From the NCBI GenBank assembly GCA_020846025.1, contig JADLER010000008.1, forward strand, positions 1 through 43,600: a stretch of 43,600 nucleotides of DNA, written 5' to 3'. Below are positions 1-43,600 of the stretch, piece after piece; position 1 is the first letter of the stretch, and every line of letters starts with the position of its first letter. The notes beneath the pieces were generated by a model. That model saw only the letters and a list, made by a program, of their open reading frames with translations. It was not told where the DNA came from and searched no databases. The position numbers and the translations under genes are program-made. This stretch comes from Bacteroidia bacterium. Its GTDB lineage: Bacteria; Bacteroidota; Bacteroidia; B-17B0; Aurantibacillaceae.

Positions 1-238
1 CCGAAACAACCAAAATGACTTTTGGTTTTGGAATTGTTTTCCCAATTTCTCTAAATCCTCTTACAAATTCATTCTCTTCTATAGCATTCATTGGGCTGCC
101 ATGCCCCAAAAACAAAACTGGCATCATTTCTGAAACAATTGGTAAGTTATTACTTAAAGTATTTAATGAATTTAGTTTCATAGCATAATATGATAGTGGT
201 GATACACAAAGTAGTTTTAAAAAATCAGAACGAGTCAT
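1..238 (-). CDS. ygiD: 4,5-DOPA-extradiol-dioxygenase family protein (YgiD-like), 3' part beyond the window
   Basis: The minus strand from an ATG at 238 runs open to the window edge, giving 79 codons. After a leader of about 38 residues the frame reads MPVLFLGHGSPMNAIEENEF, then a stretch ending PKVILVVS. This is the characteristic N-terminus of the LigB-type non-heme iron dioxygenases annotated as YgiD, and the His in GHGS is expected to be a metal ligand. Family members open the ring of catechols such as DOPA; the true substrate here is unknown. The leader (MTRSDFLKLL, then a mildly hydrophobic stretch) looks like a degenerate signal or Tat-like leader, or the true start may be the later Met at MPVLF. 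The gene lies 15 bp downstream of the rluD-like stop and is probably the last gene of that minus-strand run. Confidence 0.75.
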   Translation of the reverse strand, partial: MTRSDFLKLLCVSPLSYYAMKLNSLNTLSNNLPIVSEMMPVLFLGHGSPMNAIEENEFVRGFREIGKTIPKPKVILVVS

Positions 239-253
239 GATTGTCTTTAATGG

Positions 254-1318
254 TTAAACGTTTTTATTTGAGGTAAAAACTCTAAAGCGCTCAATCACTT
301 GTTGCATATCATCAGGTAATTCACTATTAAAAAATATAGGCTCCTTAGTAATTGGGTGTGTTATTCCCAATGTTTTAGCGTGAAGAGCTTGACGTGGTAA
401 AATCTCAAAACAATTCTCGATAAACTGCTTATACTTATTACCATGTTGACCTTTTAGAATTTTATCGCCGCCATATTCATTATCATTAAATAAGGGATGA
501 CCAATATGTTTCATGTGAACTCGTATTTGATGTGTTCTGCCGGTTTCTAATTTACATTCAACCACTGTTACATAACCAAATCGCTCTAATACTTTATAGT
601 GTGTAATGGCATGTTTGCCGTGGTCGCTATTTGGGAATGTAGCCATTACTTTTCTGTTTTTTAAATCACGCGCTACATTCACATTAATGGTTCCTGCATC
701 GTCTTTGACATCGCCCCACACAATAGCAATATATTTTCTATCTAAATTTCTATCAAAAAAATCTTTAGCTAATCGTGTCATAGCCAACTCTGTTTTAGCA
801 ATAATAATAATACCTGATGTGTTTTTATCTATACGATGCACTAAGCCAGGGCGATTAATTTCTAAGTTATCGGCTAATTTTTGTTTAGAAGTAGGTAAAT
901 TATTAAAGCGATAAGCTAAGGCATTAACCAAAGTCCCAGTGTAATGTCCATAAGCTGGATGCACTACCATACCAGGTTCTTTATTCACTACACACACAAA
1001 ATCATCCTCATAAACTACATTGATTGGAATATCCTCAGCAACAATTTCAATTTCACGGGGCGGATTAGCCATTAAGATTGAAATTTCATCAAAGGGCTTA
1101 ATTTTATAACTTGATTTAACTGGCTTTTTATTTACCAAGATGGTTTCTGCATCGCAGGCTTGTTGTAATTTAGTACGTGTTGCATTTTGAATACGAATCA
1201 TTAAGTATTTATCAATTCGCATCATCTCTTGCCCCTTCTCTACAATAATATGATGGTGTTCATATAATTCCTTTTCATCCTCATTATGAGAACCTATCTC
1301 ATCAACATCATCTGTCAT
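254..1318 (-). CDS. rluD: RluD-family 23S rRNA pseudouridine synthase
   Basis: The 354-aa product has an S4 RNA-binding domain at about residues 33-85 (MRIDKYLMIRI) followed by the RluA/RluD catalytic domain. The signature motif HRIDKNTSG, with the catalytic Asp, lies near residue 162. GRTHQIRVHMKHIGHPL further on is also diagnostic of the family. RluD makes pseudouridines in helix 69 of 23S rRNA. The first 30 residues are an acidic extension before the S4 domain. The ATG lies one base after the stop of the upstream T9SS gene, so translational coupling is likely. In many Bacteroidota an rluD-like gene sits beside a PASTA-domain gene, as here. RluD rather than RluA/C is inferred from the S4 domain and context. 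Confidence 0.9.
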   Translation of the reverse strand: MTDDVDEIGSHNEDEKELYEHHHIIVEKGQEMMRIDKYLMIRIQNATRTKLQQACDAETILVNKKPVKSSYKIKPFDEISILMANPPREIEIVAEDIPINVVYEDDFVCVVNKEPGMVVHPAYGHYTGTLVNALAYRFNNLPTSKQKLADNLEINRPGLVHRIDKNTSGIIIIAKTELAMTRLAKDFFDRNLDRKYIAIVWGDVKDDAGTINVNVARDLKNRKVMATFPNSDHGKHAITHYKVLERFGYVTVVECKLETGRTHQIRVHMKHIGHPLFNDNEYGGDKILKGQHGNKYKQFIENCFEILPRQALHAKTLGITHPITKEPIFFNSELPDDMQQVIERFRVFTSNKNV

Positions 1319-1319
1319 T

Positions 1320-3281
1320 TTATCTTGAGATAATTAGTTTTTGTGAACTAACGTTTATAGAACTTCCTTTAATTTGCACAAAATACACACCATTCTTTAA
1401 ATTAGAAATAGGTATTATACTGTTTTGGTTAGTTAATTCTTCATTTAATACAATCTCCCCTAACACGTTTACAATTTGTACACTAGCCTGTTTTAATTCA
1501 GCTATAAAAGGAGTATTAATATTTAGTAATTCATTAGCTGGGTTGGGATACATTGTGAATATTTCCTTTTGATGTTCTTTTATTCCAATGGTTAAATCGG
1601 CACAACCCATTACTGGGTTAATCATTAAAGAACCATCAATAGAAGATTGTACCCAACTACCACTTACGTTATAATACAAAGCATCTTTATGATTTGTGTT
1701 TCTGTCAAATCCAATATTTAAACCTTGCGAGGTGGTTTGTATAAGTCCAATAAAATAAGTACCAGCCGAAAGAGGTAAACAAGAGGTAAGTTTATAATTA
1801 GCAAATAAATTATACTCGCCCGATGTAAAAATTGGATTAGTAAGAGAATCTTTATAAATGACGTTTCCAGGTTTCCCGCTTCCATCTTGACTCCACACGG
1901 TTATTCTAAACGAAGATCCTTGCACTAATCCGTTTTTAATAATAGGATCAAAATAAATTTTTACTGATTTTAAAGTGTCGTTATAATTCAAGGTAAAACG
2001 CATAGCTGTTTTAGCACCGTAGCTGTTTAAGTAATAAGCTTGTTCGGCACTACCATCATCGTAAGCATAATAATCATAAAATTTCTGAAGGTGTACTAAT
2101 GTGTCGTTTTCTTTTCTAATATCGCCCGGCACATTGGTAATGGAGTGTTTGATGGAGAAATTAGTTGGTACACTTAGCGTGGATGTAAATGGATATAATG
2201 TAAACACAGGACAGGCCGCTACACCATCGGTGCAATTAAAATAACCGTGATTTAAATAACTGTATGAGGGAATACCAGGGTTATTAATGGTAACATACAC
2301 GTCTGTAGGAATGGTGTTCCCCGATTCATCTTTCACAGTGTAAGCATATTGCCCAGATAAGGCACCTGTGTTACTGCTTGATGTTCCTGGATTATTATTT
2401 CTAATAAAGTTCTTAAACCCAGTTCCTTTTTCAGTAGCAGGATTATACTGGCGGTAAGGTATTGTAGAATAATTTTTTAAAAATGAAGTAGGCATATACG
2501 AAAACGTAACATCTACTAACACCGTGTCATCATAAAAATATTGATCTTTTAACGTTACATAATCAATATGCCAATGGTCAACACTACCGCTGGTGGTGGC
2601 TTGATTCCTGAATCGAAATTTAAATCCATCGTGAAAATAAGCGGTGTCTGTTACACCAACTCTCACTCTATAAAAAGTAGTATCGCTTGACGAAGGGTTG
2701 TAACCAGCCTTTCCCCACACTTTTTTCCAAAGATTTAATAAGGGCATATAAAAATCCAAACATAAAGAGTCATCTGGTTCAGGAGCATCGCCAAATCCTT
2801 CGGCTTGATAGTAAAAGGTTAAAAATACACTATCCGATGGTTGATAATAATAAGTTGTAGAACTTGAAGTTTGAATAGAATACAAATTAATAGGCAATGA
2901 AGTAAGCGTATCTGCGGAGTACGACATTCCCTCGTTGGCCGAGAAATTATAAGGATAACCCAATTTATTAAGCCCCTCAAATGTTGCCACACCAAGGCTT
3001 ATGGGTTGAATAGCAAAACCAGTATTAATATACACATTAGAATCTGCCCACAATGAGGCGCTTGGAAAAGGTGTTTTATAAGCATACGAAAAATCATCAA
3101 AAAAAGGCAGTTGTAATGATGTTGTAGTAGTTGTTTTTTGAGCTAATGTCTTGTCTAATTTTTGATTTTGTAGAATAGCATTTCCGCTTAATGGCACTAA
3201 TTGTTCTTGAGCTATAAAGCCAAAAAAAGAAAACAACATGATACTTAATAAAACAGATCTTTTCAATTTATTCATACTCAT
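1320..3281 (-). CDS. Secreted protein with T9SS type A sorting domain
   Basis: The 653-aa product begins with a signal peptide (hydrophobic core at about residues 10-24, SVLLSIMLFSFFGFIAQ). The body is rich in Ser, Thr, Tyr and Asn, as in extracellular beta-sandwich proteins, and I recognise no catalytic domain. The last 80 or so residues are a typical Por secretion-system type A domain: FTMYPNPANELLNI, then VQIVNVLGEIV, ISNLKNGVYFVQI and a terminal KLIISR. The protein is therefore expected to cross the outer membrane through the type IX system and remain cell-surface attached or be released. It overlaps the upstream PASTA gene by 4 bp (ATGA), so the two are co-translated. Its role is unknown. 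Confidence 0.88.
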   Translation of the reverse strand: MSMNKLKRSVLLSIMLFSFFGFIAQEQLVPLSGNAILQNQKLDKTLAQKTTTTTSLQLPFFDDFSYAYKTPFPSASLWADSNVYINTGFAIQPISLGVATFEGLNKLGYPYNFSANEGMSYSADTLTSLPINLYSIQTSSSTTYYYQPSDSVFLTFYYQAEGFGDAPEPDDSLCLDFYMPLLNLWKKVWGKAGYNPSSSDTTFYRVRVGVTDTAYFHDGFKFRFRNQATTSGSVDHWHIDYVTLKDQYFYDDTVLVDVTFSYMPTSFLKNYSTIPYRQYNPATEKGTGFKNFIRNNNPGTSSSNTGALSGQYAYTVKDESGNTIPTDVYVTINNPGIPSYSYLNHGYFNCTDGVAACPVFTLYPFTSTLSVPTNFSIKHSITNVPGDIRKENDTLVHLQKFYDYYAYDDGSAEQAYYLNSYGAKTAMRFTLNYNDTLKSVKIYFDPIIKNGLVQGSSFRITVWSQDGSGKPGNVIYKDSLTNPIFTSGEYNLFANYKLTSCLPLSAGTYFIGLIQTTSQGLNIGFDRNTNHKDALYYNVSGSWVQSSIDGSLMINPVMGCADLTIGIKEHQKEIFTMYPNPANELLNINTPFIAELKQASVQIVNVLGEIVLNEELTNQNSIIPISNLKNGVYFVQIKGSSINVSSQKLIISR

Positions 3282-3892
3282 TCATTAAAATCGTTAGCGT
3301 TTTCTTCGGTATTAGTACTATCAGCGCTTTCAGACACATAATATGTTTCTTTTTTACCAATTACCAAATCTATCTTACTTCCCTTTTTTATTGGATCTCC
3401 AGGTGCTATTTCTTTACCTTCATACAATTGTTTTAAAACACATCCACTACAATCTCCTGTTACTTCGGTTATTTTTCCTTGTTTTAAGCCATAACTCTCA
3501 ATCATCGAAATGGCTTGTCGAGTACTTCTATCCACCAATTTGGGCATAGCCATTTGTGGTGGTTGTGTACTAGTAACGTATAAATAAATAACTCTATTGT
3601 GTTTAACAGCAGATTTTGGTTCAGGATCTTGTTTTATAACAATTCCTGGTTTTTCCTCTGGATTATATAAACTATCAATAATTAAATAACCAATATGCTT
3701 TCCCTCAACAAACTGATTAAGTTCTGATATTTTTTTACCCGTAAAATCAGGCACTATAGCCACTTCGCCATGATGGGTATATACATCCAACAACTTAAAC
3801 AAAATCCAAAGTACTATCATTAAACATAATCCAGAAATGATTAAATGTTTTAAAAAAGTTTTTGAAATTAAATAAGCAAAAAAATCCTTCAT
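3278..3892 (-). CDS. Membrane-anchored PASTA-domain protein
   Basis: The 204-aa product has a short cytoplasmic N-terminus, one membrane segment at about residues 15-37 (LIISGLCLMIVLWILFKLL) and two to three PASTA repeats outside. Repeat starts are visible at VAIVPDFTGKKISEL, at MAMPKLVDRSTRQAISM, and in the segment leading to GDPIKKGSKIDLVIG. PASTA domains in other proteins bind peptidoglycan or muropeptides. In Bacteroidota these single-pass, kinase-free PASTA proteins are usually encoded next to an rluD-like gene, as here. Unlike Firmicutes PASTA kinases there is no Ser/Thr kinase domain. It is the first gene of the minus-strand run 3892-1. Confidence 0.85.
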   Translation of the reverse strand: MKDFFAYLISKTFLKHLIISGLCLMIVLWILFKLLDVYTHHGEVAIVPDFTGKKISELNQFVEGKHIGYLIIDSLYNPEEKPGIVIKQDPEPKSAVKHNRVIYLYVTSTQPPQMAMPKLVDRSTRQAISMIESYGLKQGKITEVTGDCSGCVLKQLYEGKEIAPGDPIKKGSKIDLVIGKKETYYVSESADSTNTEENANDFNE

Positions 3893-3969
3893 AATTATTT
3901 ATGAAGTGCTAATATACTGCCTTTAATTCACATTTCAAGCATGGAAATATAAAATTAAGCAAGGTTGTG

Positions 3970-4158
3970 TTAGAGCCCCAAATGTTCCTTTAATTTAGTG
4001 TAAGATGCCCGACTTAATGGTATTTTTTTGCCATTTTTTAGTAAAACCACATAGCTATTCTTTTCAAGCGGTTCTATTTTTGTAAGCTCTTGTAGGTTAA
4101 TAATAAATGAGCGGTGGGTTCTAAAAAATTTACTACTATCCATATATCTCAGTAGCAT
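3970..4158 (-). pseudogene. 5'-truncated LytTR DNA-binding domain (response regulator remnant)
   Basis: The 62-residue frame contains the C-terminal half of a LytTR domain: FFRTHRSFIINLQELTKIEP followed by VVLLKNGKKIPLSRASYTKL. A complete LytTR domain is about 100 residues and normally follows a receiver domain. Neither the first half of LytTR nor any receiver is present. Upstream, the frame stays open only to a stop at 4177-4179 (minus reading). The nominal ATG falls inside the domain. I interpret this as a decayed fragment, although a tiny expressed protein cannot be excluded. It sits between the PASTA gene and the XRE gene, 5' of the RiPP operon. Confidence 0.7.
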
Positions 4159-4165
4159 TCTTTGA

Positions 4166-4351
4166 AAAAATATATCCTACCACGATTTTGCTCTAGCTAC
4201 GAATAGGATTCTAACAGATTTTTTCAATAAAACTCAACTTTATGAAACCCAATTAATAAAAAATAATGAGGGAAGACTAATTCTTCAAGGCATCTGTGAT
4301 ACAATACAAATAAATCAAAACCGACTTAAACCCAAATTATTTCCTATTTAG
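4166..4351 (+). other. Orphan open frame without a start codon, possible gene remnant
   Basis: On the plus strand a frame is open for 61 codons between stops at 4163-4165 and 4349-4351 and contains no ATG. The composition is protein-like (for example LATNRILTDFFNKTQLYETQ and later LILQGICDTIQINQNRL), but I do not recognise a family. It begins within a few bases of where the minus-strand LytTR fragment loses its 5' end. It overlaps the 3' end of the XRE gene by 15 bp. In DNA this AT-rich a 61-codon frame can arise by chance, so this is recorded as a possible truncated gene end only. Confidence 0.2.
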
Positions 4352-4705
4352 CATTAATTCCAAAACAGAAATACGTTTATCTTTTTCGAGCAATAATTTT
4401 TCGTAAAGTTCTTTTAATAATTTTACTTCGGTTTGATGGTATATGGTGTTTTCATATTTGCCTCCCTGCTGGTTGTTGCCGTTATTAAAAATAATAGTTG
4501 CATCAAAACCTAATATTTCCTGAGGCGTAACCGCTAATATTTTACTTATCTCATTTAATCTATTAATAGTTAGTTGTGTTTCGCCACTTTCTATTTTACT
4601 ATAGGCGCGTGTAGATAATCCAAGCTCCTGCGCCATATATTCTTGCGATAAATTTTTTAATTCTCTTATCTGCCTAATTTTTTCGTTTAAATTTTCTATC
4701 ATCAT
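4337..4705 (-). CDS. XRE-family helix-turn-helix transcriptional regulator
   Basis: The 122-aa product starts at the ATG at 4705 (MMIENL), with AGGT shortly upstream. A longer TTG-started frame to 4723 exists, but that TTG lies inside a -7 promoter box and is unlikely to be used. Residues of about 8-65 form an HTH_3/Cro-CI domain (IRELKNLSQEYMAQELGLS, then the recognition helix region RAYSKIESGE). The C-terminal third is predicted helical or coiled coil (VKLLKELYEKLLLEKDKRIS), probably a dimerisation segment. It is transcribed divergently from the RiPP operon at 4889 and is the obvious candidate to regulate it, but this is inferred from position only. Confidence 0.88.
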   Translation of the reverse strand: MMIENLNEKIRQIRELKNLSQEYMAQELGLSTRAYSKIESGETQLTINRLNEISKILAVTPQEILGFDATIIFNNGNNQQGGKYENTIYHQTEVKLLKELYEKLLLEKDKRISVLELMLNRK

Positions 4706-4720
4706 TTTACCTAAATAGTT

Positions 4721-4728
4721 CAAAAATA
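4721..4728 (-). promoter_or_regulatory. Bacteroidota -7 promoter box for the XRE gene
   Basis: The minus strand reads TATTTTTG, an exact match to the TAnnTTTG -7 consensus of Bacteroidota sigma-ABfr promoters, 15 bp before the ATG at 4705. No clear -33 TTTG is seen at the usual spacing. Confidence 0.5.
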
Positions 4729-4783
4729 GTAAAAATAATTCAATATTTGAACTTAAAAATATATAATCTAATCAATTAAAAAA

Positions 4784-4806
4784 TAAATTTGTTTTAGTTA
4801 GTTTTG
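4784..4806 (+). promoter_or_regulatory. Candidate -7 promoter boxes for the RiPP operon
   Basis: Two TAnnTTTG matches occur on the plus strand, TAAATTTG at 4784-4791 and TAGTTTTG at 4799-4806, 83-98 bp before the precursor ATG. No well-spaced -33 box is visible for either, so which is used is unclear. The remaining leader to 4888 would be a transcribed 5' UTR. Confidence 0.4.
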
Positions 4807-4888
4807 TAATACTGCGCAGTTACAATTTTACGGGCGGAAACGAAAAGCCTGCGAATGCTATGAGTAGTAAAAATTTAACATAATTAAA

Positions 4889-5107
4889 ATGAGAAAATTT
4901 AAAAGATTAACTTTGGACCTGTTCAAAGGTTATGAATTAAAAAAAGAAAGCCATAATATGGTTTTAGGTGGTACTCAAGTGATGACTGGTAAGCCAGGAG
5001 GATGTCAATTACCAGACACTGCTGATGACAAAAGTAAAACCCCGAATGGCGGTGGCCCGGGCATACCTACATGGCCCAAAGAAGATATTACTGTGAATAG
5101 TAAGTAA
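4889..5107 (+). CDS. RiPP precursor peptide with double-glycine leader (grasp-with-spasm type)
   Basis: The 72-aa peptide has a charged, amphipathic leader (RLTLDLFKGYELKKE) ending in MVLGG at residues 24-28. This is the classical cleavage site for C39 leader peptidases, and such a peptidase is encoded in the same operon. The predicted core, residues 29-72, is Gly/Pro-rich (NGGGPGIP at 53-60). It has a single Cys (C39), acidic residues D43, D46, D47, E65 and D66, and many Thr/Ser/Lys. In graspetides the ATP-grasp enzyme joins Asp/Glu side chains to Ser/Thr/Lys, so these are candidate crosslink partners. The family is assigned mainly by context: ATP-grasp and SPASM maturase genes and the exporter follow. 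A second GG (37-38) just before the Cys is an alternative processing point. Confidence 0.82.
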   Translation: MRKFKRLTLDLFKGYELKKESHNMVLGGTQVMTGKPGGCQLPDTADDKSKTPNGGGPGIPTWPKEDITVNSK

Positions 5108-5132
5108 TGTTATTGTTGAATCCTAAATATAT

Positions 5133-5174
5133 AAAACTAAGTAGTAAATTAATGCGTTTACTGCTTAGTTTTTT
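5133..5174 (+). terminator. Strong hairpin with T-run after the precursor gene (terminator or attenuator)
   Basis: AAAACTAAG at 5133-5141 pairs with CTTAGTTTT at 5164-5172. Pairing continues inward through 5144-5148 (GTAAA) and 5157-5161 (TTTAC), giving a 16-bp stem with one T-G wobble and an 8-nt loop, then TT. It begins 25 nt after the precursor stop and ends just before the next gene. Partial read-through would give high precursor and low maturase expression, as is common in RiPP operons. Confidence 0.8.
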
Positions 5175-5180
5175 ATGTAA

Positions 5181-6170
5181 ATGAAAAAAGCCGTCATATT
5201 TATTTATCTATGTTTTACTATAAAAAATTGTATAGCACAATTTGATAGTACTCATTATTACCTTAATTCATTACAATACAAAAAAAGTATAAATTACTTA
5301 AAAAGGGAAATTAAAAAAAACGCTTATATCAAGTATAAAAATGGCAATACAACCGCCAAAGATGTTGACGAGATTAATTTAGCTTGCATATATTCATTAA
5401 ATAATGAATATGATAACTGTTTAAAACAATTAAACACATTTGTTAAAAGTAAAACTAATAAAGATGGGTTTTATATTCCTAATAAATGGAGCAACTATGA
5501 TTATTATATTTCTTTCTACACTGATCCAGATTTTTATAGAGTCTCTGTGGCACGTCCAAATGAATGGAAATCTTTTCTAGTTAAGCATAAACATAAGTGT
5601 GAGATAACGGATACGTTTTTTAGAAAATTAAATATTCCAGATAGCATTTATACTGCTTTAATTCAAATAGGCATAAACGACCAAGCTCATTATCGTGAGA
5701 TATTATTTTATGAAGATAAATATGGTTCACAATCGTCAACAGCTTTAAAATTATGGAAAGAGAAGGATAGTTTAAATAAAGCAAATTTGAAAACTGTTAT
5801 GTATTATTTAGATAGTGGCTATAATGTTTTATCTGATTCGGTAGTTGGTAACTTTTCAAATAAATGTTTTTTAGTTATACAACATGCCGACTTGAAAACA
5901 CAAGAAAAAATATTACCTCTAATAAAAAAATTATATGAACAAAAAAAGATACAAGGTAGTAACTATGCGCTGCTTTTTGATAGAATATCAGTTGATAAAA
6001 ATAATGGTACGCAGTTTTATGGTACCCAAATAAACAGTAAAACCAATCAACCATTTTTTATTAAAGATGAAGTAAATGTAGATAAACGGCGTGCAGAATT
6101 TGGAATGGAATCTATGGCTGATTACTGTAAACGATTTAATATAATTTATAAGCCAAAAAAAACAAAGTGA
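5181..6170 (+). CDS. Secreted DUF6624-domain protein in the RiPP operon
   Basis: The 329-aa product has a signal peptide (KKAVIFIYLCFTIKNCIAQ, cleavage expected near residue 19). The N-terminal half carries helical, TPR-like sequence (residues of about 40-95). The C-terminal half, about 160-320, matches the DUF6624 pattern: a DQ...R element (INDQAHYRE), FLVIQHADLKTQEK, YALLFDRI, FYGTQ, KDEVNVDKRRAEFGM and a closing Y. The family's biochemical activity is not known to me. Its stop overlaps the GTG start of the ATP-grasp gene, so co-expression with the maturases is very likely. Being exported, it cannot act with the cytoplasmic maturases before export. It might process, bind or give immunity to the mature peptide; that is inference. 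Confidence 0.8.
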   Translation: MKKAVIFIYLCFTIKNCIAQFDSTHYYLNSLQYKKSINYLKREIKKNAYIKYKNGNTTAKDVDEINLACIYSLNNEYDNCLKQLNTFVKSKTNKDGFYIPNKWSNYDYYISFYTDPDFYRVSVARPNEWKSFLVKHKHKCEITDTFFRKLNIPDSIYTALIQIGINDQAHYREILFYEDKYGSQSSTALKLWKEKDSLNKANLKTVMYYLDSGYNVLSDSVVGNFSNKCFLVIQHADLKTQEKILPLIKKLYEQKKIQGSNYALLFDRISVDKNNGTQFYGTQINSKTNQPFFIKDEVNVDKRRAEFGMESMADYCKRFNIIYKPKKTK

Positions 6171-7129
6171 TCCTAATACTTTCAACAGAGAAAGAACTCT
6201 TAACTCAAAACGTAATAAATTGGCTTCTATATTATAATATAGAATTCAAACGATTTAATGATGGCGATATAACAAATCCTGAGATTAATATTTCAAATAA
6301 TACAATTAAGATAAATTTCATCGATCAGAATGAATGTAGTATCGATTCATTAACAAAATATTGGTATAGAAGAGGATATTTAGACTTTACCAATAGCTTA
6401 CTAATTGGTGATAACGATATGATTATTGAAATAAATAAACACAAAACCGATAATGATAATGACATTATTAATTATATACATTATTATCTGCAAACAAATG
6501 TCAGCAACGTAAATAGTTTTAATGATAATTCTTTAAATAAATTAACTGAACTTACTGTGGCGCGGAAATTAGGAATTAAAATCCCCGATACTTTAATAAC
6601 CACTAATAAAAATTCAGTTCTATCTTTTATAATTAAACATAAAAAAGTTATTACAAAACCAATAAAAAGGGCATTAAATTTTAAAATTGAAGGGGTGAAT
6701 TTTTATACTGAAACACATTTACTAACAGCTAACGATGTAATGAATTATCCTAATAACTTCTCGCCTATTAAACTACAAAATTATATTGAAAAAGCATTTG
6801 AATTAAGAGTGTTTTATTTAGATGGAGTATTTTACTCCTCAGCAATTTTTTCACAGAATGATGAACAAACAAAAATTGATTTTAGAAATTATAATGAATC
6901 GAATCCAAATAGAGTCTTACCGTTTAATATGCCAAAAACTGAAGAAGCAAAATTTAGAAAGTTGATGAAAGCATTAAACCTTAATTCAGGCTCATTAGAT
7001 ATTATTGTAACCAAGGATGGTGAATATGTCTTTTTAGAAGTAAATCCAGTAGGTCAATTTACTCAAGTTTCTTTTCCGTGCAATTATTATTTAGAAAAAC
7101 AAATGGCAATAAGCCTATCAAAACGATAA
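6167..7129 (+). CDS. gwsG: Grasp-with-spasm ATP-grasp peptide maturase
   Basis: The 320-aa product starts at GTG 6167, whose last bases form the TGA of the preceding gene. It has an N-terminal pre-ATP-grasp region with WYRRGYLDF (residues 67-75), typical of maturases of this type. An ATP-grasp fold follows, with KHKKVITKPIKR (nucleotide-binding Lys region) and LRVFYLDGVFYSSAI. The metal-binding loop is GEYVFLEVNPVGQF, and the C-terminus is SFPCNYYLEKQMA. The ending VGQF...CNYYLEK is diagnostic of the NCBIfam/TIGRFAM grasp-with-spasm ATP-grasp family. Related ATP-grasp enzymes (MdnB/MdnC of microviridin) phosphorylate Asp/Glu side chains and form omega-esters or amides. The target is expected to be the peptide encoded at 4889. 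Confidence 0.9.
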   Translation: MILILSTEKELLTQNVINWLLYYNIEFKRFNDGDITNPEINISNNTIKINFIDQNECSIDSLTKYWYRRGYLDFTNSLLIGDNDMIIEINKHKTDNDNDIINYIHYYLQTNVSNVNSFNDNSLNKLTELTVARKLGIKIPDTLITTNKNSVLSFIIKHKKVITKPIKRALNFKIEGVNFYTETHLLTANDVMNYPNNFSPIKLQNYIEKAFELRVFYLDGVFYSSAIFSQNDEQTKIDFRNYNESNPNRVLPFNMPKTEEAKFRKLMKALNLNSGSLDIIVTKDGEYVFLEVNPVGQFTQVSFPCNYYLEKQMAISLSKR

Positions 7130-7130
7130 T

Positions 7131-7337
7131 ATGGAACCGTATAAACTAATAGAGCAAGCATCGTTGAATCAAATAAACAAACTACCTATTACTTACAAAA
7201 AAATGGCAAGTTCAACCGATTTGAATTCACCAATAAGTATCATATCTGATACAATATTTGTAAAAAGTACAAGACATCAAACGCCTTTTTTTGGAGGAAT
7301 TCGATTTTACAAAAACATTGAAATATTCATAATCTAA
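7131..7337 (+). CDS. Unknown 68-aa protein between the ATP-grasp and SPASM genes
   Basis: The ATG follows the ATP-grasp stop by one base (TAATATG). Its own stop is one base before the ATG of the SPASM gene (TAAAATG). Such tight packing argues that it is a real, translationally coupled gene. The product is small, without signal peptide or membrane segment. It has a polar N-terminal half (KLIEQASLNQINKLPITYKK) and the C-terminal segments TIFVKSTRHQTPFFGG and RFYKNIEIFII. I do not recognise a family. It could be an accessory leader-binding protein or a second, unusual substrate peptide (note FFGG). No evidence favours either. Confidence 0.65.
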   Translation: MEPYKLIEQASLNQINKLPITYKKMASSTDLNSPISIISDTIFVKSTRHQTPFFGGIRFYKNIEIFII

Positions 7338-7338
7338 A

Positions 7339-8460
7339 ATGATAAATAAAAATTATTGTGTAACAACAACTTGCTTTCCTATTAAAGGTTTTCTAAGAAC
7401 TGCTATATATGATTTGCCAAAAGCTACTTATGAATTTGTACCTAATGCGGTTCATGATTTTTTGAGACTACTCTCACAAAAATCATTTTCTCAAATCTAT
7501 AGAAATACTACTGAAGAGAATAAAACATATTTAAGTGAATATTTTCAATATTGCCTAGAGAAAGAATATATATTAGAAATCCCTAATGAGATTAATAAAA
7601 AACATTTTCCAAAACTAAATTTAAATTTTGAGTTTCCAAGTATAATATCCAATTTAGTTATAAGAGTTAATAAAGATCTTGATTTTGAAAAGATTAAAGA
7701 TATACTTGTTTCTTTAAAATGTTTTAATATTCAATTAATAACTGACTCTACATTTGATATAAATAAAATTGAACAATACTTAGATGTAATTAAAGACATT
7801 GGTCTACATTCTATTGAACTTATAGTGGCATATAGCCCTGGTATTAACTATGAATTATTAACTAACAAATATAAAAACATTGCGTTTATCTTTATTTATT
7901 CTGCACCTGTTAACAAATTTATTAAAAGACATGTTTTAGGTTTACAACAAATATTTACTTCAAAAAACAAGTTTGAAATCACTCATATTAAATCGTTAGA
8001 TTTTTTTAACGTAAATATAACTTTGTTTACAGAATCACAACTACATAATACATATTTTAATCGTAAACTATTCATAGGAGATAAGGGGGAAATTAAAAAT
8101 TCGATAGAGTCACCGACAGAATTTGGAAATATAAATAATCTAAAGCCACCCGACGATATCTTAAAAATTATAAATTCGATTGAATTTCAAAAATATTGGT
8201 TTATACATAAAGGTATAATAGATGTATGTAAACAATGTGAGTTTCGGTATATGTGTGTTGATAATAGAATACCGTTACAACGCAACGAAAAAGAATGGTA
8301 TTTCGATACAGAATGTAATTATAACCCCTATATTGCGAAATGGCGTGGCGAAAAAGGATACAAGACTTTATCAGAATGTGGTGTTACATCAAACCAAGAG
8401 GGCTTTAAGTTAAATCGCAAAAAAATAAACACAATAAATAAAGAATTGTGGGGCGATTAA
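7339..8460 (+). CDS. gwsS: Grasp-with-spasm SPASM-domain peptide maturase
   Basis: The 373-aa product carries a C-terminal SPASM-like cysteine cluster: C297-x2-C300-x5-C306 (VCKQCEFRYMC), C326 (TECNYNPY) and C347. These residues would bind an auxiliary iron-sulfur cluster. KWRGEKGYKTL near residue 335 is typical of the family ending. The first 280 residues look like an alpha/beta barrel of radical-SAM type, but I see no CxxxCxxC motif; the only N-terminal cysteines are C7 and C12 (CVTTTC). It therefore probably lacks SAM-radical chemistry, or uses the fold to bind the substrate. Its position after the ATP-grasp gene matches the named two-gene grasp-with-spasm module. It overlaps the transporter gene by 13 bp. 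Confidence 0.85.
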   Translation: MINKNYCVTTTCFPIKGFLRTAIYDLPKATYEFVPNAVHDFLRLLSQKSFSQIYRNTTEENKTYLSEYFQYCLEKEYILEIPNEINKKHFPKLNLNFEFPSIISNLVIRVNKDLDFEKIKDILVSLKCFNIQLITDSTFDINKIEQYLDVIKDIGLHSIELIVAYSPGINYELLTNKYKNIAFIFIYSAPVNKFIKRHVLGLQQIFTSKNKFEITHIKSLDFFNVNITLFTESQLHNTYFNRKLFIGDKGEIKNSIESPTEFGNINNLKPPDDILKIINSIEFQKYWFIHKGIIDVCKQCEFRYMCVDNRIPLQRNEKEWYFDTECNYNPYIAKWRGEKGYKTLSECGVTSNQEGFKLNRKKINTINKELWGD

Positions 8461-10643
8461 GTTTTACTCATTATAAACAACCCGATGAAATGGCCTGTGG
8501 CGCAACTTGTTTGCGCATGATTGCCAAGCACTACGGTAAGTCCATCTCATTGCCTGATATAGTTCAACTAAGCGGAACCACAAGAGAGGGGGTTAACTTA
8601 CTAGGTATAAGTGAAGCTTCTGAAAGGCTAGGATTTAGAACACTAGGAGTAAAAGTCCCATTTGATAAATTAATTGAAAATGCCCCCTTGCCATGTATTG
8701 CGCATTGGAATCAAAACCATTTTGTTGTAATTTATAAAATTAAGGCTGATAAAATTTATATTGCAGACCCTGCACACGGTTTATTAACGTATAACAAAGT
8801 AGATTTTTTAAAAGCATGGGTGAGCGATGGTAAAGATGAGGGGATTTTATTACTATTTGAAACCACTCCCGAATTTTACACAGAGGATAAAAGTCTTTCA
8901 AACGAGAAGCAAAAAAACAATTTTTCTTTTTTATACACCTATTTAATTAAACATAAAAAAGCCATAATACAACTCTTTATTGGTTTAATGGCAGGTAGCC
9001 TGTTACAGCTTATCTTCCCATTTTTAACGCAAAGCATTATTGATATTGGTGTTCAAAATAAAGACATAAACTTTATCTACTTAATTCTCTTAGCTCAATT
9101 AATGGTGTTTTTTGGCAGAACTACCATCGATGTCATAAGAAGTTATATACTAATGCACGTTAGCAGCCGAATTAATATCTTGCTGGCAAGTGATTTTTTT
9201 GTAAAACTCATGAAGTTACCTATACGGTACTTTGACACTAAGATGACAGGGGACATCATGCAACGCATAAATGATAATCACAGGATTGAAAATTTTTTAA
9301 CTGGCTATTCACTAAATACACTATTTTCATTGTTTAATTTTATCATATTTAGTGGAGTTTTAGCTTGGTATAGCTTAAAAATATTTTTAGTTTTTTTGAT
9401 TGGCTCTGTTATCTATTTTATTTGGATAACCTTTTTTTTAAAACGCCGTGCCGATCTAGATTTTAAACGTTTTCAGCAAAGTAGCCAAAACCAAAGTAAG
9501 GTAATGGAACTCATTAACGGAATGCAGGAAATTAAACTACACAATGCCGAACGGCAAAAGCGTTGGCAATGGGAGAACCTACAAACCAAATTATTTAAGA
9601 TTAACTTAAAGGGACTTTCTTTAACCACCGCCCAAAACTCAGGCTCACAATTAATTAACGAACTTAAAAACATTATTATCACTTTTTTATCAGCCAAATT
9701 AGTACTTGACGGTCAAGTTACCTTAGGCATGATGCTTTCTATAAGTTATATCATCGGTCAGTTAAATAGTCCTGTAAACGAAATGGTGCATTTTATTCAG
9801 CAATGGCAAGATGCTAAATTAAGTTTGGAGCGTTTAGGAGAAATTCATAACAAAGAGGATGAAGAACCTAATGGTAAAGAAAAAATTTCAGAAATTGAAC
9901 AAAACAGTTCATTTCACCTAAATAACCTTACGTTTAAATATGAGGGCGTAGGAAATGATGCTGTTCTATACGATTTAAGCGTTTCCATTCCGTCCAATAA
10001 AATTACAGCCATAGTTGGAAGTAGTGGTAGTGGTAAAACAACCTTATTAAAACTCTTACTAAAATTCTATGAACCTACGCATGGAGAAATAAAATTAAAC
10101 GAAATAAATCTTAATCATTTATCAGCACAAACATGGCGAAATAAATGCGGTGTTGTAATGCAAGAGGGGTATATTTTTAATGATACCATCGCCAACAATA
10201 TAGCTGTTGGAGTAGATGTTGTAGATAGAGATAAATTAAAACATGCTGTTAATGTAGCTAATATTAAAGAGTTTATAGAAAGCCTACCTTTAGGATATAA
10301 TACTAAAATAGGCATGGAAGGTATTGGTATTAGTACAGGGCAAAAGCAAAGAATTTTAATTGCTAGAGCCGTTTACAAAAACCCTGATTATTTATTTTTT
10401 GATGAAGCTACAAGTGCTTTAGATGCTAATAATGAAAAAATAATAATGGAAAATTTAAACGAATTCTTTAAAGGTAAAACGGTTGTGATTATTGCCCATC
10501 GTTTAAGTACAGTTAAAAATGCTGACCAAATTATTGTTTTGGATAGAGGTAAGATTATTGAAAAAGGTAATCATATCGAATTGACACTAATTAAGGGGGC
10601 ATATTACGAACTTGTGAAAAATCAATTAGAATTAGGAAACTGA
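8448..10643 (+). CDS. C39 peptidase-containing ABC transporter (double-glycine leader peptidase/exporter)
   Basis: The 731-aa product starts at GTG 8448 inside the preceding gene. Residues of about 8-140 are a C39 cysteine protease: C17 in MACGATC, H91 in NQNHFVV and D107 in IADPAHG form the catalytic triad, with Q11 likely at the oxyanion hole. Residues of about 165-440 are six membrane helices (ABC exporter type 1). About 500-720 is the ATPase: Walker A GSSGSGKTT, signature STGQKQRI, Walker B YLFFDEATSALD and the switch His in IIAHRLSTV. Enzymes of this type (PCAT, ComA, LagD) cut after Gly-Gly and export the core. The substrate is predicted to be the peptide at 4889, cut after G28. Its TGA overlaps the ATG of the HlyD gene (TGATG). 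Confidence 0.95.
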   Translation: MGRLSFTHYKQPDEMACGATCLRMIAKHYGKSISLPDIVQLSGTTREGVNLLGISEASERLGFRTLGVKVPFDKLIENAPLPCIAHWNQNHFVVIYKIKADKIYIADPAHGLLTYNKVDFLKAWVSDGKDEGILLLFETTPEFYTEDKSLSNEKQKNNFSFLYTYLIKHKKAIIQLFIGLMAGSLLQLIFPFLTQSIIDIGVQNKDINFIYLILLAQLMVFFGRTTIDVIRSYILMHVSSRINILLASDFFVKLMKLPIRYFDTKMTGDIMQRINDNHRIENFLTGYSLNTLFSLFNFIIFSGVLAWYSLKIFLVFLIGSVIYFIWITFFLKRRADLDFKRFQQSSQNQSKVMELINGMQEIKLHNAERQKRWQWENLQTKLFKINLKGLSLTTAQNSGSQLINELKNIIITFLSAKLVLDGQVTLGMMLSISYIIGQLNSPVNEMVHFIQQWQDAKLSLERLGEIHNKEDEEPNGKEKISEIEQNSSFHLNNLTFKYEGVGNDAVLYDLSVSIPSNKITAIVGSSGSGKTTLLKLLLKFYEPTHGEIKLNEINLNHLSAQTWRNKCGVVMQEGYIFNDTIANNIAVGVDVVDRDKLKHAVNVANIKEFIESLPLGYNTKIGMEGIGISTGQKQRILIARAVYKNPDYLFFDEATSALDANNEKIIMENLNEFFKGKTVVIIAHRLSTVKNADQIIVLDRGKIIEKGNHIELTLIKGAYYELVKNQLELGN

Positions 10644-11944
10644 TGCCATCTATAGAAGAAAAGGAAATAATTTTGCGTTCAGAAGAAGTAAATGAGATAT
10701 TGACTTCAACACCGAAATGGATTTTACGCTGGGGTATTTTAGTTGTTTTTATATTGATTATTATAACTATTGGACTTTCATATTTTATTAAATACCCAGA
10801 TGTATTGACTGCTGATGTTACTTTGACTACATTAAATCCACCAATAACATTAGTTTCAAAAAATAATGGAAAACTTACCCATCTTTTAGTGAAAGATAAA
10901 CAATTGGTAAGCCAAAATGAACCGATTGGTATTATAGAGAACACAGCCGATTACAAAGCTGTACTTTCTTTATTGGCAAACTGCAATCAATTAAACGAAC
11001 AATTAAAATTAAACGACACACTTAATAATGTTTTAATTAAAGATAGTTTAAGAACTGGAGAAATTACACCTTACTACTTACAATTTTTAAAATCAGTCAA
11101 AGACCTTAATCTTTATGAAAGCATTAATCCTTACACTAAACAAATTGCATTATTGAAAAAAGATTTAGGACATTACAATTCTTTGCTTGATAATTATAAG
11201 CATCAACAAAAAATTAACGATGAACAATTAAAGTTAGCTGAAAATGACTTTAATCGGGATAAAAAATTATTTGAAGAAAGGGCAATATCAGCAAGGGAAT
11301 TTGAAATACAAAAGAAAAATTATTTAGGTGCTCAAAACAGTAATGAACAAACTAAGATTACAATTTCAAATGCACTAATTCAAATTAATGGAATTGAAAA
11401 GAACATCTTACAGTTACAAATACAAGATTATCAAGAAAAGGCGAAACTTAAAAATGAATTATCACAGTATTTAAAAACGCTCATTAATGAAATTAATAAA
11501 TGGAAGCAGTTATATGTAATTGAAAGCCCTGTGAGTGGGAAAGTATCGTTTTTTAATGTATGGGCAATCAATCAAAACATCAAACAAGGTGATGAGCTTT
11601 TTGCTATCATTCCTAATAAGAAACAGCAATTTATAGGAAAATGTGTTTTGCCAATAACCAATAGTGGGAAATTAACCATTGGACAAGTTGTAAACATAAA
11701 ACTTGACAATTATCCTTATAATGAAAATGGGATGTTAACAGGGGTTGTAAAAAACATTTCCGAAGTGCCTAATAAAGATAGTTATGCAGTTGATATTGTT
11801 TTAGCGAATGGCTTAACAACTTCGTACAATAAAACTCTAGTATATAAAGAACAAATGAAGGGCAAAGCAGATATTATAACGAAAAATATATCCGTTTTAG
11901 ATAGAGTATTTTTTAATTTTCGTAAACTAACAGAAATAAAGTAA
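10643..11944 (+). CDS. HlyD-family periplasmic adaptor for the peptide exporter
   Basis: The 433-aa product has one membrane segment at about residues 28-52 (LRWGILVVFILIIITIGLSY) and a split biotinyl-lipoyl/barrel-sandwich domain (first half around VSKNNGKLTHLLVKDKQLVS, second half ESPVSGKVSFFNVWAINQN). A long helical hairpin lies between them (about 150-280, coiled-coil-like). A beta-barrel domain follows at the C-terminus. It bridges inner-membrane ABC exporters to the outer membrane in type I systems. It starts inside the stop of the C39 transporter gene, so the two form one machine. No outer-membrane TolC partner is in the window. It is the last gene of the RiPP operon, converging on the OmpA gene across 25 bp. 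Confidence 0.93.
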   Translation: MPSIEEKEIILRSEEVNEILTSTPKWILRWGILVVFILIIITIGLSYFIKYPDVLTADVTLTTLNPPITLVSKNNGKLTHLLVKDKQLVSQNEPIGIIENTADYKAVLSLLANCNQLNEQLKLNDTLNNVLIKDSLRTGEITPYYLQFLKSVKDLNLYESINPYTKQIALLKKDLGHYNSLLDNYKHQQKINDEQLKLAENDFNRDKKLFEERAISAREFEIQKKNYLGAQNSNEQTKITISNALIQINGIEKNILQLQIQDYQEKAKLKNELSQYLKTLINEINKWKQLYVIESPVSGKVSFFNVWAINQNIKQGDELFAIIPNKKQQFIGKCVLPITNSGKLTIGQVVNIKLDNYPYNENGMLTGVVKNISEVPNKDSYAVDIVLANGLTTSYNKTLVYKEQMKGKADIITKNISVLDRVFFNFRKLTEIK

Positions 11945-11969
11945 TTGACCTTTAGTAAAAAACAAATCT

Positions 11970-14006
11970 CTACTTTGTGTTATTAAACAAAATAAATTCT
12001 ACACGACGGTTTTCTTCGTGTTCTGCATCTTCGCAAGTTACACCCTCGGTACATTTGTTTAAAATAAAGGCTTCGCCTTTTCCTATAATAGCATCAATTT
12101 GTTTTTTGTTGAGTTTAGCTGAAACTAAAAAATCACTAACGCTTTGAGCACGTTTTTTCGAAAGTTTTAAGTTATAATTCTCTTTACCTCTACAATCGGC
12201 AAAACCATATATCATGACTGAAATTTCAGGGTGTTGGGCTAGAATAGCTAAATTCTTTTTTAAAATTTCTTTGGCGTCATCTCTAATGTTTGATTTGTTT
12301 AAGTTAAAATGTACGGGTGTAATATCAAACCCTAAAGCAGCAATTTGCTTTGGATTTAGATATGGATGTTGAATGGTATCGTAAGGATTCTTCCCTTTTT
12401 CTTCTTCTTTGTGTTTCGCTAGTATATCATCTGGTATATGATAAATCATATTATTACACAATACAATAGGCTCCATACAAGTATCGCAGCCTGCAATGAG
12501 TTTTACATATACCGAATCACCTTGTGAAGTAAGTGCAATAGTTTGAGTGATAGAAGAAGCATCTATCGGTAATTTAGCTCCATTAAATGTCCATTGATAA
12601 GCAATGGGCTTAATGTTATCTGGGATAGTGCTCTCAAATTTTACATTAATGGTTTCTGTTTCGGTAAGTTTAGTGTTAATGGTAATTAAGCTACTATTTT
12701 CGGTGGCGCATTCTTTTTTAAATTTGTCTAAGTAAGTTATTTTATAAATATCCATATCGCCATAACCGCCCATTCTTGATGAAGAAAAGAAAGTGTTAGT
12801 AGCTTGAGCATCTTGAGTCATAAAAATATCATCGCCTGGTGAATTAGCTGGTTGTAATAAATTTACTGGAGTAGTCCACACACCATTTACTAGGGTACTT
12901 TTGTAAATATCGTAACCACCAAAGCTTGGATGTCCTTTTGATGAAAAATATAAGGTTTGCCCATCGTCCGATAAATAGGGCGAATCTTCGTCGTACACGG
13001 TGTTAATTACATCGCCCAAGTTTTGTGGTGTTCCCCATTCGCCATCGCTTCCTAACTCAGCTTTGTAAATATCCAATCCACCTTTTCCTAATTGTTTGTC
13101 TTCGCTGGTAAATAATAATGTTTTACCATCTTTACTAATGCATGCATGATTTTGATAAAAATCAAAATTTATTTTTTTAGACAATGTTTTAGCTTTTTTT
13201 GCGGTTCCATCTAATTGTAATTGATGAATACTGTTTTTTTGAAATACAAATAAATTTTTGCCATCACTAGATGTGGAGATGACAGCTAGGTGAGATTTAT
13301 TTGGATTAGTTTTAAAAATATCTTTTGATATAGTATATACAGTTGGTGATTGGGGTCTTCCTTCTAAAAGTTTACTAGTATAAATATTTTCATAGGGTTT
13401 ATCATCTATCTTACTTACTTTTTCTTTTTCATTATCTTTTCTACGAGAGGTAAATAGTAGTTCATTGCTTGATAACAAAGCGGGGGCATATTCACCAACT
13501 CCCGTATTTATCTTTGAACCAACATTTCCAACATAAATATTTTTATCAGAAACCGCTTCTTTATTTCTATCGCCATACAGGCAATCTTCTTTTTGCTTAT
13601 TCAAATCATTAATATAATATTTATCCATTTCTTTATCACGAGTAGCAATTACCAATAAATTGTCAAATAAAGAATAAGCTTTTTTATACTCGCCTTTGTA
13701 CTGATAGCATTTCGCTAAATAATAAATAATATCAGGAAATGTATCTTTAGGAGATTTATTATAAGCTGTTTCTAGATACTGAAATGCCTCTGCATAATTA
13801 TTTATATAACGTGCTAAAACCATACCTAAGCCAGCATTAGCTTTATAGTTTGTTTTGTCTAAATTATACGCTTTTGTAAAATAGTCTTTGGCTTTGTAAA
13901 TCTTATTATTATCCAAGGCTTTGTCGCCTTTATTTAAATACTTATCTATTTGTGCAATGGTAATTGAAGCATACAACAAACAAAATAGTAAGATGATTTT
14001 TCTCAT
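11970..14006 (-). CDS. TPR-PD40-OmpA family outer-membrane/periplasmic protein (PorE-like architecture)
   Basis: The 678-aa product has a signal peptide (RKIILLFCLLYASITIAQ). TPR repeats run over about 20-150 (KAKDYFTKAYNLDKTNYKAN). A PD40/WD40-like beta-propeller covers about 165-420 (repeated phrases such as GKTLLFTSEDK, DDGQTLYFSSKG and FFSSSRMGGYGDMDIYKI). An Ig/PKD-like linker runs over about 435-530. The C-terminal OmpA peptidoglycan-binding domain covers about 560-678 (MIYGFADCRGKENYN, LSKKRAQSVSDFL). This order and length resemble PorE, the periplasmic T9SS component of Porphyromonas. Bacteroidota carry several paralogues, so the T9SS role is only possible. It probably anchors an outer-membrane complex to peptidoglycan. 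Confidence 0.88.
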   Translation of the reverse strand: MRKIILLFCLLYASITIAQIDKYLNKGDKALDNNKIYKAKDYFTKAYNLDKTNYKANAGLGMVLARYINNYAEAFQYLETAYNKSPKDTFPDIIYYLAKCYQYKGEYKKAYSLFDNLLVIATRDKEMDKYYINDLNKQKEDCLYGDRNKEAVSDKNIYVGNVGSKINTGVGEYAPALLSSNELLFTSRRKDNEKEKVSKIDDKPYENIYTSKLLEGRPQSPTVYTISKDIFKTNPNKSHLAVISTSSDGKNLFVFQKNSIHQLQLDGTAKKAKTLSKKINFDFYQNHACISKDGKTLLFTSEDKQLGKGGLDIYKAELGSDGEWGTPQNLGDVINTVYDEDSPYLSDDGQTLYFSSKGHPSFGGYDIYKSTLVNGVWTTPVNLLQPANSPGDDIFMTQDAQATNTFFSSSRMGGYGDMDIYKITYLDKFKKECATENSSLITINTKLTETETINVKFESTIPDNIKPIAYQWTFNGAKLPIDASSITQTIALTSQGDSVYVKLIAGCDTCMEPIVLCNNMIYHIPDDILAKHKEEEKGKNPYDTIQHPYLNPKQIAALGFDITPVHFNLNKSNIRDDAKEILKKNLAILAQHPEISVMIYGFADCRGKENYNLKLSKKRAQSVSDFLVSAKLNKKQIDAIIGKGEAFILNKCTEGVTCEDAEHEENRRVEFILFNNTK

Positions 14007-14089
14007 AATTTAATTAAATAAGGGCTAAAAGTAAAAAAAATTATATGGATTTAGTCCACGAATTGGCGTTTTTAACAGACAAGACCTTG

Positions 14090-15349
14090 TTAATTACCTA
14101 CAATTGGTTTAGAATCGAGAGTTTTAGAATCAAGTGCATCACGCAATCCGTTTCCTACTAACATAAAAGCTAACACTAAAATCATAATGGCAACACCAGG
14201 AACAAACGCTAAATAAGCAGAATCAATTAATACATAACCTCTGTGTGAATTAATCATCTCGCCCCAAGAAGGCGTAGGGGGTTGAGCGCCTATGCCTAAA
14301 AAACTTAAGCCAGCCTCTGTTAAAATTGCAGAAGCAAAGTTAGAAGTAGCAATTACAATAACAGGCCCCATAACATTAGGTAAAATGTGTCGAATAATAA
14401 TACGCATATTCTTATAACCTAAGGCTCTACCCGCTTCTACAAATTCTTTTTCTCTTATACTTAATATTTGTCCTCGAATTAACCGAGCCACATCTACCCA
14501 CATCGTTAATCCCACCGCAATAAATACTTGCATAATACCTTTACCTAATACCAGAGTAATAGCAATAACCAATAATAAAGTAGGAATTGACCATACCACA
14601 TTAATTAACCACATAATGGAATCGTCTAGTCGCCCTCTATAATAGCCTGCAATAGCGCCCAACAACACTCCAATAAAAATAGAAATAATTACCGAAATAA
14701 ATCCAACAGATAAAGAAATACGAGTGCCAATCATTAAACGACTTAATAAATCCCTTCCTGCTAAATCTGTTCCTAACCAATATTTTTTAGTAATTAATAA
14801 ATTTTTTTCAATCTCATCTTGTAATTGTTTAACATCTAATTTTAATTTCTCGCCTGTGCTTAATTGATAGAACTCTATCTTGTTTTGAATACTATCGTTT
14901 TTTATAGGAGAATTTAAATTAACATCATACACCACATCTGCCAGATTAAATGCAATCTTTGTCCCATTATTGGGTGTATTTCCGGTATATTCTTCTACTA
15001 TTATATCAAATCCTGAAAAACTATAGGAATGATATGGAATATTGGTGTATTCATTAACCTTACCAAACAACATGTTCTGAAACCAATTAACGTGTTGAAA
15101 ACGATCGTTCTTTTTTACCTGTAAGATTTTTGTTTCAAACCCTGGCTTTTTAATTAAAAGCTCTGGCTTTTGGTCGTTAGCATAGGGGGTTGAATCGGGG
15201 GTAATTAAATATCCAAGTATTGAAATAAAAGTTGCTAGCCCCACCAATATTAAACCAAACATAGCCAATTTATCATTCTTAAACTTTCGCCAAGTTTGAA
15301 TAGATAATGACTCTGACTTAAAATCGCTATATTTCTTTTTAAATAACAA
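14090..15349 (-). CDS. Peptide ABC transporter permease, DppC/OppC type
   Basis: The 419-aa product begins with a TTG codon directly after the TAA of the upstream glycosyltransferase gene. No ATG is available before the conserved N-terminal motif (TWRKFKNDKLAMFGLIL, OppC_N). A large periplasmic insertion of about 120 residues follows the first helix. The binding-protein-dependent transport domain comes next (about 195-415). It has GTDLAGRDLLSRLM, the EAA loop (FVEAGRALGYKNMRIIIRHI) and SFLGIGAQPPTPSWGEM. DppC pairs with a DppB permease and ATPases to import di- or oligopeptides; none of these partners is in the window. The long N-terminal insertion is common in Bacteroidota DppC proteins. Confidence 0.92.
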   Translation of the reverse strand: MLFKKKYSDFKSESLSIQTWRKFKNDKLAMFGLILVGLATFISILGYLITPDSTPYANDQKPELLIKKPGFETKILQVKKNDRFQHVNWFQNMLFGKVNEYTNIPYHSYSFSGFDIIVEEYTGNTPNNGTKIAFNLADVVYDVNLNSPIKNDSIQNKIEFYQLSTGEKLKLDVKQLQDEIEKNLLITKKYWLGTDLAGRDLLSRLMIGTRISLSVGFISVIISIFIGVLLGAIAGYYRGRLDDSIMWLINVVWSIPTLLLVIAITLVLGKGIMQVFIAVGLTMWVDVARLIRGQILSIREKEFVEAGRALGYKNMRIIIRHILPNVMGPVIVIATSNFASAILTEAGLSFLGIGAQPPTPSWGEMINSHRGYVLIDSAYLAFVPGVAIMILVLAFMLVGNGLRDALDSKTLDSKPIVGN

Positions 15350-16480
15350 TTATCTCGTTTTTATACCTTTCCAGTAAGGCTTGTAAACCAATGAAGCAAC
15401 TCCAATTACAAGTGCATATATCCAATACACACATTCAAAAGGTATGAGCCACACTAAATACTTTACCTTATTTAAAAAATTAGAAGCTAAAAATAGTAAC
15501 AAAAAATCAAAAACAAGCTTTGTTGCTACAAAAATCGATAAATAAGGTATTATGGCTGATTGTTTTATAATTGCAACGATTAAAGCTAATACTAATAAAT
15601 TAGCAGTTATGATTATAAAGCCTCCAAAAAGATTTAATTGATTTTTATTATACTTTGCTTTATATGCCCAACGAATTCGCTGCTCAAGAAAATTTCGAAA
15701 ATTTATTTCGGGTAAAGTCTTTACAATTAAATGACGGTCGAACCCATACATAATATTGATACTTTTCTTATTCTTAAAGTCTTCCAATAAAAAAACATCT
15801 TCTCCCGAACTAATATTTAAATGCGACTGATATCCATTTGCATTTATAAAAGCTTGTTTTTTAAACGCTAAATTTGCTCCATTACACATAAAAGCCATAT
15901 TAATCCCAGTATATCCAGCTGTAATTCCTGAAATAGCTAAATTCTCTACTATTTGAAATGTACTTAATACATGATGATGTGTAATATAATCAACAGGCAT
16001 GATTAACATAGTTGATTGATACTTGGCAAAATATAAGTGAATTGATTTTAACCAATAAACACTTCTATAAATCACATCAGCATCTGTTGTTACAATAATG
16101 TCTCCTGTGGCTAATTGAATAGCCTTAGTTAGATTAAGTTTCTTTCCTGTATGTTCGTTTTGTCTAATAATTTGATGTTTTATATTACTTTGCGAAAGGA
16201 TGTTAGAAGCCAATTTATATGTTTCATCCTCTGAAGCATCATCTATTAAAATTATTTCGAAAGAAGTTTTAGGATATTCTTGCGCCATGAGCTGTTTTAT
16301 ACAAGCACCTATGTTTTTCTCCTCATTTCTTGCAGATAACACAATACTTATAGATAGATAAGTGTCAAGAGTTGATTTTACATCAATGTGTTGATGTTTG
16401 TTGAAACCATAAATTGCAAGTGTTATAAATAACCCATATAAAATAATAATTACAGCAAATATGTATAACTCAAAAATCAT
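15350..16480 (-). CDS. Membrane-bound family 2 glycosyltransferase
   Basis: The 376-aa product has an N-terminal membrane helix (residues 3-24). A GT-A catalytic domain (about 42-270) shows the nucleotide-binding ISIVLSARNEEKNI, IILIDDAS, the metal-binding DxD-like TTDADV, the catalytic SGEDVFLLEDF and the acceptor-side motif QRIRW. This D-D-D-QxxRW set is typical of processive or polyprenol-linked GT2 enzymes. Three or more helices follow at the C-terminus. The donor and acceptor cannot be told from sequence. The gene overlaps the upstream flippase-like gene by 11 bp and abuts the dppC-like gene, so the three are probably one transcript. A role in surface polysaccharide or glycolipid synthesis is inferred. 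Confidence 0.9.
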   Translation of the reverse strand: MIFELYIFAVIIILYGLFITLAIYGFNKHQHIDVKSTLDTYLSISIVLSARNEEKNIGACIKQLMAQEYPKTSFEIILIDDASEDETYKLASNILSQSNIKHQIIRQNEHTGKKLNLTKAIQLATGDIIVTTDADVIYRSVYWLKSIHLYFAKYQSTMLIMPVDYITHHHVLSTFQIVENLAISGITAGYTGINMAFMCNGANLAFKKQAFINANGYQSHLNISSGEDVFLLEDFKNKKSINIMYGFDRHLIVKTLPEINFRNFLEQRIRWAYKAKYNKNQLNLFGGFIIITANLLVLALIVAIIKQSAIIPYLSIFVATKLVFDFLLLFLASNFLNKVKYLVWLIPFECVYWIYALVIGVASLVYKPYWKGIKTR

Positions 16481-17429
16481 GAATTGATTTTATATCCATT
16501 TTCTTTCGCAAGATAACTATATAACCAATTATACTTGGAATAACTACATTAATTATCCATAAAAAAGTAGAAGCCAAAATTACAACCAATGTGCTGTCGG
16601 GTGATGTATTAAAAACAAAAAGCGCAATAGCTGCTCTAATGGCGGGTTCAATTATACTTATCATAGGAATTAAACTAGTTAGCACAAAATAAGCAGCAAT
16701 ACTCAAAAACAAAGAAATAAAATCGGAATCAGAAGAAAAAGCTTGATAAATAAGATAAAATTGAAAAGTAAATACCATATATCGAGCCATAGACAATAGA
16801 ATTAATTTTACAATTAATATTTCTGGTAATTTCACAAAATCCTTGGCTTCCATTTTTTTAAACCACCTTAAAAAACTTAATTTACTTTGAATAAAAGATA
16901 CATGGGTAATGGCCCAACAAAATCCTAAAATTAATAAGCTCCCTACAACTATTGTCCCATAAACAATAATATTTGAGCCTTGTTGGTTAATTAATTTTGC
17001 CGCCACGCATATCATTCCTACACTCACTGTTATAAGCATTTGAAACATACCATTAATGAAATGAAGAATTGTTATACTTGGACGGTTTTGGGATTTAAAA
17101 AAGAAAACCTTTGCTAAAAACTCCATGGCTCTACCAGGAGCAATGTTTCCAACACAAATACCCGAAAACACCGATTGAAGAGCGGTTGAATAACTCACAG
17201 GTTCCACCAAGCTGGTAATAGATTTCCATTTATAACTCTCAATACCCCAATTAATTGGCATTAAAACCAAACTAAAAATTAATAAAACAACCGTAGCTGA
17301 ATGACTTAAATTGGTAATACTCTGTTCTTTTAACTCAGGTATGGAAGAAAATTTAGAATAAATAACCCAGAAACTTATTACTCCAATAATAATTTTAATG
17401 AATATGGAGAAACTATTTTTTAGGTTCAT
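16470..17429 (-). CDS. Lysylphosphatidylglycerol synthase TM-region/flippase-like (UPF0104) membrane protein
   Basis: The 319-aa product has about eight predicted membrane helices with no soluble domain. The pattern matches the LPG_synthase_TM family: WGIESYKWKSI after the second helix, GNIAPGRAMEFLAKVFFF, and SLIPMISIIEPAIRAAIALF in the later helices. Members without the catalytic LPG domain are proposed lipid or glycolipid transporters or flippases and are often paired with a GT2 gene, as here (11-bp overlap). It is the first gene of a three-gene minus-strand unit. The exact substrate is unknown. Confidence 0.82.
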   Translation of the reverse strand: MNLKNSFSIFIKIIIGVISFWVIYSKFSSIPELKEQSITNLSHSATVVLLIFSLVLMPINWGIESYKWKSITSLVEPVSYSTALQSVFSGICVGNIAPGRAMEFLAKVFFFKSQNRPSITILHFINGMFQMLITVSVGMICVAAKLINQQGSNIIVYGTIVVGSLLILGFCWAITHVSFIQSKLSFLRWFKKMEAKDFVKLPEILIVKLILLSMARYMVFTFQFYLIYQAFSSDSDFISLFLSIAAYFVLTSLIPMISIIEPAIRAAIALFVFNTSPDSTLVVILASTFLWIINVVIPSIIGYIVILRKKMDIKSIHDF

Positions 17430-17637
17430 GAGGAAGTTTAAAACTACAAATTTAAGCCTAATTAAGAATAGTTCTTTTAATAATTTAATTCTATGTTTTA
17501 CTCATTACTTAGCATTTTCTACCTAATAAAAATAGGATTTCATTCGTTTTTAGTACATATATCTCATTTGAGTGGAATTTGGAAGAATTTTTGTAGTATT
17601 TTTAATATAAATTTTACAAAATCAAATCCTTACTGTT

Positions 17638-18057
17638 ATGAAAAGATTTTCCCTACTACTTATTGCACTTTTAGCCTGTTTTTATATAAAAGCGCAAAGC
17701 GAACAATTTGTTGTTCCTGTATCGAATTTAACTAAGAAAATGATTGCAAAGAATTACTCTTTGGAAGATCAAAAAGAATTAAATCAACATCCACAAAAGT
17801 TGAAATCTCTTGATTATATCTATTCAAAATCATTTCAAGTTCAGGCCTTAAACTATTCAGAAGAGCAATTCCAAAAAATTGATATCACTAAATATGATTT
17901 AAGCAGAAAAGTGAGTGAAAATGTTTTGGTATATGATGAGGCCTCTGGATTACAATTAATCCTCGATCCACTAAATAAAATGGAAGAAGAAAAAAATGCT
18001 TTATTGTATCCAAACACCAAGATAAATAATCCATCAAATAAAATTGCTAATCCATAA
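17638..18057 (+). CDS. Small secreted protein of unknown function
   Basis: The 139-aa product begins with a strong signal peptide (MKRFSLLLIALLACFYIKAQ, cleavage near residue 20). The mature part is polar and mostly helical-looking (TKKMIAKNYSLEDQKELNQ), then VLVYDEASGLQLILDPLN, with an Asn/Pro-rich tail. There is no lipobox, membrane helix or recognised domain. It lies 24 bp upstream of the giant T9SS type B adhesin in the same orientation, so the two are probably co-transcribed. A role as partner or chaperone of the adhesin is possible but not shown by the sequence. The 208 bp before it hold no clear promoter match and no gene I would support. Confidence 0.8.
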   Translation: MKRFSLLLIALLACFYIKAQSEQFVVPVSNLTKKMIAKNYSLEDQKELNQHPQKLKSLDYIYSKSFQVQALNYSEEQFQKIDITKYDLSRKVSENVLVYDEASGLQLILDPLNKMEEEKNALLYPNTKINNPSNKIANP

Positions 18058-18081
18058 CTCAACCTTTTAATTCAATTTGCT

Positions 18082-21000
18082 ATGAAAAAACTATATACAC
18101 TTCTGTTTTCAATACTGTTTGTAGCAACATTTGCTCAAACTTTCATTCTGCCATCTACAGGTGTACAAAACACTTATAGTGGAGGATGTCCAGTTGGTAC
18201 CTGCTCAGGAACCTTATTAGACCCAGGAGGTGCAGGAAATTACCCTAATAATGTCAATCAAATTTATCAAGTGTTTTGTCCAACCACACCAGGAACATGT
18301 ATTCAAGCCACTTTCACAAGCTTTAATACAGAGCTGGGTTATGACTTTTTAACAATAGGAAATGGCCCTGCACAAAATAGTGCAGTTTTTACGGGTGCGC
18401 CAGCAAACGCATCCGGTCAAATTTGGGGAACTCCCACAGTACCTTTTAGTTATACAGCAAATAATAGTTCAGGATGTTTAACCTTTAGGTTTAATTCTGA
18501 TGCAACCGTTAATAGACCCGGATTTACTGCCTCATTATCTTGTGTGCCTTGTGGTGCCGCTCAACCTGCCGGGAACTCTGATGCATGTGCCGCATCTTTT
18601 ATTTGTTCAAATTTAGGATTTAATGATGTTTCATATGGTCCAGGTTTAAATCCAACCGAAGGCTGTGCCGGAAGTAGTTGTGTTACTGGAGAGACATATT
18701 CTAACTGGTACACTTTTTCAGCCGCCACATCAGGTTCATTAACCTTTACAATTAACCCAAATACTGGTTCAGATGATTTTGATTATGCAATATTTGGCCC
18801 GAATGTTTCTTGTGGTGCATTAGGAAATCCTCTAAGGTGTTCTTATGCTGCAAATACTGGAAATACTGGACTTGGAAATGGGGCTCTTGATACTTCAGAA
18901 GATGTTACGGGTAATGGCTGGACTTCACCTATGACAGTAACCGCTGGCCAAACTTACATGTTAATGATAAACAATTGGACAGCAGGTGGAGCGGGATTTA
19001 ATATTTTATTTGGAGGTACTGCAACACTTGGCGTATTAGCCCCCGCAGTATCTTCAACTTCAATTTGCGCAGGTCAAAGCGCTGTATTAACTGCTACACC
19101 AGCTACACCTGGAGGAACTTATACTTGGTCGCCAGGTGGCGCAAATACTCAATCCATTTCTGTATCACCAGGATCTACTACTTCTTATTCGGTGGTTTAT
19201 GCTCAAGGTGGATGCACAAGCCCAGCTTCTGCTTTAGCAACCGTTACTGTAAACTCCGTTCCAACTGCAAATGCTGGTACAACAAAAACTATTACTTGTG
19301 CAAATCCAACAGCTACATTAACCGGTTCTGGTGGTGGTAGTTATGCTTGGAATGGACCAGGTATCGTGTCTGGTGGAACTTCAGCTAATCCTGTTGTAAA
19401 TGCACCTGGAACCTATAGTTTAAATGTAACATCACCCCAAGGCTGCACATCATCAGTTGCAACCGTTGCTATTTCACAAAACACAACCACTCCATCTCCT
19501 ACAGCCAATCATACCGGAACCTTAACCTGTTCTAATGGCACTGTTGCATTAACTGGTTCACCTTCAAGCGGTGTAACTTACCAATGGAGTGGGCCAGGAT
19601 TTAGTGGCGGAACTACCTCTCAAAATGCTATAGCAACTGCTCCTGGTACTTATACTTTAAGGGTAACCGACGCAGTAAATGGTTGTACCGCAACTGCCGT
19701 TACTACTGTTACACAAAACACAGCAACACCTGTGGTTACGGGTGCAAGTACAGCAACTCTAACTTGTGCGTCAAATACACTTAATCTTAATGCAACTACC
19801 GCTGCAACACCTGTTAGTTATAATTGGAACGGACCAGGAATAGTTTCGGGAGTCGGCACTGGTACAATTACAATTAATCAACCTGGTACTTATAACTATA
19901 CCGTTACTAATACTTCAAATGGTTGTGTAACCACTGGCACAAGATCAGTAACTCAAAATACGACCGCTCCAGTTGTAAATGGTTCTGTAACTGGAACATT
20001 ATCTTGTGTTAACAATACTGTAAATATAACTGCTACAACAGCCGCAAGTCCTGTAAATTATAGTTGGAATGGACCAGGTATAGTAAGTGGTTCTTCAACT
20101 GGCACGATTACCGTAAACCAACCAGGCACCTATAATTATACTGTAACAAATATTTCCAATGGTTGTTTTACTACGGGCTCTCAAACTGTTACTCAAAGTG
20201 CCGGATTACCTGTAGTAAATGCTTCAACTTCGGGTACACTCAGTTGTACAACCACTTCGCTAACGGTAAGTGCTACTACTACAAGTTCACCTGTTAGTTA
20301 TAACTGGAACGGACCAGGAATAGTTTCAGGTACTGGTACAGGCACTATTACTGTAAATCAACCTGGTACTTATAACTACACTGTTACTAATACTTCAAAT
20401 GGTTGTAGCACAACTGGATCGCAAGCTGTATCAAGTAACACCACAGTGGTAAATGCCAATGCTTCTAGTAGTGGTTCAATTACTTGTGCAACAAATAACG
20501 TAACCCTTACCGCTACTCCAACCGGAACGAATTTCAATTATAGCTGGACAGGTCCAGGTACCATTACTAATGGAACTACTGATTCACCTAGTGTAGATGC
20601 AGGAGGAAATTATGTGGTTACAGTAACTAATAGCACTAATGGTTGTTTTGATACATTCACAATTTCAGTATCTACAAATACAACTGTTCCAATTTTAAGT
20701 TTAGCAGCTAATTCATTAACGACTACCTGTACAACTTCTACTGTTATGCTAAATGCTTCTTCAAATACAGATCCGAACTCTGCTTATAGTTGGACAGTTT
20801 CATCAGGAGGATCATTAAGTAGTACCACGGTTAATAATCCAACCGCATTAAGTGGTGGTATTTATGATGTAGTAGTTACTAATACAGTTAATGGGTGTGT
20901 TTCTTCGATGCAAACAGTAACTGTAACTGCTGATGCCAATATTCCTACTTATACACTTTCAGCAACGGATGTAACATTAACTTGTATTTCATCAAGTGAA

Positions 21001-22413
21001 ACAGTAACACTTACAACCACACCTACGCCATTAAATTATACTTGGTCACCATCACCAGCAAGTGGTGTAAACTCTACCATACCAACATTTAATACAGCAG
21101 GTGTTTATACTTGTGTTATTACAAATACTGTAAATAACTGTAGTACAACCGCCCAAGTAACCGTGAGTAGTAATACAACCATTCCAAGTGTTACAATCTC
21201 AGGAACACAAACATTAACCTGCGCATCTCCAACTGCTGCTATTACACTAACAACTACTCCAGCAAGTGGATTAACTTATAATTGGACAGGAGGTACCATT
21301 GTTTCTGGACAAGGAACCGATAACATAACTGTTAACCAAGCAGGAAACTATACAGTTACAGTTACTGATGCTGTAAATGGTTGCACAACCACCGCAAATA
21401 CTCAGATATTTGCTGATACAAATGTACCAAGCGCTTCTGTCTCTGCAAGTACTAATAGTATCATTACTTGTGTGAATAATACCGTAACTCTAACAGCTAC
21501 AGTTACTCCAAGCGCAACCTATTCTTACACTTGGTCGCCTAGTGGAAATACATCTGTTTCTGAAAATGTTACTTCAGCTGGTATTTACACAGTTACTGTT
21601 TTAAACGCATCAACTGGATGTACTGCTACTGCTCAATTTACAGTTACAAACAACATAACAGCTCCAAATGTTACTAGCTCAAATACAACAACACCTTGTG
21701 GTTCACCTTCGGTGACTTTATTAGCTAGTTCCACAAACACCAATGTTTCTTATTCTTGGTCGGCATCGTCAGGAACAATTCTTTCAGGTAGTAATACCGC
21801 TAACCCAATTGCTGGAGGAGCCGGACAATATGTAGTTACTGTAACAGACAATGATAATGGTTGTACAAATTCACAAACAATAACCGTTACAACAACCAGT
21901 ATCACTTCATCGTTCTCGGTTGATCCAACAAGTGGTTCAGCGCCATTAACTGTAAACTTTACAGATCAAAGTAGTGGTACTGGTAATACTTATTCTTGGA
22001 ACTTTGGTGATGATAACAACAACACTTCCTCTTCAGCTAATCCAAGCCACGTGTATAACACAACTGGAGATTACACGGTTACACTTACTGTAACAGACGC
22101 ATCAGGCTCATGTTCATCAACCTCAACTGTAGTTATAAATGTATTTGATAATGCAAGTATTACAGTTCCAAATGTATTTACGCCAAATGGTGATAGCAAA
22201 AACGATGTGTTTAAAATTATTACAACAGGCATTGAGGAACTTCATTGTGATATCTTTAACCGCTGGGGAACTAAGGTTGCTAGCCTTGAAGGAACAAACG
22301 CTATTTGGGATGGAAATAACGCTAAAGATGGTACCTATTTCTTTATCTTAACAGCAAAAGGTTATGATGATAAAGAATATAAACAACAAGGATACATAAA
22401 CTTGTTTAGATAA
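18082..22413 (+). CDS. Giant repeat adhesin with CUB, Ig/PKD-like repeats and T9SS type B (CHU_C) sorting domain
   Basis: The 1443-aa product has a signal peptide (residues 1-19) and a CUB-like domain (about 25-155, IYQVFCPTTPGTCIQATF, YDFLTIGNGP). A Cys-rich domain of the kind seen in Bacteroidota surface proteins follows (about 165-312, SNWYTFSA, DYAIFGPN). About twelve Ig/PKD-like repeats of roughly 80 residues, most with two Cys, cover about 317-1275. A canonical PKD domain (about 1276-1358, SGSAPLTVNFTDQSSGTGNT) comes next. The last 85 residues are the gliding-motility-associated C-terminal domain: VPNVFTPNGDSKNDVF, IFNRWGTKV, WDGNNAKDGTYFFILTA and a terminal INLFR. It is expected to be secreted by T9SS and surface-attached, probably for adhesion. 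A terminator follows at 22435. Confidence 0.93.
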   Translation: MKKLYTLLFSILFVATFAQTFILPSTGVQNTYSGGCPVGTCSGTLLDPGGAGNYPNNVNQIYQVFCPTTPGTCIQATFTSFNTELGYDFLTIGNGPAQNSAVFTGAPANASGQIWGTPTVPFSYTANNSSGCLTFRFNSDATVNRPGFTASLSCVPCGAAQPAGNSDACAASFICSNLGFNDVSYGPGLNPTEGCAGSSCVTGETYSNWYTFSAATSGSLTFTINPNTGSDDFDYAIFGPNVSCGALGNPLRCSYAANTGNTGLGNGALDTSEDVTGNGWTSPMTVTAGQTYMLMINNWTAGGAGFNILFGGTATLGVLAPAVSSTSICAGQSAVLTATPATPGGTYTWSPGGANTQSISVSPGSTTSYSVVYAQGGCTSPASALATVTVNSVPTANAGTTKTITCANPTATLTGSGGGSYAWNGPGIVSGGTSANPVVNAPGTYSLNVTSPQGCTSSVATVAISQNTTTPSPTANHTGTLTCSNGTVALTGSPSSGVTYQWSGPGFSGGTTSQNAIATAPGTYTLRVTDAVNGCTATAVTTVTQNTATPVVTGASTATLTCASNTLNLNATTAATPVSYNWNGPGIVSGVGTGTITINQPGTYNYTVTNTSNGCVTTGTRSVTQNTTAPVVNGSVTGTLSCVNNTVNITATTAASPVNYSWNGPGIVSGSSTGTITVNQPGTYNYTVTNISNGCFTTGSQTVTQSAGLPVVNASTSGTLSCTTTSLTVSATTTSSPVSYNWNGPGIVSGTGTGTITVNQPGTYNYTVTNTSNGCSTTGSQAVSSNTTVVNANASSSGSITCATNNVTLTATPTGTNFNYSWTGPGTITNGTTDSPSVDAGGNYVVTVTNSTNGCFDTFTISVSTNTTVPILSLAANSLTTTCTTSTVMLNASSNTDPNSAYSWTVSSGGSLSSTTVNNPTALSGGIYDVVVTNTVNGCVSSMQTVTVTADANIPTYTLSATDVTLTCISSSETVTLTTTPTPLNYTWSPSPASGVNSTIPTFNTAGVYTCVITNTVNNCSTTAQVTVSSNTTIPSVTISGTQTLTCASPTAAITLTTTPASGLTYNWTGGTIVSGQGTDNITVNQAGNYTVTVTDAVNGCTTTANTQIFADTNVPSASVSASTNSIITCVNNTVTLTATVTPSATYSYTWSPSGNTSVSENVTSAGIYTVTVLNASTGCTATAQFTVTNNITAPNVTSSNTTTPCGSPSVTLLASSTNTNVSYSWSASSGTILSGSNTANPIAGGAGQYVVTVTDNDNGCTNSQTITVTTTSITSSFSVDPTSGSAPLTVNFTDQSSGTGNTYSWNFGDDNNNTSSSANPSHVYNTTGDYTVTLTVTDASGSCSSTSTVVINVFDNASITVPNVFTPNGDSKNDVFKIITTGIEELHCDIFNRWGTKVASLEGTNAIWDGNNAKDGTYFFILTAKGYDDKEYKQQGYINLFR
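19729..20448 (+). repeat. Three in-frame 240-bp tandem repeats in the adhesin gene
   Basis: Units 19729-19968, 19969-20208 and 20209-20448 are each exactly 240 bp (80 codons), with no indels between them. Units 1 and 3 share long near-identical DNA tracts around the NWNGPGIVSG and QPGTYNYTVTNTSNGC segments, differing there mostly at single third positions. Flanking repeats are more diverged. This points to recent duplication or gene conversion. Confidence 0.85.
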
Positions 22414-22434
22414 AGTTTAACCATTTAGTTTTTT

Positions 22435-22465
22435 AAAAGCTATCTCTTTTCGAGATAGCTTTTTT
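22435..22465 (+). terminator. Rho-independent terminator after the adhesin gene
   Basis: A 12-bp perfect stem, AAAAGCTATCTC (22435-22446) with GAGATAGCTTTT (22452-22463), has a 5-nt loop and a T-run. It lies 21 bp after the adhesin stop. Confidence 0.9.
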
Positions 22466-22468
22466 ATT

Positions 22469-22476
22469 TACATTTG
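22469..22476 (+). promoter_or_regulatory. Bacteroidota -7 promoter box for ruvC
   Basis: TACATTTG matches TAnnTTTG exactly and lies directly after the terminator, 17 bp before the ruvC GTG. The -33 element is not obvious. Confidence 0.5.
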
Positions 22477-22493
22477 TAGGTATTACAAAAAAG

Positions 22494-23057
22494 GTGACAA
22501 AAATAAACGATAGAATTATTCTAGGAATTGACCCTGGTACACTTGTAATGGGCTATGGATTAATTCATATAAAGAACAATACATTGTCGTTATTAGCATT
22601 AGGCGTTATTAAACTTGATAAGTACGAAGAACACGCCGACCGATTAAAAAAAATATTTGAACGCCTAATTGGTTTAATTGAAGAATACCACCCTGATGAA
22701 TTAGCCATTGAAGCGCCTTTCTTTGGAAAGAACGTTCAATCCATGTTAAAACTAGGTCGATCTCAAGGTGTTGCTATTGCTGCTGCATTATCAAAAAACA
22801 TTCCTATTAATGAATACTCACCTAAAAAAATCAAAATGAGTATTACCGGAAACGGAAACTCCTCTAAAGAACAAGTGGCTGCTATGCTTGAAAATCTTTT
22901 GAAGTTTAAACATGCAGATAAATACCTAGATGCGACTGATGCTTTAGGCGTAGCTGTTTGTCATTATTTTCAAAACAAAGGGTTAGCATCTACAAAAAAG
23001 AAAGCTTACTCGGGATGGGAAGCTTTTTTAAAAGATAATCCTAAACGGAAAGCTTAA
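22494..23057 (+). CDS. ruvC: Holliday junction resolvase RuvC
   Basis: The 187-aa product is of normal family length. It has the RNase H-like fold motifs: ILGIDPGT with catalytic D13, LAIEAPFFGKN with E73, and YLDATDALGVAVCH with D146 and D149. These four acidic residues bind the two Mg ions that cut Holliday junctions. GRSQGVAIAA and SPKKIKMSITGNG are conserved DNA-contact regions. The start is GTG at 22494, since no ATG precedes the conserved N-terminus. ruvA and ruvB are not in the window. Its stop is one base from the stop of the convergent gene at 23059. Confidence 0.97.
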   Translation: MTKINDRIILGIDPGTLVMGYGLIHIKNNTLSLLALGVIKLDKYEEHADRLKKIFERLIGLIEEYHPDELAIEAPFFGKNVQSMLKLGRSQGVAIAAALSKNIPINEYSPKKIKMSITGNGNSSKEQVAAMLENLLKFKHADKYLDATDALGVAVCHYFQNKGLASTKKKAYSGWEAFLKDNPKRKA

Positions 23058-23058
23058 C

Positions 23059-25671
23059 TTATTTAAGTGCCTTACAACTAATTTTATTTTGATTAACTGT
23101 AATTAAATAATTTTTCTCGTTTTGATACAATTTAGTAACTAAAGGTGTCTGAGAAATGTTATCGTAACTATTAATTAATTTAGCATTCACATCTAGTTCA
23201 TAAAGTTTAGAGCCTACCTTGTCATAAGCTAAAATCACATCTTTATCTACACTTTGAATATAGTTTACAGATTCGAATACTGCTTGTTCATTAAAATACT
23301 CGAAGAGTTTTACTCCAAACACATCGTATGCAAAAAGTGCGCCATTACCATAAACAAACATATCTTGTTGGTTGTCGTCATTAATTAATGTAAGTGTAAT
23401 TTTATATCCATTAACCTCATCTCCAATTTTAATAGTTTCCTTCTTATCCGTTAAAGAAACTTTGTTGATTAAACTATTTTTGTCATCTAAATAAAATAAT
23501 TTTGTGTTACCTAGATTATTTCCTCCTAATATTGTAAAATGGTTTAAATATTCTATAGTTCTATTACTAAAATCAATACGCCCTTCCCCTTTTCTGCTAA
23601 ATGCATATATTTTTCCTCCCACGTCTGATGTAATTAAATAATCGCTAGGCCCTACACGCACATATTGAATTGGTAATGTTACGACATCGTCTGTTTTTAC
23701 AAGATTGAATCCTTCTGTTTTTATACCATATAATGTATAGTTATAAATTCGTTTGTCCGCACAAGCAAAAAACACCCTATAATCCGATTTATTTTCATAA
23801 TCTAATAAAGTAATATTTGAAGTAATTTGGGAAGGTAACTTTACAGGATAGCCTTGTACTTCATTTCCATTTCTGTCTATTAAGTGTAGGTGATTTGAGG
23901 TGTTAAACAATAATTGGAATTTGCCATTCTTAAAAATATCAACTGTATAAATTTTAGATTTTATAACACCATCTAATTGTTTTTTCCAGATTAAATTACC
24001 TGTTGAGTTTATTAAATATAATTGATTTAAGGTGTCTTGAAAACATAATTCATTCTCTTGTGTAAGATGGTTCTTGAAAATTTGAGGAGAAGAAATTAGT
24101 GCTGTGTCTGCCTTAAATGTCCATAACACATCTTCAGGTTCATTTTCTGTTCTTTCCACTTGATATAAAGTATTTAAGCGTAATTGTATGTTTTCACGAG
24201 GTGTTTTAGCAGTAAGAGATACATGTGTAATTGCTTTATCAGTGTTCTTTAAATCTTCAAAATTAAGTAACGAGTGATGATTTTGTGAATTAAGAAGTTG
24301 ATGATTTTCATAATAAAAATAATTACATGCTAAATCCAAATTATCTTCTGCATAATCCATAAAATCTTTTTGTTTGCCCAAATAAGTATTATCACCTATA
24401 GTTTGTAAATACTGTTGTAACATAGTTTGACTTGAGAACATAATTAGCATATTATTAAAAAGTATTGCAACCTCCTTCTTATTATCACGAGGGGTTATTT
24501 TAAAAAGTTCTGTAAATTGTGGTTTTAAAGTATATGCCGTTATTTCATTATATACTTGGGTTGTATCAGAAATCCATTTAAGTAATTCGGTCGTTTTATA
24601 CGCGTCTTTTAGTTTTATTAAAGACATATTATGTATAGTATTTTCAATTGAATAGATTGCTGATATCATTTCTTTATCTATATTTTCAAAACTCTCTGTG
24701 TTTATATCAAATAAAGCACTATCCGAAAGGGTTTGCCAAGCCGAATTATTTTGATGTTGAATATCCTTACCCAATATTAAATTTATTTTTTCAAAATAAG
24801 ACTTAGGATTACTTAATGAAACGGCTTCTATAACCACTGGATTCGCAGCTAAAAATTGATAGCCCGTAATGTTAGATGGTTCTTGGTTTTTTAAACCATT
24901 AAATAAAGGGTTATCTGATAAAGTGTTGTATCCTGTTAGGGTAATTGAGTTTAACTTTATATCGGTATTCCATAATGATTGACCCAAAAGCAATTCAGAC
25001 GCTAAACAATTTGTCTCCTCATGATTGATATATACCAAATTATTTTGACCACCATTTTCCTTTATCAACTCAAGATATGAACTTGATATAGATAATGATT
25101 TTTGTTTATCCAAATCTATACATTCTTGTAAAAACGATAAGTCTGAACACAAGTAAACTAATCCATTTTCACAAGTAATTGTCCACTTTTGCTTATTATT
25201 AATAAAATAATAGGCCTTAAAAGATGAGATGCTTGTTTCCTTAGAAAAGGTTTTAGCAAAAAAATCTTCGAATAACGACGCATTGTTTTTCTCCTTTAGT
25301 TTTAAGAGTATTAAATGTTCGTATTGATTGTTTTTCTTACACATCGCCCAATAAACGGGATTTTCAGAAACAATAGTATTTATATCAGATGAACCTTTTA
25401 TGAGTGAATCGATAAATGTGATACCGTTTTGGGCAACCTGTAACTTAGAATTACTTAATAACTGATTCCAAATTAAATTTTGCCGAGTTAATTTCGAAAT
25501 CAACTCTGTACAATTATTTGTTTCAATTACACAACTTGCATTAGCAGGAATGTGTTCTAACACAACAGCATCTGGTTCTTTACTTTCTTGAAGCTTGAAA
25601 TATCCCCAAATAGCTAATACTATTGAACCTAATACAAAGCCATAAAAAACAATTCTCCGAAAAAATTCCAT
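23059..25671 (-). CDS. Large membrane-anchored protein, DUF3352-like with C-terminal beta-propeller-like region
   Basis: The 870-aa product has an N-terminal membrane anchor (about residues 7-25, VFYGFVLGSIVLAIWGYFKL) and is otherwise extracytoplasmic. Residues of about 35-480 resemble the DUF3352 type (IPANASCVIETNN near the start), often found as a long, weakly conserved envelope protein in Bacteroidota. Residues of about 540-870 contain repeats reminiscent of PQQ/WD-like propellers (LYLINSTGNLIWKKQLDG, HLIDRNGNEVQGYPVKL, KIYAFSRKGEGRIDF). No catalytic motif is apparent. It is monocistronic and converges on ruvC with a 1-bp gap. The function is unknown, and the DUF3352 assignment is from general resemblance only. 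Confidence 0.75.
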   Translation of the reverse strand: MEFFRRIVFYGFVLGSIVLAIWGYFKLQESKEPDAVVLEHIPANASCVIETNNCTELISKLTRQNLIWNQLLSNSKLQVAQNGITFIDSLIKGSSDINTIVSENPVYWAMCKKNNQYEHLILLKLKEKNNASLFEDFFAKTFSKETSISSFKAYYFINNKQKWTITCENGLVYLCSDLSFLQECIDLDKQKSLSISSSYLELIKENGGQNNLVYINHEETNCLASELLLGQSLWNTDIKLNSITLTGYNTLSDNPLFNGLKNQEPSNITGYQFLAANPVVIEAVSLSNPKSYFEKINLILGKDIQHQNNSAWQTLSDSALFDINTESFENIDKEMISAIYSIENTIHNMSLIKLKDAYKTTELLKWISDTTQVYNEITAYTLKPQFTELFKITPRDNKKEVAILFNNMLIMFSSQTMLQQYLQTIGDNTYLGKQKDFMDYAEDNLDLACNYFYYENHQLLNSQNHHSLLNFEDLKNTDKAITHVSLTAKTPRENIQLRLNTLYQVERTENEPEDVLWTFKADTALISSPQIFKNHLTQENELCFQDTLNQLYLINSTGNLIWKKQLDGVIKSKIYTVDIFKNGKFQLLFNTSNHLHLIDRNGNEVQGYPVKLPSQITSNITLLDYENKSDYRVFFACADKRIYNYTLYGIKTEGFNLVKTDDVVTLPIQYVRVGPSDYLITSDVGGKIYAFSRKGEGRIDFSNRTIEYLNHFTILGGNNLGNTKLFYLDDKNSLINKVSLTDKKETIKIGDEVNGYKITLTLINDDNQQDMFVYGNGALFAYDVFGVKLFEYFNEQAVFESVNYIQSVDKDVILAYDKVGSKLYELDVNAKLINSYDNISQTPLVTKLYQNEKNYLITVNQNKISCKALK

Positions 25672-25807
25672 ACACCTAAATTAAATAGTTTAAAAACATA
25701 TTATAATTAGTGTAAATAGGAGTTATGAAAACTCTACTGTGAATTGAATTAACCATTAAAAAACGTTATACTTTATTTAATCAGAGCTGATTTTTAGTAA
25801 AGAATTG

Positions 25808-25815
25808 TATTTTTG
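25808..25815 (+). promoter_or_regulatory. Bacteroidota -7 promoter box for the DUF4296 lipoprotein gene
   Basis: TATTTTTG matches TAnnTTTG and lies only 6 bp before the ATG at 25822. If it is used, the mRNA would have almost no leader. Confidence 0.45.
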
Positions 25816-25821
25816 TATAAT

Positions 25822-26178
25822 ATGTTAAAGCCTCTATTTTATATTTTAATATTTAGTACTATTTTATTATCATGTACCCCAGATAAGGAAGAAGATATTG
25901 TTATACCTTCTTATTTATTAAGTGAAGAACAACTAGTGAGTGTATTAACAGATGCTTACTTATCAGAAGGAGCATCAGGTATAAATGTAAAAAATGTAAT
26001 AGGAGAGAAATATGATTCAGCTTATGTGTTTAATCCACTTCAAGAGCATCATATTTCAAAATCAACATTTGATTCAACAATGAATTTTTACACCAAACAT
26101 CCACAAAAATTAAAATTAATTTACGAAAAGGTTCTTGAAAAATTGAGTGTGATTCAGGCTAATGGAAAACTAGAATAA
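25822..26178 (+). CDS. DUF4296 lipoprotein
   Basis: Starting at the ATG at 25822 (MLKPLF) the product is 118 aa. A TTG 9 bp earlier also keeps the frame but overlaps the putative -7 box. A lipoprotein signal ends at the lipobox LLSC. The mature domain matches the DUF4296 pattern of Bacteroidota: LLSEEQLVSVLTDAYLSEGA, then YVFNPLQEHHISKSTFDSTM and FYTKHPQKLKLIYEKVLEKL. The function is unknown; it is probably a periplasmic or outer-membrane lipoprotein. It abuts the amidohydrolase start (TAA then ATG with no gap), so the two are co-translated. Confidence 0.88.
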   Translation: MLKPLFYILIFSTILLSCTPDKEEDIVIPSYLLSEEQLVSVLTDAYLSEGASGINVKNVIGEKYDSAYVFNPLQEHHISKSTFDSTMNFYTKHPQKLKLIYEKVLEKLSVIQANGKLE

Positions 26179-27393
26179 ATGAATGTGATAGACATTATAA
26201 AACAATTAAATGATCAATATTTTGATACGATCGTCAAGATAAGACGTCACATTCATCAATATCCTGAATTATCATTTGAAGAAATAAACACATCAGCTTA
26301 TATTTGTGAGATACTAGACAAATATCAAATTTCATACACTAAAGGGATTGTAAAAACAGGTATCATAGCTGTTATACAAGGAAAAAATCCCAATAAAAAA
26401 ACAATCTTATTAAGAGCTGATTTAGATGCTTTACCTATTGAAGAGAAAAACGATGTAAGTTATAAATCTAAACATAAAGGCGTTATGCATGCTTGTGGAC
26501 ACGACGTTCATACGGCCTCTGTTTTAGGAACAGTTATTATCTTAAATCAATTAAAAGCTGAATTTGAAGGGACTATTAAAATTATGTTCCAGCCTGGAGA
26601 AGAAGTATTGCCAGGTGGTTCGTCATTAATGATAAAAGAAGGTGTGCTAGAAAATCCACCAATAAATATGGCGATTGCACAACATGTATTTCCAAGTTTA
26701 GAGACTGGAAAAGTGGGTTTTAGAGCAGGTATGTATATGGCAAGTACAGATGAGATTCATTTAACTATTATAGGTAAAGGCGGACACGCTGCCATGGCGG
26801 GTGATTACATTAACCCACTCATAGTTTCTGCACATATTATTACTGAAATAGAAAAATGTTTTCCAATTACGATTGATTTGGAAGGGGTGGCTAGAAATAC
26901 ACAAAACAACATTCCTACTGTAATTGCATTTGGTAAAATAGAAGGTAAAGGCGCCACGAATGTAATTCCAGAATCGGTTTATATGGCAGGAACTATAAGA
27001 ACCATGGATGAGGTTTGGAGAAAAGAAATAAAAACAAGGATTAAAGAAATAATTAACCAAATATCTAACCAATACAATGTTTCTGCTGAACTAGATATAA
27101 TTGATGGTTACCCATTTTTAATAAACAATGAAGCTAGTACTATCCTTTGTAAACAAGCTGCAGAAGAATATCTTGGAAAAGAAAATATAGTAGAATTACC
27201 TTTAAGAATGACTGCAGAAGACTTTGCTTATATCACGCAACAAGTTCCTAGTTGTTTTTATCGTTTAGGAACAGGCAATATTACAAAAGGTATTTCTTCT
27301 GGGGTACATACCTCTACTTTTAATATTGATGAAGATGCACTAAAAATTTCAAGTGGGTTAATGGCTTGGATGACTATTAAAGCAATTGAATAA
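26179..27393 (+). CDS. M20-family amidohydrolase (N-acyl-amino acid/hippurate hydrolase type)
   Basis: The 404-aa product is a cytoplasmic metallopeptidase of the M20D group. RRHIHQYPELSFEE at the N-terminus, LLRADLDALPIEE, the zinc-binding HACGHDVHT near residues 108-116, MFQPGEEVLPGG with the catalytic Glu, and the dimerisation domain (about 195-305, GKGGHAAM) are all in order. MTAEDFAYITQQVP and the late His in SSGVHTSTF complete the site. Such enzymes remove acyl groups from amino acids or conjugates; the exact substrate cannot be assigned. It starts directly after the DUF4296 stop and converges on ftsX with a 1-bp gap. Confidence 0.93.
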   Translation: MNVIDIIKQLNDQYFDTIVKIRRHIHQYPELSFEEINTSAYICEILDKYQISYTKGIVKTGIIAVIQGKNPNKKTILLRADLDALPIEEKNDVSYKSKHKGVMHACGHDVHTASVLGTVIILNQLKAEFEGTIKIMFQPGEEVLPGGSSLMIKEGVLENPPINMAIAQHVFPSLETGKVGFRAGMYMASTDEIHLTIIGKGGHAAMAGDYINPLIVSAHIITEIEKCFPITIDLEGVARNTQNNIPTVIAFGKIEGKGATNVIPESVYMAGTIRTMDEVWRKEIKTRIKEIINQISNQYNVSAELDIIDGYPFLINNEASTILCKQAAEEYLGKENIVELPLRMTAEDFAYITQQVPSCFYRLGTGNITKGISSGVHTSTFNIDEDALKISSGLMAWMTIKAIE

Positions 27394-27394
27394 A

Positions 27395-28264
27395 CTATAA
27401 ATATAAATCATCAGTTTTTAGTCTTAAGTATCGGCTAACCGAAAGAGCAGCGCTTAATCCAGAGATTAACATACCTAATAACACAATGCCACCAAACAAT
27501 AATGCTAATAAGTTTGGATCTTGTAATTGTAATAAATCAGGAATATATTTAGTGCTTAAAATTAAAAATCCTGCTAATAAAAATCCTGCTAATATTCCAG
27601 CAACAACACCTTGACGTATCCCCTTAAAAATAAAAGGCATACGAATAAAGCCTTGTGTTGCTCCTACTAAATACATTGTACGAATTAAGAAGCGCTTAGC
27701 ATATATAGATAAACGAATAGTGTTGTTTATTAATGCAATGGCTACAATAAGTAACAGGCCACTAAAAATTAAAATATAAAGACTTATCACCTTGGCGTTA
27801 TCATTAACTTGTTTAATCATGTCTTTATGATAGATAACTTCTTTTACAAAATGTTTTTGTAATAATTGTTTTTCAAATCCAGCAAGGCTATCAATATTTG
27901 CATAATCAGAATTTAACTTAACATCTAATGAAGATAATAAAGGGTTATAACCCAAAAAACTGATAAAGTCTTCACCCAGATCTTCTTGTAATTTCTTTGC
28001 GGCTAAATCTTTACTGATATAATTAACCTCCTTAGCAAACGATGATGTGCTGATTTCTTGTTTCAACACATCTAATTCAGCATTTGTTGTTGTGTCTTTA
28101 AGAATAACTTGAAATCCAATGTTTTCTTTAATATGGTTAGATAATTTTTTAGCATTAATAACCACTAAGCCTAATAATCCTAGCATAAACAACACCAGTG
28201 CAAGACTTATCACTACTGTAACTGATGAGGTTTTTAATTTTTGTGATGTTGTATTATTCGACAC
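27395..28264 (-). CDS. ftsX: Cell-division permease-like protein FtsX
   Basis: The 289-aa product has four membrane helices (about 15-35, 165-190, 215-245 and 255-280), with the large extracytoplasmic domain between the first two. It has the FtsX N-terminal features IGFQVILKDTTTNAELDVLK and SFAKEVNYISKDLAAKKLQ, and the FtsX fold segment RLSIYAKRFLIRTMYLVGAT. With FtsE it forms an ABC-like complex that controls peptidoglycan hydrolases at the septum. ftsE is not adjacent, which is common in Bacteroidota. The 157 bp upstream (to nrdA) hold no gene. Confidence 0.93.
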   Translation of the reverse strand: MSNNTTSQKLKTSSVTVVISLALVLFMLGLLGLVVINAKKLSNHIKENIGFQVILKDTTTNAELDVLKQEISTSSFAKEVNYISKDLAAKKLQEDLGEDFISFLGYNPLLSSLDVKLNSDYANIDSLAGFEKQLLQKHFVKEVIYHKDMIKQVNDNAKVISLYILIFSGLLLIVAIALINNTIRLSIYAKRFLIRTMYLVGATQGFIRMPFIFKGIRQGVVAGILAGFLLAGFLILSTKYIPDLLQLQDPNLLALLFGGIVLLGMLISGLSAALSVSRYLRLKTDDLYL

Positions 28265-28421
28265 AATCTTTATTACTTTTTATCCCACTAAATTAGTGAT
28301 GATAAACAATAAGATATGAAGTGAATAAAAGAATAATTAACAAGTAAATGTTTGTTTAATAAAGAATGTGTAACCATCATGAAAGCAAAATAAATCCTCC
28401 ATGATGTTGTACCAAGTTTAA

Positions 28422-30071
28422 CTATGCTTCACAACTCACACAATTTACCAAATTCTGAACTGCAATTTCTTTAGATACACTTTGGCTACGTTGATAATAC
28501 AAGGTTTTAATACCTAATCTCCATGCCTCAATCATTAGTTTATTAACTTCTTTTACAGGTAAATTAGCTGGAATATTTAGATTTAAACTTTGTGATTGAT
28601 CAATGAATTTTTGACGGATAGAGGCTTGTTGAATAATCTCTAGCTGACTAATCTCTTTGAATGTTTTAAACACCGCTTTTTCTTCTTCTGATAATTCTAC
28701 CAAATGTTGTACGCTACCTTGATTAAGCATAATCCCTCTCCAAGTTTCTTCATTATCAATTCCTTTTTTTTGTAATAAGGCTTGTAAATATTTATTCTTG
28801 CGAATAAAGTTGCCTTTAGATAATCCAGCTTTAAAATAATTACTACTATAAGGTTCTATCCCTGGCGATGTTTGTCCTAATATAGCTGATGAAGAAGTGG
28901 TTGGTGCCACTGCTAATAAAGTTGTGTTTCTTAATCCATAATCTTTTAAGACTTCTGGTTCACCATAAATTTCAGATAAACGAGCAGAGGCTTTATTAGC
29001 TTCCTCTCTTATGTTTTCAAAAATTGATTTCGTTAGTTGTTTAGAGCGTAATCCCTCAAAAGGAATCATGTTTTTTTGAAGATACGAATGCCAACCCATT
29101 ACACCTAAACCAATAGCACGATGACGTTTTGCAAAACGATTGGCTGATTGTAGATAATAATTTCCTTCTGTTTTAGCAATAAACTCTTGTAATACCGCAT
29201 CTAAGAAATAAATTGCCATTTGCACTGCTTTTGTATCTTTCCACTCATCATACAACTCTAAATTCATAGATGATAGGCAACAAATAAACGACTCATCAAA
29301 ACTGGATGGTAACATTATCTCTGCACAAAGATTACTTGCATTAATACTCATACTTTTATCTTTATACACCTGAGGCTTATTAGTATTTACATTATCAGTA
29401 AAAAACACATAAGGCATTCCTTTTTGTTGACGAGCCTCTAACACCTTGGCCCAAATTTCTCGTTTTTCTTTATCTCCTTCTATCATTTCGTGCATCCAGT
29501 AATCGGGTACACACACGCCAAAAAATAGATTTTGTAATGGATTACCAATATCTTTTATTTGAAGAAACTCATTAATATCTGGATGGTCAATATCTAAATA
29601 AGCTGCAAAAGCTCCACGACGCACACCTCCCTGTGAGATGGTGTCCATAGCTGTATCAAACAATTTCATAAATGAAACCGCCCCACTACTTTGTCCATTA
29701 TCAGTAACCGCGCTTCCTCGTCCTCGCAATTCACCAAAATATCCAGAAGTACCTCCACCTATTTTTGTTTGCATAATTACCTCTCCTAGTTTATGAGTAA
29801 TTCCTTCTATATTATCTGGTACATGAACATTAAAACAAGATATTGGTAGGCCACGCTCAGTTCCCATGTTTGCCCATATTGGTGAACTTAAACTCATCCA
29901 GCCATTTTCAATTAGTTCAATAAAAGCTTCTTTTAGCTCGGGTTTATAAAGACGTTTACTTGCCGCCGTTGCGATTCTGTCTATGGCGCCTTTTACTGAT
30001 TCGCCTTTAAGAAGATAACCTCTGTTTAAAATTTGCTCACTCTCTTCGTTGAGCCACCATAATCTGTTCAT
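28422..30071 (-). CDS. nrdA: Class I ribonucleoside-diphosphate reductase, alpha subunit (no ATP-cone)
   Basis: The 549-aa catalytic subunit shows the first redox Cys at C79 (ISCFNVH), the finger-loop NxCxE as N247-L-C249-A-E251, and a second Cys pair at C264/C265. It also has the radical-path tyrosines in KTLYYQRSQ and the C-terminal thioredoxin-reducible C544-x2-C547 (CVSCEA). The protein begins directly in the catalytic part (MNRLWWLNEESEQIL), so the N-terminal ATP-cone that gives dATP inhibition is absent. That explains why it is about 200 residues shorter than E. coli NrdA. It is encoded 21 bp downstream of nrdB, under the B12 riboswitch at 31150-31262. It makes deoxyribonucleotides without needing B12. 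Confidence 0.95.
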   Translation of the reverse strand: MNRLWWLNEESEQILNRGYLLKGESVKGAIDRIATAASKRLYKPELKEAFIELIENGWMSLSSPIWANMGTERGLPISCFNVHVPDNIEGITHKLGEVIMQTKIGGGTSGYFGELRGRGSAVTDNGQSSGAVSFMKLFDTAMDTISQGGVRRGAFAAYLDIDHPDINEFLQIKDIGNPLQNLFFGVCVPDYWMHEMIEGDKEKREIWAKVLEARQQKGMPYVFFTDNVNTNKPQVYKDKSMSINASNLCAEIMLPSSFDESFICCLSSMNLELYDEWKDTKAVQMAIYFLDAVLQEFIAKTEGNYYLQSANRFAKRHRAIGLGVMGWHSYLQKNMIPFEGLRSKQLTKSIFENIREEANKASARLSEIYGEPEVLKDYGLRNTTLLAVAPTTSSSAILGQTSPGIEPYSSNYFKAGLSKGNFIRKNKYLQALLQKKGIDNEETWRGIMLNQGSVQHLVELSEEEKAVFKTFKEISQLEIIQQASIRQKFIDQSQSLNLNIPANLPVKEVNKLMIEAWRLGIKTLYYQRSQSVSKEIAVQNLVNCVSCEA

Positions 30072-30092
30072 AAGATATAATTGTATTAAGGG

Positions 30093-31046
30093 TTAAAATA
30101 AATCTGCTGCACTAATGCTTTTATCGTGTTTGGTATAAGCTGTTGGTCGTTTTGCAAAAAAATCATCAAGTTCATTTGCAAACACATCTTCCTCAAACCA
30201 CTTCATGGGTTTGTATTGTTCGTATGTAATATTAAATATTTTTTTAAGTTTTATTTTCTCCATAGATTCATCTACACGGTATTTCATAAAATTGAGCATA
30301 TCGTTTTTTGAAAAGAAACTCAATTCTCCTTTTTCATAGATCCAATTCAATAATTCTTCTTCGTACTGAATATAGTTCTTTACATCTTGCGACATGCGCT
30401 CCTTAATTTCATTAGTTAAATAGCCTTCCTCTGCCAACTTATTTAAAATAAAAATTCCAGCATTGGCATGTGTTTGTTCGTCTATCGAAGTCCATGCAAT
30501 AATATTAGATGTGTTTTTTAAATATCCTTTAAATCGCGTAAAAGACAAAATATTTGCGAACTGAGAAAACAATGAGGCGTTCTCAATTACAATTGTAAAA
30601 AATAGCAATTTAGAAATCACATCATTATTAGCATATAAACTATTTTCAATAAGTTCAAGTTTCTTTTTAAATACAGGAATAGTAAGTAATTGATTAAACT
30701 CTTCATTATATCCCAAAACATCTAACAAGCGAGAATAAGCTTCGCTGTGTCTAAATTCACATTCTGCAAAGGTTGCTCCTAGTCCATTAAACTCTGGCTT
30801 TGGAAAATATTTATAAATATCGCCCCAAAATAACTTTACACCAACCTCAACTTGCGCAATACTTAATAAGCTTCGTTTTACAATTTCTTTTTCAACCTCC
30901 GATAAATTTGATTTAAAGTCTTGGATGTCGGCTGTAAATTCTACCTCTTTATGAACCCAAAAGGTTTTATTCATTAAGTCAGTAAATTCTAATACCTCAG
31001 GGTATTCAAATGGTTTATAGTGTACGCGTTTGTCAAAAATGCCCAT
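30093..31046 (-). CDS. nrdB: Class I ribonucleoside-diphosphate reductase, beta (radical-generating) subunit
   Basis: The 317-aa ferritin-like protein carries the metal ligands E67 (QVEVGVKLF), E97 and H100 (ECEFRH), E155 (VIENAS), E190 and H193 (DEQTH). The radical Tyr is Y104, seven residues after E97, as E115-H118-Y122 are in E. coli. The first ligand is Glu where E. coli NrdB has Asp84, as also seen in some other beta subunits. There is no N-terminal ATP-cone of the kind found in NrdB of some Flavobacteriia. The gene order is beta before alpha. Its 5' UTR of about 100-220 nt contains an adenosylcobalamin riboswitch and a terminator-like hairpin, so expression is expected to fall when B12 is abundant. 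Confidence 0.96.
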   Translation of the reverse strand: MGIFDKRVHYKPFEYPEVLEFTDLMNKTFWVHKEVEFTADIQDFKSNLSEVEKEIVKRSLLSIAQVEVGVKLFWGDIYKYFPKPEFNGLGATFAECEFRHSEAYSRLLDVLGYNEEFNQLLTIPVFKKKLELIENSLYANNDVISKLLFFTIVIENASLFSQFANILSFTRFKGYLKNTSNIIAWTSIDEQTHANAGIFILNKLAEEGYLTNEIKERMSQDVKNYIQYEEELLNWIYEKGELSFFSKNDMLNFMKYRVDESMEKIKLKKIFNITYEQYKPMKWFEEDVFANELDDFFAKRPTAYTKHDKSISAADLF

Positions 31047-31095
31047 TGCACAGGTTTAGTTAATTGGTTAAACAAATACACAAAAAGCCAGGGAA

Positions 31096-31115
31096 AAAGA
31101 AATAGTCATTTCTTT
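31096..31115 (-). terminator. Terminator-like hairpin between the B12 aptamer and nrdB
   Basis: On the minus strand AAAGAAAT and ATTTCTTT form a perfect 8-bp stem with loop GACT, followed by further Ts (31098-31094 read as T). It lies about 35 nt after the aptamer and 50 nt before the nrdB ATG. It could be the expression platform, but the stem is AT-only apart from one pair, so it is weak. Confidence 0.45.
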
Positions 31116-31149
31116 GAACCTCGTTTTTTATGCGAAAACAAAATTCAAA

Positions 31150-31262
31150 CTGATTTGGCAGGTAATCTGACTTTGGTTTATTATACCATTCACAGTTGCG
31201 CAACAGTTCAGGAATTTCACCTGATTCCCCTATTCTCTGTTTATTCAGTACTTATTTAAACA
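31150..31262 (-). promoter_or_regulatory. Adenosylcobalamin (B12) riboswitch controlling nrdBA
   Basis: Read on the minus strand, the segment contains the conserved B12-element blocks in order: GGGGAAT, AGGTGAAATTCCT (31226-31210), CTGTTGCGCAACTGTGA (the CCCCGCAACTGT block, with the changed first bases) and finally AAGTCAGATTACCTGCC (the B12 box, 31173-31157). The TCAGG...CCTGA flanks of the TGAAATT loop pair as expected. The outer boundaries are approximate; the 5' side may reach about 31290. Its orientation and position put it in the nrdB leader. Class I reductase operons under B12 riboswitches are known in Streptomyces, where a B12-dependent class II enzyme is the alternative. Confidence 0.88.
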
Positions 31263-31427
31263 GCCAACTCAGTAATCATTCGGTGGTAAAAATAATTTAA
31301 ATTTTAAAAGTTGATAGTTGTATGATAATTTTTAATTATTCACAGATGTTCATTGTTATACACACTTGTTGAAATCGAAGCTAAACTGGTGATTTATATA
31401 CTATTATGAATTTCTGATAAAAAACAA

Positions 31428-31458
31428 AAAAGCTAACCCAATATTTTGAGTTAGCTTT
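31428..31458 (-). terminator. Terminator of the small membrane-protein gene at 31485
   Basis: AAAGCTAACTC and GGGTTAGCTTT form the stem on the minus strand (one G-T pair), with an 8-nt A/T loop and a T-run after 31431. It lies downstream of the 66-aa gene. It isolates that gene from the riboswitch leader. The 165 bp between here and the aptamer show no gene. Confidence 0.8.
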
Positions 31459-31484
31459 ACTTAATACATTTAAATGTTTATTAT

Positions 31485-31685
31485 TTATTTTAAAGTGCCG
31501 TTTCTTTCAGCTTCTTTATTTTCTTTCATCATACGCACAACCTGATAACCTATTAAGAAGACAATAATAGCCCACATAATAATGTTCGGACCATGTCCTA
31601 AAACCTTCATGCCTTTAAAAATCCATTGACAAAAATTGCCAATACCATAAAAAACATCGGTCATTGTAATCATTAAAGCATTCAT
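31485..31685 (-). CDS. Small single-pass membrane protein
   Basis: The 66-aa product has one clear membrane helix (about residues 35-53, NIIMWAIIVFLIGYQVVRMM), a preceding amphipathic aromatic segment (FYGIGNFCQWIFKGMK) and a charged tail (KENKEAERN). It has its own -7/-33 promoter and terminator, so it is a real gene. Small proteins of this kind, next to and divergent from a DUF6427-like gene, recur in Flavobacteria; the function is unknown. An internal Met (MTDVFYG) is an alternative start. Confidence 0.75.
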   Translation of the reverse strand: MNALMITMTDVFYGIGNFCQWIFKGMKVLGHGPNIIMWAIIVFLIGYQVVRMMKENKEAERNGTLK

Positions 31686-31714
31686 ATTAAATCTAATTTT
31701 GTAAGTTTACAGCA

Positions 31715-31747
31715 CAAAAATATACTTTTTTTTATAATTCAAGCAAA
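31715..31747 (-). promoter_or_regulatory. Complete -33/-7 Bacteroidota promoter for the small membrane-protein gene
   Basis: On the minus strand TTTG (31747-31744) is followed after 21 bp by TATTTTTG (31722-31715), matching the TTTG/TAnnTTTG promoter. The ATG is 29 bp downstream. Confidence 0.6.
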
Positions 31748-31760
31748 TTTTAGCTAAAAA

Positions 31761-32753
31761 ATGATTGTTTCCCCTTTAAAAAGCAATATTCAATTTTCTC
31801 TATTCTTTTTATTATTGCTTTCTATTCTCATTTGGTTTAGCACTTTTACATATACTTATGTAAACACCGAGAATATTAATTATAAAGAACACGTATTATA
31901 CAACCTCATTTTTGACAACCATTATACATTTTATACCAATCAAATTATTACTTTATTAGTAGTACTAATTGGGGCTTTTTTACTCAATTTTCTAGCTATA
32001 GAACAAGAAATTGTTTCGAAAACAAATTACCTTCCTGCATTTTTTTATATAATTTTTTCATTTTCTGCTACTACTCCATATTTAACCGAACCATTATTGG
32101 TTGCTAACCTATTTATCATGCCCGCTATTTATTTCTTAGTAAATAGTTACCGACAAGAATATGCACTACAAGACGTGTTTAAATCGGCTTTATTTATGGG
32201 TTTGGCAAGTTTTTTTTGTATTCACTATATCGTACTTTTTCCGTTCGGCTATTTAACCCTTTTTATTTTACGTCCCTTTAATTGGAGAGAATGGGTTATT
32301 ATGCTTATTGGTCTTACTTTTCCTTTATATATTTATTTGTGTGTGGCCTACCTTATTACTGGCAAGCCATTTGAAATTTTTGGCATGATGCAAGAGGCAA
32401 TAAGTAGTATTCAAAAACCAGAACTATCAACCTATTACATTGGGTTTATTGCTGTTACGCTCCTCATTGTGTTTTTAGCCATATTAAATTACTTAAACAA
32501 AGGTTTCGGGGGAAAAGTAAAAACACAAAAAGCAAAGTATGTTTTATTATGGATGCTTTTAATTTGTACGCCCATCGTTTTTTTTGAGCAAGTATCAGAT
32601 ATGATTCTTTTACCATGTATAATTCCTTTAAGTATTTTTATGGGCGATTATTTAGCCGAAATTAAACAAATACGGTTTGCTAATTTTTTGTTGCTTATCT
32701 TTATTCTTTCATTTTTAGTAATTTATTTTCATGCTTTAAATTTTATAAGCTAA
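31761..32753 (+). CDS. Polytopic membrane protein, DUF6427-like
   Basis: The 330-aa product is almost entirely hydrophobic, with about eight to nine membrane helices and no soluble domain. It resembles the DUF6427 family of Flavobacteria in length, in the N-terminus (KSNIQFSLFFLLLLSILIWF) and in the mid-protein motif LFILRPFNWREWVIML, which is the most recognisable part. The role is unknown; the RPFxWREW loop is the likely functional site. It is followed after 9 bp by a sensor kinase gene, so the two are probably co-transcribed. Confidence 0.78.
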   Translation: MIVSPLKSNIQFSLFFLLLLSILIWFSTFTYTYVNTENINYKEHVLYNLIFDNHYTFYTNQIITLLVVLIGAFLLNFLAIEQEIVSKTNYLPAFFYIIFSFSATTPYLTEPLLVANLFIMPAIYFLVNSYRQEYALQDVFKSALFMGLASFFCIHYIVLFPFGYLTLFILRPFNWREWVIMLIGLTFPLYIYLCVAYLITGKPFEIFGMMQEAISSIQKPELSTYYIGFIAVTLLIVFLAILNYLNKGFGGKVKTQKAKYVLLWMLLICTPIVFFEQVSDMILLPCIIPLSIFMGDYLAEIKQIRFANFLLLIFILSFLVIYFHALNFIS

Positions 32754-32762
32754 CTAAATATC

Positions 32763-34268
32763 ATGAATATTTACTCGCGAAAACAACAATGGAAATGGGC
32801 ACTATTTATAGTAGCTCTGTTTATTGTGTTTACATCGCTATGGTACACCAATCGATTGGTAAATAGCATAAAATATGACGAAGAAAAAAAGATTAGGCTA
32901 TGGGCAGAAGCTGTTCAGAAAAAAGCAGGTATTGTAAAATTTACCAATGATTTATTTCAACGCCTACAAGATGAGGAACGAAAAAAAGCCGAACTGTATG
33001 CGTTAGCAACCAAACAACTAAGTTCGGATATGTTTACGGTGTCTGAATTTGTTTTAAAAGTTTTGCAAGACAACACCACGGTTCCTGTAATTTTAACTGA
33101 TGATCAAGGTAATATTACAGCGAGCAGAAATTTTGATTCCATAACTGAACGTAATAAAGAAGCGCTACAACTTGAACTAGAAAAAATGAAAAGCCTTTAT
33201 GCTCCAGTTGTGATAGATGTGTATAAGGGCAAAAAAAATTATTTATATCATAAAGACAGTCGCTTATTTACAGATATTAAAATCGTATTTGATAGTTTAA
33301 TAAAATCTTTTATTACCGAAGTGGCTATTAATAGTGCAGCCGTTCCTGTTATTTATACCGATTCAACTAAAACAAACATTATTGCCATAGGAAATATAAA
33401 CACCAAAAAAATAGATAGTCCTGAAAAGTTAAAAGCAACGCTAGCTTCTATGGAGCAACAAAACACACCCATTTTGGTAAACTTAGGTGATGGTATCAAA
33501 AATTATATTTTTTATGAGCAATCGCCTTTACTTACTCAATTAACATATTATCCTTATGTACAATTTGGAGTAATAGGTTTGTTTTTATTAGTTGCATATA
33601 TTTTATTTAGCATTTCTCGTAAAGCCGAGCAAGACCAAGTGTGGGTAGGAATGAGTAAAGAAACCGCACATCAACTAGGTACGCCATTATCATCATTAAT
33701 GGCTTGGACAGAACATTTGCGCTCAAGCGGCACTGATGAAAGCGTGATAAACGAAATGAATAGAGACCTTCATCGCTTAACCCGAATTACAGAACGCTTT
33801 TCTAAAATAGGTTCCCAGCCTACTTTACAACAAGAAGATATTTGTTTGGTAGTGCGTAATGCTATTGATTATTTAAAACAACGTACTTCTAAAAACATTA
33901 CATATCAACTTCATATTCCTGAGCATGAAATTCCAGTAATGTTATCAGTAGCTCTTTTTGATTGGGTGATTGAAAACATTACTAAAAACGCCATAGACGC
34001 TATGAATGGAAAAGGCGAATTTACGGTTAGCATCACCGAAATTCCAGAAGGTGTCTATATTGATCTTTCTGATACAGGGAAGGGTATTCATAAATCTAAA
34101 CTAAAAGCAGTATTTAAACCAGGATACACAACAAAGCAAAGAGGTTGGGGACTTGGCCTTTCTTTATGTAAACGCATTATTGAAAATTACCATCATGGTA
34201 AAATTTTTATACTAAATAGTGAAGAGGGAAAGGGTACTACCTTCCGAATTTTATTAAACAGGGGATAA
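32763..34268 (+). CDS. Membrane sensor histidine kinase
   Basis: The 501-aa product has helices at about residues 12-32 and 265-285 enclosing an extracytoplasmic sensor domain of some 230 residues with coiled-coil character. This domain holds two similar halves (VPVILTDDQGNITASRNFD and VPVIYTDSTKTNIIAIG), a PAS/Cache-like duplication. The transmitter has the phospho-acceptor His in KETAHQLGTPLSSLMAW. The N box is ENITKNAIDAM, the G1 box DTGKGIHKSK and the G2 box GWGLGLSLCKRII. No response regulator is adjacent downstream, where the glycan operon follows after 76 bp. Its signal is unknown. Confidence 0.93.
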   Translation: MNIYSRKQQWKWALFIVALFIVFTSLWYTNRLVNSIKYDEEKKIRLWAEAVQKKAGIVKFTNDLFQRLQDEERKKAELYALATKQLSSDMFTVSEFVLKVLQDNTTVPVILTDDQGNITASRNFDSITERNKEALQLELEKMKSLYAPVVIDVYKGKKNYLYHKDSRLFTDIKIVFDSLIKSFITEVAINSAAVPVIYTDSTKTNIIAIGNINTKKIDSPEKLKATLASMEQQNTPILVNLGDGIKNYIFYEQSPLLTQLTYYPYVQFGVIGLFLLVAYILFSISRKAEQDQVWVGMSKETAHQLGTPLSSLMAWTEHLRSSGTDESVINEMNRDLHRLTRITERFSKIGSQPTLQQEDICLVVRNAIDYLKQRTSKNITYQLHIPEHEIPVMLSVALFDWVIENITKNAIDAMNGKGEFTVSITEIPEGVYIDLSDTGKGIHKSKLKAVFKPGYTTKQRGWGLGLSLCKRIIENYHHGKIFILNSEEGKGTTFRILLNRG

Positions 34269-34344
34269 ATTGCTTTGTTGATAAATGGATTTAGCTTTAT
34301 AAAACTAAGCTCTTTAAAATCTTTACCTTAGAAAAAAATAATTT

Positions 34345-35760
34345 ATGCAAAAATCACAATCATCTTTTATCGCATTAATATCTGTGTTTTTCTTTTGGGG
34401 ATTTGTAGCTGCTAGTAATGGTATTTTAATTCCACTTTTTAAAGAAAAATTTACTCTCAGTCAATTTCAATCACAGTTAGTAGATTTGGCTTTTTATGCC
34501 GCTTATTTTTTTGGTTCTATCATTTATTTCTTAACCTCTCGTGCCACAGGCGATCCAATTAATAAAATAGGATATAAAAAAGCTTTAATTATTGGATTGA
34601 TGATTTCTGCGGCGGGTTCATTAATTTTTATTCCCGCCGCATCGGCTAATTCTTATGTGTTATTATTAAGTGCTTTATTCGTGATAGGCTTAGGTTTTGC
34701 ATTACAACAAATAGTGGCTAATCCCTTTGTTATCAATTTTGGAGATAAAGAAAAAGGTGCTCAACGTTTGAGTTTAGCGGGAGGAATTAATTCGTTTGGT
34801 ACAACCATTGGTCCTGTACTTTTAAGTTATGCTTTATTCGGGAACATAAATGCACCAGCTGCTTCCGATAGTAGTTTAGAAGCAGTAAAAACACCTGCAT
34901 TAATTTTATTTTCGTTGTTTGTATTATGTTCTGTGATACTTTGGTTTTCAAAATTACCTCAGATTTCAAACGAAGATGTAAATGAAACAAGCGACTTAGG
35001 CGCATTAAAATATCCTCAACTTTCTTTAGGTATGTTAGCCATTTTTATTTATGTGGGTGTTGAGGTAACTATACAAAGCAACATGGGTGCTTTACTTGAG
35101 ATGCCCGAAATTAAAGGATTAGACCACACTCAAATTTCGCATTTTATTTCTTTGTATTGGGGTAGTTTAATGATTGGCCGATGGACGGGTTCTTTATCGG
35201 TTTTTAATTTAAGTAAAATCGCTAATCGCATGATGCAAATAGGAACACCTTTTATTGCATTTGGTGTTATATGTGGTGTAAATTATTTAAGAGGCAGCAA
35301 CATCAGTGATTATTGGTTTTATATACCATATATTGTTTTGGCCACTATATTATTTATGGTTTCTGGTAATAACCCAGCACGCACATTATTTATATTAAGT
35401 TTAACAGCCTGTGCAATGATGGTATTGGGTGTAGTAAGTTCGGGCAATTTAGCCTTATATTCTTTTTTAAGTGGTGGATTGTTTTGCTCAGTAATGTGGC
35501 CTTGTATATTTGCTTTAGCCATAAATGGATTAGGAAAATATACCAATCAAGGTTCATCGCTTTTGGTAATGATGATTTTAGGAGGTGCTATTATTCCACC
35601 ACTTCAAGGTATGATTGCTGATGCTACTAATCCTCATAGTTCATATATAGTTACTGTATTTTGCTTTGCATATCTAGCTTGGTATGCTTTTAAAGTCCCA
35701 CATTTTTTTAAACAACAAGGTGTCGAATTTGAATCGAATTCAAAAAGCGCAGGCCATTAA
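34345..35760 (+). CDS. Sugar MFS transporter, FucP/GGP family
   Basis: The 471-aa product has 12 predicted helices. It carries family hallmarks: FFFWGFVAASNGILIPLFK in helix 1 (the WGF...N...P pattern of fucose/glucose/galactose permeases), QQIVANPFVINFG in helix 4-5 and LSLAGGINSFGTTIGP. It is a proton- or sodium-coupled importer. Being first in the operon with GH20, glycosylasparaginase and beta-mannosidase, its likely substrates are GlcNAc, mannose or small oligosaccharides released by these enzymes. Shewanella NagP is a family member that imports GlcNAc. Substrate choice is inferred from context. Confidence 0.92.
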   Translation: MQKSQSSFIALISVFFFWGFVAASNGILIPLFKEKFTLSQFQSQLVDLAFYAAYFFGSIIYFLTSRATGDPINKIGYKKALIIGLMISAAGSLIFIPAASANSYVLLLSALFVIGLGFALQQIVANPFVINFGDKEKGAQRLSLAGGINSFGTTIGPVLLSYALFGNINAPAASDSSLEAVKTPALILFSLFVLCSVILWFSKLPQISNEDVNETSDLGALKYPQLSLGMLAIFIYVGVEVTIQSNMGALLEMPEIKGLDHTQISHFISLYWGSLMIGRWTGSLSVFNLSKIANRMMQIGTPFIAFGVICGVNYLRGSNISDYWFYIPYIVLATILFMVSGNNPARTLFILSLTACAMMVLGVVSSGNLALYSFLSGGLFCSVMWPCIFALAINGLGKYTNQGSSLLVMMILGGAIIPPLQGMIADATNPHSSYIVTVFCFAYLAWYAFKVPHFFKQQGVEFESNSKSAGH

Positions 35761-35778
35761 AAATTAATTTCTAAAAAC

Positions 35779-36243
35779 ATGAAAGTAACTGTAAATGTAA
35801 AACTTATAAACTCAAAGTTTAATCAAGCGTATGCTGATAAAGAAAATGAAGGGCTTGAAACAGAAGATAATTACCGATACTTGTGGGAAGACGAGTTTGA
35901 AGTGTCGGGTGATGTAACGCATTTTAAAGTGAACAATCAAGGCGCTTATGTTTTGAAAGGTGTTTACCCTAATGGAAAATCATTTTCGTTTGAAATTGAA
36001 AATATAATGTTGGTGGAATGTACCTTAAGTAACGGACAAATAACACAACTTCCATTTTCTAAAAAAGCGATTAGCAAAACCGAGAAAAAAGAAACTCCTC
36101 AAGGCATAATTTTTAATGTGTATTTAAAAAGTGCTAATCCGGTTATAAATCCCATGACGGGAGTTTATATTTTAAAAGAAGATTTTCCAGAAGAATTAAT
36201 CGCTTTGGTAAAAGAACAAGATGATGATGAACAAGAAGAATAG
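35779..36243 (+). CDS. Uncharacterised 154-aa soluble protein in the glycan operon
   Basis: It has no signal peptide or membrane helix, and a beta-rich pattern (MKVTVNVKLINSKFNQAYA; FEVSGDVTHFKVNNQGAYVL; PNGKSFSFEIENIMLVECTL). The C-terminus is strongly acidic (KEQDDDEQEE). I do not recognise a domain. The gene starts 18 bp after the transporter and its last 23 bp encode the first residues of the GH20 gene in another frame. It is firmly inside the operon and probably expressed with it. Cytoplasmic location with an otherwise exported enzyme set suggests a regulatory or accessory role, but this is a guess. Confidence 0.8.
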   Translation: MKVTVNVKLINSKFNQAYADKENEGLETEDNYRYLWEDEFEVSGDVTHFKVNNQGAYVLKGVYPNGKSFSFEIENIMLVECTLSNGQITQLPFSKKAISKTEKKETPQGIIFNVYLKSANPVINPMTGVYILKEDFPEELIALVKEQDDDEQEE

Positions 36244-38512
36244 ACATAAACTATATAGCGTTATTGTTGTTGTGTTTTTTACGCTTTATGTAGGTGCACA
36301 GCAAAACATCTTACCATTAATTCCACAACCAAAATCGCTGGTTAAAACGCCTGGTCATTTTAGTTTAACTTCAACCACTAAGTTGGTTGTTACAACACAA
36401 TCAATAAAAGACGAATTAGTTTATTTTAATGACTATTTAAAAAAACATTATGGTTTTGTTTTAGAGGTTACGTCTAAAATCCCTGAAAAAGGCAATTACA
36501 TCATTTTTACTTATCCGGATTGGGAAGCTGGCTTAAAAGAAAATTATCATCTAACTATTAACGAAACTTTCATCTCTATCATTGCAGAAAGCGAAGGTGC
36601 TGGAAATTTTTATGCTATTCAATCTCTCATACAATTATTACCTTTAGAGAAAACAACTACATTAAACATTCCTTGTCTTCAAATAAAAGATGCGCCACTT
36701 ATGAAATGGAGAGGAATGCACTTAGATGTGTGTCGCCATTTTTTTTCAATAGACTTTATTAAAAAATACATTGATCTACTGGCCTTATATAAAATGAATA
36801 CTTTTCATTGGCACTTAACAGATGACCAAGGTTGGCGAATTGAAATAAAAAAATATCCTAAACTCACCCAAGTAGGTGCTTGGAGAAACGGAACCATGAT
36901 AGGAGCATATAGTAATCAGGAATTTGACACGATTAAATATGGTGGTTTTTATACTCAAGAACAAATAAAAGACGTGGTAACTTATGCCGCTCAAAGACAC
37001 ATAACCATTGTTCCCGAAATTGAAATGCCAGGGCATGCTGTTGCTGCAATAAGTGCGTATCCATTTTTATCGTGTGATGAAAAACAAATAGATGTAGAAA
37101 GAGGTTGGGGTGTATTTGAAAATGTGTTTTGTACTAAAGACACTGTTTTTAATTTTTTGGAAGGTGTGTTAAGCGAAGTAATGAATTTGTTTCCAGGAAA
37201 GTATATCCACGTTGGTGGCGATGAATGTCCTAAAACTAAATGGAAAACATGTAACCATTGTCAATCTCGTATTAAAACCGAAAAGTTAAAAGATGAACAT
37301 GAATTACAAAGTTACTTTATAACCCGAATTGAAAAATTTGTCAATAGTAAGGGGCGACAAATTATAGGTTGGGATGAAATTTTAGAAGGGGGTCTTGCGC
37401 CAAATGCTGCAGTAATGAGTTGGAGAGGAACTGAAGGCGGGATAAATGCGGCTAAACAAAAACATAAAGTTGTTATGAGTCCTGGCACACATTGTTATTT
37501 TGATCATTTTCAAGGCGACCCAATAGATGAACCATTAGCTTTTGGTGGTTACACACCTTTACAAAAAGTTTATAGTTTTAATCCTATACCAACTGAACTT
37601 AATGAGTCAGAAAAACAATATATTTTAGGCGCACAAGCTAATGTGTGGACCGAATATATCTTAAACGATAAACATGTTGAGTATATGGCAAACCCTCGTA
37701 TGGCCGCATTATCAGAAGTATTGTGGTCTCCCAACGAAAATAGAAATTCATCAAATTTTGTTGCTCGATTACAAAAACATTTTCTACTTCTCGATAAATT
37801 AAATTATAATTATTCTAAAGCTTTATATAACGTAGAACAAATTACAACTAGTTCCAAAAGTCATCAAGCCATTAACTTGGAATTAAAAGCTGATTCGGTA
37901 TTAGGTAAGATATATTATACCATTGATGGTAGCAACCCCAACATTAAATCTATTCCATATAAAAACGCTATCACGATTTCGAATAACACAACTGTTAAGG
38001 CAGCATTATTTAAAAACGAAAAACAATTAGGAAAAATTTCACAAAGAAATTATGAAATAAACTTAGCCACAAATAAAAGCATTACTTTAGCAATACCACC
38101 CAGTAAATCTTATAATTACGGTGGGGCTTTTACACTTATAAATGGCGTAGTGGCAAGTTTACCAAGAACCAACAATCAGTGGTTGGGTTGGAGTGGAAAA
38201 AATTTAGAAGCTGTAATTGATTTAAAACAATTGGAAGAAATAAAAACAATAAGCGTGGGTTTTTTAAAAGAAGAAATTAATTGGATTTATTTGCCAAAAG
38301 AAGCTGAGGTTTTTATTTCTAATGATGGGCAGAAATATATTTCGATAGGTAAAATGAAATTAATCAACGAACGATTTATGGAAATATCTGTAAGTCCAAC
38401 CAAAACACGCTATGTAAAAATTATAACGAATAATTACGGATTAATCCCTGAGGGAAATCCAGGCGCTGGTTCACCTGCTTGGTTGTTTTGTGATGAAATT
38501 CAAATCAAATAA
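36221..38512 (+). CDS. Secreted GH20 beta-N-acetylhexosaminidase with C-terminal CHB_HEX and F5/8-type domains
   Basis: The 763-aa product starts at the first of three adjacent ATGs. It has a signal peptide (VIVVVFFTLYVGAQ), a GH20b N-domain (about 30-160, LIPQPKSLVKTPGHF) and the GH20 barrel (about 165-510). The barrel has GMHLDVCRHFF, TFHWHLTDDQGWRIEIK and the catalytic pair D334-E335 in HVGGDECPKTKW. This Asp-Glu pair supports substrate-assisted cleavage of terminal beta-GlcNAc/GalNAc. About 545-600 is a chitobiase C-terminal domain (YYTIDGSNP). About 620-763 is an F5/8 (discoidin)-like carbohydrate-binding domain. It overlaps the upstream gene, and the next ATG follows its stop by one base. 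It could split chitobiose or trim N-glycans. Confidence 0.95.
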   Translation: MMMNKKNRHKLYSVIVVVFFTLYVGAQQNILPLIPQPKSLVKTPGHFSLTSTTKLVVTTQSIKDELVYFNDYLKKHYGFVLEVTSKIPEKGNYIIFTYPDWEAGLKENYHLTINETFISIIAESEGAGNFYAIQSLIQLLPLEKTTTLNIPCLQIKDAPLMKWRGMHLDVCRHFFSIDFIKKYIDLLALYKMNTFHWHLTDDQGWRIEIKKYPKLTQVGAWRNGTMIGAYSNQEFDTIKYGGFYTQEQIKDVVTYAAQRHITIVPEIEMPGHAVAAISAYPFLSCDEKQIDVERGWGVFENVFCTKDTVFNFLEGVLSEVMNLFPGKYIHVGGDECPKTKWKTCNHCQSRIKTEKLKDEHELQSYFITRIEKFVNSKGRQIIGWDEILEGGLAPNAAVMSWRGTEGGINAAKQKHKVVMSPGTHCYFDHFQGDPIDEPLAFGGYTPLQKVYSFNPIPTELNESEKQYILGAQANVWTEYILNDKHVEYMANPRMAALSEVLWSPNENRNSSNFVARLQKHFLLLDKLNYNYSKALYNVEQITTSSKSHQAINLELKADSVLGKIYYTIDGSNPNIKSIPYKNAITISNNTTVKAALFKNEKQLGKISQRNYEINLATNKSITLAIPPSKSYNYGGAFTLINGVVASLPRTNNQWLGWSGKNLEAVIDLKQLEEIKTISVGFLKEEINWIYLPKEAEVFISNDGQKYISIGKMKLINERFMEISVSPTKTRYVKIITNNYGLIPEGNPGAGSPAWLFCDEIQIK

Positions 38513-38513
38513 T

Positions 38514-39506
38514 ATGAAAACTTCTCGAAGAAATTTTTTAAAAATATCCGCCATAACAACATCATTATTGGCAGTTAATAAAAGTAAAGCTACTCAAATA
38601 GTACTTAACCATTCAAATACCAGCACTCAACCCATTGTGCTTTCTACTTGGCGGTTTGGTGTTGAGGCTAATGCAGAGGCTTGGAAAACCTTAACTAACA
38701 AAGGAAGAGCTTTAGATGCCGTAGAAGCAGGTGTTAAAGTTACTGAGGCTAATCCAAAAGAACGAAGTGTAGGGTATGGTGGTAGGCCAGATCGAGATGG
38801 ACGAGTAACACTTGATGCTTGTATCATGGATGAGTTTTCTAATATTGGTTCGGTAGCTTGTTTAGAAAACATCAAACATCCTATTTCGGTGGCTAGAGCC
38901 GTAATGGAAAAAACGCCACACGTGATGTTGGTGGGTGATGGAGCTTTTGATTTTGCTATTTCTCAAGGGTTTCCAAAAGAAAATTTATTAGTGAAAGAAT
39001 CGGAAGAGGAATGGAAGGCTTGGTTAAAAAAATCGGAATATAAACCAAAAGCAAATATCGAGAACCATGATACAATTGGTATGATTGCACTTGATATGCG
39101 TGGGAATTTATCAGGTGCCTGTACCACCAGTGGTTTAGCATTTAAAATGCATGGTCGCGTGGGAGATTCACCCATTATTGGGGCGGGTTTGTTTGTAGAT
39201 AATGAAGTAGGAGCTGCAACAGCTACAGGACACGGCGAAGAAGTTATTCGAATTGCGGGAAGTCACACTGTTGTTGAGTTAATGCGACAGGGATTACACC
39301 CAGAAGAGGCTTGTAAAAAAGCAGTTGAGCGTATTGTAAATAGCGCCAAGATGCGTAACAAACCACTGTCTGATTTACAAATAGGATTTATTGCAATTAA
39401 TAAAAAAGGAGAACACGGTGCGTATTGTTTACAAAGTGGTTTTAATTATGCGGTATATTCTCCTGAAATAAACAATCAGCTTATTGATGCCAAACACATC
39501 TTATAA
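38514..39506 (+). CDS. N4-(beta-N-acetylglucosaminyl)-L-asparaginase (glycosylasparaginase), Tat-exported
   Basis: I choose ATG 38514, one base after the GH20 stop. It begins MKTSRRNFLK with a twin-arginine motif and a hydrophobic stretch (ISAITTSLLAV). A longer frame from 38490 only adds eight residues. The 330-aa enzyme is an Ntn-hydrolase. It self-cleaves before the Thr in NHDTIGM (residue 187 of this start), which becomes the nucleophile. Substrate-binding motifs WRFGVEANAEAW, GGRPDRDGRVTLDACIMD, GRVGDSPIIGAGLF and ATGHGEEVIR are all present. It cuts the GlcNAc-Asn bond of N-glycoproteins. Its 3' end overlaps the CutC gene by 20 bp. Confidence 0.94.
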   Translation: MKTSRRNFLKISAITTSLLAVNKSKATQIVLNHSNTSTQPIVLSTWRFGVEANAEAWKTLTNKGRALDAVEAGVKVTEANPKERSVGYGGRPDRDGRVTLDACIMDEFSNIGSVACLENIKHPISVARAVMEKTPHVMLVGDGAFDFAISQGFPKENLLVKESEEEWKAWLKKSEYKPKANIENHDTIGMIALDMRGNLSGACTTSGLAFKMHGRVGDSPIIGAGLFVDNEVGAATATGHGEEVIRIAGSHTVVELMRQGLHPEEACKKAVERIVNSAKMRNKPLSDLQIGFIAINKKGEHGAYCLQSGFNYAVYSPEINNQLIDAKHIL

Positions 39507-40182
39507 ATACAGTTTAGAAATTGCTTGTTTTAATTTAGAATCGTGTGTTATTGCACAAGACGCAGGAGCTGATAGAATTGAACTTTGTCAGCAATATGCA
39601 TTAGGTGGATTAACACCAACTTATGATGATATAATAAAAGCTCGAGCGCTCATTAAAATTCCTTTACACGTTATTATTCGTCCTCATGCTCATGGATTTG
39701 TGTATTCATCACAAGAGATTATACAAATGCAAAAAGATATTTTGTTTTGTAAACAACAACAAATAGATGGTGTTGTATTTGGTGCATTAAACGCAAATCA
39801 TCATGTTGATATTGATAAAAATAAAGCATTATTATCCGTGTGTGATAAAATGAGTTCTACTTTTCATCGAGCGGTTGATGGTTGTCATCAAATACCTCAG
39901 GCTATTGAAAGCCTTATATCATTAGGGTTTCAAAAAGTGCTTACATCAGGTGGAAAACAAACAGCTTTAGAGGGTAAAGAACAAATAAAAATGCTGCAAC
40001 AACAATTTGGAAAATATATCCAAATTATGCCAGGCGGTTCAATTAGAAGTAATCACATCAAAGAGCTACAAGAAGCTACTCATTGTAACGAATTTCATTC
40101 AGCAGCTTTATTAGATAACCCAACTTTTACTAATCAACAAGAAGTAACACAACTTAAACAACAATTGTTAAGTCATGCTTAA
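39487..40182 (+). CDS. cutC: CutC-family TIM-barrel protein
   Basis: ATG 39487 is preferred over the TTG just before it. The 231-aa product is a full-length CutC: LEIACFNLESCVIAQDAGAD, RIELC, GGLTPTYDDI, HVIIRPHAHGFVYS, GVVFGAL, STFHRAVDG, VLTSGG and IMPGGSI, in order along a (beta/alpha)8 barrel. The name comes from a copper-sensitivity phenotype in E. coli that has been disputed, and the biochemical function is unsettled. Here the gene overlaps the glycosylasparaginase gene (20 bp) and the beta-mannosidase gene (8 bp). That tight placement suggests a role in handling a released sugar or glycosylamine rather than in copper. It is cytoplasmic, as no signal peptide is present. Confidence 0.93.
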   Translation: MPNTSYKYSLEIACFNLESCVIAQDAGADRIELCQQYALGGLTPTYDDIIKARALIKIPLHVIIRPHAHGFVYSSQEIIQMQKDILFCKQQQIDGVVFGALNANHHVDIDKNKALLSVCDKMSSTFHRAVDGCHQIPQAIESLISLGFQKVLTSGGKQTALEGKEQIKMLQQQFGKYIQIMPGGSIRSNHIKELQEATHCNEFHSAALLDNPTFTNQQEVTQLKQQLLSHA

Positions 40183-42682
40183 ATATTACTTTATACTTTG
40201 TTATTTAGTAGGTCAATTTTTGGTGGCCCAAACGCTTACTCGGATTCCACTTCATACAAATTGGAAATTTAAACAAGTAGGCACATCGGTATTATATCCC
40301 GCAAGCATTCCAGGTACTGTTCACACAGATTTATTAAACAATCATATCATTCCTAATCCAATTTATAACCTTAATGAATCGAAGGTGCAATGGATTGAAA
40401 CAAAAGACTGGGAATATGTTTGTCGTTTCTCATTAAGCGCACAACAAAAATCAACCCAACACATTCAATTAGTTTTTGAAGGATTAGACACGTATGCTCA
40501 AGTATATATCAATGATACTTTAATATTAATGAATGATAACATGTTTCAAACTCATCATATTAATATTAAACCTTATTTAAGAAACGACACAAACGAATTA
40601 AAAATTATTTTCATGTCGTCAGTTCAAAAAGGTAAAGAAGAAGCTAAGAAATTACCTTATACATTACCCGAAAAAGAACGCGTTTTTACTCGTAAAGCAC
40701 AGTATCAATACGGTTGGGATTGGGGGCCAAGATTAGTTACTTGTGGTATTTATAAAAATGTATTTCTCGAATTTTGGGATCATGCTAAAATTAACGATGT
40801 GCATTATAAGATTCAATCGCTTACAGATAGCCTAGCTGAAATAGCGGTTATTACCGAAATAGAAAGTCATCAAAAACAATCTTATAATATTGAGGTTTTG
40901 ATAAACAATGCTTCTATACCTGAAAAATATAAACAAACCATAAAACATCAACACACCATAAAATTACGTCAAGGCATTACTATTGATACTTTTTTAATTA
41001 AAATACCACAACCTCAATTATGGAATTGTAATGGGCAAGGCCCTCCTAATTATTATGAATGTTATGTGGGGATATTAAATCAGAACTCAACCCACGATTA
41101 TAAACTTTTTAATATGGCGCTTAGAAAGATTGAGTTTATTAAAGAATCAGATTTTTTTGGTGAAAGTTTTTATTTTAAAATAAATGGGAAAAAAACATTT
41201 ATGAAAGGCGCTAACATCATACCGCTCGACAATTTTATGTCGAAAAAAATAGATTATCACGCTTTAGTAAAACAAGCCAAAGAGGCCAACATCAATATGT
41301 TGAGAGTGTGGGGAGGCGGCCTTTATTTAGATGATGAATTTTATACCGCATGTGACCTTAATGGTATTTTGGTGTGGCAAGATTTTATGTTTGCTTGTGC
41401 TATGTTTCCTGGCGATAGCTTGTTTTTAAAAAGTGTAAGTATTGAAGCCGAACAACAAATAAAACGTTTGCGTAACCACCCATGTTTGGCTTTATGGTGT
41501 GGTAATAACGAAAACGACGAGGCTTGGAATAATTGGGGTTGGCAAAAACAATTTAAGTACTCTAAACAAGACTCGGCTAAAATATGGTGTGATTATCAAA
41601 AAATATTTTATGATATATTACCTAGTGCTGTAAAAAAACACGATGGCGTTACTTCATATATTAGCTCATCACCCATGATTGGCTGGGGAAGAAAAGAAAG
41701 TTTAGTAAAAGGCGATTCGCATTATTGGGGTGTGTGGTGGGGCATGGAACCATTTGAAGTTTATAATACAAAAGTAGGGCGTTTTATGAGTGAGTACGGT
41801 TTTCAGAGTATGCCTAGTTACTTTACATTAAAAAATTATGGAGATACTTTAAGTTTAAACTCAGCATATATTAAAGCGCACCAAAAACACCCAACAGGAT
41901 TTCAAACTATTAATGCGTATTTAAAAAATGATTATATAATTCCGAATAGCTTTTTTAATTATGTGTATGTATCTCAGTTATTACAGCGTGACGGCATAAG
42001 AACGGCTATTGAAGCACACCGAAGATTTAAACCTTATTGTATGGGTACACTTTATTGGCAGTTTAACGATTGTTGGCCAGTTACTTCATGGAGCGCCATT
42101 GATTATGATAATGTACCAAAGGCTTTATACTTTGCTACTAAAAAACTATATCAAAATGTGATAATTAGCATCACGCCTCAACATCAAAATTTTGTGATTT
42201 ATTTAATTAGCGACAGCACGCACACCATAAACGCTGAATTAATAACACAGCTTAAAAACACTAAAGGAGAAATTTTATATACTACATCCAAGCAAGTTCA
42301 TATTCCAAACAACAGTAGTTTAATTGTAGATAGTTTGCCTGAATCTCTTATAAAACCGTATTCATTAAATGATACATATTGGCATTGTGAATTAATGTAT
42401 CGCGACAAACCTCTTGCGCAAAAGAATTTTTATTTTGTAAAACCTAAAGATTTAAAGTTATATCAACCAACTATTCAAATTACAAAAACAAATAACACAA
42501 TACTGCTTAAATCAGATGTTTTGGTAAAAGATTTGTATTTATATGGCTCAGATAGTGATTTAAAATTAAGCGACAATTATTTTGATTTGGAAGCTGGCGT
42601 ACAGAAAGAAATTTATTTACAAGAACATATAAAAAACATCAAAGAGATTAAGCATCTATCTTTATTTGATATACTAAAGTAG
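40175..42682 (+). CDS. Secreted GH2 beta-mannosidase
   Basis: The 835-aa product has a signal peptide (LKYYFILCYLVGQFLVAQ). The GH2 sugar-binding domain (about 25-195, SIPGTVHTDLL, QYQYGWDWGPRLV) is followed by an Ig-like domain (about 200-320). The GH2 TIM barrel (about 330-660) has GANIIPLDNF, RVWGGGLYLDDEFY, the acid/base E446 in CGNNENDE and the nucleophile E540 in RFMSEYGFQS. The WDWGP and GGG-Y motifs distinguish beta-mannosidases from other GH2 enzymes. It would remove the beta-1,4-mannose of the N-glycan core, exposing GlcNAc2-Asn for the two preceding enzymes. It is the last gene of the operon and is followed by a repeat-rich gap. Confidence 0.94.
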   Translation: MLKYYFILCYLVGQFLVAQTLTRIPLHTNWKFKQVGTSVLYPASIPGTVHTDLLNNHIIPNPIYNLNESKVQWIETKDWEYVCRFSLSAQQKSTQHIQLVFEGLDTYAQVYINDTLILMNDNMFQTHHINIKPYLRNDTNELKIIFMSSVQKGKEEAKKLPYTLPEKERVFTRKAQYQYGWDWGPRLVTCGIYKNVFLEFWDHAKINDVHYKIQSLTDSLAEIAVITEIESHQKQSYNIEVLINNASIPEKYKQTIKHQHTIKLRQGITIDTFLIKIPQPQLWNCNGQGPPNYYECYVGILNQNSTHDYKLFNMALRKIEFIKESDFFGESFYFKINGKKTFMKGANIIPLDNFMSKKIDYHALVKQAKEANINMLRVWGGGLYLDDEFYTACDLNGILVWQDFMFACAMFPGDSLFLKSVSIEAEQQIKRLRNHPCLALWCGNNENDEAWNNWGWQKQFKYSKQDSAKIWCDYQKIFYDILPSAVKKHDGVTSYISSSPMIGWGRKESLVKGDSHYWGVWWGMEPFEVYNTKVGRFMSEYGFQSMPSYFTLKNYGDTLSLNSAYIKAHQKHPTGFQTINAYLKNDYIIPNSFFNYVYVSQLLQRDGIRTAIEAHRRFKPYCMGTLYWQFNDCWPVTSWSAIDYDNVPKALYFATKKLYQNVIISITPQHQNFVIYLISDSTHTINAELITQLKNTKGEILYTTSKQVHIPNNSSLIVDSLPESLIKPYSLNDTYWHCELMYRDKPLAQKNFYFVKPKDLKLYQPTIQITKTNNTILLKSDVLVKDLYLYGSDSDLKLSDNYFDLEAGVQKEIYLQEHIKNIKEIKHLSLFDILK

Positions 42683-42737
42683 CTTTATTATTTATCTGAT
42701 ATTTTCAGATTAAAAAAACTCTCACATTAAGCTGTTT

Positions 42738-42770
42738 CGGTTAGCGCCATGGCATTTTAAGAAGCCTTGA
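42738..42770 (+). repeat. Repeat copy lacking the 121-bp insert ('empty' copy)
   Basis: 42738-42760 is identical to 43446-43468 (23 bp, ending GGCATTTTAA). It continues directly with GAAGCCTTGA, the same 10 bp found at 43199-43208 after the insert of the first full copy. A single ATTTTAA (42754-42760) stands where full copies have two. Confidence 0.8.
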
Positions 42771-42782
42771 TTTTTTTGTAAA

Positions 42783-42913
42783 TTTTGTATCAAGACAAAA
42801 AGGTTTATAAAAAAATTCTTTTACGATACTTTTGGCGTCAAAAGTATCCAAAACCGTTTTATTTTTCGGAAGGATATTTTTGTTTGTGGCGCACTTTCCT
42901 CCGCCAAACAAAA
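42783..42913 (+). repeat. Three consecutive inverted repeats (first set)
   Basis: Stem 1: TTTTGT 42783-42788 with ACAAAA 42795-42800. Stem 2: GATACTTTTG 42825-42834 with CAAAAGTATC 42839-42848, a perfect 10-bp stem with a 4-nt loop. Stem 3: TTTTGTTT 42878-42885 plus GGCG 42888-42891 with CGCC plus AAACAAAA 42902-42913, 12 bp with a 2-nt bulge. Confidence 0.8.
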
Positions 42914-43059
42914 CCGCTGATTCAAAAATCCCACGAAGCGCTCGTGCCCGCCCTTCGATTTTCTCACAGCTATATCTGCGAAAAATAAAAATCCTCGCAC
43001 TTAAAAGCCTGTGTGTAAGATTACCTTATACTTCTTCATCATATCAAGCCATTCCAGTT

Positions 43060-43209
43060 AGCATCATGGCATTTTAAAATGTTGTGTAAAAATCGAGTGG
43101 TATCAAAAGCGATGGCAAGTGTGTAGATTCTTTGGGCTGTTCGCGAAGCGCTTTCAAAGAATCAGCTTGATACCACGATGATTTTAGCAAGATTTTAAGA
43201 AGCCTTGAA
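43060..43209 (+). repeat. Full palindromic repeat, copy 1 (150 bp)
   Basis: It differs from 43451-43600 at only 6 of 150 positions, with no indels. It contains nested inverted repeats: TGGTATCA 43098-43105 with TGATACCA 43168-43175, and GATTCTTTG 43126-43134 with CAAAGAATC 43155-43163. Its ends are imperfect inverted repeats (TTAAAATgTTG...TAAAAATC against GATTTTA-GCAAgATTTTAA). The insert is bounded by ATTTTAA at 43071-43077 and 43192-43198. Confidence 0.88.
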
Positions 43210-43215
43210 TTTTTG

Positions 43216-43375
43216 TTTCTTTTGTTTCAAGACAAAAGAAATGAAGATATTTTTTTATACTTCATAACTTTTCTTTGCTTCTCCAAAGAAAAGTTACAAA
43301 AGAAAAGAGCCCACAAAAGCCAACAGAAAGTTTCATTTGTCGCACTAGCCTCCGCTTGCAAGCTATGAAACTTTC
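43216..43375 (+). repeat. Inverted repeats (second set), same order as the first set but different sequence
   Basis: Stem 1: TTTCTTTTGT 43216-43225 with ACAAAAGAAA 43232-43241. Stem 2: TAACTTTTCTTTG 43265-43277 with CAAAGAAAAGTTA 43284-43296, a perfect 13-bp stem with a 6-nt loop. Stem 3: GAAAGTTTCAT 43326-43336 with ATGAAACTTTC 43365-43375. A smaller ATGAAG/CTTCAT pair lies between stems 1 and 2. Confidence 0.82.
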
Positions 43376-43450
43376 AGTTCACACCTTTCGTGGACGTCCT
43401 CCCACTCAAAAGCCTGTGTGTAGGATTATTCAAATTATGCTTTTCCGGTT

Positions 43451-43600
43451 AGCGCCATGGCATTTTAAAATGTTGCGTAAAAATCGAGTGGTATCAAAAG
43501 CGATAGCAAGTGTGTAGATTCTTTGGGCTGTTCGCGAAGCGCTTTCAAAGAATCAGCTTGATACCATGATGATTTTAGCAAGATTTTAAGGAGCCTTGAA
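43451..43600 (+). repeat. Full palindromic repeat, copy 2 (150 bp, reaches the window end)
   Basis: This is the second copy, about 96% identical to 43060-43209. Both arms of the palindrome are intact, and the ATTTTAA boundaries are at 43462-43468 and 43583-43589. The repeated block may continue beyond the window. Confidence 0.88.

Follow-up and report, generated by a model that had tools for sequence, protein, structure and literature searches.

The nrdBA leader in the stretch analysed here is likely to work as a cobalamin riboswitch: with ample cobalamin it would reduce production of the B12-independent class Id ribonucleotide reductase, and dNTPs would then be supplied by the B12-dependent reductase NrdJ. 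A wider reading, on which we are evenly balanced, is that one cobalamin riboswitch across Bacteroidia families trades cobalt-dependent NrdJ against the manganese/superoxide class Id enzyme, being present where both are encoded and mostly absent where NrdJ is not; that its L13 loop either kisses L5 or captures a segment that would close the start; and that this is the first B12-controlled class Id reductase. The stretch (the window, 43,600 nt) is contig C8 in the draft genome of a Bacteroidia bacterium; the draft measures 3.24 Mb in 241 contigs and is 92% complete with 6.4% contamination.

A cmscan of the whole window gave a single match at the gathering threshold, RF00174 Cobalamin at 31283-31140 on the minus strand, 93 nt upstream of nrdB. 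The match scored 46.2 bits against a cut-off of 31.5 (E 1.4e-8, computed for 43.6 kb against 4227 families), in agreement with the preliminary description, which had placed a B12 riboswitch in the minus-strand leader of nrdBA. The interval proposed there, 31096-31262, misses 21 nt on the 5' side but rightly takes in the P13 hairpin, which is part of the switch; the switch itself extends past P13 to about 31077. The aptamer is of the short form. Its core and P5 are present, with the P13 hairpin after the core, but the peripheral P8-P12 domain of the long form is absent, 64 model positions being represented by 11 nt in the Rfam alignment. The P5 stem lies at 31208-31224 (minus strand) and carries loop L5 (UGAAAUU, 31219-31213), presumably, by analogy with known corrinoid riboswitches, the kissing partner of L13. 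RNAalifold on eight leaders gave the P13 hairpin at 31116-31146 (minus strand), with its 5' strand at 31146-31135, the L13 loop at 31134-31128 (CGCAUAA) and its 3' strand at 31127-31116.

The fold is not evident from the window copy by itself. Unconstrained folding of the window leader did not give the aptamer fold, and the leader is barely more stable than its shuffles (z -1.55, with 12 of 200 shuffles at least as good). The match is also weaker than those of the two other cobalamin riboswitches in the genome (102.5 and 82.7 bits), which by eye have a P8-P12 region. It is the relatives that argue against a chance match, as a cobalamin aptamer precedes a homologous nrdB in 11 further distinct genomes; 11 of the 12 leaders reach an Rfam cut-off, the exception being L044, with 27.7 bits against 31.5. 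Among 13 leaders, these 12 plus L131, in an alignment that was fitted to the model, 16 of the 31 model pairs have changed on both sides and 95.3% of pairs are standard. None of 500 shuffles reached 16 such pairs, and slid versions gave 2 to 5. Both sides have changed in four of the five P5 pairs and ten of the 12 P13 pairs.

Cobalamin would be the bound ligand, but which form is less certain. The window copy was reported as RF00174, and the relatives L013, L041, L043 and L127 as AdoCbl-II (RF01689). Given these four calls and the short form, adenosylcobalamin is no more than the putative ligand. A genuine aptamer that senses methyl- or hydroxocobalamin, or cobamides generally, is a substantial if lesser possibility, in keeping with the missing P8-P12 region and the RF01689 relatives; some AdoCbl-II members prefer methyl- or hydroxocobalamin. 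The RF00174 assignment of the window copy itself speaks against it. Moreover, NrdJ uses adenosylcobalamin as its cofactor and the genome encodes a cob(I)alamin adenosyltransferase (213 bits), so adenosylcobalamin would be the logical signal.

The genes behind the leader are both intact and separated by 21 nt. NrdB (30093-31046, minus strand, 317 aa; PF00268, 190 bits) is the class Id (NrdBi) radical-generating subunit, and NrdA (28422-30071, minus strand, 549 aa; TIGR02510, 706 bits; PRK09102, 756 bits) a catalytic subunit in which Pfam finds only the two Ribonuc_red_lg domains and no ATP cone. The closest solved chain to NrdA is 6dqw (1035 bits) and that to NrdB is 6cwo (E 1.9e-130), the class Id NrdB of Flavobacterium johnsoniae (PMC6754362). 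The class Id signature, in F. johnsoniae numbering, is described as a Tyr/Glu pair, Lys71, Tyr104 and Thr191 (PMC8463856). Window NrdB has E67, K71, Y104 and T186, where T186 corresponds to Thr191 because the protein is five residues shorter before it, through a deletion, and E67 is in our reading the Glu ligand meant. Judged by closest structures and signature residues, NrdBA is class Id, the dimanganese, superoxide-activated kind, and the switch would thus control a manganese/superoxide-type reductase. The preliminary description had called the enzyme a B12-independent class I reductase, but it is not the generic oxygen-dependent one supposed there. The F. johnsoniae enzyme, the closest solved relative of NrdB, shares the Tyr/Glu, Lys71 and Thr191 signature and the missing ATP cone, but no B12 control is mentioned in the excerpts of PMC8463856 and PMC6754362.

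The preliminary description was aware of no characterised case in Bacteroidota; the arrangement proved to be a recurring module there and not a single case. Named genomes were scanned, which yielded 288 stretches that encode a relative, and the best 80 NrdB loci were retained. A cobalamin aptamer precedes nrdB in L040 (the same as L011), L041, L043, L044, L045 and L046, and also in L013 of genome G038. A leader model built from eight leaders was then run with strict filters on 395 genomes of the class and matched 47 of them (48 matches, of which the 30 made into loci were inspected). The eight best matches (67 to 133 bits) all precede a class Id nrdB. Four of these are leaders used to build the model, and four are new (G253, G379, G260 and G133), each reaching an Rfam cut-off independently. 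With duplicates removed (G237 is L045, G361 is L044 and G014 is L040), the module is carried by 12 distinct genomes; those with a family label belong to six families, so that at least six are represented.

Class Id reductases also occur without the riboswitch. A class Id NrdB above 550 bits was found in 12 genomes of the class sample, eight with the riboswitch and four without. In another 76 class Id loci the leader model matched nothing ahead of nrdB, and this holds for the Weeksellaceae loci searched with it; one weak match in L088 (E 0.043) lies elsewhere. An Rfam scan of 29 of the 76 (11 + 16 + 2) gave no cobalamin match at the cut-off. On an NrdB tree of 30 rows (12 with riboswitch, 17 without and one outgroup), explaining where the riboswitch occurs takes two or more changes on well-supported branches, and window NrdB belongs to a clade made up of seven riboswitch bearers and L042, which has none. 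L042 is from a Crocinitomicaceae genome with NrdJ, and a 198-aa ORF (L042:3392-3985, plus strand) ends there 12 nt before the class Id nrdB. This ORF weakly resembles the TSCPD domain (19.4 bits, short of the 22.8-bit cut-off), which is also known at NrdJ C-termini. A second class Id-like NrdB group (339-353 bits) was seen in six genomes of the class (L160-L165), with frames near 429 aa that probably include an extra N-terminal domain, and the fetched loci gave no cobalamin riboswitch match.

The common Bacteroidota NrdB is only 22-25% identical to class Id NrdB, and one of the 16 such loci scanned (L032, genome G048) had a cobalamin riboswitch. This one (99.5 bits) and another that the leader model picked out at L131 (genome G421, 45.6 bits) lie before the common class I nrdB. 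As these genes are distantly related to class Id nrdB, the two are separate cases in which the regulatory logic recurs. The leader model also matched elsewhere. In three genomes (L130, L138 and L144) the match lies 84 to 424 nt before a gene that by eye resembles an acyl-CoA thioesterase, although a 45-residue fragment of it gave no Pfam match. In L136, L145, L146, L148 and L150 it lies, also by eye, upstream of MetE-like genes (starting LGYPRIG or LGYPRVG); MetE is the other classic B12-independent isozyme.

The genome search proposed in the preliminary description found NrdJ: it is encoded on another contig (C37:47106-48965) and scored 574.7 bits against a cut-off of 400, so a riboswitch before a B12-independent enzyme and the B12-dependent enzyme occur in one genome. 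The BtuB sought with it was found in part, as a TonB receptor behind another cobalamin riboswitch that is only BtuB-like (TIGR01779, 95.3 bits, below the cut-off of 599.7) and is accompanied by a DUF4465 surface protein. The genome's other strong cobalamin riboswitch (G000:C7:13543-13713, minus strand) precedes an uncharacterised type IX-sorted surface protein (L008:6511-7551). Similar protein openings, by eye, follow riboswitch matches in L132-L134, making this a candidate B12-related surface protein.

Searches of the draft source genome found no match to NrdD or to the common Bacteroidota NrdB. Five genomes of the same genus (G003, G004, G006, G011 and G013) show the reverse, with the common NrdB present and no NrdJ match that reaches the cut-off. 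In the relative G014 (97% complete, 1% contamination; NrdB 98% identical) NrdJ and the riboswitch again occur together, and contamination therefore does not explain their combination in the source draft.

The same association holds across the module. NrdJ is over the cut-off in all 12 riboswitch genomes and in three of the 19 class Id genomes without the riboswitch (G057, G062, G067-G081, G157 and G347), a difference whose Fisher p of 3e-6 is inflated by kinship, as Weeksellaceae make up over half of these 19. In the class sample alone NrdJ was found in 8/8 genomes with the riboswitch and 1/4 without (p 0.018), against a background of 216 of the 395 genomes. NrdJ is not sufficient for the riboswitch, as class Id genomes G062, G076 and G077 have NrdJ without it, and likewise G026, with NrdJ and the common NrdB. 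None of the 12 riboswitch genomes gave a match to NrdD or the common Bacteroidota NrdB, leaving NrdJ and NrdBA as the only reductases that the searches found in them. The logic first proposed from the window, that abundant B12 brings the class II enzyme into use and switches nrdBA off, thus gains computational support from the NrdJ found in all 12 genomes.

How might the aptamer reach the gene? Downstream of P13 is a segment, anti-L13 (31077-31093, minus strand), whose sequence complements L13 together with the 3' strand of P13. In the window it occupies -47 to -31 relative to the nrdB ATG, and in the other leaders it falls between about -58 and -26. No other part of the window spacer is predicted to form a better duplex with L13 (-12.7 kcal/mol; p 0.017 when compared with dinucleotide-shuffled spacers). 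The corresponding p was 0.023 in L041, 0.016 in L043, 0.057 in L045, 0.0003 in L013, 0.0013 in L125, 0.078 in L126, 0.84 in L127 and 0.019 in L128. The p is thus below 0.08 in eight of nine lineages and below 0.05 in six, with three above 0.05. Combined by Fisher's method, it is 2e-8 for the nine lineages and 8e-4 for the four not used for discovery (L125-L128), and permuting the L13s among the spacers gave p 2.5e-4. Between L044 and L045 there is a compensatory change in L13/anti-L13, GCACAAGG/CCUUGUGC in the one and GCAUAAGG/CCUUAUGC in the other. The leader of the BtuB-like gene in the same genome has the same pairing (p 0.007). The values for the nine lineages come from a 16-nt L13 query that includes the P13 3' strand; a shorter 12-nt query gave weak p (0.0075 to 0.92) and in the window and L040 selected the start region itself. 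RNAalifold on full leaders instead paired anti-L13 with the UAGGGG of the aptamer. Taken together, the comparisons make an alternative L13/anti-L13 pairing well supported as a prediction from the leader sequences.

Other elements of the leader were also considered. A 13-codon ORF between P13 and nrdB (31109-31068, minus strand; MTISFSLAFCVFV) was put aside as a leader peptide: it recurs in L040, with the same predicted product, but had no counterpart by eye in the other leaders inspected. The TAnnTTTG promoter motif matched only about 700 nt ahead of the nrdB start, and searching loosely for an NrdR box yielded a single weak match, at -405.

The most likely mechanism is that bound cobalamin locks L13 onto L5 and so frees anti-L13 to close the nrdB start. 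With cobalamin bound, L13 would kiss L5 and P13 would form; the released anti-L13 would then fold onto the nrdB start region and block ribosome entry (OFF). With no cobalamin, L13 would pair with anti-L13, leaving the start region open and nrdBA made (ON). Translation in Bacteroidota starts largely without Shine-Dalgarno pairing. In L044 and L045, anti-L13 can by eye also pair with the start region, GUGC/GCAC in the former and AUGC/GCAU in the latter.

Folding predictions lend this last step uneven support. The predicted cost of opening the region -15..+20 was higher with anti-L13 free in 11 of the 12 leaders (9.0 against 5.5 kcal/mol in the window). It was raised in seven of the first eight leaders, L043 showing no difference, and the four lineages tested last gave differences of 8.3, 8.5, 2.9 (L127) and 6.3 kcal/mol. 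As a control, equal-length blocks placed elsewhere did as well in 15/34 cases in the window and then in 3/34, 13/40, 12/49, 6/41, 8/43, 25/43 (L046) and 4/23 in the rest of the first eight, most of which thus fared poorly; three of the four tested last fared better (3/54, 1/65, 13/52 in L127 and 3/60). For the region -14..+5 there was no effect in the window, L040 or L043, and against shuffled upstream sequence only L041, L045, L046 and L013 were extreme (p 0.003-0.007), unlike the window (0.99), L040 (0.98), L043 (0.93) and L044 (0.43). The BtuB-like leader gave a start-region difference of 2.1 kcal/mol, with 3/44 blocks as good. The modelling thus supports a block of the start region in most relatives, and weakly in the window itself.

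A switch acting on transcription would use the same pairing differently: a terminator would arise downstream of P13 and before nrdB in the ligand-bound form, with L13/anti-L13 serving as the antiterminator. Transcriptional corrinoid riboswitches in which P13 competes with an antiterminator are described in PMC10653944, and by eye the AT-rich leaders have U-rich stretches after hairpins (in the window AAAGAAAU-GACU-AUUUCUUU, then UUUUUCCC). The GC-rich relatives L044-L046 have the same layout, however, and by eye no U tract after anti-L13, and we regard termination as unlikely. The same paper bears on the sign of the response. In an activating corrinoid riboswitch P13 and the terminator are mutually exclusive (PMC10653944), as P13 and the L13:anti-L13 hairpin would be here; were that hairpin the OFF structure, P13 stabilised by cobalamin would prevent it and B12 would raise nrdBA. 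Activation is nevertheless highly improbable. NrdJ in 12/12 genomes fits repression of a spare enzyme, the same pairing before the BtuB-like receptor points to a shared sign of response, repression by B12, and the cobamide riboswitches of B. thetaiotaomicron are described, in the excerpt of PMC8941943, as repressing. Expression of nrdBA would therefore fall with B12. A decayed riboswitch without function, which the modest score and several non-standard pairs in the Rfam alignment of the window copy might suggest, hardly fits an element that 12 genomes have retained, whose P5 and P13 show compensatory changes and whose L13 and anti-L13 match.

Control of a B12-independent reductase by B12 has precedents, established or predicted. 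Streptomyces, for one, has a class II NrdJ. The Streptomyces nrdABS cobalamin riboswitch is the subject of a 2006 study by Borovok, by whose title the enzyme is class Ia and control is transcriptional. Both there and here a B12 riboswitch lies in the leader of a class I reductase that does not need B12; the differences are that the Streptomyces case is class Ia, transcriptional and in Actinomycetota, whereas here the target is class Id, in Bacteroidota, and the platform probably a translational L13/anti-L13 pairing. The Streptomyces repression is cited in PMC8620254 and PMC5962746. The preliminary description had correctly named Streptomyces, but the arrangement is known more widely. Propionibacterium acnes has cobalamin riboswitches at nrdAB and nrdDG, and RNA-seq suggests that nrdAB transcription terminates early (PMC3848588); as excerpted, the logic proposed there is alike, B12-free reductases being down-regulated and NrdJ used, but the apparent early termination, the reductase classes and the phylum differ. 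B12 elements also precede nrdDG in the delta-proteobacteria D. vulgaris and Desulfuromonas, where NrdJ is also encoded (PMC545781), and nrdD in Chlorobium (PMC8620254), again before a B12-independent reductase but, from these excerpts, one of the NrdD type and not class I.

The proposed platform also has relatives. In P. megaterium metE and E. coli btuB/env8 an L5-L13 kissing loop stabilises P13 and an alternative platform pairing decides expression (PMC10653944, in part). In metE it is the terminator stem with which the 3' side of P13 pairs, whereas here L13 and the P13 3' side would pair with a downstream segment. A regulon survey places isozymes of B12-dependent enzymes in its cobalamin category (PMC3766115, excerpt). 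Among the matches listed in our literature searches, we found no B12 riboswitch described for class Id nrdB, nor for any class I reductase of Bacteroidota, and the excerpts of PMC2211319, a survey of metagenomes, and of PMC11575231, on B12 in Xylanibacter, show no nrd case. As B12-repressed B12-independent reductases were already known, nrdBA joins a known kind; what is fresh is that its target is class Id and lies in Bacteroidota.

Cells cannot do without ribonucleotide reduction, and in these bacteria the choice between an enzyme with a cobalt cofactor and one with a manganese cofactor seems to be set by one RNA element. The leader offers a testable example of an L13/anti-L13 switch in Bacteroidota. 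With neither NrdD nor the common NrdB found in them, the 12 genomes make a clean case, where the metal used for DNA synthesis should follow from the supply of B12, and this could explain why such Bacteroidota retain both enzymes.
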